From positions 1,172,001-1,236,000 of the forward strand of contig LR882958.1 of the NCBI GenBank assembly GCA_904830895.1: a stretch of DNA of 64,000 nt, given 5' to 3'. This DNA is from Planktothrix rubescens CCAP 1459/22 (lineage in GTDB: Bacteria > Cyanobacteriota > Cyanobacteriia > Cyanobacteriales > Microcoleaceae). The notes beneath the pieces are model-generated. The model saw only the letters and a list, made by a program, of their open reading frames with translations, had not been told where the DNA came from and made no database searches. Of the stretch, positions 1-64,000 are shown in pieces (the stretch's first letter is position 1; the number at the start of each line of letters is the position of its first letter). The translations under genes were made by a program, and so were the position numbers.

Positions 1-194
1 TTGAAAAATTTAAAGGGGGGCCAGTGGGATTAGAAACCATGGCGGCAATTACGGGGGAAGATACCCAAACTATTGAAGAAGTTTATGAACCCTATTTAAT
101 GCAAATTGGGTTTATTCAACGGACAAATCGGGGTCGTGTGGCGACGCCTGCGGCTTGGAAACATTTGGGATTAGATCATCCTGAAAATAGTTAA
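1..194 (+). CDS. ruvB: RuvB Holliday junction helicase, C-terminal end
   Basis: This open frame enters from the left edge and stops with TAA at 192-194. It encodes about 63 residues including [16 protein letters not shown] and QIGFIQRT, the highly conserved winged-helix C-terminal domain of RuvB. RuvB is the hexameric AAA+ motor that drives Holliday junction branch migration with RuvA; the ATPase domains lie outside the window. The sequence match is strong and no other family carries this ending. Confidence 0.9.
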
Positions 195-233
195 ATTAGC
201 TATAATAATAATTGCAATAATAATGGGTGAATT

Positions 234-1580
234 ATGTCAGGGACAATTTTCCTCTTAGCTGATGAGACTCAGCAAGAAACTCTGGTTGACTTTGTGACTC
301 AACACGCGAATGTTCTGTCCCATTATCATCTAGCGGGTTTAGACAGTATCGCAACGGCTTTAACTCAACAGACCTGGTTAAAGGTTGAGACGGTTTTGCC
401 TTTGCGACAAGGGGGAGATATGGTGATCGCCTCTAAAATCACTGCAAGAGAAGAAATTGTAGCTGTTATTTATTTAGTAGAATCCACCCAAACCCACCTT
501 TATGAATTCCCGCTTTTAAATTTATTAAGAGTTTGCAATATCTATAATATTCCAATCGCTACTAATATTGGAACCGCCGAAGCCATTGTTGTGCAATTGC
601 GACGAACTCGTTCGGCTCATTTGATTTTTAATCCCGTTGCTGGAGTAGGAAATGCCAATCAAGATTTATTATTAATTCGGCAATTATTAGAACCCTATTT
701 TCACTTAAAAGTTTGTTTAACAACCAGAGAAAATGATCCGACTCAATTAGCACAAGATGCGATCGCAGAAAATGTGGATTTAGTCATCGCATCGGGGGGA
801 GATGGTACGGTTTCCGCCGTAGCTGGAGCCGTGATCAATACTAATATTCCCTTGGGAATTATTCCTAGGGGAACTGCTAATGCGTTTTCAGTAGCCTTGG
901 GAATTCCAACTAATATTCAAGGAGCTTGTGAAGTAATTATTGCCGGATTAACCCGCACCGTTGATATGGCTTATTGTAATAGTTTACCAATGATTTTATT
1001 AGCGGGAATTGGATTTGAAGCAGAAACAGTTAATAAGGCGGATCGAGATGCGAAAAAACGCTGGGGGCCCTTAGCTTATATTATGGCGGGATGGCAACAA
1101 TTAAAAGAACAAAAAGACTTTGAAACGACAATTGAAATTAATGGCGAAATTAATCAAGTTGAAGCCGCCGCCATTACTATTGCTAATGTCGCCCCTCCTA
1201 CTTCGGTTTTAGCCCAAGGTTTGGGACAAATTGTTCCTGATGATGGATTATTAGAGGTTTTAATCTATACGTCTCCGGCGAATAAAATGCAGGCGGTGGC
1301 GGGAATGATGGGTTTATTGGGGGCGGGTTTACTGAAAGTAGAAATTCAACGGGATAATTTGATTGCATTTAGAACTCAACGGATTAGAATTTCTACAAAT
1401 CCACCCCAAAAAGTAGTTGTAGATGGGGAAATTATTGGGACAACACCGATAGAAGTGGAATGTGTTCCCAGGGGATTAATAATTATGACTCCGGCTTTTT
1501 CATCTTTACCAATGGTTGAAAGTATAGAAGCTATTGATGTGGTTAAAGTTGATCAAATAGGGAATAGCTTAACTGATTGA
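234..1580 (+). CDS. Methylglyoxal-synthase-like domain fused to YegS/DAGK-type lipid kinase
   Basis: The 448-residue protein has two parts. Residues 1-125 resemble methylglyoxal synthase: the GGD of the phosphate site (about residues 60-62) and the NIPIATNIGTAEAIV strand are kept, but positions matching the E. coli HDH segment read DET and the later histidine appears to be Tyr. Residues 128-430 form a diacylglycerol/sphingosine kinase fold with the nucleotide loop GGDGTV near residue 187 and IIPRGTANAF. The likely reaction is ATP-dependent phosphorylation of a lipid such as diacylglycerol; the first domain may be regulatory rather than catalytic. It lies 39 bp after ruvB and may be cotranscribed. 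The kinase assignment is firm; loss of synthase activity is inference. Confidence 0.85.
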   Translation: MSGTIFLLADETQQETLVDFVTQHANVLSHYHLAGLDSIATALTQQTWLKVETVLPLRQGGDMVIASKITAREEIVAVIYLVESTQTHLYEFPLLNLLRVCNIYNIPIATNIGTAEAIVVQLRRTRSAHLIFNPVAGVGNANQDLLLIRQLLEPYFHLKVCLTTRENDPTQLAQDAIAENVDLVIASGGDGTVSAVAGAVINTNIPLGIIPRGTANAFSVALGIPTNIQGACEVIIAGLTRTVDMAYCNSLPMILLAGIGFEAETVNKADRDAKKRWGPLAYIMAGWQQLKEQKDFETTIEINGEINQVEAAAITIANVAPPTSVLAQGLGQIVPDDGLLEVLIYTSPANKMQAVAGMMGLLGAGLLKVEIQRDNLIAFRTQRIRISTNPPQKVVVDGEIIGTTPIEVECVPRGLIIMTPAFSSLPMVESIEAIDVVKVDQIGNSLTD

Positions 1581-1690
1581 TAACATTGTTTTTAGAGAAG
1601 GCGATCGCCTAAGTTATCCTCCATTTACCGAACCGAATTAATAACTATGAATAATCCCCTCGACAATGACTCCCTAGTCCCGCTTAAAAC

Positions 1691-1739
1691 GTTGTTGGGC
1701 TTTAGCCCTCTCTGAACTTGTTGTTGGGCTTTAGCCCTC
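1691..1739. repeat. Two copies of a 20-bp palindromic unit
   Basis: GTTGTTGGGCTTTAGCCCTC occurs at 1691-1710 and again at 1720-1739. Each copy holds the hairpin GGGCT-TT-AGCCC. The pair sits between convergent genes, so it could act as a transcription end, but there is no clear T-run. It may be a small dispersed repeat. Confidence 0.7.
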
Positions 1740-1762
1740 AAGAAGACTAGGCTGAAGATATC

Positions 1763-3259
1763 TTATCGTTTCTTACCATGATTCCTTAATCCCAGCAACC
1801 GGATAACTAACCCCGTTAACCCCGCCCCGATCAAGCCTATGATCAGGCTCAAAAACAGTGAAATAAAGGGCATTAACGCAGATTCTGGAATTGTCAAACT
1901 CCTCAAAACTTGCCCTAAATTCTGCTCTACAAGGGTTTTTGCTTCCTCTGATTTGATAATAGTAACAGGTGCAACAACATTGGGGAATTGTCCAGAAATC
2001 GAAGCCGTTACAGAAGCCGCAGCTAAACCCGCACCGACAATACCGAGTGTATTTTGAAATGTGCGATCGCTCTTTGCTTCTCTGACTTGCAAGTTAACTC
2101 GAATTAAGTTGACTGCAACTTCTAGCATTTTTAACCCAGCACTCAGATTTTCGGAGTCTTTGCGAACTTGTTTTAAGTATTTATTTCGAGCGTCGGAATG
2201 AAACTGCTCTAAGCATTTTACTTCATATTCTGGGTTTTTTTCACATACCTTAGCAACTAATTCTTTAAGTTGTTGGCGGTAGTTATCCAGATTAACTTCA
2301 ATCGTACTTCTCTGAAATTCTAAATAACTGAGATTGATGGCATAATCAGAAAATAGATTGTCAGCATCACTGACTTTTTGACTAAGTTGGCTCAAATTAT
2401 ACCCTTCGTATCCTTGAGTTTTAAAGTCTTTGACGTAACTTTGAACCTCTACAAATTTAGCTTCTAAATCTCGTTTAACCACCCGACTTTTTACATAAGC
2501 CCAAAGAATTTTATGGCGATGACAAAACAATTGCATCCAGTGATCAATTAATTCTGCTGCGTTTTCCATTGCCGTTAAATTAGGATATAATATAATAATT
2601 ACATGAGGATTATTTTGCTTTAAATTGTAGGGTGCTTTTTTAGGAGTATCGTTTAAATTATGGGGATTCCATTCAAAGAATCTTCCCCCTAATAACTTTC
2701 CCTCACCTGCGGGTTTTTCTTGACAATCTAGTTCTTTTCCTACTAGCAAATTGTAACATTTTTGAGCAAGATTTTTAACATCATCTGATCCCATTTTAAT
2801 ATCTAAATCTGAAGGGAGTGTACCACTAATTAACCAAGTTTGCCCTAAGCTACCCCCTTGATTGTTGAGAACCTGATCAACTATAATTTTTTTAAGCGTT
2901 GTTATTTCTTGAATATCAGTAGGAGAGGTGCGATTGCTCACCGAACAGTCAACCATCAGCGCATAAGTATCACTCAGTTGCACGGGATAGTAATATCCTT
3001 CATATTTAGCTTCATATTCAGGCGGAAGGTTGAGCGTTTCTGTAAATTCGCCTTCTTCTGTTAATAACTGTACAAATTCTGTTTCCCACTCCATTTTTTC
3101 AGGCGGGGGAGATGCTTTAATCTTGTTTTGTAAGGCGGGAGGCAATTTATTTAAAAATACTAGCTCATTCTCTTTCAGAGTAGCCAAATCCTGCCCTAGT
3201 CCCTGACGCAAATCGTAGAGATAGAGGTCAATTGTGGGATAAATCAGATGATCTGTCAT
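1763..3259 (-). CDS. C-terminally membrane-anchored protein of the caspase/ATPase unit
   Basis: The family of this 498-residue protein is not recognised. It has a soluble N-terminal half, a helical charged middle (about 230-390) that could be coiled coil, and two hydrophobic stretches near the C-terminus (about 405-425 and 458-488) followed by the basic tail RNHGKKR. This predicts a cytosolic protein tethered to the membrane by its end. Its start overlaps the stop of the gene at 3256-3771 by 4 bp (ATGA), so the two are translationally coupled. Together they stand back to back with the caspase/actin-ATPase gene at 3877, which suggests a shared system. A role as membrane effector or anchor is inference only. 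Confidence 0.7.
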   Translation of the reverse strand: MTDHLIYPTIDLYLYDLRQGLGQDLATLKENELVFLNKLPPALQNKIKASPPPEKMEWETEFVQLLTEEGEFTETLNLPPEYEAKYEGYYYPVQLSDTYALMVDCSVSNRTSPTDIQEITTLKKIIVDQVLNNQGGSLGQTWLISGTLPSDLDIKMGSDDVKNLAQKCYNLLVGKELDCQEKPAGEGKLLGGRFFEWNPHNLNDTPKKAPYNLKQNNPHVIIILYPNLTAMENAAELIDHWMQLFCHRHKILWAYVKSRVVKRDLEAKFVEVQSYVKDFKTQGYEGYNLSQLSQKVSDADNLFSDYAINLSYLEFQRSTIEVNLDNYRQQLKELVAKVCEKNPEYEVKCLEQFHSDARNKYLKQVRKDSENLSAGLKMLEVAVNLIRVNLQVREAKSDRTFQNTLGIVGAGLAAASVTASISGQFPNVVAPVTIIKSEEAKTLVEQNLGQVLRSLTIPESALMPFISLFLSLIIGLIGAGLTGLVIRLLGLRNHGKKR

Positions 3260-3771
3260 AGTAGAGGAGGTAATGTTGGTGGTTGAGTATCTGAATCAGC
3301 AGAAAATTGTGACAACATTTCTAATAGACGCTGAAACAGACTTTTGCTAACTTCCGGCGGATTATCACTTTTGAGAATCGGGACAACAAGATAATTAATA
3401 ATCGTGTGACTTGGAGATTGCTGTGATTTTTTAGGTTTAGGGCCTAACGTAGTAGGAGTTTGATTACTAGGCGGGAGTCTTTCTAATACTTCTTCTGAAG
3501 TTGGCAAGTAATCTAAATTTTCGCCATTTTCTGTTGCTAGAAAACTAATTAATGCTGTTTGATACTTGGTAAAACTTTCATTTAATTTGGGGTTTGAGTT
3601 AATCACAGACATTAATTTAGCTTGGGTTTTGTCCCTCATTTCAGGATTGAGTTGAAGCTGTTCTCCTATGGTAAAAAGTTCCTCTTGCTCGTTAGAGTTG
3701 AGGGTGACATCTGAATCTCTAATTGCCAGAAGCAGGGCCAGGAGAGTAGGGAGAGCAGGTGGTTGGCTCAT
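3256..3771 (-). CDS. Small partner protein, unknown function
   Basis: The 171-residue protein has a compact helical N-terminal domain (about 1-85, with ALLLAIRDSDVTLNSNEQEEL), a proline-rich linker, then IINYLVVPILKSDNPPEVSKSL and a disordered PPTLPPLL end. No catalytic motif or membrane segment is visible. It is the first gene of a two-gene operon; its ATGA stop overlaps the start of the membrane-anchored protein. The size and alpha-helical N-terminus would fit an adaptor or effector-associated domain, but I do not recognise the family. Confidence 0.65.
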   Translation of the reverse strand: MSQPPALPTLLALLLAIRDSDVTLNSNEQEELFTIGEQLQLNPEMRDKTQAKLMSVINSNPKLNESFTKYQTALISFLATENGENLDYLPTSEEVLERLPPSNQTPTTLGPKPKKSQQSPSHTIINYLVVPILKSDNPPEVSKSLFQRLLEMLSQFSADSDTQPPTLPPLL

Positions 3772-3876
3772 GCTGGGAGTAAAGTAAGTTAGAATTGCTC
3801 TTAATTATAGTGGACGGAGAGTAATGCTGATATACTCAGAGTGAACGTCGCTCCCTGTTACTAAACCCGCCTGCCA
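3772..3876. promoter_or_regulatory. Shared divergent promoter region of the caspase/ATPase unit
   Basis: This 105-bp gap separates two divergent transcription units. A TATACT at 3831-3836 could be the -10 box for the rightward caspase gene; no good -35 box is seen at the right spacing. The short shared gap suggests co-regulation of the two arms. Assignment of exact promoter elements is weak. Confidence 0.35.
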
Positions 3877-6800
3877 ATGAACCCCACTAACCGAAAGGCT
3901 CTTGTCATCGGTATCAATCGCTACCCCGAATTAAATGATGGCCATTTAAAAGTCTCGGCTGACGATGCAGAGGCGATCGCGCAATTACTAGGAACCTATG
4001 GCCATTTTCATCCTATATACCGCTTTCCCGAAGGTTTCTTACAAGATCGAGGAGATTTGTACCCTTGCGTTGCTCCTACACATGACTTAAACAATTTTAC
4101 AACCGAAGATTTAAAAACCGCGATCGAAAAACTCTTTAAACCCCAAACAGATATCCCTCATACCGCCTTACTTTTCTTTGCAGGTCACGGACTTTTTAAT
4201 GATAATGGTAAACTGGTTTTAGCAACCAGCGAAGCTGGTTATCCTAACCAAGAATGGGGTATATCTTTAGAATGGTTATGTGGTCTTTTAAAAGACAGTC
4301 CAGTTAAACAGCAAATTGTTTGGTTAGATTGTTGCTATAGTGGTGAATGGATAGAGTTAGCAAAAACACAACTGCATAATTCTGATAAACAGCTATTTTT
4401 TATTACAGCTACTACCAGCTACGAATCCGCATTTGCTGATGACAAACACGGAATTTTAACCAAAATTATTTTGGAAGGTTTAGATCCCAGTAAAGATAGT
4501 TATGAGGGATTAATTACCCATACTAAACTAGAACGTTTTATTAAGACAAATCCACCTAAAATTGCTCAAAAGATTCTCGTTTATTCCTCCAGCAATAGCG
4601 AAATTCATCTGACTTGCACCGAAAAATATAAATTAAGGTCGCTGATTCTCGAATCTAACTACGAGCGATCGCAAACGCAGCCAACCAACCAAAAATCTGA
4701 CGTTCCAAGCAACAACTCCACTGCTGGATCTGATATTAAGATCCTCTATAACGCCCTAACAAAACTAGATTATAGTAAAGCACAGGCAAAATCTTCTAGT
4801 GTGCGTTTAATTCCTAGTCCTAACAAAGAAACAGTTCGTGACTTGTTGATTATCGACCCAGAAATAGCCAGAGCTTGGAGTGAATCACCCCAAAATATTG
4901 TGATTTATGAAGACCAAACCTTGGCTTCTCTAAAAAATGTTCGCTGGATTGAGTCGAAAGATTTATTTTTGCCAGAATTCATCTTTGTAGATCTCGAAGA
5001 TGCTTTACCGGGAGCTTTTCTTCCCGATGGTACTCAAATCAACTTCAACGGTCAGAGGATCACACCTTTAATTCCTCTCAATCCCATTCTACTAGACTAT
5101 TTAACTCCAGAAGACTTAATTAAGAAAATTAAGTTCACACCTATCAACGGAAGTGAAGGCCCATTGGTAAGAGTAATTATAGACTTGCCTCTCTCCGGTT
5201 TGAAGAATAATGACAAACAGCCGCAGAACTATCACATCTACAAAGACTACCCAATTAAAGAAGAAAATGCTTTAACTGAAGTACCTGTTTTAGAAGTGTG
5301 GCCGCGTTTTCGGGCTGAGGGTTGGAAGGAGTATTATGCGTTTTACTACGATGGAGAGTATGGAGAAGAAACTTTCCAAGTTAGTTTACCGGAGGCAAAA
5401 GAACCCCATATTTTTCGAGAAGTTCGTGGTTCCTATCAAATTACCCGCCTAGAAAAGTTTCCCAGTTTCATTAACTGCCAGGATCAAGCTAGAAATACTA
5501 TTGGTCTGATTCTGCTAAAAACACCAGAGAATATCAAGCTTAATGCTGCTTCTTGGACTGTAGGAGTTGATTTTGGAACTTCTTTCACTAATGTCTACGT
5601 TAACAACAAAGGAATAGTCGAACCACTGCTACTGGAGAATCTGCACTTAAAGATAGCGGAGGCAAACATAGACACTCGCAATCCGGTAATGTTTGAACAT
5701 TTTATTCCAGAAAGATTCATCCCGCTTGAAAAGCCCCTACCCCTGGCCAGCGTACTAACAACTAGGGGAAAACCTAATACCAAAGCAGGGCAAGAACGTC
5801 CGATTTATGACGGTCGGATTTATATTCCAGGCTGGAACAGCTTTAATTCTGAAAATAGTTGGATAGAGACAGACCTTAAGTGGGAAAATCTCACTTTAAA
5901 TCGGTTGTTTCTAAAACATCTAGCTCTACACATCTCCGCTTTAGCTGCGAAAAACGGTGTTAAGCAAATTCAATGGTCTATCTCCTACCCATCTGCTTTT
6001 TCTAATAGTGACAGAGCTAAGTATGTTCAAACCTGGCAAAACTTAACTCAGGAATTACAAGAAAAAACAGGAATTATTCATAATAGTCCTGTACTAAATA
6101 ATTTGGATTACTTCCGAACTGAGAGTTTAGCCTTTGCTCAATATTTTGCCGATCTTGAGGATCTTAGCTTAGTCAATGCAACTTGTATTGATATGGGAGG
6201 AGGAACTTCAGATATCTCTATTTGGGAAAACAACAAACTGGTTCATCAATGCTCTATTCAGTTAGCAGGAAGAGACTTGTTTTCTCAATTTTTAGAACTA
6301 AAACCGGAGTTTTTAGACCAAAACTTACAATTAAATAATTGGGGATTCAAACATTTAAAAGGAAGATTTTTTATAACCGCACTGGATCATTTTTTGCGAA
6401 TGAATTCAGACTATTGGCTGAAAAATCAAAGAATATTTGTAGAAGATAATTCAGAATTTCAAGGACTGCTCCGACTCATTGCGATTGGTTTTTCTGGGTT
6501 GTACTATTACGTAGGAACAATTCTGGGAGTGCTCCACGATGAGGGAAAATATCGTCGCCGTGAAATTACCCCTGTTTATATCGGTGGGAATGGTTCTCGA
6601 CTGTTAAACTGGTTGGCTATAGGGGGGCAGTTTGATCGTGATTCTGAGGTCAATCACTTACTCAGTCGGATGCTGAGTGCAGGTTCCGGTTTCGATGATA
6701 TAGGAGAAATCACACGATTGAGTCAGAGACCGAAAGACGAGGTATGTTGCGGATTGGTTTTAAGTAGTACCAAGCTTCAAGGACTAACGAAAAGGACAAA

Positions 6801-7176
6801 AGATCCACTGATTGCAGGAGAAGATTGTGAAGTGAATGGCAATCTGATTAGTTGGAGAGATCGCTTAGAGTTGGAAGGCAATATTGAGCAATTCCAAATT
6901 CCTGAGTTTGAGCAGCTTTCAAAGTTTCTGGATGAATTCAATTTAGCATTGAAAGAATTAGAAATTGAAGGATTGAAACCGATGAGAGGTTTCAAGGCTG
7001 GTGTAGGCTTAGAAGCTGACTATAGCGAAAGACTCTGGCGCGAAACTAAAAGAGAGTTAACTAGGGTGACGTTAACTATTAAGGGCGAATCAGATAATAT
7101 CCGTGTGGAACCACCCTTTATATTGGGGCTGAAGGCTTTGTTGCGGGTTTTAGGTAAGGAGTGGGCTGGCAAATGA
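3877..7176 (+). CDS. Caspase (peptidase C14)-actin/HSP70-type ATPase fusion
   Basis: This 1099-residue protein joins a metacaspase-like protease to an actin-fold ATPase. Residues 1-250 are a caspase p20-like domain beginning KALVIGINRYPEL, with the catalytic pair His104 (FFAGHG) and Cys153 (DCCYSGE). Residues about 285-545 are an unassigned region (from ALTKLDYSKAQ). Residues about 560-1095 carry the actin/Hsp70 nucleotide signatures: phosphate-1 VDFGTSFTNVYV (562-575), phosphate-2 IDMGGGTSDIS (771-781) and adenosine YIGGNGSR (near 901). Prokaryotic caspases fused to NTPase modules are known from predicted conflict and cell-suicide systems; here the ATPase would gate the protease. No signal peptide is seen, so it is cytosolic. 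The start follows MNPTNRKALVIG, typical for the family. Confidence 0.85.
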   Translation: MNPTNRKALVIGINRYPELNDGHLKVSADDAEAIAQLLGTYGHFHPIYRFPEGFLQDRGDLYPCVAPTHDLNNFTTEDLKTAIEKLFKPQTDIPHTALLFFAGHGLFNDNGKLVLATSEAGYPNQEWGISLEWLCGLLKDSPVKQQIVWLDCCYSGEWIELAKTQLHNSDKQLFFITATTSYESAFADDKHGILTKIILEGLDPSKDSYEGLITHTKLERFIKTNPPKIAQKILVYSSSNSEIHLTCTEKYKLRSLILESNYERSQTQPTNQKSDVPSNNSTAGSDIKILYNALTKLDYSKAQAKSSSVRLIPSPNKETVRDLLIIDPEIARAWSESPQNIVIYEDQTLASLKNVRWIESKDLFLPEFIFVDLEDALPGAFLPDGTQINFNGQRITPLIPLNPILLDYLTPEDLIKKIKFTPINGSEGPLVRVIIDLPLSGLKNNDKQPQNYHIYKDYPIKEENALTEVPVLEVWPRFRAEGWKEYYAFYYDGEYGEETFQVSLPEAKEPHIFREVRGSYQITRLEKFPSFINCQDQARNTIGLILLKTPENIKLNAASWTVGVDFGTSFTNVYVNNKGIVEPLLLENLHLKIAEANIDTRNPVMFEHFIPERFIPLEKPLPLASVLTTRGKPNTKAGQERPIYDGRIYIPGWNSFNSENSWIETDLKWENLTLNRLFLKHLALHISALAAKNGVKQIQWSISYPSAFSNSDRAKYVQTWQNLTQELQEKTGIIHNSPVLNNLDYFRTESLAFAQYFADLEDLSLVNATCIDMGGGTSDISIWENNKLVHQCSIQLAGRDLFSQFLELKPEFLDQNLQLNNWGFKHLKGRFFITALDHFLRMNSDYWLKNQRIFVEDNSEFQGLLRLIAIGFSGLYYYVGTILGVLHDEGKYRRREITPVYIGGNGSRLLNWLAIGGQFDRDSEVNHLLSRMLSAGSGFDDIGEITRLSQRPKDEVCCGLVLSSTKLQGLTKRTKDPLIAGEDCEVNGNLISWRDRLELEGNIEQFQIPEFEQLSKFLDEFNLALKELEIEGLKPMRGFKAGVGLEADYSERLWRETKRELTRVTLTIKGESDNIRVEPPFILGLKALLRVLGKEWAGK

Positions 7177-7188
7177 GCAAATAAAAGC

Positions 7189-7416
7189 GTTGACTACCGT
7201 GCCAAACGTGCCGAATATTGTGTTTTAAATATTCCTGAATATTGGATTGTCGATCCGTTACAAGCAAAAATTATTATTTTTACTCTTTCCGACATAAACC
7301 GGGTTTCTCTGAAAGATTGTCGCTCGGAAACTAGAGATTTATGCAGAAACCCGGTTTCTAGGTCGCTTGTGGGTTGTCGAGAATTATCGAGTCGAGTTAG
7401 TTTGATTAATTGCTAA
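7189..7416 (+). pseudogene. Uma2-family (DUF820) nuclease remnant overwritten by a repeat
   Basis: Translation from 7189 gives DYRAKRAEYCVLNIPEYWIV, then DPLQAKIIIF, the conserved C-terminal end of Uma2-family restriction-like nucleases (the DYxxKRxEY and IPEYWIVDP signature). No start codon or N-terminal domain precedes it. After about 7290 the frame runs into the 176-bp repeat and stops at 7414-7416. It is a dead fragment lying directly after the caspase/ATPase gene. Confidence 0.8.
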
Positions 7417-7471
7417 ATTTCAATAGTTTAATAGTTGCTTTTCATGCCTTGAGTGATAGAATTAAGGAAAC
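7296..7471. repeat. 176-bp dispersed repeat, copy A
   Basis: This segment matches 9862-10037 over its full 176 bp with scattered differences. It begins with AAACCGGGTTTCT, has a second inverted AGAAACCCGGTTTCT inside, and ends with a stretch that is the 3' end of the histidine kinase gene in copy B. The kinase end therefore appears to have been copied to this site. Confidence 0.85.
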
Positions 7472-7568
7472 TGCGATCATCCTGTACCTAAAGGTTATTT
7501 AAGCTATGACGGAAATCATTTTCCTAGTAGAACCTGATGTTGAAGGGGGGTATATTGCCCAAGCATTA
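7442..7568. repeat. 127-bp direct repeat, left copy (hicB promoter and 5' end)
   Basis: The 127 bp are nearly identical to 8272-8398. They include the upstream region and first 21 codons of hicB. The two copies are 830 bp apart and bracket the VapBC-like gene pair exactly. Confidence 0.9.
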
Positions 7569-7625
7569 AAATGCTATGATGGGATTAATCTAAATCATCA
7601 AAAAACTTGCTTGAGAGGATTTTAA
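7506..7625 (+). pseudogene. Truncated hicB copy
   Basis: An ATG at 7506 starts the same 21 codons as the intact hicB at 8336 (MTEIIFLVEPDVEGGYIAQA), after which the match ends and 18 unrelated codons lead to TAA at 7623-7625. The shared leader means it may still be transcribed and may lead expression of the VapB-like gene that starts 6 bp later. Confidence 0.8.
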
Positions 7626-7630
7626 TCATT

Positions 7631-7864
7631 ATGATTCAAGAAATCAATGCCATATTTGATGGTAAATCTCTGCAACTGGAATCTCCCTTAAACCTAGATG
7701 TCGGTACAAGGGTTAAAATTATTGTTGAAACAATATTACCCCAAAAACAGCCCACTAAAACATTTCTTGAAACTGCTCAATCTTTACAGTTACAAGGGAA
7801 TCCAGATTGGTCTGAGAAAATTGATCAGTATTTATATGGGGAAACTGTTTCTGATCATGAATGA
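7631..7864 (+). CDS. VapB-like antitoxin
   Basis: The 77-residue protein begins MIQEINAIFDGKSLQLESPL, an AbrB/VapB-like or DUF104-like N-terminal strand pattern, followed by a helical tail ending GETVSDHE. The preferred ATG is 7631 because GAGAGG lies upstream and the homology-like start MIQEI fits; an in-frame start at 7607 would add eight unlikely residues. Its stop overlaps the toxin start, so the pair is coupled. The antitoxin role rests mainly on that linkage to the PIN gene. Confidence 0.75.
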   Translation: MIQEINAIFDGKSLQLESPLNLDVGTRVKIIVETILPQKQPTKTFLETAQSLQLQGNPDWSEKIDQYLYGETVSDHE

Positions 7865-8270
7865 AGTTTTTTTAGATACTTCTTTTGCGATCGCGCTTTC
7901 TTCAATTACAGATCAAAATCATGCAATGGCTGTTCAATTGGCTGATCAACTGCAAGCTAGTCAAGCCCGTTTAGTCACCACTCAAGCTATTTTACTAGAA
8001 ATTGGTAATGCACTTTCTAAATCTAAATACAGAATGGGTGCTATCCAACTGTTAGAATCCCTTGAAGCCGATCCCCATGTAGAAATTGTATTGTTGACCA
8101 CTGATTTGTATATGGCTGGATTCAATTTGTTTAAACAGCGAAAAGATAAAGAATGGGGTTTAGTAGATTGTCTGTCATTTATCGTCATGGGGAATCGAGG
8201 AATTACTGATGCTCTAACTGCTGATACTCATTTCCAGCAAGCCGGATTTCGAGCATTACTAAAAAACTAG
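7857..8270 (+). CDS. VapC-like PIN-domain ribonuclease toxin
   Basis: The 137-residue protein MNEVFLDTSFAIAL carries the acidic PIN set: Asp7 (FLDTS), Glu in LLEIGNAL, Asp in GLVDCLSF and Asp in LTADTHF, which bind divalent metal for RNA cleavage. PIN toxins of this type cut tRNA or rRNA. The ATG at 7857 overlaps the antitoxin stop by 8 bp. All four key acidic residues are present, so the toxin looks functional. The pair is flanked by 127-bp direct repeats carrying the hicB start, which marks it as a recent arrival. Confidence 0.88.
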   Translation: MNEVFLDTSFAIALSSITDQNHAMAVQLADQLQASQARLVTTQAILLEIGNALSKSKYRMGAIQLLESLEADPHVEIVLLTTDLYMAGFNLFKQRKDKEWGLVDCLSFIVMGNRGITDALTADTHFQQAGFRALLKN

Positions 8271-8271
8271 A

Positions 8272-8398
8272 TCATGCCTTGAGTGATAGAATAAAGGAAA
8301 CTGCGATTATCCTGCACCTAAAGGTTATTTAAGCCATGACGGAAATCATTTTCCTCGTAGAACCTGATGTTGAAGGGGGGTATATTGCCCAAGCATTA
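8272..8398. repeat. 127-bp direct repeat, right copy
   Basis: This copy of 7442-7568 contains the native hicB leader and first codons and continues into the intact hicB gene. Confidence 0.9.
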
Positions 8399-8545
8399 GG
8401 GGAATCAATTATTACCCAAGCTGATGATTTAGAAAGCTTAAAAAAAGAAATAAAAGATGCCGTTCACTGTCATTTTATTGATGAAACATTACGTCCTAAG
8501 ATCATCCGACTGCATATTGTTCAGCAAGAGGTAATTGCTTTATGA
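8336..8545 (+). CDS. hicB: HicB-family antitoxin
   Basis: The 69-residue protein has the short HicB fold (EIIFLVEPDVEGGYIAQALG, then SLKKEIKDAVHCHF), a partial RNase H-like beta-sheet domain without the usual C-terminal DNA-binding helix. It neutralises HicA. The stop overlaps the hicA start by 4 bp (ATGA). The antitoxin-first order is the reverse of the classical hicAB locus but common in cyanobacteria. Confidence 0.88.
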   Translation: MTEIIFLVEPDVEGGYIAQALGESIITQADDLESLKKEIKDAVHCHFIDETLRPKIIRLHIVQQEVIAL

Positions 8546-8784
8546 AATTACCCAGAGATGTATCAGGTCAAGATTTAGTAAAAGCCCTCAGAAGGTTGGG
8601 TTATGAAGTTAGCCATCAAACCGGGAGCCATATTCGATTAACTACACAAGAACAGGGGGAACATCACATTACCATTCCGGCTCATAATCCTTTAAAAGTG
8701 GGTACATTGAATGCAATTTTAAAAAATGTGGCTAATCACTTAAAGTTAGAGCGAGAAGAATTAATCAGTCTATTATTTGAGTAA
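8542..8784 (+). CDS. hicA: HicA-family mRNA interferase toxin
   Basis: The 80-residue double-stranded-RNA-binding-like protein MKLPRDVSGQDLVKALRRLG has the catalytic histidine in HQTGSHIRL and the family pattern HITIPAHNPLKVGTL. HicA cleaves mRNA independently of ribosomes and is inhibited by the HicB encoded just upstream. All family positions are kept, so it looks intact. Confidence 0.9.
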   Translation: MKLPRDVSGQDLVKALRRLGYEVSHQTGSHIRLTTQEQGEHHITIPAHNPLKVGTLNAILKNVANHLKLEREELISLLFE

Positions 8785-8824
8785 TCAATTAAGTATAGTC
8801 TTGATACTGGTAAAAGTCCCTATT

Positions 8825-8883
8825 ATCAACATACTGATGTTAATATAACTGCCTTGATTTTGTTTATGAATTGAAGCGATCGC
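8825..8883. repeat. 59-bp direct repeat left of orphan parD
   Basis: The 59 bp from ATCAACATACT to GCGATCGC recur at 9268-9326 with few changes. Together they bracket the ParD-like gene. The unit ends in a HIP1 octamer. Confidence 0.8.
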
Positions 8884-8936
8884 GCCTTTCATCTAACCTA
8901 TGATATAATAGAGAATATTATCCTCGATTAAAACTT

Positions 8937-9188
8937 ATGACCAACTTAAATCTTTCTATTCCCGAATCAATGAATCACTTTATTCAGGAGCAAGCAAATC
9001 AACAGGGTTATCCCAGTCCCAATGACTATATTTGTAGTTTAATTATGCAAGCACAAAAGCAAGTGGAACAAGAGCGATTAGAGCAATTATTAATAGCAGG
9101 ATTAGAGAGTGGAACATCTATCGAAATTACGGATGAATGGTGGGAGAATAGAAGAAATCAATTAATTCACCAAGTCCCAATTTCTTAA
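8937..9188 (+). CDS. ParD-like antitoxin, orphan
   Basis: The 83-residue protein starts TNLNLSIPESMNHFIQEQ and continues QGYPSPNDYICSLI, the ribbon-helix-helix pattern of ParD/CopG antitoxins, then a helical C-terminal arm with TDEWWENRRNQL that normally contacts ParE. No ParE toxin follows; the next 270 bp hold a repeat and no gene. It may be a relic, or it may regulate a distant parE. Confidence 0.82.
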   Translation: MTNLNLSIPESMNHFIQEQANQQGYPSPNDYICSLIMQAQKQVEQERLEQLLIAGLESGTSIEITDEWWENRRNQLIHQVPIS

Positions 9189-9267
9189 CGGGTTATCAGC
9201 CATTTAATCCTGTTTATTATTATAGTATAGTCAGGAGGCGATCGCTATGTCTATCGCATTGCTAATA

Positions 9268-9326
9268 ATCAACATACTAATGTTAACATAACTGCCTTGA
9301 GTTGGTTTTTGAATTGAAGCGATCGC
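9268..9326. repeat. 59-bp direct repeat right of orphan parD
   Basis: Second copy of 8825-8883. The toxin gene expected after parD may have been lost during the event that made this duplication. Confidence 0.8.
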
Positions 9327-9460
9327 ACCCTTAACCCCACCCATTTATAAGAGAAAAAGTACAATTTCCAGTTAACCTTAATCAATATCAACCTAAAAAT
9401 ATGCTATAATTGTGCTGAATTAAACTACCAATAAAATCGACTACTCAACAGATCTCAAAA

Positions 9461-9754
9461 ATGAAACTCAAACAACATTTACAGAAAAACCGAGAGGCAA
9501 TCGTAGAAATTGCGGCCAAACATGGAGCCTTTAACGTGCGGATTTTTGGCTCAGTCGCTAGAGGAGAAGAAACCGAAAATAGTGATATCGACTTTTTAAT
9601 CGATTATGATTTATCTAAAATTTCTCCTTGGTTTCCCGGAGGATTATTGATGGATTTACAAGATTTACTCAAATGTAAAATTGATATTGTCACAGACAAA
9701 GGTTTGAGTCCTTTAATTAGAGAAAAAGTTTTAAAAGAGGCAAAAATATTATGA
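9461..9754 (+). CDS. MNT-type minimal nucleotidyltransferase antitoxin (MntA)
   Basis: The 97-residue protein has the nucleotidyltransferase signature GSVARGEETENSDIDFLID: GS followed by paired aspartates, with a third aspartate in KIDIV. MntA-type enzymes silence the HEPN toxin HepT by adding AMP groups to it. Its stop overlaps the HEPN start by 4 bp. Since the toxin next door is truncated, this antitoxin appears to have lost its partner. Confidence 0.88.
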   Translation: MKLKQHLQKNREAIVEIAAKHGAFNVRIFGSVARGEETENSDIDFLIDYDLSKISPWFPGGLLMDLQDLLKCKIDIVTDKGLSPLIREKVLKEAKIL

Positions 9755-9966
9755 ATCGAGAACGAGATATCGTCTATATCAAGCATATTTTGGAATGTAT
9801 TGATCGCATCAAAGACTATACAGAAAATGGCAAAGATAGTTTTATGAATGAATCTTTACAGAAACCGGGTTTCTCTGAAAGATTGTCGGTGGGAAACAAT
9901 AAATTTATGCAGAAACCCGGTTTCTATATCGCTTGTGGGTTGTCGAGAATTATCGAGTCGAGTTAG
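9751..9966 (+). pseudogene. HepT (HEPN) toxin truncated by repeat
   Basis: Only the N-terminal 36 residues (MNRERDIVYIKHILECIDRI onward) are HEPN-like. At about 9857 the frame enters the AGAAACCGGGTTTCT repeat and encodes repeat-derived residues (QKPGFSERLS) until a stop at 9964-9966. The catalytic HEPN motif (R-x4-6-H) that sits later in the domain is missing, so RNase activity is lost. Confidence 0.85.
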
Positions 9967-10037
9967 TTTAATTAATTGCTAGATTTCAATCGTTTAATCG
10001 TTGCTTTTCATGCCTTAAGTGATAGAATCAAGGAAAC
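9862..10037. repeat. 176-bp dispersed repeat, copy B
   Basis: Matches copy A at 7296-7471. It starts inside the broken hepT gene and its last 23 bp are the 3' end of the histidine kinase gene. Because the kinase end is coding here, this copy is probably the source and copy A the derivative. Confidence 0.85.
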
Positions 10038-11496
10038 GGGGAAGGGTAAAAGTGAAGGAAGTTTGACCAAATTGAGGCGGATCTAAGGTCAGATCTCCTT
10101 GATGGGCGTGGGCGATTTCCCGTGCTAAACTTAATCCTAATCCGATTCCTTCTATTTGGCGAGTTCGAGCCGGATCACCCCGATAAAAGCGATCAAAGAG
10201 GCGATCTCGATCTTTAAGCGGAATATCTTTAGAGGCGTTACTAATATTAATTATAACTTTTTTTCCTCGTTGATAACTTTGAATTTTGATCCAACCTTCC
10301 GGGAGATTATATTTAATGGCATTACTAATTAAATTTTGGACAACCTGGGTTAATAAATCCTGATCTCCTAAGACAATTAATTCGGGATCAATTTCAGTTT
10401 TAATGATTAAATCGGGAGCTAATAATTCTATATCTTCCATCATGTCTAATAACACAGGATATAAATTCACCTGGGTTTGATATATCCGCATTTGTCCAGC
10501 ATCTGCTAAGGATAATAATAATAGTTTTCGGGTGGTTCCTCCTAAACGTCTAACTTCATCTAATAGATGACTTAAGGCTTGCTGTGTGGATGATTCTGTT
10601 TCGGCTTTTTGTAACATTTGTTCTAGTTCTCCTTGAAGAATTGCTAAGGGAGTTTTGAGTTCATGGGCTGCATCTCCACTGAAGCGGGACGCTTGTTTGA
10701 AACTACGTTCTAAGCGTTCTAACATTTGATTAAAGACTTGAATTAACTCTACAAATTCAATATCTGTTGTATTAAGAGGAATCCGTTGATCTAGTCCTCT
10801 AGCGGTGACTTGTTGAATAATATTTGTTAATTTTTGAATCGAATGTAATGCACTACCGGATAATGCCCAGGAACCTCCAGCAATCAGTAATAATAAAATA
10901 GGAATCGAGACTAAAAAACCATTGCGAACCGATGCCATTTCCTGATCAATAATACTCAAATTAACAGCGATCGCCACTTTTTGATCGGGAAAGCTGACTA
11001 AACCAACACGCCACAACCCCGTAGGAGAGCGTCGGGTGATGATTTTGAGTTGAGGAGGAATGGGAGGTAAAGGGTTGCGGGGGGGACGAGGAGGATGGGG
11101 AAAACCCAAATCATCGGGAAAACCAAAATCATTGGGAAAATCAGGAGGATGGGGAGGACGAGGGGGATGGGGAAAATCGGGAAAATTAGAAACCTGAAGG
11201 TTGAGGTCTGACCCATTAATTGACTGATATCGGGTATAACCGTCTCTATCAAGTACCCAAATTTTGATCGGGGTATCCTTAAAATCACGGGTTAATTGAG
11301 TTTCATAAACTTCTAATGAGGGTTGCTCTTGGAGATGGTTGGTTTGTAATAATTTATTTTTTAGTTCTGCGTCTAAACGGCCTGAATAAGCATTATAAAT
11401 CAACCACCAAAATACAAAACTAAAAGCGATTAAAGAAGCTCCGGTAATGGTTGCTGATAATAGGGCAATACGAACTCGAAAAGATGGTTTTTTCAT
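10015..11496 (-). CDS. Sensor histidine kinase, CusS-like
   Basis: This 493-residue membrane kinase has a first transmembrane helix at about 10-32, a periplasmic loop to about 190, a second helix at about 195-215, HAMP, a dimerisation domain with phospho-His near 277 (AAHELKTPLA) and an ATPase domain with N box (NLISNAIKYN), DRFYRGD and GIGLGLSLA. The loop contains a striking proline/histidine/aspartate-rich tract (about 110-150, repeats of PHPPRPP and PNDFGFP) that could bind metal. It overlaps the regulator gene by 4 bp. By pairing and similarity it is of the heavy-metal sensor class; the ligand is unknown. Confidence 0.88.
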   Translation of the reverse strand: MKKPSFRVRIALLSATITGASLIAFSFVFWWLIYNAYSGRLDAELKNKLLQTNHLQEQPSLEVYETQLTRDFKDTPIKIWVLDRDGYTRYQSINGSDLNLQVSNFPDFPHPPRPPHPPDFPNDFGFPDDLGFPHPPRPPRNPLPPIPPQLKIITRRSPTGLWRVGLVSFPDQKVAIAVNLSIIDQEMASVRNGFLVSIPILLLLIAGGSWALSGSALHSIQKLTNIIQQVTARGLDQRIPLNTTDIEFVELIQVFNQMLERLERSFKQASRFSGDAAHELKTPLAILQGELEQMLQKAETESSTQQALSHLLDEVRRLGGTTRKLLLLSLADAGQMRIYQTQVNLYPVLLDMMEDIELLAPDLIIKTEIDPELIVLGDQDLLTQVVQNLISNAIKYNLPEGWIKIQSYQRGKKVIINISNASKDIPLKDRDRLFDRFYRGDPARTRQIEGIGLGLSLAREIAHAHQGDLTLDPPQFGQTSFTFTLPRFLDSIT

Positions 11497-12176
11497 GATT
11501 CTGACTCTGGTTTACGAAAGCGATAACCGACACCGCGTACACTTTCAATACAATCATTTCCACCAATACCATCAATCTTTTTTCTAATCCGTTGAATACA
11601 GACATCTACAACATTTGTATTAGGGTTAAAATCATAACCCCAAATGTGTTCTAATATTTGGGTGCGGGTTAATACTCGTCCTGGCGATCGCATCAAATAT
11701 TCTAACAAGTTAAATTCTCTGGTTGTGAGTTCAACAATTTGTTGATTACAGGTAACTTCTCTGGTAATTCTATCTAATTTGAGCGGCCCATAAGCAATAA
11801 TATTTTGGCGTTCACCGATATTGCGACGGACGACAGCATGGATACGAGCGATTAATTCTTCGACAAAAAAAGGTTTAGAAATATAGTCATCTGCACCTAA
11901 ATTAAGTCCTTCGAGTCGGTCTTCTAATTCATTGCGGGCGGTGAGTAAAATCACAGGAATATTGCGTCCGGCTTTGCGGAGACTTTTGAGAATAGATAAT
12001 CCATCTTTTCCGGGGATCATAATATCGAGAACAATGACATCATATTCGTTGTTCATCGCTTGTAAATACCCGTCATCGCCGTTGTCGTAATAGTTGACGA
12101 CAAATCCTTGTTCTTTTAGACCCATTTGTACAAAGTTGGCGATTTTGGGTTGATCTTCAATCAATAGAACATTCAT
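11493..12176 (-). CDS. OmpR-family response regulator, CusR/CopR-like
   Basis: The 227-residue regulator has a receiver domain (acidic pocket ED at 7-8, phospho-Asp51 in VLDIMIPGKDG, Thr in LLTARN, Lys in YISKPF) and a winged-helix DNA-binding domain ending SVRGVGYRF. Receiver and effector resemble the CusR/CopR heavy-metal subgroup. It is the first gene of the operon with its kinase. A perfect 16-bp palindrome lies 62 bp upstream of the start, in the gap shared with the divergent ferric-reductase-like gene, and may be its binding site. Confidence 0.9.
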   Translation of the reverse strand: MNVLLIEDQPKIANFVQMGLKEQGFVVNYYDNGDDGYLQAMNNEYDVIVLDIMIPGKDGLSILKSLRKAGRNIPVILLTARNELEDRLEGLNLGADDYISKPFFVEELIARIHAVVRRNIGERQNIIAYGPLKLDRITREVTCNQQIVELTTREFNLLEYLMRSPGRVLTRTQILEHIWGYDFNPNTNVVDVCIQRIRKKIDGIGGNDCIESVRGVGYRFRKPESES

Positions 12177-12237
12177 AATTTTAATGAGAATTTGATGAGA
12201 GCTTCCTTAATAATAGTTTGATTAATGGTTTTATAAT

Positions 12238-12253
12238 ATTACAAATTTGTAAT
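12238..12253. promoter_or_regulatory. Perfect 16-bp palindrome, candidate operator
   Basis: ATTACAAATTTGTAAT is a perfect inverted repeat in the 145-bp gap between the response regulator (minus) and the membrane reductase gene (plus). CusR/CopR-type regulators bind related palindromes with TTACA or TGACA half-sites. Autoregulation and control of the divergent gene are inferred. Confidence 0.55.
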
Positions 12254-12321
12254 CTAAGGGAGTGAAAAGCGGTAATCATAGTTTGGCTTAATAAAAACAT
12301 CAAGGATTAGGGAATTAAGCC

Positions 12322-12861
12322 ATGCAACTGTTTCAACTTGAATTTAATCCGGTTTCCTTTGCGGCTTTATTAGGATTTTTAGCCGTTGGAGCTTATATTT
12401 TAACGTTACTTCCGACAACTTTAAGAATTGTTTTTCCAGCCACAACAAAAAGCGGGATTCCTAAATGGTTGTTGAAATATCGGCGTTGGATTGGTCTTTT
12501 ATCCTTTTGTTTGGCTGTCGGTCATGCTTATATTTATTTTAAACAAAGAAATTTTGATTTGTGGGATATTAAAACCTATTGGTTCTATTTTCAAGGTGTT
12601 TCAACGTTGACTATTTTTACTTTATTGGCGATTACTTCTAATAATTGGAGTATGAAAAAACTCAAGAAGAATTGGAAGAAATTACAACAGTTAACCTATT
12701 TAGCGATGTTTTTATTAACTTGGCATATTTGGGCAATTATGGCTCACCATTGGACATATTTAACTCCAATTGGAATAGGAGCAATGTTAATTATTATTGT
12801 TTTATTTCTCTATCGTCAATGGATTGTTCAGCATCAAGCAAAAAAACGGGTTGCTCAGTAA
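12322..12861 (+). CDS. Ferric-reductase-like heme membrane protein (MsrQ/YedZ type)
   Basis: The 179-residue protein is almost wholly membrane-embedded, with hydrophobic helices near 12-32, 55-73, 85-103, 118-137 and 143-163. Histidines in LAVGHAYIYF and LLTWHIWAI sit in the helices where the ferric reductase-like transmembrane family binds heme. It has no FAD/NAD domain, as in MsrQ/YedZ. It is divergent from the metal-sensor-like two-component genes, which suggests redox or metal-responsive expression. Confidence 0.78.
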   Translation: MQLFQLEFNPVSFAALLGFLAVGAYILTLLPTTLRIVFPATTKSGIPKWLLKYRRWIGLLSFCLAVGHAYIYFKQRNFDLWDIKTYWFYFQGVSTLTIFTLLAITSNNWSMKKLKKNWKKLQQLTYLAMFLLTWHIWAIMAHHWTYLTPIGIGAMLIIIVLFLYRQWIVQHQAKKRVAQ

Positions 12862-12912
12862 TTATCATAAACAGGGTTTCTTTAGTCTACAATATTAATG
12901 GAGTCAGATTCG

Positions 12913-14277
12913 ATGTTTTTCAAACAAATTAACTGGAAAATTTCAACGGTTTTATGGGTTACAACCGTAATGATTATAGGTGTTTATTTGAACCCAAAAT
13001 TATCGGCATCAAAATCAACATTATCTGATCCAAAATCTGGTTTGTATTTGCCCTCTATACAAACTTTAAGAGATGATTCAGGATGGATTTATGCGATCGC
13101 AATGACTCCCGATGGGAAAACATTAGTGAGTGGAGATTATGGCGGTTTAATAAAAATTTGGGATACCAAAACAGGTAAATTACAAAAAACCTTAAATGCT
13201 CATGTTGATGCAATTGAATCTTTAGCCATTAGTCCTGATAGTAATTTAGTTATTAGTGCGAGTTGGGATAATGAAATTAAACTCTGGAATCTGAAAACAG
13301 GTGAACTAATTCATACCCTTAAAGGTCATACCGATGATATTAAAACCATTGCTATTAGTCCCGACGGAAAATTGTTGGCATCTGGGAGTACAGATAAAAC
13401 AATTTGTCTATGGAATTTGTCTAATGGTAAACTTATTAAAACTCTGGAAAATCACGATTGGGTGAAATCTATTGCCTTTAGTCCCGATAGTCATACTTTA
13501 GCAGCAGGAAGCGAAAATGGCAATATTACAATTTGGTCTTTAATTGACGAGGGAAACTATATTTTAATGCAGCATTCTGGGGCGGTTCAATCCCTAGCTT
13601 TTAGTCCCGATGGTAAGATGTTAGCTAGTGGAAGTGCAGACCATACTGTGAAATTATGGCAGTTTAAAACTGGGAAGGTTTTACACACATTAAATCATCA
13701 TTCCGCCGCCGTTTTGTCTGTTGTTTTTAATCCCAAAGGGGATATATTAGCGAGTGGGAGTTATGATAAAACGATTAATTTATGGAATCCGAATACTGGG
13801 GAATTATTAAACAATTTATCGGAGCATAAAAATCCGGTTTGGTCATTAGCATTTAATCCTAAAGGTACGGTTTTAGCAAGTGGAAGCGGAGATGAAACCA
13901 TTAAATTTTGGTCAATGAAGACCACGGAAAACCCGATTTATGCTGCTTCCCAAGCTCAAATTAAAAAAGCACCTGTAATGATCACAAAACCCGAATTAAT
14001 TAAACACTTAAATCAACAACTTTATGCTATAATTGATCAACGTTGGCAAACAAATTTGATGATTAAGGATTCATTAATTTATCAAGTTACTTTAAACGAA
14101 CAAGGAAAAATTATCGAGTATCAACCATTTAACTCAGCCGCAGTTCGGGAGATGCAAAAAACCGCCCCTATTTTTCAACCTGATACTAAATCTCAATCTC
14201 AATATGAGGCTCAATTTCGAGTGGTGTTATCTCCCTCTGGAACCCTGGAAGTTAGTCCTTGGGATGGGTGGAAATAG
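12913..14277 (+). CDS. Membrane-anchored or secreted WD40 repeat protein
   Basis: The 454-residue protein begins with a hydrophobic helix (VLWVTTVMIIGVYL), then about seven WD40 units (repeated SPDGKxLASGS and IKLW), and an 85-residue C-terminal domain (from about 370) starting with ITKPELIKHLNQQL. The start at 12913 is preferred over 12898 because GGAG lies nine bases before it. The beta-propeller is expected outside the plasma membrane as a binding scaffold. It is 36 bp after the reductase-like gene, so the two may form an operon. Confidence 0.8.
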   Translation: MFFKQINWKISTVLWVTTVMIIGVYLNPKLSASKSTLSDPKSGLYLPSIQTLRDDSGWIYAIAMTPDGKTLVSGDYGGLIKIWDTKTGKLQKTLNAHVDAIESLAISPDSNLVISASWDNEIKLWNLKTGELIHTLKGHTDDIKTIAISPDGKLLASGSTDKTICLWNLSNGKLIKTLENHDWVKSIAFSPDSHTLAAGSENGNITIWSLIDEGNYILMQHSGAVQSLAFSPDGKMLASGSADHTVKLWQFKTGKVLHTLNHHSAAVLSVVFNPKGDILASGSYDKTINLWNPNTGELLNNLSEHKNPVWSLAFNPKGTVLASGSGDETIKFWSMKTTENPIYAASQAQIKKAPVMITKPELIKHLNQQLYAIIDQRWQTNLMIKDSLIYQVTLNEQGKIIEYQPFNSAAVREMQKTAPIFQPDTKSQSQYEAQFRVVLSPSGTLEVSPWDGWK

Positions 14278-14347
14278 TGTGTAAATCTATAATTTTTCGG
14301 TTTCCTTTTGTTTGATGTTCCCTAAATGCAGTAAACTATAAAGATGA

Positions 14348-15664
<1,317 letters not shown>

Positions 15665-15672
15665 TTCGTAGT

Positions 15673-15722
15673 GAGCCCTTCAGGGCTCTCTATCTTTAAT
15701 CCCTCTAACCCCTGAAGGGGTT
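15673..15722. terminator. Two hairpins between convergent serS and ClC genes
   Basis: GAGCCCTTCAGGGCTC (15673-15688) and AACCCCTGAAGGGGTT (15707-15722) each form a strong stem. They lie between the converging ends of serS and the ClC gene and probably end transcription from one or both sides, though T-runs are weak. The same CCCTTCAGGG palindrome recurs at 53.76, 53.82 and 61.5 kb, so it is a dispersed repeat as well. Confidence 0.5.
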
Positions 15723-15734
15723 ACTACGAGTTTA

Positions 15735-17597
15735 CTACGAGTTTGGTAAATAGGGTTGTAAGGCATCTTTGGTAACAGCAATATTACAAGCTAAAGCAAT
15801 TTGTTCTTTTTCAATAATGCCAACCAGTTGACGCGGATGTTCACGGGTAACAACGGGTAATTGGGGTAAATCTCTTGCGGCCATCCGTTCTAAGGCGACC
15901 TGAACTGGTTCATCTTCATAGGCGCAGAGGATTTCTGTTGTGCAAATTTCCTTTAATATTTGCTGTCCCAAAGCTAAAGAAGAATCGGGGTTTGTAGCCT
16001 GAAAAATGGAACGACGGATATCTGTAACCGTTACTAATCCGGCTAATTGAGAGGTTTCATCTAAGATTAAAGCCGTATGACAATTCAGTTGTACCATCAC
16101 CGCACCTGCCTCTAAAATAGGCATCGAACAGGGAAGGGTTAAATAGGATTGACCCATAACTTCAGAAATTCTAATAGTTTGTAAGATTTCTAATTCATTG
16201 GGTCGTTCTAAATAAACCCCCATTTGTTGTAAATTTAATCCAGAAGTCGATTGATTAGATTGCACCACATCCACAATTAAAACACTTACCCCCACCGCCG
16301 CCATTAACGGTAAAATAATTAGATAATTTTGAGTCATTTCAAATAATAATAAAATCGCCGTTAAAGGCGCTCGCACACTCGACGCTAATACCGCCGCCAT
16401 TCCCACCATTGCATAGGCGGCCGGGGGAGCAATATCCGGTAAAAAAGGGTGTACTAATCCCCCTACGGCTTGCCCATAGGTTGCTCCCAATGTTGCCCCA
16501 ATAAACATCGCCGGAGCAAAAATTCCCCCCACTAATCCACTGCCCAAACTAACAGAAGTGGCAAGAATTTTCAGCACTAATAAAATCATTAATAAAGCCA
16601 AGGAAAACTGCCCCTCTTGTAATAGGGCTTGAATTGTGCCATAACCCGGGCCGAGAATATGGGGAAATTGAATGGCTACAATTCCGACAAATAATCCACC
16701 CAACATCGGGTGTAAGGTGCGAGGAATTTTGGTTAAACAGAAGAAAGCCGGAACTTCTCCTCGAAAACAACGTTGAGAAAATTTAATCGCTTGGGTATAA
16801 GCTAAGGAAACAAAACTGGCTAAACAGCCTAATCCTAAATAAAGTAATAATTCCCAATTACTACGAACCTCATAAACGGGCGGAGAAAATGCCGGATGGT
16901 CACCAAAAACAATTCGGGCAACTACAGAAGAAACCACCGATGATAAGAGGACTAAACCCACACCTGAAGCCGCAAAACTTGAACCTAAAATTACTTCCAA
17001 AGCAAAGAAAACCCCGGCAATAGGAGCATTAAATCCAGCAGCTAATCCGGCGGCGGCTCCGGCTCCTAATAATAGACGATAGCGCTCTTTAGAAACTTGA
17101 AAATTTTGACCTAAAATTGCTCCTAAATTCGCCCCAATTTCTACACTCGGCCCTTCGGGGCCCAAAGAAGCACCCGTACCTAAAGAAATGGCGGCGGCCA
17201 AAAGTTTAATAAATGGTCTAAAAGGAGAAATAATTTGGATTCTTTGAGTATTAATTAAAGAAGAAATTCCCTCACCAAAAAACTCTTGATAACGATAGCG
17301 AATTAACCCCACAATTAGACCCCCAATCGGTGGAATTAATGCCAATGTCCATAGACCAAATGGCATCATTAATCCCATGAAATCTTCCAGGGTTAACCGT
17401 TGTAATAGTTCCACTAATCCGTGAAACATTACCATTACTAATCCCGTCCCCCCGCCAATTACAAGGGCAAAGATTAAAATTAATATTTGTGGGGGCGGTT
17501 GTAAACGGTTTAATAAACTGGTTAGGCGGTCAGAAACTGAGGGGAGTTCAGGTTGCTGCGGCAGAATGCCCTGATTGTTGGGCAGAGTGGTTGTCAT
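15735..17597 (-). CDS. ClC-family chloride channel/antiporter with CBS pair
   Basis: The 620-residue protein has the ClC core of many helices with the signature loops GTGASLGPEGPSVEIG (the gating glutamate in GPEGP) and GSGLVGGIFAPAMFIG. Residues about 460-600 are two CBS domains (TIRISEVMGQSYLTLPCSM and the C-terminal copy with RDLPQLPVV) that usually sense adenine nucleotides. It moves chloride or other anions, possibly in exchange for protons. Complete; no evident partner genes. Confidence 0.92.
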   Translation of the reverse strand: MTTTLPNNQGILPQQPELPSVSDRLTSLLNRLQPPPQILILIFALVIGGGTGLVMVMFHGLVELLQRLTLEDFMGLMMPFGLWTLALIPPIGGLIVGLIRYRYQEFFGEGISSLINTQRIQIISPFRPFIKLLAAAISLGTGASLGPEGPSVEIGANLGAILGQNFQVSKERYRLLLGAGAAAGLAAGFNAPIAGVFFALEVILGSSFAASGVGLVLLSSVVSSVVARIVFGDHPAFSPPVYEVRSNWELLLYLGLGCLASFVSLAYTQAIKFSQRCFRGEVPAFFCLTKIPRTLHPMLGGLFVGIVAIQFPHILGPGYGTIQALLQEGQFSLALLMILLVLKILATSVSLGSGLVGGIFAPAMFIGATLGATYGQAVGGLVHPFLPDIAPPAAYAMVGMAAVLASSVRAPLTAILLLFEMTQNYLIILPLMAAVGVSVLIVDVVQSNQSTSGLNLQQMGVYLERPNELEILQTIRISEVMGQSYLTLPCSMPILEAGAVMVQLNCHTALILDETSQLAGLVTVTDIRRSIFQATNPDSSLALGQQILKEICTTEILCAYEDEPVQVALERMAARDLPQLPVVTREHPRQLVGIIEKEQIALACNIAVTKDALQPYLPNS

Positions 17598-17925
17598 TAG
17601 GATTAATTCACGAATAATCTTTATAAAATTTAAAACAAGTTCTAACCTTGGGAAGCATTAAAACTTCAATAACGTACTCATTGATAAAGAACAGATACTT
17701 GAGGTTTATAGATTAAATTCCCAAGACTATACACAGAAAAAAATACACCACTGTATCCCGCCTGCTACTGATTACCCATCCTGGGTTTCTAATCTTTCTC
17801 TTAAGTACGGCTATTTCCCGTTTTTATTCGTTAAAACCGAATTGATTCCGGCGGCCGATTTACTATCCTTAGAATCATCAAGGCTGTGGTCAAGCCTATA
17901 TAAATATTGTATCAAATAATTTGTC
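17598..17925. other. Gene-free stretch upstream of hsp20
   Basis: About 330 bp between divergent clc and hsp20. No tRNA, ORF or CIRCE element (TTAGCACTC-N9-GAGTGCTAA) is seen. A TATAAA-like box near 17899-17904 could be the hsp20 -10 region. Otherwise nothing recognised. Confidence 0.4.
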
Positions 17926-17941
17926 AATCGAGGTAACGATT
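17926..17941 (+). promoter_or_regulatory. Hairpin over the hsp20 ribosome site, possible RNA thermometer
   Basis: AATCG-AGGTAA-CGATT forms a five-pair stem that ends directly at the hsp20 ATG and holds the Shine-Dalgarno GAGG partly in the stem and partly in the loop. Cyanobacterial hsp17 mRNAs are known to carry short RNA thermometers. The stem is small, so this is a candidate only. Confidence 0.35.
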
Positions 17942-18376
17942 ATGCAGTTAGTAAGTTGGCAACCTTTCCAAGAAATTGATTCTCTACAACGAGAAATGAA
18001 TCGTCTGTTTGATAGTTTGGCCTTTCCTTCGGAAAAACTGGCGATGTCCCTCTTTCCTCCGGCTGAACTCGAAGAAACCCCGGAAGCGATTATCCTGAAA
18101 CTAGAAGTTCCTGGGATGAATCCAGAGGATTTGGATGTCCAAGTCAGTCTTGATGGTGTTGCGATTACTGGAGAACGTAAATCAACCAACCATACGGAAG
18201 AAAAAGGCGTCAGTCGCAGTGAATTCCGTTATGGAAAATTCCGCCGAGTGATTCCGCTTCCTAATCGGATTCAAAACACTCAAGTTCAGGCTGAATATAA
18301 AAACGGGATTTTCAGCTTAACCTTGCCCAAAGCGGAAGCAGAAAAAAATAAAGTCGTTAAAATAACCGTTGGTTAG
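17942..18376 (+). CDS. Small heat shock protein (Hsp20/alpha-crystallin family)
   Basis: The 144-residue chaperone starts MQLVSWQPFQEIDSLQREMN, then an alpha-crystallin domain from about 47 (ETPEAIILKLEVPGMNPEDL) to the conserved EYKNGIFSLTLPK. It binds unfolding proteins and, in cyanobacteria, stabilises thylakoid membranes. ATG at 17942 is chosen because GAGG lies eight bases before it and the known family N-terminus begins this way; a TTG seven codons upstream is unlikely. Confidence 0.93.
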   Translation: MQLVSWQPFQEIDSLQREMNRLFDSLAFPSEKLAMSLFPPAELEETPEAIILKLEVPGMNPEDLDVQVSLDGVAITGERKSTNHTEEKGVSRSEFRYGKFRRVIPLPNRIQNTQVQAEYKNGIFSLTLPKAEAEKNKVVKITVG

Positions 18377-18489
18377 GGATTAGCAATTGTATCAACCTTT
18401 GCTCAAGGTAGGCTAAACAAAAATAGTATTGATTATAGTCAAATTTTTAGGAAATTTCGACTATAATTAAAAAAGAGGAAGGCGGATTT

Positions 18490-19833
18490 ATGACAATATT
18501 TCCGCTTTTCTTCTTATTGATTTTTATGTTAAAATTGAGGATAGTTGCTTTGAGTATTAACGAATCAGAATCTCAGCCTAATGATGAAAATGAGATAATT
18601 GAGGATGAATCTATGGAGAAAATACAGCCAAAAACCGTTGCTATTAATTCCATTATTAGTTATCTTTTGGTTGCAGTTTTGAGTGTAGTTTTAACCTTAA
18701 TCAGTCTCCAGATTTTTCCGCATTTTTTGATAACTTCTGCCCAAGCTGAACCTATCCTAACCCAAACTCAACCTCCAACAGTTACCGCCATTTCTAACCC
18801 AAATTCCTTCGGAAATTTTGTTTCGGTTGCGGTGAATAAAGTCGGGCCAGCCGTAGTTAGAATTGACACAGAACGCACGGTCTCTGCTAATATTTCCGAG
18901 CCTTTTTTTGATGACCCCTTTTTCCGCCGTTTCTTTGGGGAAGGAATGCCCCAAACTCCCCAAGAATATCAACAACGGGGACAAGGTTCGGGATTTATTA
19001 TTGATAGTAGTGGGATTATTTTAACTAATTCCCACGTTATTAAAGGAGTCGATAAAGTTACCGTTACCCTCAAAGATGGTCGTCAATTTCAAGGAGAAGT
19101 TAGAGGCAGTGATGACCCCTCAGATTTAGCCGTGATTAAAATTAATGGTAATAATTTACCCGTTGCTCCTTTAGGAAATTCTAGTGAAGTTCAAGTCGGA
19201 GATTGGGCGATTGCTGTAGGAAATCCTTTAGGATTAGATAATACCGTTACCCTGGGAATTGTTAGTACCTTAAATCGTCCCAGTTCTCAAGTTGGAATTC
19301 CTGATAAACGATTAGATTTTATTCAAACCGATGCCGCAATTAATCCAGGTAATTCTGGGGGGCCGTTATTAAATGCTCAGGGGGAAGTAATTGGAATTAA
19401 TACCGCAATTCGGGCCGATGGTCAAGGGATTGGTTTTGCTATTCCTATTGATGCGGCTAAAACCGTTGAAGCCGCTTTAGTTAGAGGAGAAAAAATTGCC
19501 CATCCCTATATTGGCATTCGCATGGCAACCTTAACGGCGGATACGGCAAAACAACTGAATAATGACCCTAATTCCTTACTGTTAATTCCTGAATTTAATG
19601 GGGTATTAGTGGTACAAATTATTCCCAAGAGTCCGGCGGGAAATGCGGGTTTACGCAGGGGTGATGTGATTACAGAAATTGATGGACAAGCTATTAGTAG
19701 CGCCGACCAATTGCAGCGTTTGGTGGAAAAAAGCAAAATTGGTCAACCCCTTAAAATCACTCTCCATCGCGGACAAAAAACTGAACAAATTTCTGTGCGT
19801 CCGAGTCAACTGGATGAAGCCGCTTTGCGTTAA
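18490..19833 (+). CDS. HtrA/Deg-family serine protease
   Basis: The protein (447 residues) has an N-terminal membrane or signal segment (IISYLLVAVLSVVLTLISLQ, about 55-75), a trypsin-like domain with catalytic His in TNSHVIKG, Asp in DPSDLAVIK and Ser in NPGNSGGPL, and one PDZ domain (GVLVVQIIPKSPAGNAGLRR). It degrades misfolded proteins outside the plasma membrane or in the thylakoid lumen. ATG 18490 has a strong AGGAAGG; an internal ATG at 18613 also has a site (GAGGAT) and would give 406 residues. Size and layout fit HtrA/HhoA/HhoB; the exact paralogue is unclear. Confidence 0.92.
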   Translation: MTIFPLFFLLIFMLKLRIVALSINESESQPNDENEIIEDESMEKIQPKTVAINSIISYLLVAVLSVVLTLISLQIFPHFLITSAQAEPILTQTQPPTVTAISNPNSFGNFVSVAVNKVGPAVVRIDTERTVSANISEPFFDDPFFRRFFGEGMPQTPQEYQQRGQGSGFIIDSSGIILTNSHVIKGVDKVTVTLKDGRQFQGEVRGSDDPSDLAVIKINGNNLPVAPLGNSSEVQVGDWAIAVGNPLGLDNTVTLGIVSTLNRPSSQVGIPDKRLDFIQTDAAINPGNSGGPLLNAQGEVIGINTAIRADGQGIGFAIPIDAAKTVEAALVRGEKIAHPYIGIRMATLTADTAKQLNNDPNSLLLIPEFNGVLVVQIIPKSPAGNAGLRRGDVITEIDGQAISSADQLQRLVEKSKIGQPLKITLHRGQKTEQISVRPSQLDEAALR

Positions 19834-19859
19834 GCGTTGTGGTTTTTCTCTAACAAAAA

Positions 19860-19901
19860 AAATGCACTCTTTCTGAATGAAGTTGAAGGAAGGGTGCATT
19901 T
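19860..19901 (+). terminator. Inverted repeat after htrA
   Basis: AAATGCAC (19860-19867) pairs with GTGCATTT (19894-19901) around a 26-base loop, just after the htrA stop. It may be the transcription end or an mRNA-stabilising hairpin. There is no long T-run. Confidence 0.4.
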
Positions 19902-20130
19902 ATCAGGAGAAAACTTTAAAATATTTTTTAATCAGAAAATCCAGTGTCCCTATTATAATCAATTTAGGGAATATTTGGCAACAAAGATATCTCATCGGAT
20001 AGATGTAAAAGCAAATATTGAGGTTATTAACAGAGACAAATCAAAAAATGTCTAATAATCATGTAAAATTAGCATAAGATAATTTGATATTAATTAGATT
20101 TAGCGCTACTCTTAAAAATAGTAGTGAAAT

Positions 20131-20213
20131 CGTTCATCTCTTGGTAGTCTTTGATTCTCGCATACCAAAATGACTGCTAAAAGACGGAAGTAGGGACTTC
20201 TCCCGAAGGAACG
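20131..20213 (+). promoter_or_regulatory. Glutamine riboswitch (glnA / downstream-peptide type)
   Basis: The leader folds as the cyanobacterial glutamine aptamer. P1 pairs CGTTC (20131-20135) with GAACG (20209-20213). A long stem pairs TTGGTAGTC (from 20141) with GACTGCTAA (20172-20180). The conserved core GACGGAAGTAGGGA leads to the GGGA/TCCC hairpin and then CGAAGGAACGCG. Just after it, CGCCTGT (20214-20220) can pair with the ribosome-site region ACAGGAGGCG (20238-20247), giving a plausible translational switch. A short peptide gene follows 42 bp later, exactly the arrangement named downstream-peptide. Confidence 0.9.
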
Positions 20214-20254
20214 CGCCTGTCTTCACTGCGAGTTGAAACAGGAGGCGAACAACC

Positions 20255-20434
20255 ATGACTTTAAGTAAAGAAAGTGTCCGCGAAACTTCTTCTTCGGATA
20301 TTCCGACTAGCGAAGCTTTCGATTTTGATTTGTGGGCGACAAAGGTGAGACGTCAGCTTGTGGCGGCATTAAATCACCAAATAGCTCCCGAACTTTCTCA
20401 GAACGATGCTCAAACAACCCCATCCGAATTATAA
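20255..20434 (+). CDS. 59-residue peptide controlled by the glutamine riboswitch
   Basis: The peptide starts MTLSKESVRETSSSDIPTSE and has a central amphipathic segment FDFDLWATKVRRQLVAALNH. A strong AGGAGG sits nine bases before the ATG. No domain is recognised. In other cyanobacteria, glutamine-riboswitch peptides include glutamine synthetase inactivating factors such as IF17; this one lacks obvious similarity to those, so a nitrogen-regulatory role is inferred from the riboswitch alone. The basic central helix could bind a protein partner. Confidence 0.82.
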   Translation: MTLSKESVRETSSSDIPTSEAFDFDLWATKVRRQLVAALNHQIAPELSQNDAQTTPSEL

Positions 20435-20598
20435 GGAATTAGGGTTCGAGGAAAACGGTTAATCTCAATTTATTGAGTTTTATACTATTTTTCTATTCGA
20501 TAATATTATTTGTAGGGGTGACTAATGAGTCGCCCTTACCTGTTTTAAAACTGTCTATGTTCCTATTTCCTGTTCCCTGTTCCCTGTTCCCTACTATA

Positions 20599-21465
20599 TC
20601 AAGTTAAAAATTGTTGTACTGTTTTCCAATATTCTTCGCCTCCAACCTGTCTAACATTATTATGACCCGCACTCGCCACAATTAAAAGCTGTTTCGGTTC
20701 TATGGCGGCGTTAAACAGGTCTTCACTCATGGTTTTGGGAATTAACTCATCTTCGGTTCCATGAGTCAATAATATAGGCATTTTCAATGCCGAAATTTTA
20801 GCAATAGAATCGAATTTTTGGGTTAAAATTAAATTAATTGGAAACATCCAATATTTCTTTTTATAATCGATCATTTCTTTAATATTAGTAAAGGAACTTT
20901 CAATAATCAATCCGGCAATTTCAGGATGTTTGCAGGCTAAATTAATTGCGATCGCTCCTCCTAATGAATGTCCAAATATATAAATATTATTAGGATTAAT
21001 TTGGCGTTCATTAACTAAATAATTCCAGGCAGTTTCCACATCTTCATAGACTATTTTTTCCGATGGAAAACGTTCTGTACTGCGTCCATAACCCCGATAT
21101 TCCACTAATAAAACCGATAAACCCATTTGATGAAATTGTTCAGCATATTCGATATTTGCCCCGATAGTATTGCGGTTTCCATGTAGATCAATAATTACTT
21201 TTTGATTAGGATTAGTTTCTGAAGGAATCCACCAACAATGTATCATTTCTATTTTTCCTGAAGGAGTAGGAATTTTTAACTCAATATCTTGATAGGATAA
21301 ACCCACATCATCCGGGGTCATAGAAATTAAACGAGAGGGGAAAAAAATAAATCGAGTTTGTCTTAAAAACAGGAATAGACAAGCACAGAAATAAGCGATC
21401 GCACCAACAGCTAAAAGAGTTAGTCCTCCTTGAAACAGAATTATTAAAATTGAATGTAACATCAT
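20599..21465 (-). CDS. Membrane-anchored alpha/beta hydrolase
   Basis: The 288-residue protein begins with one hydrophobic helix (LIILFQGGLTLLAVGAIAYF) and then an alpha/beta hydrolase domain with the nucleophile Ser in FGHSLGGA, Asp in THGTEDELIP and His in SAGHNN, plus the oxyanion region DLHGNRN. The layout matches the BEM46/YqkD-type serine hydrolases; substrate unknown. ATG at 21465 is chosen because GGGAGGGG lies five bases upstream, although longer in-frame starts exist to 21495. Confidence 0.85.
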   Translation of the reverse strand: MMLHSILIILFQGGLTLLAVGAIAYFCACLFLFLRQTRFIFFPSRLISMTPDDVGLSYQDIELKIPTPSGKIEMIHCWWIPSETNPNQKVIIDLHGNRNTIGANIEYAEQFHQMGLSVLLVEYRGYGRSTERFPSEKIVYEDVETAWNYLVNERQINPNNIYIFGHSLGGAIAINLACKHPEIAGLIIESSFTNIKEMIDYKKKYWMFPINLILTQKFDSIAKISALKMPILLTHGTEDELIPKTMSEDLFNAAIEPKQLLIVASAGHNNVRQVGGEEYWKTVQQFLT

Positions 21466-21495
21466 TTTAACCCCTCCCATTCTGAATAGAATCAC

Positions 21496-21960
21496 CTTTT
21501 TTAATCTTTTTTATCTCTTAAATAAGTTAAGTTAAAAAGAGAAAAAAGGTTTTTTGCACACAACCCTATTCTTTTCGGTGGAGATCAACCCATTTCCGCT
21601 TAATTTCGCAAGAATTTTGAACTACCCTAGAATATTAATAACGATTACTGCATAGAATAAAATTAGCGAACGGAAACCCATAAAATACAATTCCATAATC
21701 CTGATCTGATCGCAATGCGAGTGTCCTCACTCGCTAGTAATTCCTTATAATAAAATTAAATCAGCGAACGAGGACGTTCGCACTGCTATTTAATATGATA
21801 AAATTAAATCAGCGAACGAGGACGTTCGCACTGCTATTCAATAGGAAGTTAGGAGGGGTCAATTATTAATAACTCAATGGCAAAACAGTTCGACAATAAA
21901 AAGTAAAATGCGATCGCACTGATCACTAAAATTAATCGCCGTAATGGGTTTTTGTTCTAA
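21496..21960. other. Gene-free stretch with hairpin repeats
   Basis: This 465-bp stretch codes for nothing I can support. Its right half holds palindromic repeats annotated separately, including a related GAGTGTCCTCACTC palindrome near 21719-21732. The left part is plain AT-rich DNA upstream of the hydrolase gene. Confidence 0.5.
21750..21838. repeat. Two 41-bp tandem copies with hairpin
   Basis: The 41-bp unit at 21750-21790 is repeated at 21798-21838. Each has the hairpin CGAACG-AGGA-CGTTCG followed by CACTGCTATT. A relative, GCGAGGACGCTCGCACTGCT, occurs near 58.8 kb, so this is a dispersed palindromic family. Confidence 0.85.
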
Positions 21961-22197
21961 TTATAATGTAAAAACTTCCCCCTGATTATATTCTTGACGA
22001 GAGGCTTCAATATCAGCAATTAAAGTTTTATCTTGAAGGAGTTTGGCGGTTTCTATCCAGCTTTCTAATTCTTCCTGACTGATGAGAATGAAACTTTTAT
22101 TTTCCTGAACAATAACAACTCCTCCCGGTTCCGTACTGGCTTTTTCTAAAACTTCACTGAAGTTGTTTTTAGCATATTCTCCTGTAACGTGATACAT
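21961..22197 (-). CDS. Phd/YefM-family antitoxin, orphan
   Basis: The 78-residue protein MYHVTGEYAKNNFSEVLEKA shows the Phd/YefM DNA-binding fold followed by VVIVQENKSFILISQEELES and a short toxin-binding tail. A RelE/YoeB or Doc toxin would normally follow, but only non-coding repeat DNA lies downstream. It may act as an orphan repressor or be a relic. Confidence 0.85.
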   Translation of the reverse strand: MYHVTGEYAKNNFSEVLEKASTEPGGVVIVQENKSFILISQEELESWIETAKLLQDKTLIADIEASRQEYNQGEVFTL

Positions 22198-22262
22198 GGT
22201 TTAACCTCTTTGTTAAGTTCATAAATAACGGAAAGCGATATTTAACAATATTATGACATACT

Positions 22263-22478
22263 TCAATTCTGTTGCATAAAACCTGCTTCTTCCAAAACAA
22301 TGCTTAATGTTCCCATTATTTCGCATTCTTCAAAAAAAGCTTCTAATGCTTCTTGAACAGATTGTTTTGCTTCTTCCAGGGTTTCACCAAAACTAGAAAC
22401 ATCTAAATCAGGACAAAGGGCTACATAAAAATTACCTTCTTGAAATATTTCTAACCGAACTTCAATGTTTTTTAGCAT
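22263..22478 (-). CDS. HicB-like protein, orphan
   Basis: The 71-residue protein MLKNIEVRLEIFQEGNFYVA has the HicB-type sheet: ALCPDLDVSSFGETLEEAKQ then SVQEALEAFFEEC. No HicA neighbour is present. The ATG at 22478 gives a normal N-terminus; a GTG at 22493 would add five residues. It lies between an orphan Phd protein and the tandem NTPase genes. Confidence 0.8.
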   Translation of the reverse strand: MLKNIEVRLEIFQEGNFYVALCPDLDVSSFGETLEEAKQSVQEALEAFFEECEIMGTLSIVLEEAGFMQQN

Positions 22479-22504
22479 AATTTTCTGAATCACCTGCTAT
22501 TACA

Positions 22505-25072
22505 TTAAGTCAATAGGTTTAGTTTAACACTATTAATGACCCAACGGCGAAATAGTTCTACAATGATCCGCCAATGGTTATCAGTTTCTATAATAACATC
22601 ATGACGAGATAGAGTATCAAGGGCATTTTGTAGGGAATTAAAATCTAAATTTGTAACGGTTTTTAGGGTATTAAAATCGAGTCCGGTGGGGTGAGGTGCG
22701 ATCGCTTTTATAATCTGTTGTTGACCTGGAGAACCTTCCCCCGCTTGTTGCCAAACCCCGGTAAAATAATAGCGTCCATTCTGATAGAATTCGGGTTGAT
22801 TAATAATCCCATCAACATCAGCAATGGTAAACATAGGATCTCGTTTATTTCCCAGTTCAAAGACTTGATCATTATACCGACGAACTAATAGAAAACCGAT
22901 CAGTTGCACAAGATAGGGTTGTCCGGCGGTTAAATCATAGATATAATCAAGAGCATCGGGTTTATAATCGAGGGGGAAATCTTCACTGGGGTTAGCGAGA
23001 AGATAGCGACAGGTTGCCCGTTCTAAAAAGCTAACCCGGATAGGAATAATACTGGCAAAAAACGGGTTAAAATAGTCTTCGGTCATTTCTTCTAGGGTGT
23101 GAAGTCCGGCTAAAGCAAAGGCAATTTTAGGACTCATTTGCACCATTCCCCGCAATACGCCCATAAAGTCTTTGGGAATGCGATCGCTTTTAATTAATTC
23201 TTCGATTTGTTCAAATTCATCGAGGGCAATAATTAATCCAGTATCGCCTAATTGGGTTTCAATTTGTTTTAAATACCGTTCAAAGGTGCGATAGGGAAGA
23301 TTGATTAAGCTTTCATCATCGGGGGGTGGAATTTGCAGGGTGTCTGAGAGGGAATCTGCGATCGCCATGAATACTTCACCCACTCCTTGAATACTATTAC
23401 CAACCGTTAGTAAGTTGACATAAGCGAGTTTAACTTTTTGATCTAAACGGGTTGAAATATTCCGCAAAATTGATGTTTTTCCCATGCGTCGGTGTCCAAA
23501 AATAACTACAGATTGCAGTTGACGAGTTGAAACCCATAATTCCTCTAATTGTTTAATAATATCTTCCCGTCCGATAAATTGTTTACCGATAACTGGATCA
23601 CCAATAATATAAGGATTTATTACTTTTTTAGTTATGGAAATATTGCCAACTTCTTTTGTTATTCCTAATAAAGCAAATTGCCAATTTCGAGCAATACCAA
23701 CAATTAAGCCTCGTTCTACTTCTGGTAAAGTTTCGGATTGATCTAAAATCCATTTAATTTCTCCTAATGCGCGATTTAATGCTAAGGAACGAGTAGAACG
23801 AGAGGCACTATTTTTAATTAAATTAAAATTTTCAACAACCTGATATAATGCTTTGATAGCTGTCCAGGTTGGAGCGCGTAAATAGGGTTCTGGGGGAAGA
23901 TTTGGTAATTCTAAAGTTGCAATATAATTTATAGTTATAGATTGGTCAAAAATCGTTAAAATTTTGGCTAGAGTTAACATTTCCTGCCCATACAACACAG
24001 AAGACACAACTGCAAAGGCTTCCGTTGCTTTTTTATATTGTCGTCCATGCAAATACCAAAAACCCGCAGCAGCAGCATGAGCAGGAGTATCTGAAGGAGG
24101 TTGTGCTTTAAGTTTTGAATTTCGCCAAAATAAAAAGCCTTGAATCAGTTGAGACTTAAATTCTTCGTCAAGAGAAGCAGAAGCAAACTTAACTAATTTC
24201 CAATCAAACGGATTTTCTGCAAGCTGAGATACCTTAAAAATTAGATATTCTGGAGGCGTTTTTGCTAAAACATGATTGACCGCATTGACTACAGGAATAA
24301 ATTGATAACTATACCTCAATAATTCATTAGCATTTTCCAGTCCCAGTTGCCAATCTTGTGTTAACCAATTTGTTAACCGAGAAGCCAAAAAAGGTAAGGG
24401 CATCGGTGTGATTCGAGGAAACAACCAACTCCTATTTTGTAGTGAACCCAGATTAAATAGGGAACCGATGATCCAAACTTCAGTACGCAAAAACGCCACG
24501 CCAAACGCCGCCGCCACGCCCACCACGCCCGCGCCCACCACGCCCGCGCCCACGCCCACCACGACCACCACGCCCACGCCCACCACGCCCAACGCCACGA
24601 CGGACTCCACGCAGAACGCCACGCCAAACGCCACGCCCAACGCCACGCACAACGCCACGCCCAACGCCACGCCGGATGCCACGCCCAACGCCACGCCGGA
24701 CGCCACGCCAAACGCCACGCCCAACGCCACGCCGGACGCCACGCGGGACGCCACGCCGGACGCCACGCGGGACTCCATGCCAAACGCCACGCCAAACGCC
24801 ACGCCAAACGCCACGCCCCACCAATTAACTGAAAAGCCGAATTGCTCTAGGATGAAACAGATTAAAAGTGGAGTCAGGACAGTTAATAATAATCCTTGTA
24901 TCCTTAATGTTTTTTCTTCCTCAAAGGTTTCCAGATACCACCGGATTGCTTGAGGAAAGAAAAACACCCAATATAATAACCGTAGATAATCAAAAGGATT
25001 GAATAGGGATAAGGGACGATTTAATTTTGGGGCTAAATCTAAACGGGGAATCGGTTTTTGTGTTGAACTCAT
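22505..25072 (-). CDS. Membrane STAND-like ATPase with Gly-Val-Ala repeat array
   Basis: This 855-residue protein has an amphipathic start (FDYLRLLYWVFFFPQAIRWY), a transmembrane helix (LLLTVLTPLLICFILEQF), then a low-complexity array at residues about 86-194 of GVA/GVAF/GVAS/GVAL units ending in Val/Gly-rich sequence, and a helical region to about 500. The C-terminal half is an AAA/STAND-type ATPase: Walker A FGHRRMGKTS near 526, Walker B LIIALDEFEQ, and a winged-helix-like end with TGLDFNTLKTV. It overlaps the upstream ATPase gene by 4 bp (ATGA). Two coupled NTPases, one membrane-bound, suggest a sensing or defence complex; this is inference. Confidence 0.78.
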   Translation of the reverse strand: MSSTQKPIPRLDLAPKLNRPLSLFNPFDYLRLLYWVFFFPQAIRWYLETFEEEKTLRIQGLLLTVLTPLLICFILEQFGFSVNWWGVAFGVAFGVAFGMESRVASGVASRVASGVALGVAFGVASGVALGVASGVALGVALCVALGVAFGVAFCVESVVALGVVGVGVVVVVGVGAGVVGAGVVGVAAAFGVAFLRTEVWIIGSLFNLGSLQNRSWLFPRITPMPLPFLASRLTNWLTQDWQLGLENANELLRYSYQFIPVVNAVNHVLAKTPPEYLIFKVSQLAENPFDWKLVKFASASLDEEFKSQLIQGFLFWRNSKLKAQPPSDTPAHAAAAGFWYLHGRQYKKATEAFAVVSSVLYGQEMLTLAKILTIFDQSITINYIATLELPNLPPEPYLRAPTWTAIKALYQVVENFNLIKNSASRSTRSLALNRALGEIKWILDQSETLPEVERGLIVGIARNWQFALLGITKEVGNISITKKVINPYIIGDPVIGKQFIGREDIIKQLEELWVSTRQLQSVVIFGHRRMGKTSILRNISTRLDQKVKLAYVNLLTVGNSIQGVGEVFMAIADSLSDTLQIPPPDDESLINLPYRTFERYLKQIETQLGDTGLIIALDEFEQIEELIKSDRIPKDFMGVLRGMVQMSPKIAFALAGLHTLEEMTEDYFNPFFASIIPIRVSFLERATCRYLLANPSEDFPLDYKPDALDYIYDLTAGQPYLVQLIGFLLVRRYNDQVFELGNKRDPMFTIADVDGIINQPEFYQNGRYYFTGVWQQAGEGSPGQQQIIKAIAPHPTGLDFNTLKTVTNLDFNSLQNALDTLSRHDVIIETDNHWRIIVELFRRWVINSVKLNLLT
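24495..24815. repeat. In-frame 6/12-bp tandem repeat coding the Gly-Val-Ala array
   Basis: About 320 bp consist of imperfect repeats of CCACGCCAAACG or CCACGCCCAACG on the plus strand, far richer in C and G than the flanks. On the coding strand they read GVA-x-GVA units. Such arrays expand and shrink by slippage while keeping frame when units are 6 or 12 bp. Confidence 0.9.
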
Positions 25073-26178
25073 GGCAATTCCTCCAAGTAACGGTTAAAGG
25101 TTTGATAAGATAACGCCATTAATTTTTGGGGATGTCCTTGACTGTTATTAATTAATTCGATAATTTCATCTTCGGTAAAGGTGATGGTTTTATATTCTGG
25201 TTTCAACAAAGGAGAATTAAGACGACTTTTAATAAAATTACAGATGGTTTGTTCATCCCATCGGTTTAACTTGTATTCAATACAAATTCCCGTAAAGGGA
25301 GAAGTCATCCAAATATCTTGACTATCGGGAAATAGTTGATCTAAAGAGGTGCAAGCTCCAACAATCAAGCGTAAGGGTGCATTCATTCCTTCTGCTAACC
25401 CGCGCAATTGTCCCCGAATATTATTAGTAAAACCATCCCAGGTCATTTTTTCCACTTCATCGAGTATTAATAATAATCTATGATTTTGTAAATTTCGAGA
25501 GAAGCGATAACCTTTACAAAATTCAATTCCTACATGATCACACAAAGATTGATAAAAGTCATCCTCATCATGAATATCTTGTAAATTAAGATAAAACGGT
25601 TTACGGGGTTGGAATAATTGGGTTTGAGCTTGTCGGCTAATTTCTATTAATAGGGAAGATTTGCCGATTTGTCTTTCTCCAATTATTGCCACGCTGCTAC
25701 CACTATTGAGGGTTTCAAATATTCTTTTAATTTCCTGGGTTCTACCGAAAAATAGATGAGATTCATCAACACATCCATTTAAAGGTTGAAAGGGATTATT
25801 AATAAAACCAGGATTAGGTTGAATAACTGGCTTAAATATTGCGGTTTCAATAGTAATTTCAACAATAGGCAATTGTTCTTGATTTTCAGTAGTTTTATCA
25901 AATGTTTTTTCTAACAATAATTGACACAAACCATCAATTAACCAGCACTCACGCGGTTTATTTTCTTTTAAAAAATTATAGACTGTCTGGTGTGTAGGAG
26001 GAGGTTGTTGGATATCTGGTAGTTTTTGAAACCAATCATTTATAAATTGTTGCCTATTAAACCTTTCCTTATCTTCTTGTTTATACCTTTGATCAAATGC
26101 CTGACATAACTGCCCATACAGTTCAGGGGAGACTGTTATTGGGTGAGCGTTTTCCCTCTTGTTGTTGTCATTAGTCAT
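25069..26178 (-). CDS. AAA ATPase, upstream partner of the membrane NTPase
   Basis: The 369-residue protein has an N-terminal helical domain (1-95, TVSPELYGQLCQAFDQRYKQ) that looks like an effector-associated or HTH-type adaptor, a linker, then a Cdc6/STAND-like ATPase: Walker A IIGERQIGKSSLL near 166 and Walker B LLILDEVEK near 238. It has no membrane helix. Its stop overlaps the start of the 855-residue protein and supplies that gene with a GGAGGA ribosome site. An array of 11-bp repeats lies upstream of its start and may control the pair. Confidence 0.8.
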   Translation of the reverse strand: MTNDNNKRENAHPITVSPELYGQLCQAFDQRYKQEDKERFNRQQFINDWFQKLPDIQQPPPTHQTVYNFLKENKPRECWLIDGLCQLLLEKTFDKTTENQEQLPIVEITIETAIFKPVIQPNPGFINNPFQPLNGCVDESHLFFGRTQEIKRIFETLNSGSSVAIIGERQIGKSSLLIEISRQAQTQLFQPRKPFYLNLQDIHDEDDFYQSLCDHVGIEFCKGYRFSRNLQNHRLLLILDEVEKMTWDGFTNNIRGQLRGLAEGMNAPLRLIVGACTSLDQLFPDSQDIWMTSPFTGICIEYKLNRWDEQTICNFIKSRLNSPLLKPEYKTITFTEDEIIELINNSQGHPQKLMALSYQTFNRYLEELP

Positions 26179-26291
26179 CGGGTGGGTACATACGAGGTAA
26201 TATTTTCAGTCTGTCCTAATATATAACAAAATTCAATAATTTGTCAAGATTGATCAACCCGATTTCTATGGCATATTTTTATTGGATTTTT

Positions 26292-26364
26292 TTCTAATTG
26301 ACTTCTAATTGACTTCTAATTGACTAGAGTTAAAATTGACTTTTAATATTTTTTTCTAATTGAC
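26292..26364. repeat. 11-bp repeats TTCTAATTGAC upstream of the NTPase pair
   Basis: TTCTAATTGAC occurs three times head to tail at 26292-26302, 26303-26313 and 26314-26324, and again at 26354-26364, with a partial copy ending at 26340. The 11-bp spacing places copies on the same DNA face, as for operator sites. It lies 114 bp before the ATPase operon start and about 100 bp before the rightward gene at 26462. Confidence 0.75.
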
Positions 26365-26461
26365 CAATCTCGACTTTGAAGATGTTAACTTAATTGCAGT
26401 GAACCTCTACCCAGTCTTGTAAACCGGGTAAAGGCATCTAGTTAAATAATCTATCTCTATT

Positions 26462-26917
26462 ATGAACGAAACACTGACTCAACGCAATAAAGTTGCGATC
26501 GCGTTTGCTGGGTTGTCTAATTTCTTGAGTTCACTGATCACCATCTTTCGGTTATTAGTTCTCAATGATTATCGCCAGTTAGAAGGATTACGAAAACGGG
26601 GAAAATCTCATGAATTTGGATATATTTATACCCCGTTACTGGAAATTGGATTTTTAGAAATCTATGTGATGTTTTGGCCCGTTGGAAGCCGGAGTTTAGC
26701 GCATTACCATCAACGAGCTTGGGCATTTGTTCGGGTTCTTTTTAACTCGGTTTGTGAGAGTAAATTTGGTGTTTCCAGGGGTGAACTTCTGTTATTGACA
26801 TCAACCATTGCTCAAGCAAATTATTGGTTGGTAACAGCCCCATTTGAAGTGCATGAAATTGAAGCGACCCAGGAAGAAGGAATTACCTTTCACTGCTATT
26901 TAGGTAAACGAAACTAA
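26462..26917 (+). CDS. Conserved hypothetical protein, possibly cupin-like
   Basis: The 151-residue protein MNETLTQRNKVAIAFAGLSN is not firmly recognised. The central part PVGSRSLAHYHQRAWAFVRV and later WLVTAPFEVHEIEA has spaced histidines and beta-rich pattern recalling cysteine-dioxygenase-type cupins, which bind iron with three histidines. It may instead be a cyanobacterial family of unknown role. No signal peptide is evident. Confidence 0.6.
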   Translation: MNETLTQRNKVAIAFAGLSNFLSSLITIFRLLVLNDYRQLEGLRKRGKSHEFGYIYTPLLEIGFLEIYVMFWPVGSRSLAHYHQRAWAFVRVLFNSVCESKFGVSRGELLLLTSTIAQANYWLVTAPFEVHEIEATQEEGITFHCYLGKRN

Positions 26918-26922
26918 CGGAT

Positions 26923-27003
26923 GATCCCCCCTAACCTCCCTAAAAAGGGGGGAATTAGATAGAAGATCCCCCCTAACCCCCCTAAAAAGGGGGGAATTAG
27001 ATA
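26923..27003. repeat. Two 39-bp tandem copies of a C-run/G-run palindrome
   Basis: The 39-bp unit starting GATCCCCCCTAAC and ending GGGGGGAATTAGATA occurs at 26923-26961 and 26965-27003. Each copy is itself a hairpin. Relatives occur at 39.12-39.19 and 43.82-43.90 kb. The second copy ends 18 bp before the next gene. Confidence 0.9.
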
Positions 27004-27021
27004 AAATTAGGAGATAGAATT

Positions 27022-27423
27022 ATGCCAGAATGTAATGGATTTAATTGTCGTTGGATTCAAGGCCATGATCAAAATCATTGGGTGTGTTTAACCTGTGGAC
27101 AAGAACGTATAATCCGCAAAAATGATCCGGTTATAACGTTTATTGTTGGGGTTGCGATCGCTTTAAGTTTAACTTTAATTTTCGGTTTTCATTCCTCTAA
27201 CCAAGAAGCTCCAACTCCTAATTCAGAAACAACCACTAAACATCGGTTCATTCTTCAAGCAACAGAAAATCTGGAAACGGTAATCAGTTTAGATCCAAAA
27301 TTCCAAACTTCAACTCCCTCTAACTTCAATAATATTCCCCCAATTCCCAGTGATTTACTGATTTTTTGGTTCAGCTTCCTGTTTGTTCAGTTTTTAATGT
27401 TTTTCAACCAAAAAAGGAGATAA
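27022..27423 (+). CDS. Small membrane protein with N-terminal zinc-ribbon-like motif
   Basis: The 133-residue protein starts MPECNGFNCRWIQGHDQNHW, and Cys4, Cys9, Cys22 and Cys25 (VCLTCG) could form a zinc site. Two membrane helices follow: VITFIVGVAIALSLTLIFGF and a C-terminal one around LLIFWFSFLFVQFLMFF, with a loop of about 65 residues. The start has AGGAG upstream (27009-27013). Function unknown. Confidence 0.7.
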   Translation: MPECNGFNCRWIQGHDQNHWVCLTCGQERIIRKNDPVITFIVGVAIALSLTLIFGFHSSNQEAPTPNSETTTKHRFILQATENLETVISLDPKFQTSTPSNFNNIPPIPSDLLIFWFSFLFVQFLMFFNQKRR

Positions 27424-27589
27424 AAAATTTGTTTTGAGTGACAATACCGAAATATTGCTTAGTGGTATTGTTGATAATATCCCAATACCTCGTAGGGGTG
27501 AGTCGCGCCTCGCCCCTACAGGGTTATGAGAGATGCCCAAAATCATGATATTATTAAAATAATATTCAGGAGGTATTGAATCAAAAATT

Positions 27590-27994
27590 ATGTCTTTTTT
27601 AAGAAAAGGATTGATCTTTTTCCTGACTTTTTTAGTCTGTTTTACCGTTACAATTACCTATCATTTTAACTTTTCTCCGGTTTCCGCAACGGAAATAACC
27701 ATCGTTGCTCAGGCTCCAACAGTTAATTTGAGTCAACTGCCACCGGAAGCCCGAAATACTTTAAAATTAATTGATCAAGGCGGCCCTTTTCCTTACCCAG
27801 AAAAAGATGGATTAACTTTCTTTAATCGAGAAAAATTATTACCCTATAAACCCAAGGGCTATTATCGGGAATATACCATACCAACTCCAGGGATAGGACA
27901 TCGGGGAGCGAGGCGTTTTGTTGTCGGTATTCAGGGGGAAATTTATTACACCAGTAACCATTATCAAAGTTTTTTGAGGGTTTTAAGACAATGA
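27590..27994 (+). CDS. Secreted barnase/T1-type guanyl ribonuclease
   Basis: The 134-residue protein has a signal peptide (LIFFLTFLVCFTVTITYHF) and a microbial ribonuclease domain with Glu in YREYTIPTPG, Arg in HRGARRFVV and His in YYTSNHYQSF, the catalytic set of the RNase Sa/barnase family. It would cut RNA outside the cell or in competitors. A GGAGG lies before the ATG. It overlaps its inhibitor gene by 4 bp, so inhibitor is made with the enzyme. Confidence 0.9.
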   Translation: MSFLRKGLIFFLTFLVCFTVTITYHFNFSPVSATEITIVAQAPTVNLSQLPPEARNTLKLIDQGGPFPYPEKDGLTFFNREKLLPYKPKGYYREYTIPTPGIGHRGARRFVVGIQGEIYYTSNHYQSFLRVLRQ

Positions 27995-28398
27995 ATCAAA
28001 TATTAGATATTATCCAGGGTAAAAGTCAGCCCAATATTTATCAGTTTCCCTTAGATATTTCGCCTGAAGACTTATCTCAACTTTGTCAAGAATATGACTG
28101 TCAGTTATTTTATTTTGAGGGAACTTCAATTAACAATAAAGCTGATTTTCTGAAAACAGCCAGCACCGTAATCAATTTACCCGAATATTTTGGTTATAAT
28201 TGGGATGCTTGGCAAGATTGTATAACTGATCTCAGTTGGTATAAAGCTTCATCTTATTTGCTTGTTTATGATCAATGGCAAAATTTTGCTCAGGATCATC
28301 CTAATGATTGGCAAATATTAAATGATGTTTTTTCAGAAGCGATCGCATATTGGCTAAAGAGAAATAAGCGATTTTATGTATTATTAATCAGTCCTTGA
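27991..28398 (+). CDS. Barstar-family ribonuclease inhibitor
   Basis: The 135-residue protein has the barstar core: FYFEGTSINNKADFLKTAST and LPEYFGYNWDAWQDCITDL, the helix that plugs the RNase active site with acidic residues. It protects the cytoplasm from the RNase encoded just upstream. Coupled by an ATGA overlap. Confidence 0.92.
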   Translation: MNQILDIIQGKSQPNIYQFPLDISPEDLSQLCQEYDCQLFYFEGTSINNKADFLKTASTVINLPEYFGYNWDAWQDCITDLSWYKASSYLLVYDQWQNFAQDHPNDWQILNDVFSEAIAYWLKRNKRFYVLLISP

Positions 28399-28420
28399 AA
28401 AACAGATAATTTCTCTCGTC

Positions 28421-28510
28421 TCTCGTTGCTAGGTTCCACCTAGCAATGCTATTTTGCAGGCTCCGCCTGCTGTTTTTCAATCGGAAGCAGAGCCCCCTGT
28501 TTGCATTCGG
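28421..28510. repeat. REP-like repeat of the RAYT family, copy 1
   Basis: Contains GCTAGGTTCCACCTAGC, CAGGCTCCGCCTG and a diverged GGAAGCAGAGCCCCC stem. The same blocks occur around the RAYT gene at 29.4-30.4 kb. It lies directly after the barstar gene. Confidence 0.85.
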
Positions 28511-28589
28511 GAAATAGGAAGACATAATGATTGGGTTTATCTTATCGTTGATAATTAGTGGATAGATTAGTTTAATCAGGAGAGTTGAT

Positions 28590-29051
28590 ATGATTGTTAT
28601 TGATATAGACAATATTAGAGATACAATTAAGGAGTTAACAATTCCCCAACAATCACACCCTGATGATTTTCTGGGATTTTATCAGAAGATTAACAACAGT
28701 ATTTCTGCTGAAATCAAGACAATTAAACAGTTACATGGGATTGATTTAATTATTGTTGAAAATTTGTATAAGGATTATTATCGTTCAGAAGTTAGTCCTC
28801 ATGTCATTATCCAAAAACATGAACAGGAAACAGTAAATATTTGGATTTTAGGCAATTTTGAACATAAAAATCAAATTGTTTGGGAATTATCAGAAGTTTT
28901 TGCAGACTTTTATGTTGAATTTTTGTTGATGCCTATTTTTCATGTTTTTAACTATAATGATATTAAACCGGACTTAATACAGGAATTTAAACAGGGAATT
29001 ATTGTTTATGAGTGCGAAAGAAATTTATCGAGAAAAGTTTCTCTATCCTGA
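28590..29051 (+). CDS. Hypothetical protein, possibly a degenerate nucleotidyltransferase
   Basis: The 153-residue protein MIVIDIDNIRDTIKELTIPQ is not recognised. It has alternating strands and helices (IIVENLYKDYYRSEVSPHVI, then IWILGNFEHKNQIVWELSEV) and an ending QGIIVYE that recalls the C-terminus of MNT-type proteins. The GS..DxD signature is absent. The gene overlaps the next small gene by 44 bp, so the two are probably one operon. Confidence 0.6.
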   Translation: MIVIDIDNIRDTIKELTIPQQSHPDDFLGFYQKINNSISAEIKTIKQLHGIDLIIVENLYKDYYRSEVSPHVIIQKHEQETVNIWILGNFEHKNQIVWELSEVFADFYVEFLLMPIFHVFNYNDIKPDLIQEFKQGIIVYECERNLSRKVSLS

Positions 29052-29166
29052 GTTTCAATCTGATGATACTTATAAAGCACCTCAAGAGCAAATTACCATA
29101 AATCAGGCTAGATTATTAATTCAAGATGTTGATAGAATTGTTAATCAAATTATAAATCTGATTTAA
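29008..29166 (+). CDS. 52-residue hypothetical protein
   Basis: An ATG at 29008 inside the end of the previous gene opens a frame to TAA at 29164-29166: MSAKEIYREKFLYPEFQSDD, then a helical tail QARLLIQDVDRIVNQI. No ribosome site is obvious, so it would depend on coupling with the upstream gene. Function unknown. Confidence 0.45.
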   Translation: MSAKEIYREKFLYPEFQSDDTYKAPQEQITINQARLLIQDVDRIVNQIINLI

Positions 29167-29211
29167 TTTATAAAAATATTCTATAATACAAGAAGATATG
29201 AGGTAATACCA

Positions 29212-29397
29212 ATGGATTTTTATAGCGTTGTTCTTAAAAAAAGTGCGAGCTATTGGGTCGCATTATGTTTAGAAAATGGGATTGTTGCTCAAGGGGACAA
29301 TCCTGAACAATCCATGAGTAAACTTCAAGAAGCGATTGAATCTTTTTTTTCGTTCCCAGGTGGAACCAGGGAACCAGAGAAGTCCCCTCGTTGCTAG
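29212..29397 (+). pseudogene. HicB-like gene truncated by REP repeat
   Basis: The N-terminal 45 residues (MDFYSVVLKKSASYWVALCL, then NPEQSMSKLQEAIESFF) are HicB-like. From about 29348 the frame is inside the CGTTCCCAGGTGGAACC repeat and ends with repeat-encoded residues. A GAGG ribosome site remains. The C-terminal part of the antitoxin is gone. Confidence 0.75.
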
Positions 29398-29649
29398 GTT
29401 CCACCTAGCAATGCTATCTTACAGGCTCCGCCTGCTATTTTAACTGGAGGCAGAGCCTCCTATTTTCGTTCCCTGGTTCCACCAGGGAACGAGGGTAAAC
29501 GAGGGGGAAATCCTGTTTGCTAGGTTCCACCTAGCAATGCTATCTTACAGGCTCCGCCTGCTATTTTAACTGGAGGCAGAGCCTCCTATTTTCGTTCCCT
29601 GGTTCCACCAGGGAACGAGGGTAACGAGGGTAAACGAGGGGGAAATCCT
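29386..29649. repeat. REP-like tandem array beside the RAYT gene, copies 2 and 3
   Basis: Two copies of a roughly 127-bp unit stand head to tail (about 29392-29518 and 29519-29649). Each holds four palindromes: GCTAGGTTCCACCTAGC, CAGGCTCCGCCTG, GGAGGCAGAGCCTCC and CCCTGGTTCCACCAGGG. They abut the 3' end of the RAYT gene. Confidence 0.92.
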
Positions 29650-29654
29650 GTTAT

Positions 29655-30185
29655 TTATGAAATAATTTCTACAGGAATTAATCCTGGTAAATCTTGATAG
29701 TTTCGATAACTGGAATATCGCCAGTGTACGGGATCATCAATATAACCCCGTTTAACAGGATTGTTATGAATATAGTCTATTTTTTGAAATAACATTTCTT
29801 CGCTGAGGATGGCTTCAGGATGAAAGCCTTCTTGCCAAAGTTGATATTCTTGATCCGTTTTATGGGGGAGTTTAGCGAATTTAAGTTGAGTTAATAAATA
29901 ATGACTTTGATTTAGTTTTAATTGATCAATAATAGAACGGGCAGTAAAGGATTTAAAAGTTCTGATTTCTTTGGATAAATTTTCGGCTGTTCCAATTAAA
30001 TGAAGATGGTTTTCCATAATCACATAGCTATGTAAAGTTAAGCGGTGTTGATGGTGTAAAAAGTTTAAAGAATCCAGGATAATTTGAGCAAATTCAGGAT
30101 GGCTAAAAATCGGAATCCAGTTGACAGTTGTACAGGTAATAAAATGGGGCTGGTTTCCTAAGACTCGATAGCGGCTACGTCCCAT
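29655..30185 (-). CDS. REP-associated tyrosine transposase (RAYT, TnpA-REP)
   Basis: The 176-residue Y1 HUH enzyme has the HUH pair in ENHLHLIG and the catalytic tyrosine in KIDYIHNNPVKRG, with FHPEAILSE between. It starts GRSRYRVLGNQPHFITCTTV, typical for the family. RAYTs cut and move single-stranded REP palindromes. It is intact and flanked on both sides by the same palindromic repeats (29386-29649 and 30260-30366), which are its probable substrates. Confidence 0.93.
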   Translation of the reverse strand: MGRSRYRVLGNQPHFITCTTVNWIPIFSHPEFAQIILDSLNFLHHQHRLTLHSYVIMENHLHLIGTAENLSKEIRTFKSFTARSIIDQLKLNQSHYLLTQLKFAKLPHKTDQEYQLWQEGFHPEAILSEEMLFQKIDYIHNNPVKRGYIDDPVHWRYSSYRNYQDLPGLIPVEIIS

Positions 30186-30501
30186 CTCAATTTAATATAG
30201 TTTTTGTTTTTAGGGTTAACTGAATCTAATTATCCCATAAATCTCACCCCTCGTACCCCTCGTTGCTAGGTTCCACATAGCAATGCTATCTTGCAGGCTC
30301 CGCCTGCTATTTTAATCGGAGGCAGAGCCTCCTATTTGTATTCCCAGGTGGAACCTGGGAACAAGGGTTAATAAAATAAAACCTCAACTTTAACCCCCTT
30401 TAATCTAGTCACCCCTTTAGACGTACAATAGAAGAAATGAACCGAAATACAATTGAGGGGAAATAATTGTTAGGATATCCTGACATTTTCCTTCTTTTGT
30501 C
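30186..30501. other. Gap between RAYT and putA
   Basis: This 316-bp gap contains one REP-like copy (annotated) and the putA leader. No other gene is seen. Confidence 0.5.
30260..30366. repeat. REP-like repeat copy 4
   Basis: It carries GCTAGGTTCCACATAGC, CAGGCTCCGCCTG, GGAGGCAGAGCCTCC and TTCCCAGGTGGAACCTGGGAA in the same order as the array beside the RAYT end, on the other flank of that gene. Confidence 0.9.
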
Positions 30502-30531
30502 ATGCTGTATCGTTATTGGAGACATTCAACA

Positions 30532-33507
30532 GTGGTTGCACAATACCCTGACACCTACGAAGCCAAAACCCTAGAAATTGCTAAACAATTACTAGCGGCG
30601 ACCCAAGAGAAAAAACGCTCTTTGTTTGGTCAGTTACAAGACCAAATGCGTTTAGATGATAAACTCCTCGACTGGACAATGGCAAATCCAGGTTTACGGG
30701 TGCAGTTATTTCATTTTATTGACTGTTTACCTGCGTTGCGGAGTAAACCGGAAATAGCGGCACACTTGCAAGAATATTTGACAACGGCAGAAGTTGAACT
30801 TCCCGATATGTTGAAAAAATTACTCAACTTTGCTAACCCCGACTCCGTAGCCGGACAACTGGCGGCGACCACCGTAGCCCCGGCGGTGGAAACCCTAGCT
30901 CAAAAATATATTGCTGGGGAAAATATTCCCAAAATAATTAGAACTTTAGAACAGTTACGCAAAGATAAAATGGCGTTTACTGTTGATTTATTAGGGGAAG
31001 CTGTTATTACGGAAACTGAGGCAGAATCCTATCTAAATAATTATTTAGAATTGATGGAAAAACTCAGTGAAGCGGCAAAAAAATGGTCAAATATTCCCCA
31101 AATTGATCAAGCCGATGGCAACCCGATTTCTAAAGTTCAAGTATCGGTTAAATTAACTGCTTTTTATTCCCAATTTGATCCTTTAGATGCTAAAGGAAGT
31201 GAAGAAAAAGTCGGTGAACGCATCCGTATTTTATTACGTCGGGCGCAGGAATTGGGGGCGGCTGTTCATTTTGATATGGAACAATACGCCTATAAAGATT
31301 TAACCTTCAGCATTTTAAAAAATCTGTTGATGGAATCAGAATTTCGTAGCCGGACGGATATTGGGATGACTGTACAAGCCTATTTACGGGAATCTCAAAA
31401 GGATTTAGAAGGGATTATTGAATGGGTGAAATTGCGAGGATATCCGGTGAGTGTGCGACTGGTTAAAGGGGCTTATTGGGATCAAGAAACAATTAAATCC
31501 ATGCAGAATGACTGGCCCCAACCTGTCTATAATGATAAAGCCGCAACGGATGCTAATTTTGAACGATTGACCCAATTGATGTTAGAAAGTCATCAATATA
31601 TTTATTCGGCTATTGGTAGTCATAATGTCCGTTCTCAAGCTAGGGCGATGGCGATTGCTGAAACTCTAAATGTCCCCAGTCGTGCCTTTGAAATGCAGGT
31701 ATTATATGGCATGGGCGACCAACTGGCTAAAGCCTTGGTTCAAAAAGGATATCGGGTGAGAATGTATTGTCCTTATGGGGATTTATTACCCGGAATGTCC
31801 TATTTAATTCGGCGGTTATTAGAGAATACGGCTAATAGTTCTTTTATCCGTCAAAGTTCGGAAAATCGCCCGGTTGACGAGTTATTATCTCCCCCCAAAG
31901 ATAACCCGAATAGCAATATTTTTGATACCTGGAAACCCGTATTTCCTAATTCAGCCGATACCAATTTTTCTAATGCTGCCTTACGCGATAAAGGGGTGCG
32001 GGCTTTAGAAATTGTCTATAACCAATTGGGACAAACCTACAACCCATTAATTAATGGTCAATATGTTAATACCACCCAAATTATAGACTCGGTAAACCCC
32101 TCTAACCCCTCGGAAATTGTTGGAAAAGTCGGGTTAATTAATGTTGAACAGGCGGAAACAGCTATTCAAGCCGCTAAAACTGCGTTTCCAAAATGGCGGC
32201 ATACTCCTGTGCGGGAACGGGCAGGTGTGCTACGGAAAGCAGCCGAACTGTTTGAACAACGACGGGCGGAGTTCAGTGCTTGGATGGTCTATGAAGTGGG
32301 CAAACCCCTGCATCAGTGTGATGCTGAGGTGTCAGAAGCGATTGATTTTTGTCGCTATTATGCCGACGAAATGGAACGGCTAGATCAGGGCTACCAGTAT
32401 GATACTGCTGGCGAAACTAACCGTTATAACTATCAGCCGCGCGGCATTTCTCTGATTATTTCCCCCTGGAATTTCCCCCTGGCGATTCCCGTGGGCATGA
32501 CGGTGGCATCTTTGGTAACGGGTAACTGCACGTTACTCAAGCCTGCGGAAGTGTCATCGGTGATCGGTGCTAAGATTACGGAAGTATTAGTCGATGCGGG
32601 TGTGCCACCTGGTGTGTTCCAATTTGTGCCAGGAAAAGGATCGACGGTGGGTTCCTATATGGTACAACACCCGGACGTTCACATGATTACCTTCACGGGT
32701 TCCCAGGAAGTCGGGTGCCGGATTTATGCTGAGGCGGCACTGCTAAAACCCGGACAGAAACACCTAAAACGGGTTGTTGCCGAAATGGGGGGCAAAAATG
32801 CCGTTATTGTTGATGAAAGTGCCGACCTTGACCAAGCGGTGGCGGGGGTGGTCTATTCTGCCTTTGGGTATACGGGGCAAAAATGTTCCGCCTGTTCCCG
32901 GGTGGTGGTGTTGGAACCCGTTTATCAGGCTTTTGTTAACCGTTTAACTGAGGCAGTACGGTCTTTAAATGTGGGGGATGCAGCGTTACTGAGTACGCAG
33001 GTTGGCCCGGTAATTGATGCCAATGCTCAACAGAAGATTAAGGAGTATATTGAGATCGGCAAACAAGAGGCCGAACTTGCCATCCAAGTGACTGCACCGG
33101 AAACGGGTTATTTTGTCGGCCCAACGGTTTTTATTAATGTTTTACCGACGGCAAAAATCGCCCAAGAGGAAATTTTTGGCCCGGTTTTAGCGGTGATCAA
33201 AGCCAAGAATTTTGATGAAGCTTTGGATATTGCTAATGGGACTAATTTTGCTTTAACCGGGGGTTTATATTCAAGAACTCCCTCCCATATTAGCAAGGCT
33301 AAAGCGGAATTTGAAGTGGGAAATTTGTATATTAACCGAGGCATTACGGGGGCAATTGTTTCCCGTCAACCCTTCGGTGGTTTCAAACTTTCCGGTGTCG
33401 GTTCTAAGGCGGGGGGCCCAGATTATTTATTACAATTCTTAGAACCCCGTCACATCACAGAAAACATTCAACGTCAGGGTTTTGCCCCCATTGAAGGAAT
33501 GGAATAA
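30532..33507 (+). CDS. putA: Bifunctional proline dehydrogenase / glutamate-semialdehyde dehydrogenase
   Basis: PutA converts proline to glutamate in two steps. The first half (to about 440) is the FAD proline dehydrogenase barrel (RLVKGAYWDQET, SHNVRSQARAMAIAE). The second half (about 480-985) is an aldehyde dehydrogenase with ISPWNFPLAIP, the Glu in VAEMGGKNA, the nucleophile Cys in GQKCSACSR, and EEIFGPV. There is no DNA-binding N-terminus, so it is the catalytic-only type. GTG 30532 is chosen because GGAG lies ten bases before it and MVAQYPDTYEAKT fits the family; ATG 30502 would add ten residues but has no ribosome site. Confidence 0.93.
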   Translation: MVAQYPDTYEAKTLEIAKQLLAATQEKKRSLFGQLQDQMRLDDKLLDWTMANPGLRVQLFHFIDCLPALRSKPEIAAHLQEYLTTAEVELPDMLKKLLNFANPDSVAGQLAATTVAPAVETLAQKYIAGENIPKIIRTLEQLRKDKMAFTVDLLGEAVITETEAESYLNNYLELMEKLSEAAKKWSNIPQIDQADGNPISKVQVSVKLTAFYSQFDPLDAKGSEEKVGERIRILLRRAQELGAAVHFDMEQYAYKDLTFSILKNLLMESEFRSRTDIGMTVQAYLRESQKDLEGIIEWVKLRGYPVSVRLVKGAYWDQETIKSMQNDWPQPVYNDKAATDANFERLTQLMLESHQYIYSAIGSHNVRSQARAMAIAETLNVPSRAFEMQVLYGMGDQLAKALVQKGYRVRMYCPYGDLLPGMSYLIRRLLENTANSSFIRQSSENRPVDELLSPPKDNPNSNIFDTWKPVFPNSADTNFSNAALRDKGVRALEIVYNQLGQTYNPLINGQYVNTTQIIDSVNPSNPSEIVGKVGLINVEQAETAIQAAKTAFPKWRHTPVRERAGVLRKAAELFEQRRAEFSAWMVYEVGKPLHQCDAEVSEAIDFCRYYADEMERLDQGYQYDTAGETNRYNYQPRGISLIISPWNFPLAIPVGMTVASLVTGNCTLLKPAEVSSVIGAKITEVLVDAGVPPGVFQFVPGKGSTVGSYMVQHPDVHMITFTGSQEVGCRIYAEAALLKPGQKHLKRVVAEMGGKNAVIVDESADLDQAVAGVVYSAFGYTGQKCSACSRVVVLEPVYQAFVNRLTEAVRSLNVGDAALLSTQVGPVIDANAQQKIKEYIEIGKQEAELAIQVTAPETGYFVGPTVFINVLPTAKIAQEEIFGPVLAVIKAKNFDEALDIANGTNFALTGGLYSRTPSHISKAKAEFEVGNLYINRGITGAIVSRQPFGGFKLSGVGSKAGGPDYLLQFLEPRHITENIQRQGFAPIEGME

Positions 33508-33516
33508 CCCCGTTGT

Positions 33517-33566
33517 TGCGCTTTAGCGCATTAAAAGGCGATCGCTCTTTTAAAAAGGGCGATCGC
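33517..33566 (+). terminator. Hairpins after putA, one made of paired HIP1 octamers
   Basis: TGCGCTTTAGCGCA (33517-33530) is a hairpin, followed by GCGATCGC (33538-33545) and GCGATCGC (33559-33566) flanking an A/T core. Because HIP1 is self-complementary, the two copies pair. They may end putA transcription before the next gene. Confidence 0.4.
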
Positions 33567-33597
33567 GCTATAATCATAAAAAAAGGAGGAAACCCTA

Positions 33598-33783
33598 ATG
33601 AGACAAGTGATCATTTATCCGGGTGAAGATGGCTATTGGATAGTTGAATGTCCGAGTTTACCTGGCTGTATTAGTCAAGGAAAAACTAAAGAAGAAGCGT
33701 TGATAAATATTAAAGAAGCGATTGAGCTTTATATTGAAGTGTGTCAAGAAAAAGGGCAACCTGTGTCAGAAGATCCCCTATAA
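33598..33783 (+). CDS. HicB-like antitoxin, orphan
   Basis: The 61-residue protein MRQVIIYPGEDGYWIVECPS has the short HicB core LPGCISQGKTKEEALINIKE. It closely resembles the HicB at 43.5 kb over the shared part but no hicA follows. AGGAGG precedes the ATG. It could still bind a HicA made elsewhere. Confidence 0.82.
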   Translation: MRQVIIYPGEDGYWIVECPSLPGCISQGKTKEEALINIKEAIELYIEVCQEKGQPVSEDPL

Positions 33784-33855
33784 TAAAAAAATAAATTTTA
33801 ACTCTAGTCCAGATAATCTTACAAAATTTCTGGCATTTCTAATCTGTTATATTTT

Positions 33856-34266
33856 CTAGCTATTTTTATTTTTCTTGGATGATTGATCAGGTGTATTTAT
33901 ATATACTGATAGATCATTCATAATTACTTGTTCATCTACTGTTGTTCTATAACCACCTCGTAAACTTTCATAATATCTACGACCTGCTTCCAATGCAGCT
34001 TTTCTAAGTTTAATATCTGTAGGATTTTTGCTTAAAGATTCTTTAGCTTGTTCATATTGTTTAAGTTTATCAACTTGAGAATCAAAGATTAGATAACCTA
34101 TTATTCCAATAATGAGTAAAGAGACTATAAATGCAAAATAGAAACCTATACCTATTCTGGATTGAACTGTAACCTCAATCCAGGCTTGCCGAAGCAAGAT
34201 AATATCTAAAAAAGATAAAATTAGTAGACTTAAGTTTAATTTTTGTTTAAGTGTTAACTTTTTCAT
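33856..34266 (-). CDS. Small membrane protein of unknown function
   Basis: From ATG 34266 the protein has 136 residues: two membrane helices (LNLSLLILSFLDIILLRQAW and FYFAFIVSLLIIGIIGYLIF), then a cytosolic helical tail with AGRRYYESLRGGYRTTVDEQ and a basic end KKNKNS. A start 13 codons upstream (34305) is possible but gives an untypical N-terminus. Similar architecture occurs in cyanobacterial short-C-terminal-domain proteins, but no function can be given. Confidence 0.6.
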   Translation of the reverse strand: MKKLTLKQKLNLSLLILSFLDIILLRQAWIEVTVQSRIGIGFYFAFIVSLLIIGIIGYLIFDSQVDKLKQYEQAKESLSKNPTDIKLRKAALEAGRRYYESLRGGYRTTVDEQVIMNDLSVYINTPDQSSKKNKNS

Positions 34267-34441
34267 AATGTAACAACTCTGTTTTTCTACAGAACAGTAA
34301 ATCAATATAATATTGTACTGCCTTTTAATAAGATTGACAAGGGGTGCTGTTTTCGCAACAGAGAGCGATCGCTTTTTTAAGTTAACTGTTAAAAATTGCT
34401 AGGTTAGTGGCACAGAGCGTGCAACGACAAACAGACAATCG

Positions 34442-35307
34442 CTAAATCCTATAAAACAACTCCCTTAACGTACTCACGGACTGCGGAAGTCCTTGTTTTA
34501 TCAGCGTGTCCAGATATTCGTCAGGTGTTTTAGGGGGATTTTTGAGTCTCATTCGTTGTATTTCGGCTGCGCTACAGACTATTGCTGGGTTTAAGTCGAG
34601 TAAGTGCAGAATAAACTCATCCGGGTGCTGCGCTTCAACACCATATTGTTGAAGTGCTTGACTGGGAAAATCATCAAGATTAAAAGTAACAATTACATCA
34701 GCATTACAGCGAATTGCAGCAGCAAGAACATGGCGATCATCTGGATTCTGATCCATTCATCGTGAATAGCATCTGTCCAACGCGCCTTAAATAAGTCAGT
34801 GATGGCAAGTTCCAGTGAACTACTCCTAGCCGGCTTCGCCTGAGCTAGTAGCTTCGTGTATCATTTGCCAATGCCTCTGTTAGTAAGCTAACTTTGGTCT
34901 TACTTAGCATCTCTGGTATTGCTACCTTTACCAGTACAAGACTAGACCCACGCAGAAGTCCTAGTTCCTAAGACCTATATAGTTTTTGTTTTGACCTGAC
35001 TAAGGATACGCTTTTATTGCTATTGCCCTAGTCACCTTCTCAGACTGAGATCGAGAGCGAGTCCCCTGGCACACTTCTGAGAGCCTGATAACTGGGTAAG
35101 TACAGGTTTGATCGTGGTTATCAAGAACATCTTTATTATCCTTTGATTGGGGTAATTTAGTCAAGCATAAAGTTCAAAAATGTGTTCGCTTTCATGCCCA
35201 CACCGCTATCTGAATGTGGGGACTTCTCGCTCACAAACTGTTAAAAAATCACGAAGCGGTGCTGGATATAAAACACAAGCATCGTAGACAACGGAAAAAT
35301 TAGCCAC
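34442..35307 (-). pseudogene. PIN-domain toxin gene split by an insertion and an internal deletion
   Basis: The 5' part begins at GTG 35305-35307, overlapping the antitoxin stop: VANFSVVYDACVLYPAPLRD. About 425 bp of foreign DNA follow (34816-35241). The gene then resumes with LELAITDLFKARWTDAIHDE, where about 45 codons are missing and the frame shifts, and finally QNPDDRHVLAAAIRCNADVI to the stop at 34442. All parts belong to one PIN_3-type toxin, which is therefore dead. A 104-residue tail frame starting at 34756 remains open. Confidence 0.85.
34816..35241. mobile_element. About 425-bp insertion in the PIN gene, probable IS200/IS605-type remnant or MITE
   Basis: The ends are set by where PIN homology breaks. 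One end has an imperfect hairpin (CTACTCCTAGC with AGCTAGTAG, near 34820-34852); near the other lies CCCACACCGCTATCTGAATGTGGG, a hairpin with CCCACA/TGTGGG arms. No ORF of useful size is present and no clear target duplication is visible. Subterminal hairpins without terminal inverted repeats fit IS200/IS605 ends. A TnpB fragment lies 5 kb away. Confidence 0.6.
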
Positions 35308-35792
35308 TACATGACTCCTTCATATCCCATATTCAGTTCTTGAGCTTGAATAGTAAGCTCATCAAGAGTTTTCCGTCGTGCTGCATCAACTCGATTTTTG
35401 TAGTCCATTAAATCTTGGTAACGCACCCTTCGGCGCGTACCCACTTTACGAAAAGGGATTTCTCCAGACTCCAGCAGTTGCACCAAATAGGGACGGGAAA
35501 CATTCAAAATGTCAGCAGCTTCTTGGGTGGTAAGTTCTGCTTGAATTGGAATCAGCGTTACAGCATTTCCCTTCGCCATCTGTGCCAAAATCTCAAGCAG
35601 TAGACGAAAAGCCTCAGCAGGTATGACAACAACTTCATCTTGACTGTCATCTTGCACAAGCTTGATGGTACGGGTACATCCATCTTGGTTGTTGATGTAC
35701 TGTGCTAAAGACGAGCTACTGGCTTGTGCAATCGTAGCTTCTTCTTCCGTAGGTAGAACAGACCGCAAGTTTGGAGCCTCTGTAAGTGTCAT
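35307..35792 (-). CDS. Excisionase-like HTH antitoxin partner of the broken PIN gene
   Basis: The 161-residue protein has a helical N-terminal region and a MerR/excisionase-type DNA-binding domain at about 88-140: LTTQEAADILNVSRPYLVQL then GEIPFRKVGTRRRVRYQDLM. Such proteins pair with PIN_3 toxins as antitoxin and repressor. Its stop overlaps the GTG start of the toxin remnant. It looks intact although the toxin is not. Confidence 0.85.
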   Translation of the reverse strand: MTLTEAPNLRSVLPTEEEATIAQASSSSLAQYINNQDGCTRTIKLVQDDSQDEVVVIPAEAFRLLLEILAQMAKGNAVTLIPIQAELTTQEAADILNVSRPYLVQLLESGEIPFRKVGTRRRVRYQDLMDYKNRVDAARRKTLDELTIQAQELNMGYEGVM

Positions 35793-35807
35793 TGATTCAG
35801 CCTCTCA

Positions 35808-36062
35808 CTATCTAAATAATTCTTGATGGAGGTTTTTAGACAGGTAAAAATCATGATTTTCCGCCCCGTCTTTTGGCAATTGACTTAAAACTTCTTCAGG
35901 AATATCTTTAATAATATCATCTGCTACTTCCCAAATGGGTTTATACGGTTTTTCTGTCGGTTTAACGGCTTGCTTAAGAGAGCGAATGAAATCTAATACC
36001 TCATCCAGTTGAGAAGAAGGAATTTGTTCTAATTCGTGTAGGATTATTTCTTTGGTTGTCAT
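35808..36062 (-). CDS. Putative DUF2281-like antitoxin
   Basis: The 84-residue protein MTTKEIILHELEQIPSSQLD continues EVLDFIRSLKQ and then IWEVADDIIKDIPEEVLSQL-PKDGAENHDFYL, a pattern common in cyanobacterial small antitoxin-like proteins. The final residues after HDFYL differ from what I expect (usually YG), so the end may be frameshifted. No toxin follows directly. Confidence 0.65.
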   Translation of the reverse strand: MTTKEIILHELEQIPSSQLDEVLDFIRSLKQAVKPTEKPYKPIWEVADDIIKDIPEEVLSQLPKDGAENHDFYLSKNLHQELFR

Positions 36063-36155
36063 AGTGTTTTTATTGATTAACGTAAGTTAATTATACCATC
36101 TTAGTAAATTGTATCAGAGGCGATCGCATTCCAACACATGAACCCAGTCAGAAAA

Positions 36156-36184
36156 GCGATCGCCATTTTTAAAATAGCGATCGC
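36156..36184. terminator. Paired HIP1 octamers
   Basis: GCGATCGC at 36156-36163 and 36177-36184 flank CATTTTTAAAATA and can form a long hairpin just past the end of the minus-strand gene at 36215. It resembles the arrangement after putA. A third octamer lies at 36119-36126. Confidence 0.4.
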
Positions 36185-36214
36185 TCTACACCCAACAAAA
36201 TTAATATTAGAATA

Positions 36215-36502
36215 TCAAATATCTCCAATATTACTATCAGGATCATTATTACTATCAGGAGCATCGACGAATAAAGCTGCAAAACCGCCAGGATCATCAT
36301 TACTATCAGGAGCATCGACGAATAAAGCTGAAAAACCGGCTATAACCGTAGTTACAGATACCAGAAATTTCCCCCCTAATCCTAGGATTACATTGAATGG
36401 AAATAAAACCCTTACTAAAATAGCTCCTAGCTCATTAAAAAAGCCTCTTACAAAAGCAAGAATAGATTCCTTAGCAACTTTTTCAGGAAATTTATCGTCC
36501 AT
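36215..36502 (-). CDS. Small membrane protein with duplicated acidic C-terminal motif
   Basis: The 95-residue protein MDDKFPEKVAKESILAFVRG has an amphipathic start, a hydrophobic segment (VILGLGGKFLVSVTTVIAGF) and a C-terminal tail with two copies of ALFVDAPDSNxDPG. A strong AAGGAG sits five bases before the ATG, which supports this strand over the opposite frame. It diverges from the two larger membrane genes at 36.8-38.6 kb and may belong with them. Function unknown. Confidence 0.68.
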   Translation of the reverse strand: MDDKFPEKVAKESILAFVRGFFNELGAILVRVLFPFNVILGLGGKFLVSVTTVIAGFSALFVDAPDSNDDPGGFAALFVDAPDSNNDPDSNIGDI

Positions 36503-36828
36503 AATTACTCCTTAATATTATTATCGAACCTGTTTGAGTTTAGTTTTTAATAACTGTATCAAAACTATATTGTGATTTCTGGAAAAAACGATAATGTTTT
36601 GGACAAAAGCTATTTTTTGCTAAACTCTTTAATATGCTAATATATAACTCTGGTTTTTGTCAACCGTATAAGTGCAGAAAATTTTATTCTGTCATCAATC
36701 CGTATAAACACATAAATTTTCTAATAAAGACTGTATTAAAAGTTGAATCTTAAATTTACTTGACATTTAGATAGATTATAAATAAAATATAGATTGATCA
36801 CCATTGATGATTAACCAGGGGTTTGATT
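36503..36828. other. AT-rich divergent control region
   Basis: This 326-bp gap separates the small minus-strand gene from the rightward pair. It is very AT-rich, with no gene, tRNA or strong hairpin. TATAAT-like boxes are too many to choose from. It probably holds both promoters of the module. Confidence 0.4.
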
Positions 36829-37650
36829 ATGAATGCTTTTATAAAAGCCGATTTAGAGTCTCTAAAAGACGAACAACTAAAAAATATTTTTAACAACCTT
36901 AATCTGATTAATGTTAATATTTTTCCTCCTAAACGACAGGAAATGATAGATAAGATTTACAGTTTTCTGCAAAACCATACTAAGTCTGTAAAAGGTCTTA
37001 AAAAAGTTGATGATCAAGACATTATTGATTGTTGGCAGGACTACATAACCTCTCTTTTGCAAAAAACACAGGAAAAAGATAATAATTTAAAGAAACAAAA
37101 AAAACTGATATTAGCAGAAATTTATAAGATTGATACAGTCCCAGAAATTAGTGAGCAATTAGCAGCGATCGCACGCAGTATTTTACTGTTTGTATTTCAA
37201 TCATTAGGAGAAAAAGAGCAAAAACAATTAATCAAAAAAATTCGGGAAGAAACTGCTGTTAAGTATCATTTCAAACTAGCCGATGGCATACTCAATAAAG
37301 CTTTGATTGAAGCCATTTTAGGCGGTGCTGCTCCAGTGGTTTTAGGTGCTGCACTACCTATAGTCGCTGGTTTCTTATTTAACTATTTAGCAGCAGGTTT
37401 CCTATTCACTGTTGTACTCCCGGCTATTTTAGGTGTTTTGGGGATCAACTTAGCTGCATTCATAGGAGGTTTAGGAGTTGTAGCAGGCCCTATTGGATGG
37501 GGAATTGCTGGTGGTGTTGGTTTAGTGGCAACATTATTAGCAGGTTCTAAGTTTTTTAAGCAAAGAGATGAAGTATTATTGATAATGACAATACTTTTTA
37601 TCTATACTAGCATATATCAAAACGGAATGCTCACATTACCAGGAAATTAA
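36829..37650 (+). CDS. YaaW-like membrane protein
   Basis: The 273-residue protein has a helical soluble half (MNAFIKADLESLKDEQLKNI; charged helices to about 165) and a hydrophobic Gly/Ala-rich half with three or four membrane helices, including LAAFIGGLGVVAGPIGWGIA. The AGPIGW motif and the LSEEEQ-like helix (FQSLGEKEQKQLIKKI) resemble the E. coli YaaW / UPF0174 family, of unknown function. ATG 36829 is used, nine bases after AGGGG. It is followed after 4 bp by the next gene. Confidence 0.65.
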   Translation: MNAFIKADLESLKDEQLKNIFNNLNLINVNIFPPKRQEMIDKIYSFLQNHTKSVKGLKKVDDQDIIDCWQDYITSLLQKTQEKDNNLKKQKKLILAEIYKIDTVPEISEQLAAIARSILLFVFQSLGEKEQKQLIKKIREETAVKYHFKLADGILNKALIEAILGGAAPVVLGAALPIVAGFLFNYLAAGFLFTVVLPAILGVLGINLAAFIGGLGVVAGPIGWGIAGGVGLVATLLAGSKFFKQRDEVLLIMTILFIYTSIYQNGMLTLPGN

Positions 37651-37654
37651 TAAT

Positions 37655-38611
37655 ATGAATAATATGTATGACGAGCTTTTAAAACAATTGACTCAACTGA
37701 ATCATTTAGGAGAGGTAACGATTAATTTTGCTAGTGGTATTGCTAGGAATACTGCTACTCAGGAAGTTATTGCTCATGTCGAGCAAATCTTAGCTTGTAG
37801 TGATGTGGCGACCTATGCGGAAATTGTACTATCGTCTGCTGGGACTGTAATTGTTAATTCCATTGATATCAAAAAAACCTTGACTCTTGTTAAACAAATT
37901 CATAGTTTATCTGGGATTAATATTGCTCTATCAGGAATGAATTTAGGCGTTAATTTAGTCGGTTATTATCTAATTAGCTCCAAGTTAGAAAACCTTGATA
38001 AACAATTATTTATTGTTCAAAATCAAATAGAAAGCTTAATCAAACATGAACAGCGTCAACTTTTATCCGAGAGTAAATTCTTAATTAAACATTCATTAAG
38101 CTTAATTCAGCTTTTAGAAGATTATGGGCTGAGTGAAAATACAGCTATAGATATAGAAAAATTATTAAATAAACAGGAAACTCATCTAAGAGACTTAATT
38201 AGCCGTCACAATAATCGAGAGCAAATCAGCTTATCCTTAGATCAGATTTATATTATCTACTCAGCTTATATAAATTTATTCAAAGCTTATCTGACAGCGA
38301 TTTACTTAAAACAGCAAAATCTAACTAGACAGAAAAATCGGATTCAAGAAGCTCGTGAAATTAATAATCTTTTATTGTCTAAAGCCATTTTATATTTTAT
38401 TTATCAAGAATGTTTATTTAATCCTCGAAAGATTTTAACTGAATCAGAGATACAAGAGGTTATTACTTTGTATCAATTATATTGCCAGAGTTATACTGAT
38501 AATCTCAAAAATCATTATGATTTTTTAATAAAAACTCCTTTAGATAAGTATCAAGATTTTCAGCAAAAAACCAATAATGCTTATCAGCCTATGATTTGGA
38601 TTAAGCATTGA
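37655..38611 (+). CDS. Hypothetical coiled-coil protein with a hydrophobic segment
   Basis: This 318-residue protein is not recognised. After a helical start, residues about 90-120 are hydrophobic (SGINIALSGMNLGVNLVGYY), followed by coiled-coil-like helices (ISSKLENLDKQLFIVQNQIE) and long helices rich in Leu, Gln and Lys. It is only 4 bp after the YaaW-like gene and surely cotranscribed. The pattern of soluble helices and one membrane hairpin resembles pore or membrane-remodelling proteins, but that is speculation. Confidence 0.62.
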   Translation: MNNMYDELLKQLTQLNHLGEVTINFASGIARNTATQEVIAHVEQILACSDVATYAEIVLSSAGTVIVNSIDIKKTLTLVKQIHSLSGINIALSGMNLGVNLVGYYLISSKLENLDKQLFIVQNQIESLIKHEQRQLLSESKFLIKHSLSLIQLLEDYGLSENTAIDIEKLLNKQETHLRDLISRHNNREQISLSLDQIYIIYSAYINLFKAYLTAIYLKQQNLTRQKNRIQEAREINNLLLSKAILYFIYQECLFNPRKILTESEIQEVITLYQLYCQSYTDNLKNHYDFLIKTPLDKYQDFQQKTNNAYQPMIWIKH

Positions 38612-38615
38612 GTTA

Positions 38616-38963
38616 TTGCACAAACACAATGATTTACCCAACCACCAAAAACCAGGCGTATTATTTATTGGTGTTAACGATGATGGAACTTGTGCCAATA
38701 TCAGCGTTACTGACGAACTGTTGCGAACGCTCTCTGATATGCGCTCGGATGGCAATATCCTCCCTTTTCCCAGCATAACCGTGCAAAAGCGAACTTTAGC
38801 AGGTTGTGAGTTAGCTGTTGTGATTGTAAAACCGTCAGATGCTCCCCCCGTTCGCTTCAACGGACGAGTTTGGGTGCGAGTAGGGCCACGTCGCGCCACT
38901 GCTACCCATGAATGGGAGATAAGTTTTTTTCGAGATAAAGAGTTAACAGATAACTTGTCATAA
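38616..38963 (+). pseudogene. AlbA_2 (Schlafen-like) ATP-binding domain fragment
   Basis: The frame encodes HNDLPNHQKPGVLFIGVNDD, SVTDELLRTLSDMRSDGNIL and PPVRFNGRVWVRVGPRRATA, the AlbA_2/divergent-AAA-4 signature. The N-terminus is cut by the end of the previous gene, and after GPRRATATHEWE the frame loses similarity and stops. No start codon is suitable. It is a relic of a transcription-regulator-like gene of 400-500 residues. Confidence 0.8.
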
Positions 38964-39118
38964 TCAATTATCCGAAAAAAGTAATTGAATAAAAAAATCG
39001 ACCCAAAAATCTGTCTAAGAATGACAGAGAGATTCATAACTAAAAAAGTAATAGCAATTGCCGTTTCGGAAGTATGAGCTAGTTTATTCATACAGCAACC
39101 GGAAGATTAGGGGCGACC

Positions 39119-39187
39119 AGTTCCCCCGTTTTCAAGCAGGTTAGGGGGGATAAATTCCCCCATTTTTAACGGGGTTAGGGGGGATCA
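39119..39187. repeat. C-run/G-run palindromic repeat
   Basis: Alternating TTCCCCC and TTAGGGGGGAT blocks form nested hairpins, related to the units at 26.92 and 43.82 kb. Together with the flanks this gap of 269 bp contains no gene. Confidence 0.7.
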
Positions 39188-39232
39188 GTTATTGAAACAT
39201 AGTATCGAACAGTTGTCACAATTCGACATTGA

Positions 39233-39658
39233 TTACTCCGTAAAGCTTGGCGAATAAATAAAGCGGTTTGGTTGTGTAATAGTTCTTCCCACCAATAGCG
39301 GGTAACAATTAAAAGAAGCCGCCGCCACCAACCCAGCGTGCAGTCCGAGGTTTTCCTTCGCTACTAAATAGGCACTTCCACCTTGAGGGTAAGCGCGAAT
39401 CGTTTGACGATAGGATAAGGTAATTACAAACAACAGTAAAATGATTCCCCCGGCAATGGGCAGAGACAGTCCTAAAGCACTACTTCCGGCGGCCACTAAA
39501 ACCAAGAGAATTTCTTCCGTTGCGTAGGCCACAGAAGACAACGCATCAGAGGCTAAAATTGCTAAGGCGGCAAAGTTTGTTAGTCTTTCCTGGGCGTAGG
39601 CACTGGTTGGTAAGGGTTTCCCTAGTAGAAAACGATTAATTTGAGATAGGGTTGGCAT
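39233..39658 (-). pseudogene. APC-family permease, N-terminal fragment
   Basis: The 141-residue frame starts MPTLSQINRFLLGKPLPTSA and has two or three membrane helices (AALAILASDALSSVAYATEE, LPIAGGIILLLFVITLSYRQ, then AYPQGGSAYLVAKENLGLHA). Full members have 600 or more residues and about 12 helices. After GLVAAAS the sequence turns into unrelated residues and stops, so the gene has lost most of its length. Confidence 0.85.
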
Positions 39659-39882
39659 AAAGACCTAAAGGGATAAAAACTTAACTAACAGCAGGGAAGT
39701 CCCTCGGTGTATTTAGAGGGGATGTCTCGGAGCGCTGGCGCGGAGTACCCCGATTAAATCACCGCTCCCGATGAAATGCTCGTCGGACTCCGTACCTCCG
39801 TCCGACAATTATACTTCGGGTAACATATCATCTAAGTGTTGAAATAATCTATACTAGAAACAGGTCGAAAAGGAAGTTTTCA

Positions 39883-40053
39883 ATGCAACTAACGTACAAA
39901 TACCGCCTTAAACCCACAAAAGCCCAAGTTGTAACGATCACTGCTCACCTAGAACTCTGCCGGAGGCAGTACAACTACCGCTTAGGTGAAAGATTTAGAT
40001 GGTGGGAATCCACAAGGACACCTATCAATGCTTGTCCTTATAAAAGTAAATAA
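39883..40053 (+). pseudogene. TnpB (IS200/IS605 OrfB) N-terminal fragment
   Basis: ATG 39883 opens a 56-residue frame MQLTYKYRLKPTKAQVVTIT, then LELCRRQYNYRLGERFRWWE, the start of TnpB proteins, ending at TAA 40051-40053 after unrelated residues. The RuvC nuclease part is absent. The 220 bp before it include GC-rich hairpins (39.72-39.81 kb) that could be an IS end. The whole gap 39659-40077 holds only this relic. Confidence 0.85.
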
Positions 40054-40077
40054 AATTATTAAGAGAAAACAAATTTT

Positions 40078-40401
40078 TTAAAGGGTCTGAGTTTGTGCAG
40101 CAATCCAGTCTAAATAACCTACTAAACCATTAACAATAGGTAAAGCGATAACTTCAGGTACTTCATAGGAGTGAAGTTGTTTAACCCTTATGGTTAAAGG
40201 CTCAAATTTTCTGAGATCCGTTTTAATAATTAATTGCCATTCATCTGCTCGGCATAATTTTGATTCCCAGGTATAAATAGAATGAATTGGCATTAAACTT
40301 ACGCAGGCTGCTAGTTTTTCTTCCACTAACACTTGAGCAATTTTTTCCGCTTCCAAACGAGAACTTGCCGTAACAAAAACCACAGTATAATCTGTTTCCA
40401 T
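40078..40401 (-). CDS. cutA: CutA1 divalent-cation tolerance protein
   Basis: The 107-residue protein METDYTVVFVTASSRLEAEK has the CutA features KLAACVSLMPIHSIYTWESK, WQLIIKT and SYEVPEVIALPI. CutA forms a very stable trimer; it was linked to copper tolerance but its role is unclear. Complete. Confidence 0.95.
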   Translation of the reverse strand: METDYTVVFVTASSRLEAEKIAQVLVEEKLAACVSLMPIHSIYTWESKLCRADEWQLIIKTDLRKFEPLTIRVKQLHSYEVPEVIALPIVNGLVGYLDWIAAQTQTL

Positions 40402-40428
40402 GAATGCGCCGTTAAATCTGAATTTTAA

Positions 40429-41337
40429 TTATCCTAACTCAAGTTCACACTTCTGAGTATGAGCTTGATATAAATTAGAGCAGGTCATCGCTAAATCCAG
40501 ATAAAGTTTTAAAGATTGCGGTAATTGCGCTCCTTGGAATTGAGTATTTTCAAGGTTAGCTCCCAATAATGACGCATCTCTTAAATCCGCATCTCTCAAG
40601 TCTGTTTGTGATAAATTTGCCCAGTTTAAATTTGCCCACATTAGACTAGCCTGTTCTAAATTAGCTCCGGTTAAATCAGCTTTAGTTAACCTAATACCTC
40701 GCATTTGAGCTTGACTTAGATTAGCATTTATCAGGTTTGCCTCCTCTAAATCAGCCCCATTCATTCTAGCTTCATGCAGATTAACACCCTCAAGATTAAC
40801 GCAACTTAATTTAATCCCATTTAAGTAGGCTCTTTGTAAATTAACTCCCGTTAATTCCGCCCCAAATAAATTAGCCCCACTGAGTTTTGCCGCCACTAAA
40901 TTTGCCCATTTTAAATTAACTCCGGTTAAGTTTGTTTCTCTTAAATTCGAGAATGGCAAGTTAGCCGAGCATAAATTAGCATTCGGTAAGCTGGCGCGTC
41001 TTAAATTAGCTCCGGCTAAAGTTGCACCGCTTAAATTAGCATTGGGAAGTTTAGCTTTAACCAAAAAAGCCCCCGTCAAATTGGCTTTAGTTAAGTTTGC
41101 ATCCCCCCCTTGTGCCTCATTCATTTTGGCATAACTCAAATTCACTCGATGCAAACACGCCCCATTGAATTTAACCCGACTCAGGAAGGCTCGACTCAAG
41201 TTGGCTCCCGTTAGGTTAGCTCCCGAAAGGTTAACCCCAATCAAAATTACCCCGGATAGGTCTGCTCCTTCGAGGTCTACCTCCGTAAACTCTCTTTCCC
41301 CTTCTTCGTATTCCCTCAACAGTTGACTGACTTCCAT
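40429..41337 (-). CDS. Pentapeptide repeat protein
   Basis: The 302-residue protein has a short N-terminal helix (MEVSQLLREYEEGEREFTEV) and then about 45 tandem A(D/N)LxX units forming a right-handed beta-helix, ending with a helical cap (SLKLYLDLAMTCSNLYQ) and CELELG. Such proteins are abundant in cyanobacteria, usually of unknown function. No signal peptide. Confidence 0.92.
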   Translation of the reverse strand: MEVSQLLREYEEGEREFTEVDLEGADLSGVILIGVNLSGANLTGANLSRAFLSRVKFNGACLHRVNLSYAKMNEAQGGDANLTKANLTGAFLVKAKLPNANLSGATLAGANLRRASLPNANLCSANLPFSNLRETNLTGVNLKWANLVAAKLSGANLFGAELTGVNLQRAYLNGIKLSCVNLEGVNLHEARMNGADLEEANLINANLSQAQMRGIRLTKADLTGANLEQASLMWANLNWANLSQTDLRDADLRDASLLGANLENTQFQGAQLPQSLKLYLDLAMTCSNLYQAHTQKCELELG

Positions 41338-41512
41338 GGGTGTCTCACTCCAGTTACTTCTGCTGCTATTTTCAATATAACCATAAAATCTTAATAAAGT
41401 TTTTATATTTTTGTGTTTAACATTTTTTAATAATTTAATTTTGGCAATCGGGTTCCATTATTTTTGATTTAGTTTAATAGGCTGTTAATCTTCTAAATAG
41501 GGTATGTAGAAA

Positions 41513-42439
41513 CTAAGTGAACAGACTTAAATTTAGGGTTTTAACTATTTTTTCCAGAAAAAATAAACCTCCGATCGAATTTCCTTGGGGATCAAGGGGT
41601 GGACTGTAACAAGCGATCGCTCCCTGTAGGGGAATAATTGACAATACCGCCCCACTCACCCCCGATTTAGTTGGGATTCCCAACTTCAGCGCAAAATGTC
41701 CCGATGTTTCGTATAACCCACAGGTGATCATTAAGGTTTTGACGATGCGAATGGCGCTTTCCCATTCCGGGTTAGTTGGTTGTAGCAATAACCAACCCAA
41801 TTTGGCTAAATCTGAAATTGTGGCCGATAAACAACAAATTTGGTTATAGGTATCTAAGGTAATATCGGGATGCTCCACATAACCCGCAGTCGCCAGGGTG
41901 GAAACCAGGGCCAGGTTTTTGGGATTGGGGGATGAACGCACGGACTCCAGAATATCCTGGTCTAAAACTAACTGACAATCGGCTAATTGATTTAACCAGG
42001 AACAGAGATACTGACAGCGAGTATCCGCATCCTGACCGGGAAGTAATCCAGCTAGGGCGATCGCCCCACTATTAATCATTGGATTACGCGGCCATCCGTG
42101 ATCGGATTGTAGCTGTTCGAGGGAATTAAACGGTTGATCGGAAGGCTGATCCCCCACTTGTTGGAAGACCCGCTCCTCCCCCAATTCCAGCAGTCGATTT
42201 AATAATAGAAAGCACTTGATCACACTCATCACGGGAAATCGGAGGGTTTGATTCCCCGCCCGATAAGATTGGCCCTGGAGCGTCAGGATTTTGACCCCGA
42301 ATTCCTGGGGGTTCACCTGGGCTAACTGGGGAATATAGCTGGGTAACTGGCCGAATTGACTCCGTTGTTGTCCTTCCTGAACCCAAGTATTGACCTGCTC
42401 CTGAGTTAACCTGTCTAATGGATTAAACTCCATATTCAC
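41513..42439 (-). CDS. glsA: Glutaminase
   Basis: The 308-residue enzyme hydrolyses glutamine to glutamate and ammonia. The serine beta-lactamase-like pair is Ser72 and Lys75 in MSVIKC; NSGAIAL, Tyr in YEHP-like TAGYVEHPD and GIPTKSGVSG complete the active site. A GTG at 42439 is the likely start, seven bases after GGAGGG; ATG 42433 is close behind. Full length for the family. Confidence 0.93.
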   Translation of the reverse strand: MNMEFNPLDRLTQEQVNTWVQEGQQRSQFGQLPSYIPQLAQVNPQEFGVKILTLQGQSYRAGNQTLRFPVMSVIKCFLLLNRLLELGEERVFQQVGDQPSDQPFNSLEQLQSDHGWPRNPMINSGAIALAGLLPGQDADTRCQYLCSWLNQLADCQLVLDQDILESVRSSPNPKNLALVSTLATAGYVEHPDITLDTYNQICCLSATISDLAKLGWLLLQPTNPEWESAIRIVKTLMITCGLYETSGHFALKLGIPTKSGVSGAVLSIIPLQGAIACYSPPLDPQGNSIGGLFFLEKIVKTLNLSLFT

Positions 42440-42591
42440 TGAGAATCCCTCCGAATTTGTTTTCTTTAGTCTAGCTTTGCGGGGAAGACTCCACCAAAAG
42501 CCCCGTCAAAAAAATTTTCCCAGCAAAGGCTTGACAAATAAAAAAAAAGCAGTAATAATAAAAATTGTCGCAAAAAAAAGAACGACAGCAA

Positions 42592-42665
42592 GGGACTGTA
42601 GTTCAATTGGTTAGAGCACCGCCCTGTCACGGCGGAAGTTGCGGGTTCGAGCCCCGTCAGTCCCG
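42592..42665 (+). tRNA. tRNA-Asp (GTC)
   Basis: The 74-base gene folds as a full cloverleaf: acceptor GGGACTG with CAGTCCC, anticodon stem CCGCC/GGCGG with loop CTGTCAC giving anticodon GTC, and the T-arm GCGGGTTCGAGCCCCGT. The discriminator base is G and CCA is not encoded. It lies 153 bp upstream of and opposite to glsA. Confidence 0.96.
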
Positions 42666-42683
42666 TTCTAAAGTTAATAATCA

Positions 42684-42747
42684 AGAAACCGGGTTTCTAA
42701 TTAAGTTAATTGCTACAAATCAAGATATCTTGAGAAACCCGGTTTCT
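42684..42747. repeat. Inverted pair of AGAAACC-GGTTTCT repeats after tRNA-Asp
   Basis: AGAAACCGGGTTTCT (42684-42698) and AGAAACCCGGTTTCT (42733-42747) form an inverted pair 34 bases apart, each itself palindromic. This family also occurs at 7.30, 7.35, 9.86, 9.91 and 43.21 kb. The second copy supplies the last codons of the antidote-like gene. Confidence 0.88.
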
Positions 42748-43082
42748 GATTCCTCAACTTCTGTAATATATTCTTTAACATGAATTGAAATCTCAAATCC
42801 CAAACTATTCAATAACTCAATAAAACCATAAATTTCAGCACAACCTGATTTTGTTAACAGGTGATTAAGTTTTTCATAACATAATTTGGCTTCGTTTGAT
42901 AAATCTTGATTTTGATATTTTGCTTCAATTACCTTAGCGATCGCATTTTTCAATAATTCAGGTTCGGGGTTTTCTTCTTCTAATATTGCGGTCAAAAAAC
43001 CCGCAGCGTGTTCAGAATTTTTCAGCTTTTCAATGATAAAATCCTGATAGGGTTTAGAAGTTGGTATTTTAATGTTTGTCAT
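42720..43082 (-). CDS. HigA-like addiction-module antidote protein
   Basis: The 120-residue protein [20 protein letters not shown] continues [20 protein letters not shown] and [13 protein letters not shown], the N-terminal pattern of the 'probable addiction module antidote' family. The helix-turn-helix usually expected later is weak here ([19 protein letters not shown]). The final residues [10 protein letters not shown] are encoded by the AGAAACCCGGTTTCT repeat, so the C-terminus was altered by it. No HigB toxin is adjacent. Confidence 0.7.
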
Positions 43083-43290
43083 AATCTTTCCAATACTCCT
43101 GAGCTTTCTGAACTCATAAACCCCTGCTCCTACAAAACGGTAATCTCCTAAATTACCTAACGCAATTCGTTCTATCCTTTATTATCAAATCCCCCAATGC
43201 GATCGCAATACCCAAAGAAACCCGGTTTCTGAAAGCGATCGCAAATTGCCAAAAGACTTGATAACTAGGGTTTATTGCCTTCAATATAGA

Positions 43291-43512
43291 TTACAGTAAT
43301 TGTAAAAAATCATCAACACTTAATCCAGCCCCTCTAATAATTGATCTTAAAGTTCCTTTATCCAGTTCGGAATGATTTGGAACAACGACTTGTGTTAAAG
43401 GTTCATTACGTCTGAGAATCAGATGGCTACCTTGTTGTCGTCTCAAATAAAAACCTACTTTCTCTAAAGCTTTAACACATTCCTTACCTGAAATTCTAGG
43501 CAATTTACTCAT
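43291..43512 (-). CDS. hicA: HicA-family toxin
   Basis: The 73-residue protein MSKLPRISGKECVKALEKVG has the catalytic His in RQQGSHLIL and PNHSELDKGTLRSIIR. It degrades mRNA and is held inactive by the HicB upstream, which it overlaps by 4 bp. Intact. Confidence 0.93.
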   Translation of the reverse strand: MSKLPRISGKECVKALEKVGFYLRRQQGSHLILRRNEPLTQVVVPNHSELDKGTLRSIIRGAGLSVDDFLQLL

Positions 43513-43727
43513 ACCACTAATAGTAAATTTTCTAAAGTCTCAACATTTTCGAGGGGTACAGGTAAACCATCTTCTTCTAAAGCTAGAATATAGCCTTGAA
43601 TTGCTTCTTTAATATTGATTAATGCTTCTTCTTGGGTTTTTCCCTGACTCACACAACCGGGTAAACTCGGACATTCAACAACCCAGTAACCATCCTCACC
43701 GGAATAAATTGTTACTCGTCTAATCAT
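43509..43727 (-). CDS. hicB: HicB-family antitoxin
   Basis: The 72-residue protein from ATG 43727 (GTG 43733 also possible) has GEDGYWVVECPSLPGCVSQG and EEALINIKEAIQGYILALEE. First gene of the hicB-hicA pair. Its core is nearly the same as that of the orphan HicB at 33.6 kb. Confidence 0.92.
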   Translation of the reverse strand: MIRRVTIYSGEDGYWVVECPSLPGCVSQGKTQEEALINIKEAIQGYILALEEDGLPVPLENVETLENLLLVV

Positions 43728-43787
43728 AATCACAGCAATTAATAATATTGTTTCCTGGTTTTAGAATAACAGAAATTTTTCTATATC

Positions 43788-43973
43788 GTAGGGGCGGGTT
43801 CGAGACAATCTCTGTTTTGATCCCCCTAAATCCCCCTTAAAAAGGGGGACTTTGAAGTCCGGTTCCCCCCTTTTTAAGGGGGGCTAGGGGGGATCAGGAA
43901 TTGTTGATAGGTTGGGGGCGGGTTTATTCAGATTTCTGCTGATTAACCAAGATTAACGCGAACCCGCCCCTAC
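43788..43973. repeat. Nested inverted repeats between hicB and the kinase gene
   Basis: Outer arms GTAGGGGCGGGTTCG (43788-43802) and CGAACCCGCCCCTAC (43959-43973) enclose a C-run/G-run palindrome (about 43819-43896, GATCCCCCTAAATCCCCC with its inverse). The outer right arm overlaps the last bases of the kinase gene. The element looks like a MITE of about 186 bp. Confidence 0.8.
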
Positions 43974-45982
43974 GGTGCTCGCCACAATTTAATCGTGTTG
44001 TTCCAACCCCCACTCCCACTGGCTAACGTCCGACCATCGGGACTGAAGGCTACAGACTTGACCCGATATGAATGTCCGGTGAGAGTAGCAATTTCCCGTT
44101 GGCTCTGCACATCCCACAATTTTATCGTCCCGTCAGCACGCCCACTGGCTAACGTCCGACCATCGGGACTGAAGGCTACAGAGTTGACAAAACCTGAATG
44201 TCCGGTGAGAGTAGCAATTTCCCGTTGCTTCTGCACATCCCACAATTTAATCGTGGTGTCCCAACTCCCACTGGCTAACGTCCGACCATCGGGACTGAAG
44301 GCTACAGACATGACAAAATATGAATGTCCGATGAGAGTAGCAATTTCCCGTTGGCTCTGCACATCCCACAATTTAATCGTCCCGTCAGCACTCCCACTAG
44401 CTAACGTCCGACCATCGGGACTGAAGGCTACAGAGTTGACAAAACCTGAATGTCCGGTGAGAGTAGCAATTTCCCGTTGCTTCTGCACATCCCACAATTT
44501 AATCGTGGTGTCCCAACTCCCACTGGCTAACGTCCGACCATCGGGACTGAAGGCTACAGAGTAGACATCATCATATCCGGTGAGAGTAGCAATTTTCCCT
44601 TGGCTCTGCACATCCCACAATTTAATCGTCTTGTCATTACTCCCACTGGCTAACGTCCGACCATCGGGACTGAAGGCTACAGAGTAGACATCATCTGAAT
44701 GTCCGGTGAGAGTAGCAACTAAAGCAGCATTTTGCGAGGATACTTGGGGTGAGGGGGCGGTTGTGGCAACGGCTATGGGAGTTGGTGATATTGTAGAATT
44801 GCTGATCTGATTTTCCGTTGGTGTGGGAGTTGATTGGGCGATGGGTGAGGACTTTTGATTAGAAGTATTTTTATTCGTATATATAGCAAGTCTGACTAAC
44901 AGCAATATCCCAATAGATAATCCGACTAACAGCAATATCCCAATAGATAAACCCACCCAGAAGTTAATATGATTATTGTGGGTGCGCGTTGGTTTCGGTG
45001 TTGGCTTCGGTGTTGGCTTCGGTGTTGGCTTCGGTGTTGGCTTCGGTGTTGGCTTCGGTGTTGGCTTCGGTGTTGGCGCTGGTTGTGGTGGTCGTATTAT
45101 CTGTAAATTCTGTAACACCTGATCAGCAGAAGAATAACGATCTTCAATATCTTTTTTTAATAGCTGATCAAGAACTTTCTTTAATTGTGGACTCAGAGGT
45201 TGCTTGACATATTTTTGCCAATTTGTCGTCCAACTGTAACCGTCATCTAACCATAATTCCAGAGGTGAAATTTTAGTTAATAGATAAAAACAAGTTACTC
45301 CTAAACTATATAAATCACTAGCGGCATAGGCTTCCCCCCCTTGCATTTGTTCCCGGCTTGCATATCCATGAGAACCAACACGGGTTCCGATTTGGGTATA
45401 TACCACCGTTCCTGATAAATCTTTCGCTACGCCAAAATCAATTAATACATATTCCCCATTTCCACGACGCATAATATTATCGGGTTTGAGGTCACGGTGA
45501 ATCACCTTTTGCTGGTGAATAAATTTGAGAACAGGTAATAAACTGATTAATAATTCCTTAACTTGCTGTTCTGTCCAAACCCCTTGTTTTTGTAAAATTT
45601 TATCTAAAGTTTCCCCTTCAATATATTGCTGAATTAAATAGAGTTGATTATTTTCTGAAAAATAGCCCCATAATGCCGGAATTTGCGAATGGTGTCCTAG
45701 TTGTTGCAGTTGTTTCGCTTCTCGTTTAAATAATTCTAAAGCTTTTTGTAGTCCTGCTGTCCCTTGGATCATGGGAACAAACTGTTTAACTACACATTTT
45801 TCATCCAGTTTATCCCGATCTTCGGCTAAATAAGTCCGACCAAACCCCCCTTGTCCTAACAGTTTGATCATGCGAAACCGTCCCCGCAGGAAGTCGGGTA
45901 TGGGGACGCCGCAGCTTTGACAGTAAACCGTATTATCGGGGTTGTTTGGGTTCGGACATTGGGGGTTGATGCAACATTTCAT
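43970..45982 (-). CDS. Serine/threonine protein kinase with C-terminal WD40 propeller
   Basis: The 670-residue protein starts MKCCINPQCPNP with a Cys-rich zinc-ribbon-like tip (YCQSCG). The kinase domain (about 35-300) has GQGGFGRTY, Lys in CVVKQF, HRDLKPDN and DFGVAKDL, all needed for activity. A TPKP repeat linker, a membrane helix pair (WVGLSIGILLLVGLSIGILL) and six near-identical WD40 units follow, so the propeller should lie outside the membrane. The DNA repeat of the propeller has a 126-bp period. ATG 45982 is chosen; the frame upstream has only TTG. Confidence 0.93.
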   Translation of the reverse strand: MKCCINPQCPNPNNPDNTVYCQSCGVPIPDFLRGRFRMIKLLGQGGFGRTYLAEDRDKLDEKCVVKQFVPMIQGTAGLQKALELFKREAKQLQQLGHHSQIPALWGYFSENNQLYLIQQYIEGETLDKILQKQGVWTEQQVKELLISLLPVLKFIHQQKVIHRDLKPDNIMRRGNGEYVLIDFGVAKDLSGTVVYTQIGTRVGSHGYASREQMQGGEAYAASDLYSLGVTCFYLLTKISPLELWLDDGYSWTTNWQKYVKQPLSPQLKKVLDQLLKKDIEDRYSSADQVLQNLQIIRPPQPAPTPKPTPKPTPKPTPKPTPKPTPKPTPKPTRTHNNHINFWVGLSIGILLLVGLSIGILLLVRLAIYTNKNTSNQKSSPIAQSTPTPTENQISNSTISPTPIAVATTAPSPQVSSQNAALVATLTGHSDDVYSVAFSPDGRTLASGSNDKTIKLWDVQSQGKIATLTGYDDVYSVAFSPDGRTLASGSWDTTIKLWDVQKQREIATLTGHSGFVNSVAFSPDGRTLASGSADGTIKLWDVQSQREIATLIGHSYFVMSVAFSPDGRTLASGSWDTTIKLWDVQKQREIATLTGHSGFVNSVAFSPDGRTLASGRADGTIKLWDVQSQREIATLTGHSYRVKSVAFSPDGRTLASGSGGWNNTIKLWRAP
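44027..44700. repeat. 126-bp in-frame repeats coding WD40 units
   Basis: The block CGTCCGACCATCGGGACTGA recurs at 44027, 44153, 44279, 44405, 44531 and 44654, spacings 126 except the last at 123. Near identity of the DNA points to recent duplication or gene conversion within the kinase gene. Confidence 0.92.
45000..45075. repeat. 12-bp repeats coding the TPKP linker
   Basis: GTTGGCTTCGGT is repeated about six to seven times in frame and encodes (TPKP)n between the kinase domain and the membrane helix. Its length may vary between strains. Confidence 0.88.
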
Positions 45983-46060
45983 CGTTCTCAAGGGTTAGAA
46001 TATTCTCTCTATTTTGTCTCAATTTTGGGAAACTGGAATATCAACGGGGATATTGCTGCT

Positions 46061-46209
46061 TTAAGGCTCTAACCTTGAGAGGGAGTCCTAAAGGACTCAC
46101 TACGGTATTAACGCGGATATCGTTGTATTAAGGCTCGAACCTTGAGAGGGAGTCCTAAAGGACTCACTACGGTATTAACGCGGATATTGGTGCATTAAGG
46201 CTCGTACCT
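46061..46209. repeat. 67-bp tandem duplications of the lipA 3' end
   Basis: Copies begin at 46061, 46128 and 46195 (TTAAGGCTC). The last begins within lipA. Each unit contains the lipA end (TTAACGCGGATAT) and the palindrome GAGTCCTAAAGGACTC; a decayed further copy lies just before 46061. The palindrome seems to have spread with a piece of the gene end. Confidence 0.85.
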
Positions 46210-47044
46210 GTTCTGCGTGGTAGGAACTGCGGGTTAGGGGAGAAGCCACCACCTGTAAGAAACCGATAGACTCACCAAACTGCTGCCAAGTATCAAATTG
46301 TTCGGGTGGGATAAATCCCTCGACGGCTAAATGTTTGGGTGTGGGTTGGAGATATTGACCCAAGGTTAAAATATCACAATCAACGGCTCGCAAGTCCTCC
46401 ATGGCCTCTCGAACTTCCGCATCGGTTTCACCCAGTCCCACCATTAACCCAGATTTAGTATAAACTTCGGGTCTGAGTTGGCGCGATCGCTTTAATAACT
46501 CCAAACTGCGCTGATAGTCGCCTTGGGGACGAACCCGCCGATACAGCCGTTTGATGGTTTCGGTATTATGGTTGAGAACTTCCGGTTTAGCCTGCAAAAT
46601 TATTTCTAAGGCGTCCCAGTTACCACACAAATCGGGAATTAAGACCTCAATAGTGGTTTGGGGAGAGAGCGATCGCACCCCCTCAATACACCGAACAAAC
46701 TGGGACGCACCGCCATCGGGTAAGTCATCCCTATTCACAGAAGTGATCACAACATGATTCAAGTTCAGGCGTCGTACCGCTTCCGCTAGTCTTTCGGGTT
46801 CAGTAATATCTAGGGGTTGGGGTTTTTTCTCAAAATCAATATCACAGTAGGGACAAGCCCGGGTACAAGCTGGCCCCATAATTAAAAATGTAGCGGTTCC
46901 AGCATTGAAGCATTCCCCAATATTGGGACAGGAGGCTTCCTCACAGACGGTGTTTAAGCCTAAATCCCGCAAAATCCCTTTGACGTTGCCAACACGCTCC
47001 CATTGAGGGGCTTTGACTCTTAACCAGTCTGGCTTGACTACCAC
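46175..47044 (-). CDS. lipA: Lipoyl synthase
   Basis: The 289-residue radical SAM enzyme inserts two sulfurs into octanoyl groups on lipoyl domains. The auxiliary cluster motif is [12 protein letters not shown], the radical SAM cluster motif CTRACPYC, and the conserved RSSYHAE ends the catalytic part. Full length. The final residues HQYPR are coded by a sequence that is repeated in tandem downstream. Confidence 0.96.
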
Positions 47045-47135
47045 GGGCTACCTTTTCCTAATAAATTCACATCTTTATAGATCCTAACTGATCTTTTCTG
47101 TGTTATACTCACTAAAGGTGTCTTAATTAAGGCAT

Positions 47136-47212
<77 letters not shown>

Positions 47213-47275
47213 TGACGGTTGTCGAGTGTCAAATTATTTGGAGGAAGAAGAAAGAAATTGTCCCAGAGTCCCCCT

Positions 47276-47476
47276 TCACTGATGACTGATAACTGATGAC
47301 TGATAACTGATTAACGCTTCTCCCAAATTCCGATAAAACCATAAATGAATCGGTTCTCCTTGTAATTCTATCCCTTTTTGATAACAATTAATTGACTCTT
47401 TTAAATAGCCTTGACGATGTAATTGTTGTCCTAGATCCTGATAAGTTTCAGGATCTGTAGGACGGTTTTTCTGCAT
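47276..47476 (-). pseudogene. C-terminal TPR piece separated by a poly-A frameshift
   Basis: The frame encodes DPETYQDLGQQLHRQGYLKE and SINCYQKGIELQG, a TPR unit that continues the large TPR protein just upstream. Between them, an A10 run throws the frame off by one. If read in frame the linker would be GVNLDPLSRYREMQ. The end SYQSSVISHQ comes from a TCAGTTATCAGT repeat. Confidence 0.75.
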
Positions 47477-47504
47477 TTCCCGATATCGAGAGAGGGGATC
47501 TAAG

Positions 47505-49094
47505 TTAACTCCCTTTTTTTTTTGAAATCACGCGACCCATGGCTTCATAGGCTAAATCAAAGTCTGGTTTTAGGTTAATTGCTTTCTGCAAATAAGCCAG
47601 AGCCTCTTGATAGTTTTCTTTCTGTTCTAAGGCTTCTCCCCAATGTAAATGAATATCGGGAGAATGGGGATAAATCTCGCAAGCCCGGCGATAACAACTA
47701 ATAGCTTCATCCCACTTTTGTAAGATGGCAAAGGTATGACCTAAAAGGTGATAAGCGACTGGAGATCCGGGGTTAAGAACACAGGCGCGACGTAGGGCTA
47801 CAATAGCATTTTCAATATCGCCTTGTTGTCGGAGAGTTTGTCCTAAATTTTGATAGGATTCAAAGGAATTAGGATTAAACTCTTGGGTACGACGATAGAT
47901 GGCGATCACTTCTTCAAATTGACGCTGTTTCTCTAAAATTTGTTGTAGGCGGGCTTGAATTTCACCCTGATTTTCAGGATTCAATTCTAAGGCTTGGCGA
48001 TAGGTGGCGATCGCTTCTTCAAATTGATAAAATTGTGCTAAAGTTTGTCCTAATTGATCATATAACTCAGCCGAAGAAGATTCTAAATAACAAGTTTGAC
48101 GATAAACTTGAATCGCTTCTTCCCAGTTATAAACTTGAACTAAGGCTTTAGCTAAACTCCATTGATATTCAACAGAATCAGGATTAAGTTGAACACAACG
48201 TCGATAAACTGTTACGGCTTCTTCCCATTCATTTTGTTGAAATAAAGCCTGTCCTAGCTGTTGATAAGCCTCTATAAATTCAGGATTGAGTTCACAAGCT
48301 CGACGCAAAGCAATGATACCTTCTTCCCATTCCTGTTGGTGAATTAATCCTGTTCCTAAATCATAATAGGCTTCGGCGGAGTTAGAATTCACCTGACAAC
48401 AACGACGGGAGAGTTTAATGAGTTCTTCCCATTCTTCCTGCTGTTCTAAGATAGTTCGCAAACTCTGATATGCTTCTATTAAATTAGGATTGAGTTGACA
48501 ACTCCGATGATAATTCTTAATAGCTTCATCGGTCTGACCTAAGTTATCTTGAATCTTGGCTAATTCTAAATAACATTCCGACCAATAGGGATTAATTTCT
48601 AAGGCTTGATGGTAAGCTGCGATCGCCTCTTGCTTTTGGTTTTGTTGTGTGAAAGCCTGTGCGAGATAGTAATAAGTTTCCCCATCATTGGGCTTTAGGG
48701 CTAATGCCTTATGGAAGGAAGAAATAGCTTCTGAAATATTGCCTTGTTGAGTCAAAGCCATACCCAAATTGGTGTAAAATTCAGAAAAGCTGGGATCGAG
48801 AGCAATGGCTGTTTGAAAGCAACTTATGGCTTCACTCAACTGTCCAGCTTGCAGTTGCATACTACCTAAGCGATCATGAAACCAAGGGGAATTAGAGTTG
48901 AGATCCACCGCTTTTTGGTAAGCTGCGATCGCTTCTTTAATACTTCCGGTATTGACCAGGGCTTCCCCTAAATTGTAGTAAGACCAAGCCGATTTTGGGT
49001 TTTCTTCAATCGCTTTTTGGTAGCTTTCAATGGCATTGTCAAACTGACTTTTTCTTAACAGTTGATTGGCGGTCTCAAAATAGCTAACACTCAT
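47505..49094 (-). CDS. Tetratricopeptide repeat protein
   Basis: The 529-residue protein is made of about 15 TPR units of 34 residues (YYNLGEALVNTGSIKEAIAA, FYTNLGMALTQQGNISEAIS). It has no other domain and no signal peptide, so it is a protein-binding scaffold. It ends ISKKKGS at an A10 tract; losing one A would join it to the TPR piece at 47276-47476. It lies beside the glycosyltransferase pseudogene and sulfotransferase, where TPR proteins are common partners. Confidence 0.88.
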   Translation of the reverse strand: MSVSYFETANQLLRKSQFDNAIESYQKAIEENPKSAWSYYNLGEALVNTGSIKEAIAAYQKAVDLNSNSPWFHDRLGSMQLQAGQLSEAISCFQTAIALDPSFSEFYTNLGMALTQQGNISEAISSFHKALALKPNDGETYYYLAQAFTQQNQKQEAIAAYHQALEINPYWSECYLELAKIQDNLGQTDEAIKNYHRSCQLNPNLIEAYQSLRTILEQQEEWEELIKLSRRCCQVNSNSAEAYYDLGTGLIHQQEWEEGIIALRRACELNPEFIEAYQQLGQALFQQNEWEEAVTVYRRCVQLNPDSVEYQWSLAKALVQVYNWEEAIQVYRQTCYLESSSAELYDQLGQTLAQFYQFEEAIATYRQALELNPENQGEIQARLQQILEKQRQFEEVIAIYRRTQEFNPNSFESYQNLGQTLRQQGDIENAIVALRRACVLNPGSPVAYHLLGHTFAILQKWDEAISCYRRACEIYPHSPDIHLHWGEALEQKENYQEALAYLQKAINLKPDFDLAYEAMGRVISKKKGS

Positions 49095-49109
49095 ACCAAA
49101 AATCTCAAT

Positions 49110-49770
49110 AAGTTTTATGATTTAATTAAAGGTAGATTCTACCGGAGGACGAAAACTTTAGCCAAACACTTAGGAATTGAGAAGTTAATCACGACCCGAT
49201 TGTTCCAACCGAATTTCCGCCCCATTGTACCTATTCTGAATTTTACACCGAATTGATGTCATTTTCTGTTTCCCAATTAAAAAAGATTGCAGCATTAAAA
49301 GAACCAGAAGTAGGACAGGAGTTAAAGCAGAAATTAGAAACAATCGGTCAAAAAGTAGAACTCTGAACCACTCAACTTTCGAGAAAAGACTATTTAGAGC
49401 AGCTAAATCGTGCTACAATAACAGTGTTTCTCCCCAACCAAAAAGAAGGAGAGGGTTTTTATCTTCCGGCTTTAGAGGGAATGGCAGTTGGAACACTGGT
49501 CATTTTTCCAGATTGTATTGGTAATCGTTCCTTTTGTCTGTCGGGGTATAATTGTTTCCGTCCCGACTATACCACAGAAAGTTGATTCCGAACGAGCTAA
49601 CAAGCCTTACAATATTCTCAGACTCAAGTTCAGGAAATGTTAACCCATGGGAAACAAACCGCCAATGAACATAATCTACTAAAAGAGCGTCAGGCTTTTT
49701 GAGAGATTCTCGATAATATCCGAGAAATTTGGTAGGACAGGCAACCCATTTATACTAAAATTATTTAATT
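49110..49770 (+). pseudogene. Glycosyltransferase-like gene remnant
   Basis: In-frame pieces read LAKHLGIEKLI, LKKIAALKEPEVGQELKQKL, then LNRATITVFLPNQKEGEGFY, LPALEGMAVGTLVIFPDCIG and NRSFCLSGYNCFRPDYTTES, the C-terminal region of a glycosyltransferase. At least four stop codons interrupt it (for example after KVEL, TTES and RQAF). It lies just upstream of the sulfotransferase gene in the same direction and explains the 695 bp without an intact gene. Confidence 0.82.
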
Positions 49771-49789
49771 GACATAGTATTCAAAAATT

Positions 49790-52036
49790 ATGCAAAAATC
49801 CCACAGCGAACAAACCGTTTTCATTATCACCGGAATGCACCGTTCAGGAACCTCCTTAACTGCATCAATTCTGCAAAGTGCAGGGGTTCATATTGGTCGT
49901 CGTTTGATGGAAGCGACCGAATTTAATGCCAAGGGATATTTTGAAAACCCAGATTTTTTGGAATTTCATTTGGATGCCTTTCGTGCCCTAGGGGTTAATA
50001 TTGATGGATGGACACTTGAGGAAAATCTACAGATTAATGCACCCTTAATTGACCGAGCTAAATATATAGTAGAACAAAATGGGTTAAGTTCTGTTTGGGG
50101 ATGGCAAGAACCTCGAACTACCTTATTTTTAGACTTTTGGGCAAAACTGTTACCCGAAGCCAGATTTTTATTAATATATCGTTCTCCTTGGGAAGTGGCT
50201 GACTCCTTGTATCGACGGGGGGATGAAATGTTTCAATCTCAACCCGAATTAGCGATCAAATATTGGCAGCATTATAATCAAAAAATTCTCAATTTTTATA
50301 ATCGGGAGCAACATCGTTGTTTGTTAACTAATCTAAAAACAATTGTTCAATATCAAAACGCCTATATTGATACAATTAATCATAAGTTTAACGTTGATTT
50401 AAGTCATCCCGCCCCCACTGCTTATGATCCTTCGTTGTTGAGAACAGAAATTTCATCTAATAGTCAGCGACCCACATTAATTGACCATTACTTTCCCGAA
50501 GCCATTGAACTCTATCAAGAACTAGAAGGGAGAGGATGGCATCCTGAACAAACACCTGATTTTTCTTGGCAAGAATTATTAAAACCTTCCCTATACAAAA
50601 CTTGGGCTTTTCAAGAATGGGTTAATTTACGTCAATTAGAAATAGAGAATAAATCCCTAAAATCTCAATTGCAGGAGGAACAAGTTGAATTAGAAGAAGC
50701 CAAAGTCATTCAAGCTGAATCAGAGCAAACAAAAACCCAACTAAAAACGGCGGAATCTCTATTAGACGAATCTCAATCTCAGTTACAAGAAGCCGAATCT
50801 GTTTTACAACAATTTCAAACTCAGTTAAGTAAAACCGAGTCTGTTTTACAACAATCTCATAATCAACTCCATCAAACTCGTACTGAATTAGAAACAGTTA
50901 AAACCCAATTAAGTCAAGCTCAATTTGATGTGATGCGGTATCAATCGCAATTACATCAAACTCAAGAAGAATTAGAAGACTATGAAATTAAGTATCCTCA
51001 AATTCAAGAGGATTTAAAACGCTCTCAATCTCAACTAGATGAAGCGGAAGCTCAACGGAATGAAGTTGAATCAATTTTAAGTCAATTAACAATACAGTTA
51101 CAACAGGCGCAAAAACGGGAAGAACGTTTTCAAATTCAACTGCATCAAAGTTTAGAAGAATTAGAGAAAACTCAAATTAAACTCCAACAAGATCAAGATA
51201 AATTACAAGAAACGAGCAATCAAGTTAAACAACTCAAACGAGACTTAAAACGTTCTAATTCCCAACTATATCAAGTCGAAAGTGAGTTTGATTTGTCCCA
51301 TTCTCAATTACAACAGTCCGAATCTCAACTCGAACAAGCTCAAACCGAATTAACAGAAATTAAATCTCAATTCCAGGAAACCAAACAGGAGTTAGAACAA
51401 CAACAGACCTATATCAAGGAATTAGAAACATCAGTCTCCCAACTCCAACAAGCTCAAACCGAATTAACAGAAATTAAATCTCAATTCCAGGAAACCAAGC
51501 GAGAATTAAAACAAAAACAAGCCCAAGTTAATCAACTGCAAACCGAATTAAAACGATCGCAATCTCAAATGTATCAACTTCAAATTGAATTAGCTCAATC
51601 TCAATTGCAAACCCAACAAATCCAAGAGCGCCAACAACTGGAACAAACCCTCAGCAATGATCCTAAAAAACATACGGAGATGGACTATAACCTCCTAATT
51701 TGGGATGCTTGGAACGCCTATCGTAACGGTAAACTGCCGCAAATGAAAGCCCACCTGCAAAAAGCCTTAAAGTTAACCACAGCTTCCCCTAGCGAAATCA
51801 TTTTAACCTGGTTAGAAAGTTTCTCTAAATTGTCCTTAGCCCAGGGCATGGAACTAGATTCCGAAAGTTTAACTAATTCTGAGGAATGGCAACAGTTAGT
51901 CCGACAAATGACACTAAAAAAAGGTGTTACCCTGACCGAAAAATCTCATGACCCAAGCAAGACCCAAGAGGTTGAAGAAGAAGTTGAAGCGGTTGAAACC
52001 GCAGCTACACAAGCAAAACCCGCCGATGCGGGTTGA
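49790..52036 (+). CDS. Sulfotransferase with long coiled-coil C-terminus
   Basis: The 748-residue protein has an N-terminal sulfotransferase domain (1-280) with the PAPS 5'-phosphosulfate loop GMHRSGTSL and the 3'-phosphate site LIYRSPWEVADSLYRRG. Residues about 280-625 are Gln/Glu/Leu-rich heptads (SQLQEAESVLQQFQTQLSKT) forming a long coiled coil, followed by a helical domain (DYNLLIWDAWNAYRNGKLPQ). The substrate is likely a cell-surface glycan. The last 16 residues (AVETAATQAKPADAG) are coded by the first unit of the 123-bp array. Confidence 0.87.
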   Translation: MQKSHSEQTVFIITGMHRSGTSLTASILQSAGVHIGRRLMEATEFNAKGYFENPDFLEFHLDAFRALGVNIDGWTLEENLQINAPLIDRAKYIVEQNGLSSVWGWQEPRTTLFLDFWAKLLPEARFLLIYRSPWEVADSLYRRGDEMFQSQPELAIKYWQHYNQKILNFYNREQHRCLLTNLKTIVQYQNAYIDTINHKFNVDLSHPAPTAYDPSLLRTEISSNSQRPTLIDHYFPEAIELYQELEGRGWHPEQTPDFSWQELLKPSLYKTWAFQEWVNLRQLEIENKSLKSQLQEEQVELEEAKVIQAESEQTKTQLKTAESLLDESQSQLQEAESVLQQFQTQLSKTESVLQQSHNQLHQTRTELETVKTQLSQAQFDVMRYQSQLHQTQEELEDYEIKYPQIQEDLKRSQSQLDEAEAQRNEVESILSQLTIQLQQAQKREERFQIQLHQSLEELEKTQIKLQQDQDKLQETSNQVKQLKRDLKRSNSQLYQVESEFDLSHSQLQQSESQLEQAQTELTEIKSQFQETKQELEQQQTYIKELETSVSQLQQAQTELTEIKSQFQETKRELKQKQAQVNQLQTELKRSQSQMYQLQIELAQSQLQTQQIQERQQLEQTLSNDPKKHTEMDYNLLIWDAWNAYRNGKLPQMKAHLQKALKLTTASPSEIILTWLESFSKLSLAQGMELDSESLTNSEEWQQLVRQMTLKKGVTLTEKSHDPSKTQEVEEEVEAVETAATQAKPADAG

Positions 52037-52603
52037 AGATTTGGATGCTGTGGACGTTATTTGTCCGCGCAGGCGGACATCGTTTGTTTAGCTACGGTTT
52101 TTAATTACCCGGCGGTTGAAACCGCAGCTACACAAGCAAAACCCGCCGATGCGGGTTGAAGATTTGGATGCTGTGGACGTTATTTGTCCGCGCAGGCAGA
52201 CATCGTTTGTTTAGCTACGGTTTTTAATTACCCGGCGGTTGAAACCGCAGCTACACAAACAAAACCCGCCGATGCGGGTTGAAGATTTGGATGCTGTGGA
52301 CGTTATTTGTCCGCGCAGGCGGACATCGTTTGTTTAGCTACGGTTTTTAATTACCCGGCGGTTGAAACCGCAGCTACACAAGCAAAACCCGCCGATGCGG
52401 GTTGAAGATTTGGATGCTGTGGACGTTATTTGTCCGCGCAGGCGGACATCGTTTGTTTAGCTACGGTTTTTAATTACCCGGCGGTTGAAACCGCAGCTAC
52501 ACAAGCAAAACCCGCCGATGCGGGTTGAAGATTTGGATGCTGTGGACGTTATTTGTCCGCGCAGGCGGACATCGTTTGTTTAGCAGCGATTTCAATCGCC
52601 GAG
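51989..52603. repeat. Five-copy 123-bp tandem array
   Basis: Units start at 51989, 52112, 52235, 52358 and 52481, exactly 123 bp apart and almost identical. Each has three hairpins: GCGGTTGAAACCGC, AACCCGCCGATGCGGGTT and TGTCCGCGCAGGCGGACA. The first unit includes the sulfotransferase stop. The remaining region to 52683 codes for nothing else that I see. Confidence 0.95.
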
Positions 52604-52683
52604 ATTTCTTTTTGTCAGAAAGGTTCCCAAATGTAGTAAACTCTGGCTGACACCCAAAGAACTTCTTGCACCTGTAACCTCAG

Positions 52684-53743
52684 ATGCCCCACCATCTGTA
52701 CCACCTACTCGCTTTTTTAATTTCGGCTCTAGTTGTGATCTGGAGTACCCCGATTGTTAAGAAAATCGCCATCCGTTTCGGGAAGGGTTGATTTGCCCAA
52801 TGATCGAAAAGTTCATCAACAACCAATGGTGCGCTTAGGTGGCGTTTCCATCTTTGCTGGCGCCTTAATTGCTCTGTTATTTGTTTGGGGGTCAGGTGGC
52901 TTTATTGATGCCACCGGAAAACCCCTAAGCCCCCAGGATGAATATGAAATTTGGGGCGTGACCCTTGGGGGTATTGCCTTTTTTCTGATTGGTCTGGCGG
53001 ATGATTTATTTAACCTATCCCCTGTGACTCGCCTAATCCTACAAACCGGGGTCGCGAGTCTGGCTTGGTGGGTAGGTGTCCGAATTGACTTTTTAACGAT
53101 TCCGAATTTGGGTCTAGTTCACATTGGATGGTTGAGTTTACCTATCACGGTTATTTGGTTAGTGGGGATGACCAATGCGATTAATTGGATTGATGGTTTA
53201 GACGGACTGGCGGCGGGGGTTTGTGGTATTGCCGCCGTGGTCATGTTGATTGTCAGTTTATTTATGAATCAACCCGCCGCGGCTTTAATTGCAGCAGCCT
53301 TAGCGGGAAGTTCCCTAGGATTTCTCAGGTATAACTTTAATCCCGCCCAGATTTTTATGGGGGATGGGGGTTCCTATTTCATGGGATTTACCCTAGCTGG
53401 GGTTGGGGTGATTGGTTTAGTCAAAGTAACGGCTGTAACCTCGGTGATTCTCCCATATATGATTCTAGCGGTTCCGATTTTAGATATGTCGGCGGTGATT
53501 TTAGATCGAATTCGCCATGGTAAATCCCCCTTTACTGCGGATAAACGCCACCTGCATCATCGACTTTTAGACGCGGGTTTATCCCAACGGAGAACGGTAT
53601 TATTTATCTATTCTTTAACCCTTTGGGTAGGAAGTTTAGCCCTGGCTTTTTCGGGAATACCCAGTGGTTTAGCCTATGCTATGGGTGCAACTGGATTATT
53701 AGGATACACCAGTTGGCAAGCCTTAAAACGAGCCAGATTATAA
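52684..53743 (+). pseudogene. WecA/MraY-type undecaprenyl-phosphate sugar-1-phosphate transferase, frameshifted
   Basis: From ATG 52684 the frame reads MPHHLYHLLAFLISALVVIW then TPIVKKIAIRF and stops; the next frame continues SGRVDLPNDRKVHQQPMVRL to 53743. Removing one T from the TTT at 52776-52778 would join them (IRSGRVDLPND). The body is intact: about ten membrane helices, LADDLFNLSP, NAINWIDGLDGLAAG and the HLHHRLLDAG motif. The enzyme would start cell-envelope polysaccharide synthesis. It is either a recent mutation or a sequence error; an internal TTG start at 52754 gives a 329-residue product. Confidence 0.85.
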
Positions 53744-53754
53744 CAACCGTAGTC

Positions 53755-53835
53755 ACCCCTGAAGGGGTTTCTTAATTATTTATTTAATTATTGAATTCAA
53801 AAAGATAAAGTAGTAACCCCTTCAGGGGTTTCTTA
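53755..53835. terminator. Two hairpins between convergent genes
   Basis: ACCCCTGAAGGGGT (from 53755) and AACCCCTTCAGGGGTT (53815-53830) are each followed by TTCTTAATTATTT. They lie between the WecA-type and cyclase genes, which converge, and could end transcription both ways. They belong to the dispersed CCCTTCAGGG family. Confidence 0.55.
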
Positions 53836-53845
53836 ATTATTTAAT

Positions 53846-55471
53846 TCAAAAAGAAAGAGCAGTTGATTGAACTTCTTGCCAATGTAAACGATAAAGTTGC
53901 AGGGGTTCGGTTTTCCCTTTAACAATAACAGGAGGTATTGTTTCTAAAGGCAAACTCCGATCTTTTAACTGATCAAAAGTTGATTGAGAAATTAAAATTT
54001 CATTTTTATTAGCTGCTGAACAAATCCTACTAGCTACATTCATGGTATCACCAGTATGGGTATATTGAATCAGTTTTTCTGAACCAATATTTCCCGCAGC
54101 TACCTGTCCGGTATTCAGTCCAATATGAATATAAATTGGTTCTCCATAACGCTGTTTCCATTTTTGATTCATTCTATCTACCGTCCACTGCATTTCAATG
54201 GCGGCTCGCACCGCTCGATCCACATCATCATGGCGGGAATAGGGAGATCCCCAAACCGCAACTAAAGCATCCCCAATGTATTTTTCTAAGGTTCCTTCAA
54301 AGGGAAAAACAATTTCCTCCACCATCAGTTTAAAATATTCATTTAACATAGAAATAACTTGACGAGGCTGCATTCGAGAAGACATTTCTGTAAATCTAGT
54401 AATATCAGAAAATAGGGCGGTAACTTCACTTTCTACAATGGCATCAAATTTTCCTTCTTCCCGAAGTTTTCGACTCACTGCTGGAGGAAAAAACCGTTCT
54501 AATTTATTTCTAATTACGGCTTCTTCCTGCATTTTTTTATAGAGTTCGGCATTGTCAATCGCGATCGCGGCTTGATTGGCTAAGGCGGCTAAAAATTCTA
54601 CATCTTCGGGAGAATAAAGATTAGATAAAGATAAATTATCCACATACAAAACCCCAATCACAATATCCCGTAACTTTAAGGGCGCACACATCGAGGCATG
54701 AATGGCTTGACACAGAATCGACTCAGACCCCTCAAATCGCTCATCGGCTTGAGCATTATCTATTAATACGGCATTTCCTGTTTCTCTAACAATATTGGTA
54801 ATTTTTTTACTATAAAAATGTTCATCGGCGAGGGGTTCCTCCCGAAATTTAACCGCCTTATTTTCTAAGTTATTGGTTTTAGGATTAACTAACAAAATCG
54901 CCGCCCGATCCAGATTCATTATTTGAAATAATAGATCTAAAATTTTATCTAAGAGTTTATTGGGTTCATTCGGAGAAGATAACTCTTTACTAACTTCTAA
55001 TAAAATTTTTAACTTATCAACAATTCTTAAATTAGCATCTTGTTGTCGAATATTTAAAACTGAATTTATGGCTTGAGAAGTTCCTAATAAATCTTGAATA
55101 ATGGTATAACTATTATCGGTAGCAAATTCGTGAATAACCGAGGTTTGATGATTTTCAGCCTCCGATTTTAAAGAGGGTGTGAGGGAAACATTCATAAATT
55201 TAAACACTACACGACCACAACGAATTAAATCTCCAGATTTGAGATTCGCGTGTTCAATTATCACCTCATTCACAAAGGTATGATTACTACTCTGCATATC
55301 GGTAATCGTGTTTTTTCCCTCGCTGACATCAATGCGAGCGTGATGACGAGAAAGACTCACATCTGCTAAACAAATTGTGTTATCCCGCCCCCGTCCGATG
55401 GTATTTACACCGAACTGTAGGTTAAAGGTCATAGCCCCGGTTGTATCGGGATTATAAATTAAATATGGCAC
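53846..55471 (-). CDS. FHA-GAF adenylate cyclase
   Basis: The 541-residue soluble protein has an FHA domain (1-95; VNTIGRGRDNTICLADVSLSRHH binds phosphothreonine), a GAF domain (about 160-320) and a class III cyclase domain (about 345-530). The metal aspartates are in LFSDITRF and IGDALVAVWG; Lys in LEKYIGD and Asp in THTGDTMN select adenine, and NVASR is the transition-state site. It makes cAMP in response to a GAF ligand and perhaps a phosphorylated partner. Confidence 0.93.
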   Translation of the reverse strand: MPYLIYNPDTTGAMTFNLQFGVNTIGRGRDNTICLADVSLSRHHARIDVSEGKNTITDMQSSNHTFVNEVIIEHANLKSGDLIRCGRVVFKFMNVSLTPSLKSEAENHQTSVIHEFATDNSYTIIQDLLGTSQAINSVLNIRQQDANLRIVDKLKILLEVSKELSSPNEPNKLLDKILDLLFQIMNLDRAAILLVNPKTNNLENKAVKFREEPLADEHFYSKKITNIVRETGNAVLIDNAQADERFEGSESILCQAIHASMCAPLKLRDIVIGVLYVDNLSLSNLYSPEDVEFLAALANQAAIAIDNAELYKKMQEEAVIRNKLERFFPPAVSRKLREEGKFDAIVESEVTALFSDITRFTEMSSRMQPRQVISMLNEYFKLMVEEIVFPFEGTLEKYIGDALVAVWGSPYSRHDDVDRAVRAAIEMQWTVDRMNQKWKQRYGEPIYIHIGLNTGQVAAGNIGSEKLIQYTHTGDTMNVASRICSAANKNEILISQSTFDQLKDRSLPLETIPPVIVKGKTEPLQLYRLHWQEVQSTALSF

Positions 55472-55704
55472 TGTCCTCTTATCAGTAATTAGTTATCAGT
55501 AGGGACGTGCGATGGCGCGTCCGTATCGGTGATTTCTACGGTTTCCATCCCTTCCCCCTTCCAGTGTAACCCCAATTCACCGATTTATCTAGTTTATAGC
55601 ATCGTAGCACCGAATTAGCATTGGGTAACAACTCAAAACTTCATTAGATACTATGGTAAAGTAATTCGTAATTTGTAATTCGTAATTACCTATTCCCTCT
55701 TGCC

Positions 55705-56862
55705 ATGTATTTGAAATTATTATATCTACGACAGTTTCGCAATTATGCCGATCAAAAAGTTATATTTGAAGCTCCTAAAACAATTTTATTAGGAAATAAT
55801 GCCCAAGGGAAATCTAATTTATTAGAAGCAGTTGAATTACTTTCTACCCTCAAAAGTCATCGAGTTAGTCGAGATCGGGATTTGATTTTTGATACCCAAC
55901 CTACCGCACAAATTACAGCTACTTTAAAACGGGATTTAGGCACATTAGATTTAGGGATTACTTTGCGTTCCCAAGGGGGGAGAACTGTTTGTTTAAATGG
56001 GGAATCCCTGCGCCGACAGTTAGATTTTTTGAGTGTCTTAAATGTAGTACAGTTTTCTAGTTTAGATTTAGAATTAGTCCGGGGTAGTCCCGAATATCGG
56101 CGCAATTGGTTAGATCGTTTATTAGTGCAGTTAGAACCAATTTATGCTTATATTTTACAACAATATAATCAAGTTTTACGCCAAAGAAATGCTCTATTAA
56201 AACAAATTAAACAAAATCCAGAAACATCAGAAATTCACCATAAACAAGAGGAATTAGAACTCTGGAATGTTCAATTAGCTGTAGCTGGAACTAGGGTTAT
56301 CCGCCGTCGCGATCGCGTTTTAGAACGTTTAGTCCCTCTGGCTAAAATTTGGCATGAATCTATTAGTGGAAATACGGAATTATTGGATATAATTTATCAA
56401 CCTAATGTTAATTTAGAGTTACCAAATTACAGTTTATCAATAACTCCACCAGAAAAAATTCAACAGGCTTTTTTTGATAAAATTAGAACCAGGGCGATCG
56501 CTGAAAAACAACAAGGAATTTCCTTAGTGGGGCCCCATCGAGATGATGTGATTTTTAGTATCAATCAAACTCCAGCCCGAAGTTATGGGTCATCGGGTCA
56601 ACAACGGACTTTAGTTTTAGCCCTAAAATTAGCGGAATTACAACTAATTGAAGAAGTAGTTAAGGAACCGCCTTTACTGCTTTTAGACGATGTTTTAGCT
56701 GAATTAGATATAAACCGACAAAATCAACTTTTAGATGCGATTCAAGACCGATTTCAAACTTTAATTACAACTACTCATTTAGGTGCTTTTGATGCTCAAT
56801 GGTTAAAACATACTCAAATTTTAAATGTTAAAGCTGGGGAGATTAGTCCGTTTATATATTAG
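55705..56862 (+). CDS. recF: DNA recombination and repair protein RecF
   Basis: The 385-residue SMC-like ATPase loads RecA at gapped DNA with RecOR. It shows Walker [13 protein letters not shown], signature [11 protein letters not shown] and Walker [13 protein letters not shown]. Start [17 protein letters not shown] is the standard N-terminus. Complete. Confidence 0.95.
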
Positions 56863-56919
56863 GGAATTACGAATTGGGAATTACGAATTACGAATCGGGA
56901 ATCTTGCTATAGTTATAAC

Positions 56920-57174
56920 TTACGCATCAACTAATTGTCTAACGGATTTTTTACCTGATTCGGCTTGTTTAATTGATTCTAATAGGTGTTCTGCATTGGC
57001 TGGATTTGATAATAAATATAGTGTTTCTTGCCAAGAGTTAAATTCATCTAAAGACATTAAAACAGCTTGTTTACCTTGATCATTACATAAGATAGTCGGC
57101 TCCGCATCAAGGATCACTCTATCAATGATTTCATCTAATTTTTGTTTGGCTTGGTTACTTGTAATTGCTTTCAT
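56920..57174 (-). CDS. YefM/Phd-family antitoxin, orphan
   Basis: The 84-residue protein MKAITSNQAKQKLDEIIDRV continues PTILCNDQGKQAVLMSLDEF, the YefM fold, and a toxin-binding tail. The toxin (YoeB or RelE) would lie downstream, but only repeats of GAATTACGAATT and the recF end are there. Intact but alone. Confidence 0.87.
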   Translation of the reverse strand: MKAITSNQAKQKLDEIIDRVILDAEPTILCNDQGKQAVLMSLDEFNSWQETLYLLSNPANAEHLLESIKQAESGKKSVRQLVDA

Positions 57175-57182
57175 TTTTTAGC

Positions 57183-57250
57183 TAAGTAGTTACACAAAAT
57201 AAATTACCTAGTTGAGAGAGGGAACAGCCCCCCCAAACCCCCCGTGCACG
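57183..57250. repeat. MITE-like palindromic element, left half
   Basis: Left part of an element whose uninterrupted relative, in opposite orientation, is at 63056-63192. It begins TAAGTAGTTACACAAAATAA and ends at the CCCGTGCACG target duplication beside the IS. Confidence 0.88.
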
Positions 57251-58673
57251 CAGGGCTGTTTCAAAGTCAGGTGAAAAAGAGTAAAGAAAGAGCGATCGCC
57301 ACCTGATAAAATGGAGAGCGATCACCATTTTTTTCTAAAATAAAGATGCTAACAAGTTTAATAGAAAATTTAAAAGAAGTCAAGGATTTCCGAAAAAATC
57401 AGGGAAAAAGGTATAGTTTATGGGAAGTGCTATTAGTAGTAGTTTTAGGGGTGATGTTAGGGCATCAAGGATATCGAGAGATGGAATATTTTGTCAAAGC
57501 CAACGAAGTTATCCTGAAAAGAACATTCAATATCTATAGCCAAGGAATGCCATCTTATTCAACAATAAGGAGGGTGATGAGAGGAGTAGACGAGAAGGAT
57601 TTAAGCAAAATAGTAAAAGAATGGTCAAGAGAGAATTCTCCTAAATTAAAGGGAATAGAGGGATTAGCAATAGATGGAAAAAGTTTAAGAAGTACGGTAA
57701 AAGACCCAGGCAATCAGCAGCAAAACATGGTAATAATGGTATCTCTATTTAGTCAAGAAACCGGATTAGTATTAGCGACGGAAAAGTTCGAGAGTAAAAC
57801 CGGTTCAGAACAAGCTGTAGCCCAAGGGATAATAGAAGAATGTGGTCTAAAAGGAAAGTTAATAACTGCGGATGCGTTACATTGTAATGTCACCACAGTC
57901 CGAAAGATTATCGAGAGTGAAAACGATTATTTAATCGCGGTTAAAAAGAATCAAATCAAACTGTATAATCAAATTGAAAAAATTACAAAAACGACGAAAG
58001 CTGAAAGTATAGATACTCAAAAAGAGAGGGGTCATGGACGAGAAATAACTCGTCGGGTATCAGTGTTTAAAAATTCGATAAAAATTGAAAGCCCTTGGGA
58101 ACATATTCAAAGTATAATTCAGGTAGAAAGGTGGGGATACAGAGGAAAAAAGCCTTATAGAGAAACGGTTTATTATATAAGTAGTATCTGGGAAAAGGCG
58201 GATTTTTTTTCCAAAAAAATTAAAGGGCATTGGGGGATTGAGAATCAAGTTCATTGGGTAAAAGATGTGTTATTTAAAGAGGATAGTATGAAAATTCATC
58301 AAGTACAAGCCGCGACTAATTGGGCACTGCTCAACACCCTAGGATTGAATATTTTCAGAGGTTTAGGATTTTTGTCAATAACAGAGGGAAGAAGGTGGTT
58401 AGGAAATCATTGGGAGAAATTACTGGCTATCTCTTAATCCCAAAGTTAAAAATGAAAAAATAGAGCGATTAATTTAGGAAAAATAGATAAAAATCGGGAA
58501 TGTAAGTCTTACTCCATAGGGAATAAGAATATTTATGCTGCTTAGATAATACCTCCTATAATTAATATTAATATAGCAATTATATGAAATATTAATTATT
58601 CGGAAAATAGCTATCATGTTTGAGAATTATGACCCAAAAGTAGGCTATAATTTTCAAACATGAAACAGCCCTG
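57251..58673 (+). mobile_element. ISAs1-family insertion sequence, complete
   Basis: The 1423-bp element starts CAGGGCTGTTTCAAAG and ends TGAAACAGCCCTG, giving 13-bp perfect terminal inverted repeats. It is flanked by a 10-bp target duplication CCCGTGCACG at 57241-57250 and 58674-58683, the size known for ISAs1. It holds one transposase gene. The 236 bp after that gene, inside the element, contain no other gene. Confidence 0.95.
57346..58437 (+). CDS. ISAs1-family transposase
   Basis: The 363-residue DDE enzyme starts MLTSLIENLKEVKDFRKNQG and has the family marks GHQGYREMEYFVKANE, AIDGKSLR (Asp), LITADALHC (Asp) and HWGIENQVHWVKDVLFKEDS (Glu). Full length with no stops, so it is probably active. 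Confidence 0.95.
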   Translation: MLTSLIENLKEVKDFRKNQGKRYSLWEVLLVVVLGVMLGHQGYREMEYFVKANEVILKRTFNIYSQGMPSYSTIRRVMRGVDEKDLSKIVKEWSRENSPKLKGIEGLAIDGKSLRSTVKDPGNQQQNMVIMVSLFSQETGLVLATEKFESKTGSEQAVAQGIIEECGLKGKLITADALHCNVTTVRKIIESENDYLIAVKKNQIKLYNQIEKITKTTKAESIDTQKERGHGREITRRVSVFKNSIKIESPWEHIQSIIQVERWGYRGKKPYRETVYYISSIWEKADFFSKKIKGHWGIENQVHWVKDVLFKEDSMKIHQVQAATNWALLNTLGLNIFRGLGFLSITEGRRWLGNHWEKLLAIS

Positions 58674-58683
58674 CCCGTGCACG

Positions 58684-58746
58684 GGGGGCTAGGGGGGGAG
58701 GGAACAGGGTGGAGGATGTGTAATTAATTTTGTTTAGGTACTTATT
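58684..58746. repeat. MITE-like palindromic element, right half
   Basis: Continues the element after the IS: GGGGGCTAGGGGGGGAGGGA, then GGTGGAGGATGTGTAATTAA and the end TAGGTACTTATT. It corresponds to the left part of the copy at 63056. Confidence 0.88.
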
Positions 58747-58868
58747 AGACTGCTATTTTCCTTAAAGATAACATATATTGAGATGTTGATATCTAGCAAG
58801 CGAGGACGCTCGCACTGCTTCCTCGTTTTCTTACCCAACTTCACCCCATAAAACCATCTTTAATTACC

Positions 58869-60281
58869 TTAAGTTGTTTCGGATAATGGCGGCGGAGTGT
58901 CGGTTTTAAACACAATTCGCAGTAAAGGAGGCGCTAAGAAAGTTGTGATAATTACCATCAGAATAATTGCCACATCCAACGCGGGAGATAATGCACCACT
59001 AGCCGAACCAACAGCCGCGAATACTAATCCCACTTCTCCTCGCGGAATCATCCCGACACCAATTCCAAGACGGTTGGGATTATCCAAACCAAATACCCCC
59101 CAACCAGCGGCAATTTTGCCCACAATAGCCACCACAATCAAAAAGGTAGCAATAATTAACCCTTCCCGATTTTCAGGGACTGCTGGGTTCAAAACCCCTA
59201 AATTTGTTTTTGCCCCCACCGCCACAAAAAATACCGGAACAATTACATCTGCAATGGGTTTAATTAGTTCTTCTAACTCCCTACCGGGTTCAGTTTCATC
59301 TAACACTAACCCGGCTGCAAATGCCCCTAAAATTGCTTCCAGGTGAATCGCGCCGCCAATATAGGCTAAAATCAACGCTAAAGTTAGGGCAGGTACTACA
59401 ACCCGACCCCGGGTTTTAAATTGGGAAGCCAAGGCCACAAAAGTCCCGTTAAAAAACTTCCCTAAAACAATTGCACCGACAATAAAAACGGTGGCACTAA
59501 TAATCAAATAGATGATATTAGTTACATCAATTTCTCCGGTTTTAGCTAAACTGGCAACCACCGCTAAAATCAAAATTCCTAAGACATCATCAATCACGGC
59601 CGCACCCAAGATAATTTGACCTTCTTGGGTAGATAAACAACCAATTTCTGATAGCACCCTAGAGGTAATTCCGATACTGGTAGCGGTCAATGCTGCACCC
59701 GCGAAAACCGCCGGAATTACAGGAACATGGAAAACAATCATTAATCCGGCTGTTCCCGCCACAAAGGGAACCACAACCCCCAAAGAAGCGACAACAAAAG
59801 CTTGAATTCCAACAGCAAGAAGTTGTTCAACATTGGATTCCAGACCAATTTCAAACAACAGAACAATCACACCCAGTTCCGATAAAATCTCTAAAACTTC
59901 GCTTTGACTTTTAAAAGTCGCTTCTGCGGCATCTGGACTTAACCCGGCGGTTTTTTCCAGAATACTGATAATTACGGAGTGAGAACTATCAATACCGCCT
60001 TCTGGAAAAATCACTAAATTCAGGGCAGAAACCCCAATAATTACGCCTCCAAGTAGTTCTCCAAGCACGGGAGGAAACCCTAACCAATTGGCAAATTCTC
60101 CCCCCGCTTTACTGGCTACAAAAATAGCCACTAAACTGAGCATAACTCCTAGGAGTACCATGGTTGATTCGGCTTCAACGGCAGGATGGGCTTCCGTTGC
60201 TGTCCCCAAAATTGGGAAGAAATTTAATCCCCAGCTTGAGAATATAGAGTCTAGCGATAAAAATCCTGTAACTAGATCCAC
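58869..60281 (-). CDS. CPA2-family Na+/H+ antiporter, NhaS3/NapA-like
   Basis: This protein of 470 residues has about 12 membrane helices, with the ion-binding pair in GAAVIDDVLGI and the discontinuous helix sequences FPPVLGELLGG and ALTATSIGITSRVLSEIG. It exchanges sodium (or potassium) for protons; NhaS3 is the thylakoid enzyme of Synechocystis. GTG 60281 is preferred, six bases after GGAG, over a GTG ten codons upstream (60311). Confidence 0.88.
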   Translation of the reverse strand: MDLVTGFLSLDSIFSSWGLNFFPILGTATEAHPAVEAESTMVLLGVMLSLVAIFVASKAGGEFANWLGFPPVLGELLGGVIIGVSALNLVIFPEGGIDSSHSVIISILEKTAGLSPDAAEATFKSQSEVLEILSELGVIVLLFEIGLESNVEQLLAVGIQAFVVASLGVVVPFVAGTAGLMIVFHVPVIPAVFAGAALTATSIGITSRVLSEIGCLSTQEGQIILGAAVIDDVLGILILAVVASLAKTGEIDVTNIIYLIISATVFIVGAIVLGKFFNGTFVALASQFKTRGRVVVPALTLALILAYIGGAIHLEAILGAFAAGLVLDETEPGRELEELIKPIADVIVPVFFVAVGAKTNLGVLNPAVPENREGLIIATFLIVVAIVGKIAAGWGVFGLDNPNRLGIGVGMIPRGEVGLVFAAVGSASGALSPALDVAIILMVIITTFLAPPLLRIVFKTDTPPPLSETT

Positions 60282-60389
60282 AGTTAGCTCCAGATAAATC
60301 AACCCAATCACTTTAGCGAAAATAGGGATATTAAGAAAGGGGGAGGGGAAAAATCAATATATACCCGTTTAAACTCTAAATGTTAAGGA

Positions 60390-61484
60390 TTATTTAGCCA
60401 AAGGAAGTGAAAATCTAAAAATACTACCTTGTCCTAAATTACTGGAAACCGTAATTTTTCCGCCCTGTAATTCCACTAAGCGACGGGTGATAGCTAATCC
60501 AATTCCGGTTCCCCCGGAATGTCGAGAACGGGAACGGTCGGCTCGCCAAAACCGTTCAAAAACATGGGGTAAATCTTCGGGAGAAATGCCAATTCCGGTA
60601 TCAATAACCCCAATCCACAAAAAGTTTAAGTCATAACCTATTTTAACAGTAATGGTTCCGGTTTCTGTATAACAAATTGCATTTCCTAATAAGTTAACTA
60701 AAATCTGTTCAGTTCGATCTAAATCGGCTAAAACTAAAGGTAAATCCGGTGAGGATTCCAACTGAATAATCGGCCCATCTTCTAAGATTTGATCGGAAAA
60801 CTTTTGTACTAATGATACTAATAAAGGATATAAATTAACGGGTTTTTGATGGATGGGTAAATAACCGGATTCGACTTTCGAGAGTTCCTGTAAGTTATTC
60901 ACTAACCTTTCTAAACGTTTTGTTTCTTTAGCTAATTGTTGATAAATTTCTGGGGAAGGGGCAATATTTCCGTCGGCTATTTCTTCTAAATACCCTCTAA
61001 CAATAGTTAAAGGAGTTCTTAATTCGTGGGTTAAATCACCAATCAATTCCCGTCTACCTTTTTCAACATTTTGTAAACTAGCCGCCATTTGATTGAAACT
61101 CATAGCTAATTGATTTAATTCGGGAATATCATTAGGAGACATTCGTTCTGACCATTCCCCAGAAGCAAATTTCTGGGTAATTTCTTCCATTTCGGTGAGG
61201 GGTTTAGTAATACGTTTAGTTAACCAATAACTGAGTCCGACGGCGGCAGTTGTTCCGGCTAAAACTGACCAAAAGGTGCTACGGTTCCAGGCTATTTCAA
61301 AGCCTTTGACCAGACGAGTTCTAATATATTGTAACCGAAATCCTGGGCCTTCGAGTTGTTCTAAATTACTGACGAAAAACCTAGGAGAATATATTTTTCC
61401 AATAATTACTAAGGATGTTACCCCAATTAACATTACTAACAAATGGGATAAAAATAAACGCCCTCGCAAACCAATTTTATTCAT
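60390..61484 (-). CDS. Orphan sensor histidine kinase, BaeS-like
   Basis: The 364-residue kinase has two membrane helices (about 11-30 and 72-88), a short external loop, HAMP, the phospho-His in GDLTHELRTPLT, N box NLLGNAICYTETG, and DTGIGI, FERFWRADRS and GTGIGLAI. No response regulator gene is adjacent. Complete; signal unknown. Confidence 0.9.
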   Translation of the reverse strand: MNKIGLRGRLFLSHLLVMLIGVTSLVIIGKIYSPRFFVSNLEQLEGPGFRLQYIRTRLVKGFEIAWNRSTFWSVLAGTTAAVGLSYWLTKRITKPLTEMEEITQKFASGEWSERMSPNDIPELNQLAMSFNQMAASLQNVEKGRRELIGDLTHELRTPLTIVRGYLEEIADGNIAPSPEIYQQLAKETKRLERLVNNLQELSKVESGYLPIHQKPVNLYPLLVSLVQKFSDQILEDGPIIQLESSPDLPLVLADLDRTEQILVNLLGNAICYTETGTITVKIGYDLNFLWIGVIDTGIGISPEDLPHVFERFWRADRSRSRHSGGTGIGLAITRRLVELQGGKITVSSNLGQGSIFRFSLPLAK

Positions 61485-61713
61485 ATCAGTAGTAAGCCCT
61501 TCAGGGCTTTATTAAATCTTTGTTAACCACCTCAATCACAAATAAACCCAGCTAGGGAACAGCCCCCCAAACCCCCCGTGAACGGAGGGCTAGGGGGGGA
61601 GGGAACAGGGAACAAGCAAACAGTAGGTTATCCCTTTTTACAAGGTTTAGTATTGTCAAACATCTTAATTGGTAGCTGTACAGTAATAACTGTTGACTAT
61701 TGCCCATTCTAGT
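61485..61713. other. Intergenic repeats between the kinase and phospholipase genes
   Basis: A hairpin AAGCCCTTCAGGGCTT (about 61494-61509) follows the kinase start side, then the core of the MITE-like element without its ends at 61554-61612. No gene is seen. Confidence 0.55.
61554..61612. repeat. Partial copy of the MITE-like palindromic element
   Basis: GGGAACAGCCCCCCAAACCC, then CCCGTGAACGGAGGGC and TAGGGGGGGAGGGAACAGGG match the core of the elements at 57.2 and 63.1 kb. The outer arms are absent. Confidence 0.85.
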
Positions 61714-62958
61714 TTACCAAATAACGCGATCGCTAATTTTCTCTAATAATTTTGGCCCAAAACCAGATACCTGATCTAAATCTTCTAGGGAAGTAAAGGG
61801 TTTTTTCTGTCTAGCTGCTATAATATTTTTAGCTAACTTTTCCCCGACTCCGGGTAAGGTTTGTAACTCCTCTTGAGTAGCAGTATTGAGATTGATTTTA
61901 GTAGTTAGATTTGCTTTTGCAGAAGGGGTTTGAGAGACAACAGAATCGCCACAGGCTTTTAAATCTTTTTCGATTTTTGTTAATAGCCAATTGGGAATCC
62001 CTAGGGCGGAATTTTGATATAAACGTTCAAATTCTCGCTGAAAATGAGACGCAACTGTTGGATTTTCTACTACAATTAGAGTTTCATCATTTTGGGTATT
62101 AGCGGCTTCTGTCCAATTATGGGAACCTGTAATTACAATTTTACCATCAATAATTCCAAATTTATGATGTAGGCGATCGCCCTCTGGTAAATTAGGAATT
62201 CCTACGGTTGAAATCGGCTGTTTCCAAGGATTATTTCCCGATTCATAACGACACTTATTAACTAAAGAAATTCCCATCATATCCAAACCTTCACTATAGA
62301 AACGATAGGCAAAACTCGGATCAATTAATCCCCGAATTGAGACGTTATTTTGATGTTTTCTTTCTAAAGTATTAACAATATCTTGGGCGGAAAAAACAAA
62401 TAAAGCGAAATCAAAGGATTGATTAATTCTCAGTAATTTTTGATTAATTAAACCATTAGTGCTATTTTGCCAAGGTTGTTTTTGAGAAGTAGGAGAAAAT
62501 TGAACTTTTACCGGAGTATTACCAACTGAAATATTCTGCACCCCGCGAAAAGTTTTTTCAATCCCAAATAGACTATCCTTTTTTTTGCCAACTCCATCCC
62601 CCCACATTAAGTTAAATTCTTCGGAAAATAGTTTTGCTAATTTTGAACTTTCAATTTTTAATAAATTATTGGCATTTCCTAGACTTTCTATGGTTTGAAA
62701 ATCTCCATGAACATCGCTGGTTGTCCAGTTAGCAGAAGTTACAATTAAATTTTTTTTGTCTACTACCATAAATTTATGGTGCATTAACCCCGTACCTTTA
62801 GAACCATTTTCAGTATCATCAATAATCGGAATCCCAGCCTTTTCTAAGATAATTAAAGCATCCCGTTGTTGACTTTCCTCCGGGCTAACTTTTCCATCTT
62901 GGTTCAAATCAGCTAGTAAGATAAATTCTTGATATCGATTCTGTTCTTGTTCAGGTAA
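61714..62958 (-). pseudogene. Phospholipase D-like protein with HhH tail, 5'-truncated
   Basis: The open frame runs from TTA at 62956-62958 (after an in-frame TAG) to 61714; the first ATG is 62907. It contains an EF-hand-like DLNQDGKVSPEE, two HKD motifs (HHKFMVVDKKN and HHKFGIIDGK with GSHNWTEAAN) and a C-terminal helix-hairpin-helix like ComEA (INLNTATQEELQTLPGVGEK). Relatives have about 150 more N-terminal residues with a lipoprotein signal and the first part of the domain; here they are missing. A MITE-like repeat lies 97 bp upstream. It may still express a 397-residue product. Confidence 0.8.
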
Positions 62959-63469
62959 CTATAGAGTTAAACTGATCTGCAAAGATATCTTGACAAGTTG
63001 ACGCACGACCATAAAAAAATCGGGGCTTTTCTGTTATATTAACTAATGATTGTAATAAGTACCTAAACAAAATTAATTACACATCCTCCACCCTGTTCTC
63101 TCCCCCCCTAGCCCCCCGTGCACGGGGGGTTTGGCGGGGCTGTTCCGGTGTTCCCTCTCTCAACTAGGTAATTTATTTTGTGTAACTACTTATCAGAATA
63201 GACCTTAAACTCAATTCGGGGACATTGATTTTTAACCGAGATTTTAGATAACAATCAAAAAATAAACAACTATTGTCCATTGCCCATTTTTCTAAAACCC
63301 ATTGCCTATTAACCATTGCCTAGCTTCATGATTCAGGTAATCTATTAATAGGACGAGATTAACTTAATTTCTGCCAAGTCACCGACGGAAAAAGATGTAA
63401 CAGTCTGTCAGCGCCGTAAGCACTTGCTCAGAGCTTGTAGGCGCGGGTAATCACCCTCACTGCTGTGCT
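62959..63469. other. Intergenic stretch with MITE-like element
   Basis: This 511-bp stretch contains the palindromic element 63056-63192 and a run of imperfect TTGCCTATTAACCATTGCC-like repeats (about 63268-63325). The lost N-terminus of the phospholipase D gene should have been here. No gene is seen. Confidence 0.55.
63056..63192. repeat. Uninterrupted MITE-like palindromic element
   Basis: The 137-bp element has ends TAAGTACCTAAAC and GTAACTACTTA and a central palindrome GCCCCCCGTGCACGGGGGG. In reverse orientation it matches 57183-57250 plus 58684-58746, that is, the site as it was before the ISAs1 element entered. It has no gene. Confidence 0.9.
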
Positions 63470-63871
63470 ATGCCAAAACGAAAGAGGACATTTCCCTGTG
63501 GCCATAAAGGATATGGGAAAATCTGTCATCGTTGTAATCAACAAGAGGTGACACAGGATTCCCACAGTCAGGCTATAGAGGACAAACGAACCAAAAAACT
63601 AGAATGGGAAGCCTCCTTTACTCAGGATATCATTGATCTCAGAGGCTTACCCGATTATGTTGTGATTAAGGCCAGGACTATTTTAGCGGGCTTAAATGAC
63701 CAAAAAAATTATCGAGACTTTGGAGGGAAGCGACTGCGCCATAATCGTTTTATTATCAGTATTCCCGTAACCCGAAATTATCGAATGCTTTGTCAAGATA
63801 GCGGTAATTTACTCGTTCCTCAAAAAGTCCTTTCCCATGAAGATTATAACGTTTGTAAACCAGGAGATTAA
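63470..63871 (+). CDS. Conserved protein with N-terminal zinc-binding motif and RelE-like tail
   Basis: The 133-residue protein begins MPKRKRTFPCGHKGYGKICH, with Cys10, His12, Cys19 and Cys22 (HRC) able to bind zinc. The rest (DIIDLRGLPDYVVIKARTIL, then RLRHNRFIISIPVTRNYRML) resembles the RelE/ParE strand pattern. I recognise it as a cyanobacterial conserved family but do not know its role. No ribosome site is obvious. Confidence 0.68.
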   Translation: MPKRKRTFPCGHKGYGKICHRCNQQEVTQDSHSQAIEDKRTKKLEWEASFTQDIIDLRGLPDYVVIKARTILAGLNDQKNYRDFGGKRLRHNRFIISIPVTRNYRMLCQDSGNLLVPQKVLSHEDYNVCKPGD

Positions 63872-63952
63872 TTAACTTAAACACCTTCAATTTTAACGAT
63901 TTTTAATTGTGCTTGCGGAAAATAAAACTCAACTTTTGATTGATAAAAATTT

Positions 63953-64000
63953 ATGCAAATTTACCTCGATCATAGCGCTACCACTCCTCCCTCAGATGAA
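63953..64000 (+). CDS. Cysteine desulfurase (NifS/IscS family), N-terminal start
   Basis: ATG 63953 opens a frame to the window edge: MQIYLDHSATTPPSDE. The motif YLDHSATTP is the conserved start of NifS/IscS-type cysteine desulfurases, PLP enzymes that supply sulfur for iron-sulfur clusters. Only 16 residues are visible, so the subtype is open. Confidence 0.82.
   Translation, partial: MQIYLDHSATTPPSDE

What the first reader, a model, noticed from the sequence alone, without database searches (positions are those of the whole stretch)
1763..7176. Caspase-actin/Hsp70 ATPase fusion with a divergent membrane-anchored pair
A single protein joins a complete caspase catalytic dyad (His104, Cys153) to a full set of actin/Hsp70 nucleotide motifs, with a 260-residue unassigned region between. 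It stands back to back, over 105 bp, with a coupled operon for a small adaptor-like protein and a protein with a membrane-anchored C-terminus. Protease, ATP switch and membrane partner together look like an abortive-infection or programmed-death system. Caspase conflict systems are known in filamentous cyanobacteria, but I do not know this exact three-gene set as described.
Basis: partly seen in the sequence, partly recalled or inferred. Interest (0 to 1): 0.85.

Follow-up and report, generated by a model that had tools for sequence, protein, structure and literature searches.

The report
Caspase fused to an Hsp70-like switch
In a filamentous cyanobacterium, a cell-death-type protease has taken over the ATP-driven switch of an unrelated membrane system and sits beside a channel-like membrane protein, probably as a self-destruct or defence device.

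Summary
One intact 1099-residue gene joins a C14 caspase (His104/Cys153) to an actin/Hsp70-fold ATPase, divergent over 105 bp from two coupled genes: small (171 aa) and a 498-aa protein with two C-terminal hydrophobic segments. The 'unassigned' region plus ATPase is a module that elsewhere sits in a tubulin/FtsZ-like operon with another N-terminal domain (113 of 122 loci; FtsZ-like match in 108). Here a caspase replaces that N-terminus, and no FtsZ-like gene was found in the genome. The small/membrane pair goes with caspase-fold proteases: CHAT in 16 of 20 loci fetched by the membrane protein alone. In a sister species the same pair and far flank enclose a caspase-nSTAND1 gene, so an Hsp70-type ATPase stands where a STAND ATPase stands there. 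A second caspase-Hsp70 fusion exists in Microcystis viridis, elsewhere in the tree. The full three-gene set was seen only in the window. The membrane partner's predicted fold resembles CorA weakly and lacks GMN. Most likely a caspase conflict/cell-death system with a swapped switch; function is inferred, not tested.

The parts
3892..4527 (+). C14 caspase domain of the fusion (residues 6-217; His104, Cys153)
   Evidence: Pfam 9.1e-13; dyad residues kept in 21 of 22 each
4615..4731 (+). low-complexity linker (about residues 247-285), between caspase homology and Hsp70-module homology
   Evidence: caspase matches end mostly near residue 250; similarity to operon Hsp70 proteins begins near residue 285 by eye
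4732..5556 (+).
   Evidence: alignment A1, 21 sequences; predicted beta-rich
5557..7173 (+). actin/Hsp70-fold ATPase (about residues 561-1099) with phosphate-1, phosphate-2 and adenosine motifs
   Evidence: motif positions; Foldseek to Hsp70/MreB; keeps 72 of 74 columns invariant in 19 relatives
3877..7176 (+). whole caspase-Hsp70 fusion gene, 1099 aa
3256..3771 (-). small companion, 171 aa, no significant family match
   Evidence: family alignment A3
1763..3259 (-). membrane companion, 498 aa: alpha/beta domain, three long helices, two C-terminal hydrophobic segments; CorA-like predicted layout
1991..2047 (-). first hydrophobic segment of membrane companion (residues 405-423)
   Evidence: hydropathy 1.54
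1802..1858 (-). second hydrophobic segment (residues 468-486) followed by basic tail
   Evidence: hydropathy 2.45
3772..3876 (.). 105-bp divergent intergenic region; DNA identity of the pair with five congeners stops at 3814

Best explanation
A caspase-based conflict/cell-death system whose regulatory ATPase has been swapped. In the usual form a caspase-fold protease (C14 with a STAND ATPase and repeats, or TPR-CHAT) goes with a constant pair: a small protein and a membrane protein with a CorA-like layout. Here an actin/Hsp70-type ATPase, taken from a tubulin/FtsZ-like membrane operon, sits in the place of the STAND ATPase. Proposed working: a cue (phage or membrane stress) changes the ATP state of the Hsp70-like domain; it clusters or reshapes and brings caspase domains together; the active caspase cuts or gates its membrane partner through the small adaptor; the membrane is compromised and the cell stops or dies. 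SHOWN here by sequence: domain make-up, companion association, in-place swap, a second fusion elsewhere in the tree, conserved active-site residues. INFERRED: ATP switching, protease activity, complex formation, pore or channel action, defence role.
For: Pair plus caspase-fold protease: 29 of 34 membrane-protein rows have CHAT (16) or C14 (13) within four genes. 14 of the 34 rows were fetched through a caspase hit or through the window's own pair or are the window itself, and one locus gives two rows, so the fair figure is 16 of 20 loci fetched by the membrane protein alone: CHAT two genes upstream on the same strand, small gene between. The CHAT profile was built from nine of these 16; Pfam confirms CHAT in those nine. 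The window genome has 26 CHAT matches, some of them two pieces of one gene, in 5.7 Mb, so a chance neighbour should be a few per cent (estimate). Slot equivalence: beside the pair lie caspase + nSTAND1 + WD40 (L031, L032, L041, L050) or caspase + ATPase + TPR + RelA/SpoT (L035), and caspase-nSTAND1 in congeners G261 and G292. In G292 the same pair (91.5% DNA) and the same far flank (window 7296-8642, 94%) enclose the caspase-nSTAND1 gene. Origin: the window's ATPase is sister to a congener's FtsZ-like-operon copy (SH-aLRT 97). Second fusion: Microcystis viridis L064/L163, caspase + HATPase + mid + Hsp70, grouping with M. aeruginosa operon copies (SH-aLRT 100), far from the window. Caspase fused to the membrane gene of the FtsZ-like operon in L193. 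dN/dS against congeners: membrane gene 0.57-0.82, small 0.42-0.63; three flanking genes 0.03-0.34.
Against: No functional data. The full set is a singleton in what was searched. The same-species genome G291 shows neither fusion nor pair, so the system is dispensable. CorA resemblance is by predicted fold only: two chains at E<=0.001, best E 2.5e-4 with TM-scores 0.22/0.29, membrane part of the model at low confidence, GMN in 0 of 28. 4 of the 20 loci fetched by the membrane protein have no protease in reach. A CHAT protein, HetF, is in print as a divisome and heterocyst factor, not defence (listing). No substrate or trigger is known.
Confidence: 0.45

Rival explanations
1. Same parts, reversed roles: the CorA-like protein with the small adaptor is the membrane sensor and anchor, and the caspase-Hsp70 protein is the effector, cutting other cell proteins, for example antitoxins of the toxin-antitoxin genes next door.
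For: In the EACC1 system the membrane component is proposed as sensor (PMC7159879 passages). PIN- and HicA-type genes lie about 0.5-1.6 kb downstream. A Microcystis caspase is reported to cleave a neighbouring antitoxin (PMC7935541, title and abstract start in listing).
Against: No association of the TA genes with the pair-protease unit elsewhere was looked for or noticed; nothing shows contact.
Confidence: 0.3
2. A stress or developmental regulator rather than a defence system: ATP-dependent chaperone-protease control of a membrane transporter.
For: HetF, a CHAT protein, acts in division and heterocyst formation (listing); the Hsp70 module's home operon is tubulin-like and probably membrane-associated (PMC2875224 section 6).
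Against: Patchy within genus and species, in-place swapping, high dN/dS of the pair, TA-type genes next door.
Confidence: 0.15
3. A chance chimera with no selected function, or an assembly error.
For: Only one genome searched carries this exact fusion.
Against: It lies on a 5.46-Mb contig of a five-contig genome; uninterrupted 1099-codon frame; 72 of 74 otherwise invariant Hsp70 columns and both caspase residues kept; a second fusion of the same two domain families in Microcystis viridis.
Confidence: 0.07

Closest known systems
EACC1 two-gene caspase systems (Kaur et al. 2020, PMC7159879, 'System 4'; passages seen)
   Same: N-terminal caspase nearest this subtype, with exchangeable C-terminal domains including STAND ATPases; membrane-associated partner
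   Different: Partners here are a small protein without a clear membrane helix plus a two-segment CorA-like protein, divergent, not EACC1; an Hsp70/actin ATPase is not named among the domains in the passages seen
Cyanobacterial tubulin/FtsZ-like - Hsp70-like operon (Tubulin_2; cf. FtsZl1 of Makarova and Koonin 2010, PMC2875224; abstract and section 6 seen; identity with FtsZl1 not tested)
   Same: Residues about 286-1099 are a member of this operon's ATPase family, 73% identical to a congener's
   Different: N-terminal domain replaced by caspase; no FtsZ-like gene at the locus or detected in the genome; section 6 names vWA, GTPase, kinase and OmpA partners, not Hsp70
GAP1-N2 GTPase conflict systems with tubulin or HSP70 (PMC7159879, passages seen)
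   Same: Idea that tubulin/HSP70 assemblies stand in for STAND-type switches in conflict systems
   Different: No GTPase gene in the three-gene block; the passages seen do not join HSP70 to a caspase
TPR-CHAT and caspase-STAND proteins of cyanobacteria
   Same: Share the small + membrane pair
   Different: Their other domains are TPR, STAND, WD40; no actin/Hsp70 fold found in those examined
CorA/ZntB/CmaX channel family
   Same: Predicted layout: alpha/beta domain, long helices, two C-terminal hydrophobic segments, basic tail
   Different: GMN motif in 0 of 28; no Pfam CorA match in the window protein
Bacterial gasdermin systems (recalled)
   Same: Caspase-type protease beside a membrane-acting protein
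   Different: Window partner has no gasdermin match and is a helical membrane protein

Membership tests
Orthocaspase / C14 caspase | p20 fold with His-Cys dyad | tested here: met
   Pfam 9.1e-13; His104 and Cys153 in 21 of 22 each
Orthocaspase / C14 caspase | proteolytic activity | not testable with these tools
   needs enzyme assay
Actin/Hsp70/MreB superfamily | phosphate-1, phosphate-2, adenosine motifs and fold | tested here: met
   Pfam alone stays sub-threshold
EACC1 caspase two-gene system | caspase N-terminus with variable C-terminus | tested here: met
   NF047832 E 1.6e-20, though 73.5 of 140 bits; C-termini vary
EACC1 caspase two-gene system | 5' EACC1 single-TM gene | tested here: not met
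   neighbour is divergent; no EACC1 hit in Pfam or NCBIfam for either minus-strand protein; small protein's peak hydropathy 1.34
Tubulin/FtsZ-like - Hsp70 operon | FtsZ-like gene adjacent | tested here: not met
   none at the locus; none found in G000 with two queries, while the second rang in G157
Tubulin/FtsZ-like - Hsp70 operon | family N-terminal domain of about 270 residues | tested here: not met
   caspase in its place; domain present in 113 of 122 other loci
CorA | two C-terminal TM helices | tested here: met
   two or more hydrophobic segments in 23 of 28 incl. the window; by hydropathy only
CorA | GMN motif | tested here: not met
   0 of 28
CorA | CorA fold | tested here: inconclusive
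   first 34 Foldseek ranks are CorA/CmaX/ZntB chains, but only two at E<=0.001 and TM-scores 0.12-0.32
CATRA caspase ternary system | CATRA-N/CATRA-C domains (names recalled) | tested here: inconclusive
   no such hit in the window protein at E<=1; PF20269 rang in 0 of 146 genomes and 0 of 14 controls, so no positive control
Abortive infection system | protects a population by death of infected cells | not testable with these tools
   needs phage assay

The most novel reading that the evidence does not exclude
A wide class of bacterial death systems pairs a caspase-fold protease with a dedicated CorA-like membrane channel and a small adaptor. Within it the nucleotide switch is interchangeable: STAND ATPases can be replaced by an actin/Hsp70 ATPase captured from a tubulin-like membrane machine. 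The window would be a filament- or cluster-forming, actin-type analogue of an inflammasome that opens a channel by proteolysis.
Probability: 0.25. Interest if true: 0.82.

Novelty: new variant of a known kind. Interest (0 to 1): 0.62.

Why it matters
It links two cyanobacterial machines that no title or abstract start in our listings describes as joined: caspase death systems and a tubulin/Hsp70-like membrane operon. The swap at one locus makes a clean test of what the switch domain contributes, since sister species carry the same membrane pair with a STAND switch. The pair itself, a small protein and a CorA-like membrane protein, accompanies CHAT and caspase proteases in many cyanobacterial loci, has no Pfam family that we could find, and could be an overlooked membrane executor or sensor of these proteases.

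Tried and rejected
Rejected: a vWA domain in the membrane protein (a DxSxS-like string near residue 97 suggested it by eye; no vWA hit, and the model is CorA-like). Rejected: homology of the pair with the two genes that precede Hsp70 elsewhere (similar sizes only; one reads as a multi-helix membrane protein by eye, the other is Tubulin_2). Rejected: the 247-aa L063 gene as a caspase (whole-protein E 7e-4, best domain 0.26). Led nowhere: Pfam on all members of both pair families (only the 25 commonest families are listed), PDB sequence search, PADLOC and NCBIfam for the minus-strand proteins, viral contigs (one weak relative), CATRA-N survey without a ringing control.

What was left out before counts: alignment A1 holds the window and 20 of 22 relatives listed (a truncated copy in L057 and a second copy in L054 left out); A2 the window and 27 of 28 (the L096 fragment left out). 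In the 72-of-74 count the degenerate second copy L059:6952-9285 was left out (it keeps 47 of 72). In dN/dS, pieces with stops or N or under 70% cover were skipped, and the distant L216 membrane gene (ratio 0.19, dS 3.5, saturated) and the non-orthologous caspases (0.30-0.35 where computable) are not in the ranges quoted. The tree left out Hsp70 pieces of 600 residues or less and identical copies. Several loci among the 122 are one place fetched from two collections (L052/L122, L054/L130, L064/L163 for example), so its counts are not independent; the tree holds 97 non-identical relatives, 85 with the family N-terminus and 12 without.
Full report
1. The observation. The fusion is a single 1099-codon frame, the two minus-strand genes overlap by ATGA, and the divergent gap is 105 bp. 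Pfam recognises a C14 caspase over residues 6-217 (E 9.1e-13). NCBIfam places it nearest the EACC1-associated caspase type, at 73.5 bits against a cut-off of 140. In an alignment of 22 caspases of this type, His104 and Cys153 are each kept in 21. The C-terminal half has all three nucleotide motifs. Its model, built from 21 sequences (mean pLDDT 84), finds Hsp70/DnaK and MreB structures, best E 7.7e-8.

2. The Hsp70 part has another home. With the whole fusion as query, 48 of 291 phylum genomes matched at E 1e-10, 92 of 388 order genomes at 1e-40, 33 of 388 class genomes at 1e-60 and 7 of 10 genus genomes at 1e-10; the draws overlap, and at most two candidates per genome were scored in the large ones. 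Apart from the window, every listed match lies within residues 1-303 or begins at residue 224 or later; none spans both parts. Fusions with a distant caspase would not show in this way. The relatives of residues 286-1099 are mostly about 1,090 aa long with a different N-terminal domain. They lie in an operon: a membrane protein of about 160 aa (by eye), a tubulin/FtsZ-like protein of about 500 aa (Tubulin_2, E 2.9e-9 in L051), the Hsp70-like protein, then proteins of about 300 aa (zinc-ribbon-like start by eye) and 460 aa. A scan of the 84,980-species collection with alignment A1 gave 103 relatives, of which 80 were kept. Over 122 loci (with duplicates) 113 have the family N-terminus and 108 an FtsZ-like match. 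In a Syntrophomonadaceae and a Spirochaetaceae MAG the FtsZ-like and Hsp70 parts are one protein (L196, L198). A plasmid of Gloeothece verrucosa PCC 7822 carries the operon, annotated hypothetical apart from a 'tubulin-like' protein.

3. The window copy lost that home. The own genome has one match to the fusion, the fusion itself. Two FtsZ-like queries found nothing in it, and the second rang in the congener G157, with a partial match in G294. In a 98-row quick tree the window's ATPase is sister to G157's operon copy (SH-aLRT 97). It keeps 72 of 74 columns that are invariant among 19 relatives. The joint lies in a low-complexity stretch near residues 247-285.

4. The small and membrane genes belong with caspase-fold proteases. 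Relatives of the membrane protein occur in 34 of 291 genomes, often several per genome. In 20 loci fetched by that protein alone, 16 have a CHAT gene two genes upstream on the same strand with the small gene between; the four without are L078, L081, L092 and L096, the last a 189-aa fragment. The CHAT profile came from nine of these proteins; Pfam confirms CHAT in all nine submitted, with TPR in eight; the other seven rest on the profile. In loci fetched through the caspase, the pair lies beside caspase genes, divergent in L031, L032, L035, L041 and L050 and codirectional in L042. L031, L032, L041 and L050 add nSTAND1 and WD40, L035 an ATPase, TPR and RelA/SpoT domains; L042 has no ATPase hit. 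The own genome holds 26 CHAT matches in 5.7 Mb, some two pieces of one gene, so 16 of 20 is far above my estimate of chance.

5. The swap at one place. Five of nine other genus genomes carry the pair at about 88-95% DNA identity: G157, G261, G292, G293, G294; none is among the listed matches of G291, G295, G296 and G297. In each of the five the identity stops at window position 3814, 43 bp before the small gene. The caspase gene near the pair differs: caspase-nSTAND1 in G261 and G292, a gene with the same first 35 residues in G157 (not domain-scanned), a 617-aa caspase protein in G293, and a 587-aa one in G294 that faces the pair as in the window. In G292 the pair and the window's far flank (7296-8642, 94%) enclose the caspase-nSTAND1 gene, so the same slot holds caspase-Hsp70 in the window, turned round. 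The same-species genome G291 has the left flank (98%) but no listed match to pair or fusion. dN/dS against congeners is 0.57-0.82 for the membrane gene and 0.42-0.63 for the small gene, versus 0.08-0.16, 0.19-0.34 and 0.03-0.10 for three flanking genes; the genome sets differ, but in G292 and G293, which have both, the membrane gene gives 0.64 and 0.62 and the flanking kinase 0.22 and 0.25.

6. It happened more than once. A profile of the 22 caspases found two further distinct links in the 122 loci. It follows a 141-aa gene that looks EACC1-like to me by eye but has no Pfam hit. In the tree it groups with two M. aeruginosa copies that keep the normal N-terminus and FtsZ-like gene (SH-aLRT 100), well apart from the window. 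In Xenococcus sp. MO_188.B8 (L193) a caspase with both dyad residues is fused to the membrane gene of the FtsZ-like operon (C14, E 6.3e-20); the Hsp70 there has a degraded phosphate-2 motif by eye. In Phormidium sp. OSCR (L055) an AAA gene (MoxR-like by my reading) and a vWA_CoxE gene stand just before an N-terminally extended Hsp70-like protein, with the FtsZ-like gene still in the locus.

7. The membrane protein. Its model (mean pLDDT 78) is an alpha/beta domain (1-235) and three long helices (238-422), followed by further helices; from about residue 400 on confidence is low. Two or more hydrophobic C-terminal segments are seen in 23 of 28 members, one in four, none in one, often with a basic tail. 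Foldseek's first 34 ranks are all CorA, CmaX or ZntB chains; the best has E 2.5e-4 and probability 1.00, but only two reach E 0.001, TM-scores are low and rmsd high. GMN occurs in 0 of 28 and no CorA model matched the window protein. I call it CorA-like in layout, not a CorA.

8. How it most likely works. In the EACC1 systems caspases carry many C-terminal domains, STAND ATPases among them, and the membrane component is proposed as the trigger; the same authors treat tubulin and HSP70 assemblies as analogues of STAND switches (PMC7159879, passages only). The window fits that logic: the Hsp70-like ATPase takes the STAND position, and the small/CorA-like pair is the constant membrane part. The direction of the signal, the trigger and the substrate are not shown. 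Whether the membrane protein is executor or sensor is open; I favour executor slightly.

9. Known or new. Two surveys of prokaryotic caspases do not contain the words Hsp70, actin or FtsZ in the main text held, one covering 473 cyanobacterial orthocaspases with 35 accessory domains (PMC8283722, PMC3501461; passages). In the searches no title or abstract start describes the combination; most subscription papers are not held. I therefore rate it a new variant of a known kind. The host family is inferred to be Microcoleaceae because one same-family genome fits an Arthrospira record by length and place.

Noticed in passing
7607-9754: Cluster of small genes just downstream with toxin-antitoxin character: PIN domain (7698-8270) and HicA (8542-8784) by Pfam, others by eye; a Microcystis caspase is reported to cleave a neighbouring antitoxin (PMC7935541, title and abstract start only).
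   Followed up: no
7178-7292 and 1670-1757: Multi-copy stretches at both edges of the three-gene block. 7178-7292 looks by eye like a Uma2-type nuclease gene fragment and matches in five other genus genomes; 1670-1757 contains a short repeat found in tandem elsewhere in the genome.
   Followed up: partly
L035:6995-12733: 1913-aa protein beside a small/membrane pair: caspase + ATPase + TPR + RelA/SpoT + TGS + ACT, a caspase joined to an alarmone-type enzyme.
   Followed up: no
L193:2261-3538: Caspase with both dyad residues fused to the membrane protein of a tubulin/FtsZ-like - Hsp70 operon in Xenococcus sp. MO_188.B8.
   Followed up: partly
L055:3703-10066: AAA (MoxR-like) gene, vWA_CoxE gene and an N-terminally extended Hsp70-like protein in a row in Phormidium sp. 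OSCR, with the FtsZ-like gene still in the locus.
   Followed up: partly
L196, L198: Single proteins of 1660 and 1704 aa joining FtsZ-like and Hsp70-like parts in Syntrophomonadaceae and Spirochaetaceae MAGs.
   Followed up: no
L210:6415-6768 (also L212, L218, L219): A conserved 117-128-aa gene lies between caspase and small genes in four congeners but not in the window.
   Followed up: no
L216:7141-10857: Next to a caspase + small/membrane locus (G530) lies a caspase-iSTAND gene with AAA (MoxR-like) and vWA_CoxE genes, two caspase systems side by side.
   Followed up: no
L059:6949-9879: Second copies of the Hsp70-like gene without the usual N-terminus occur beside the first in several loci; this one keeps only 47 of 72 invariant columns, so it may not be an active ATPase.
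   Followed up: partly
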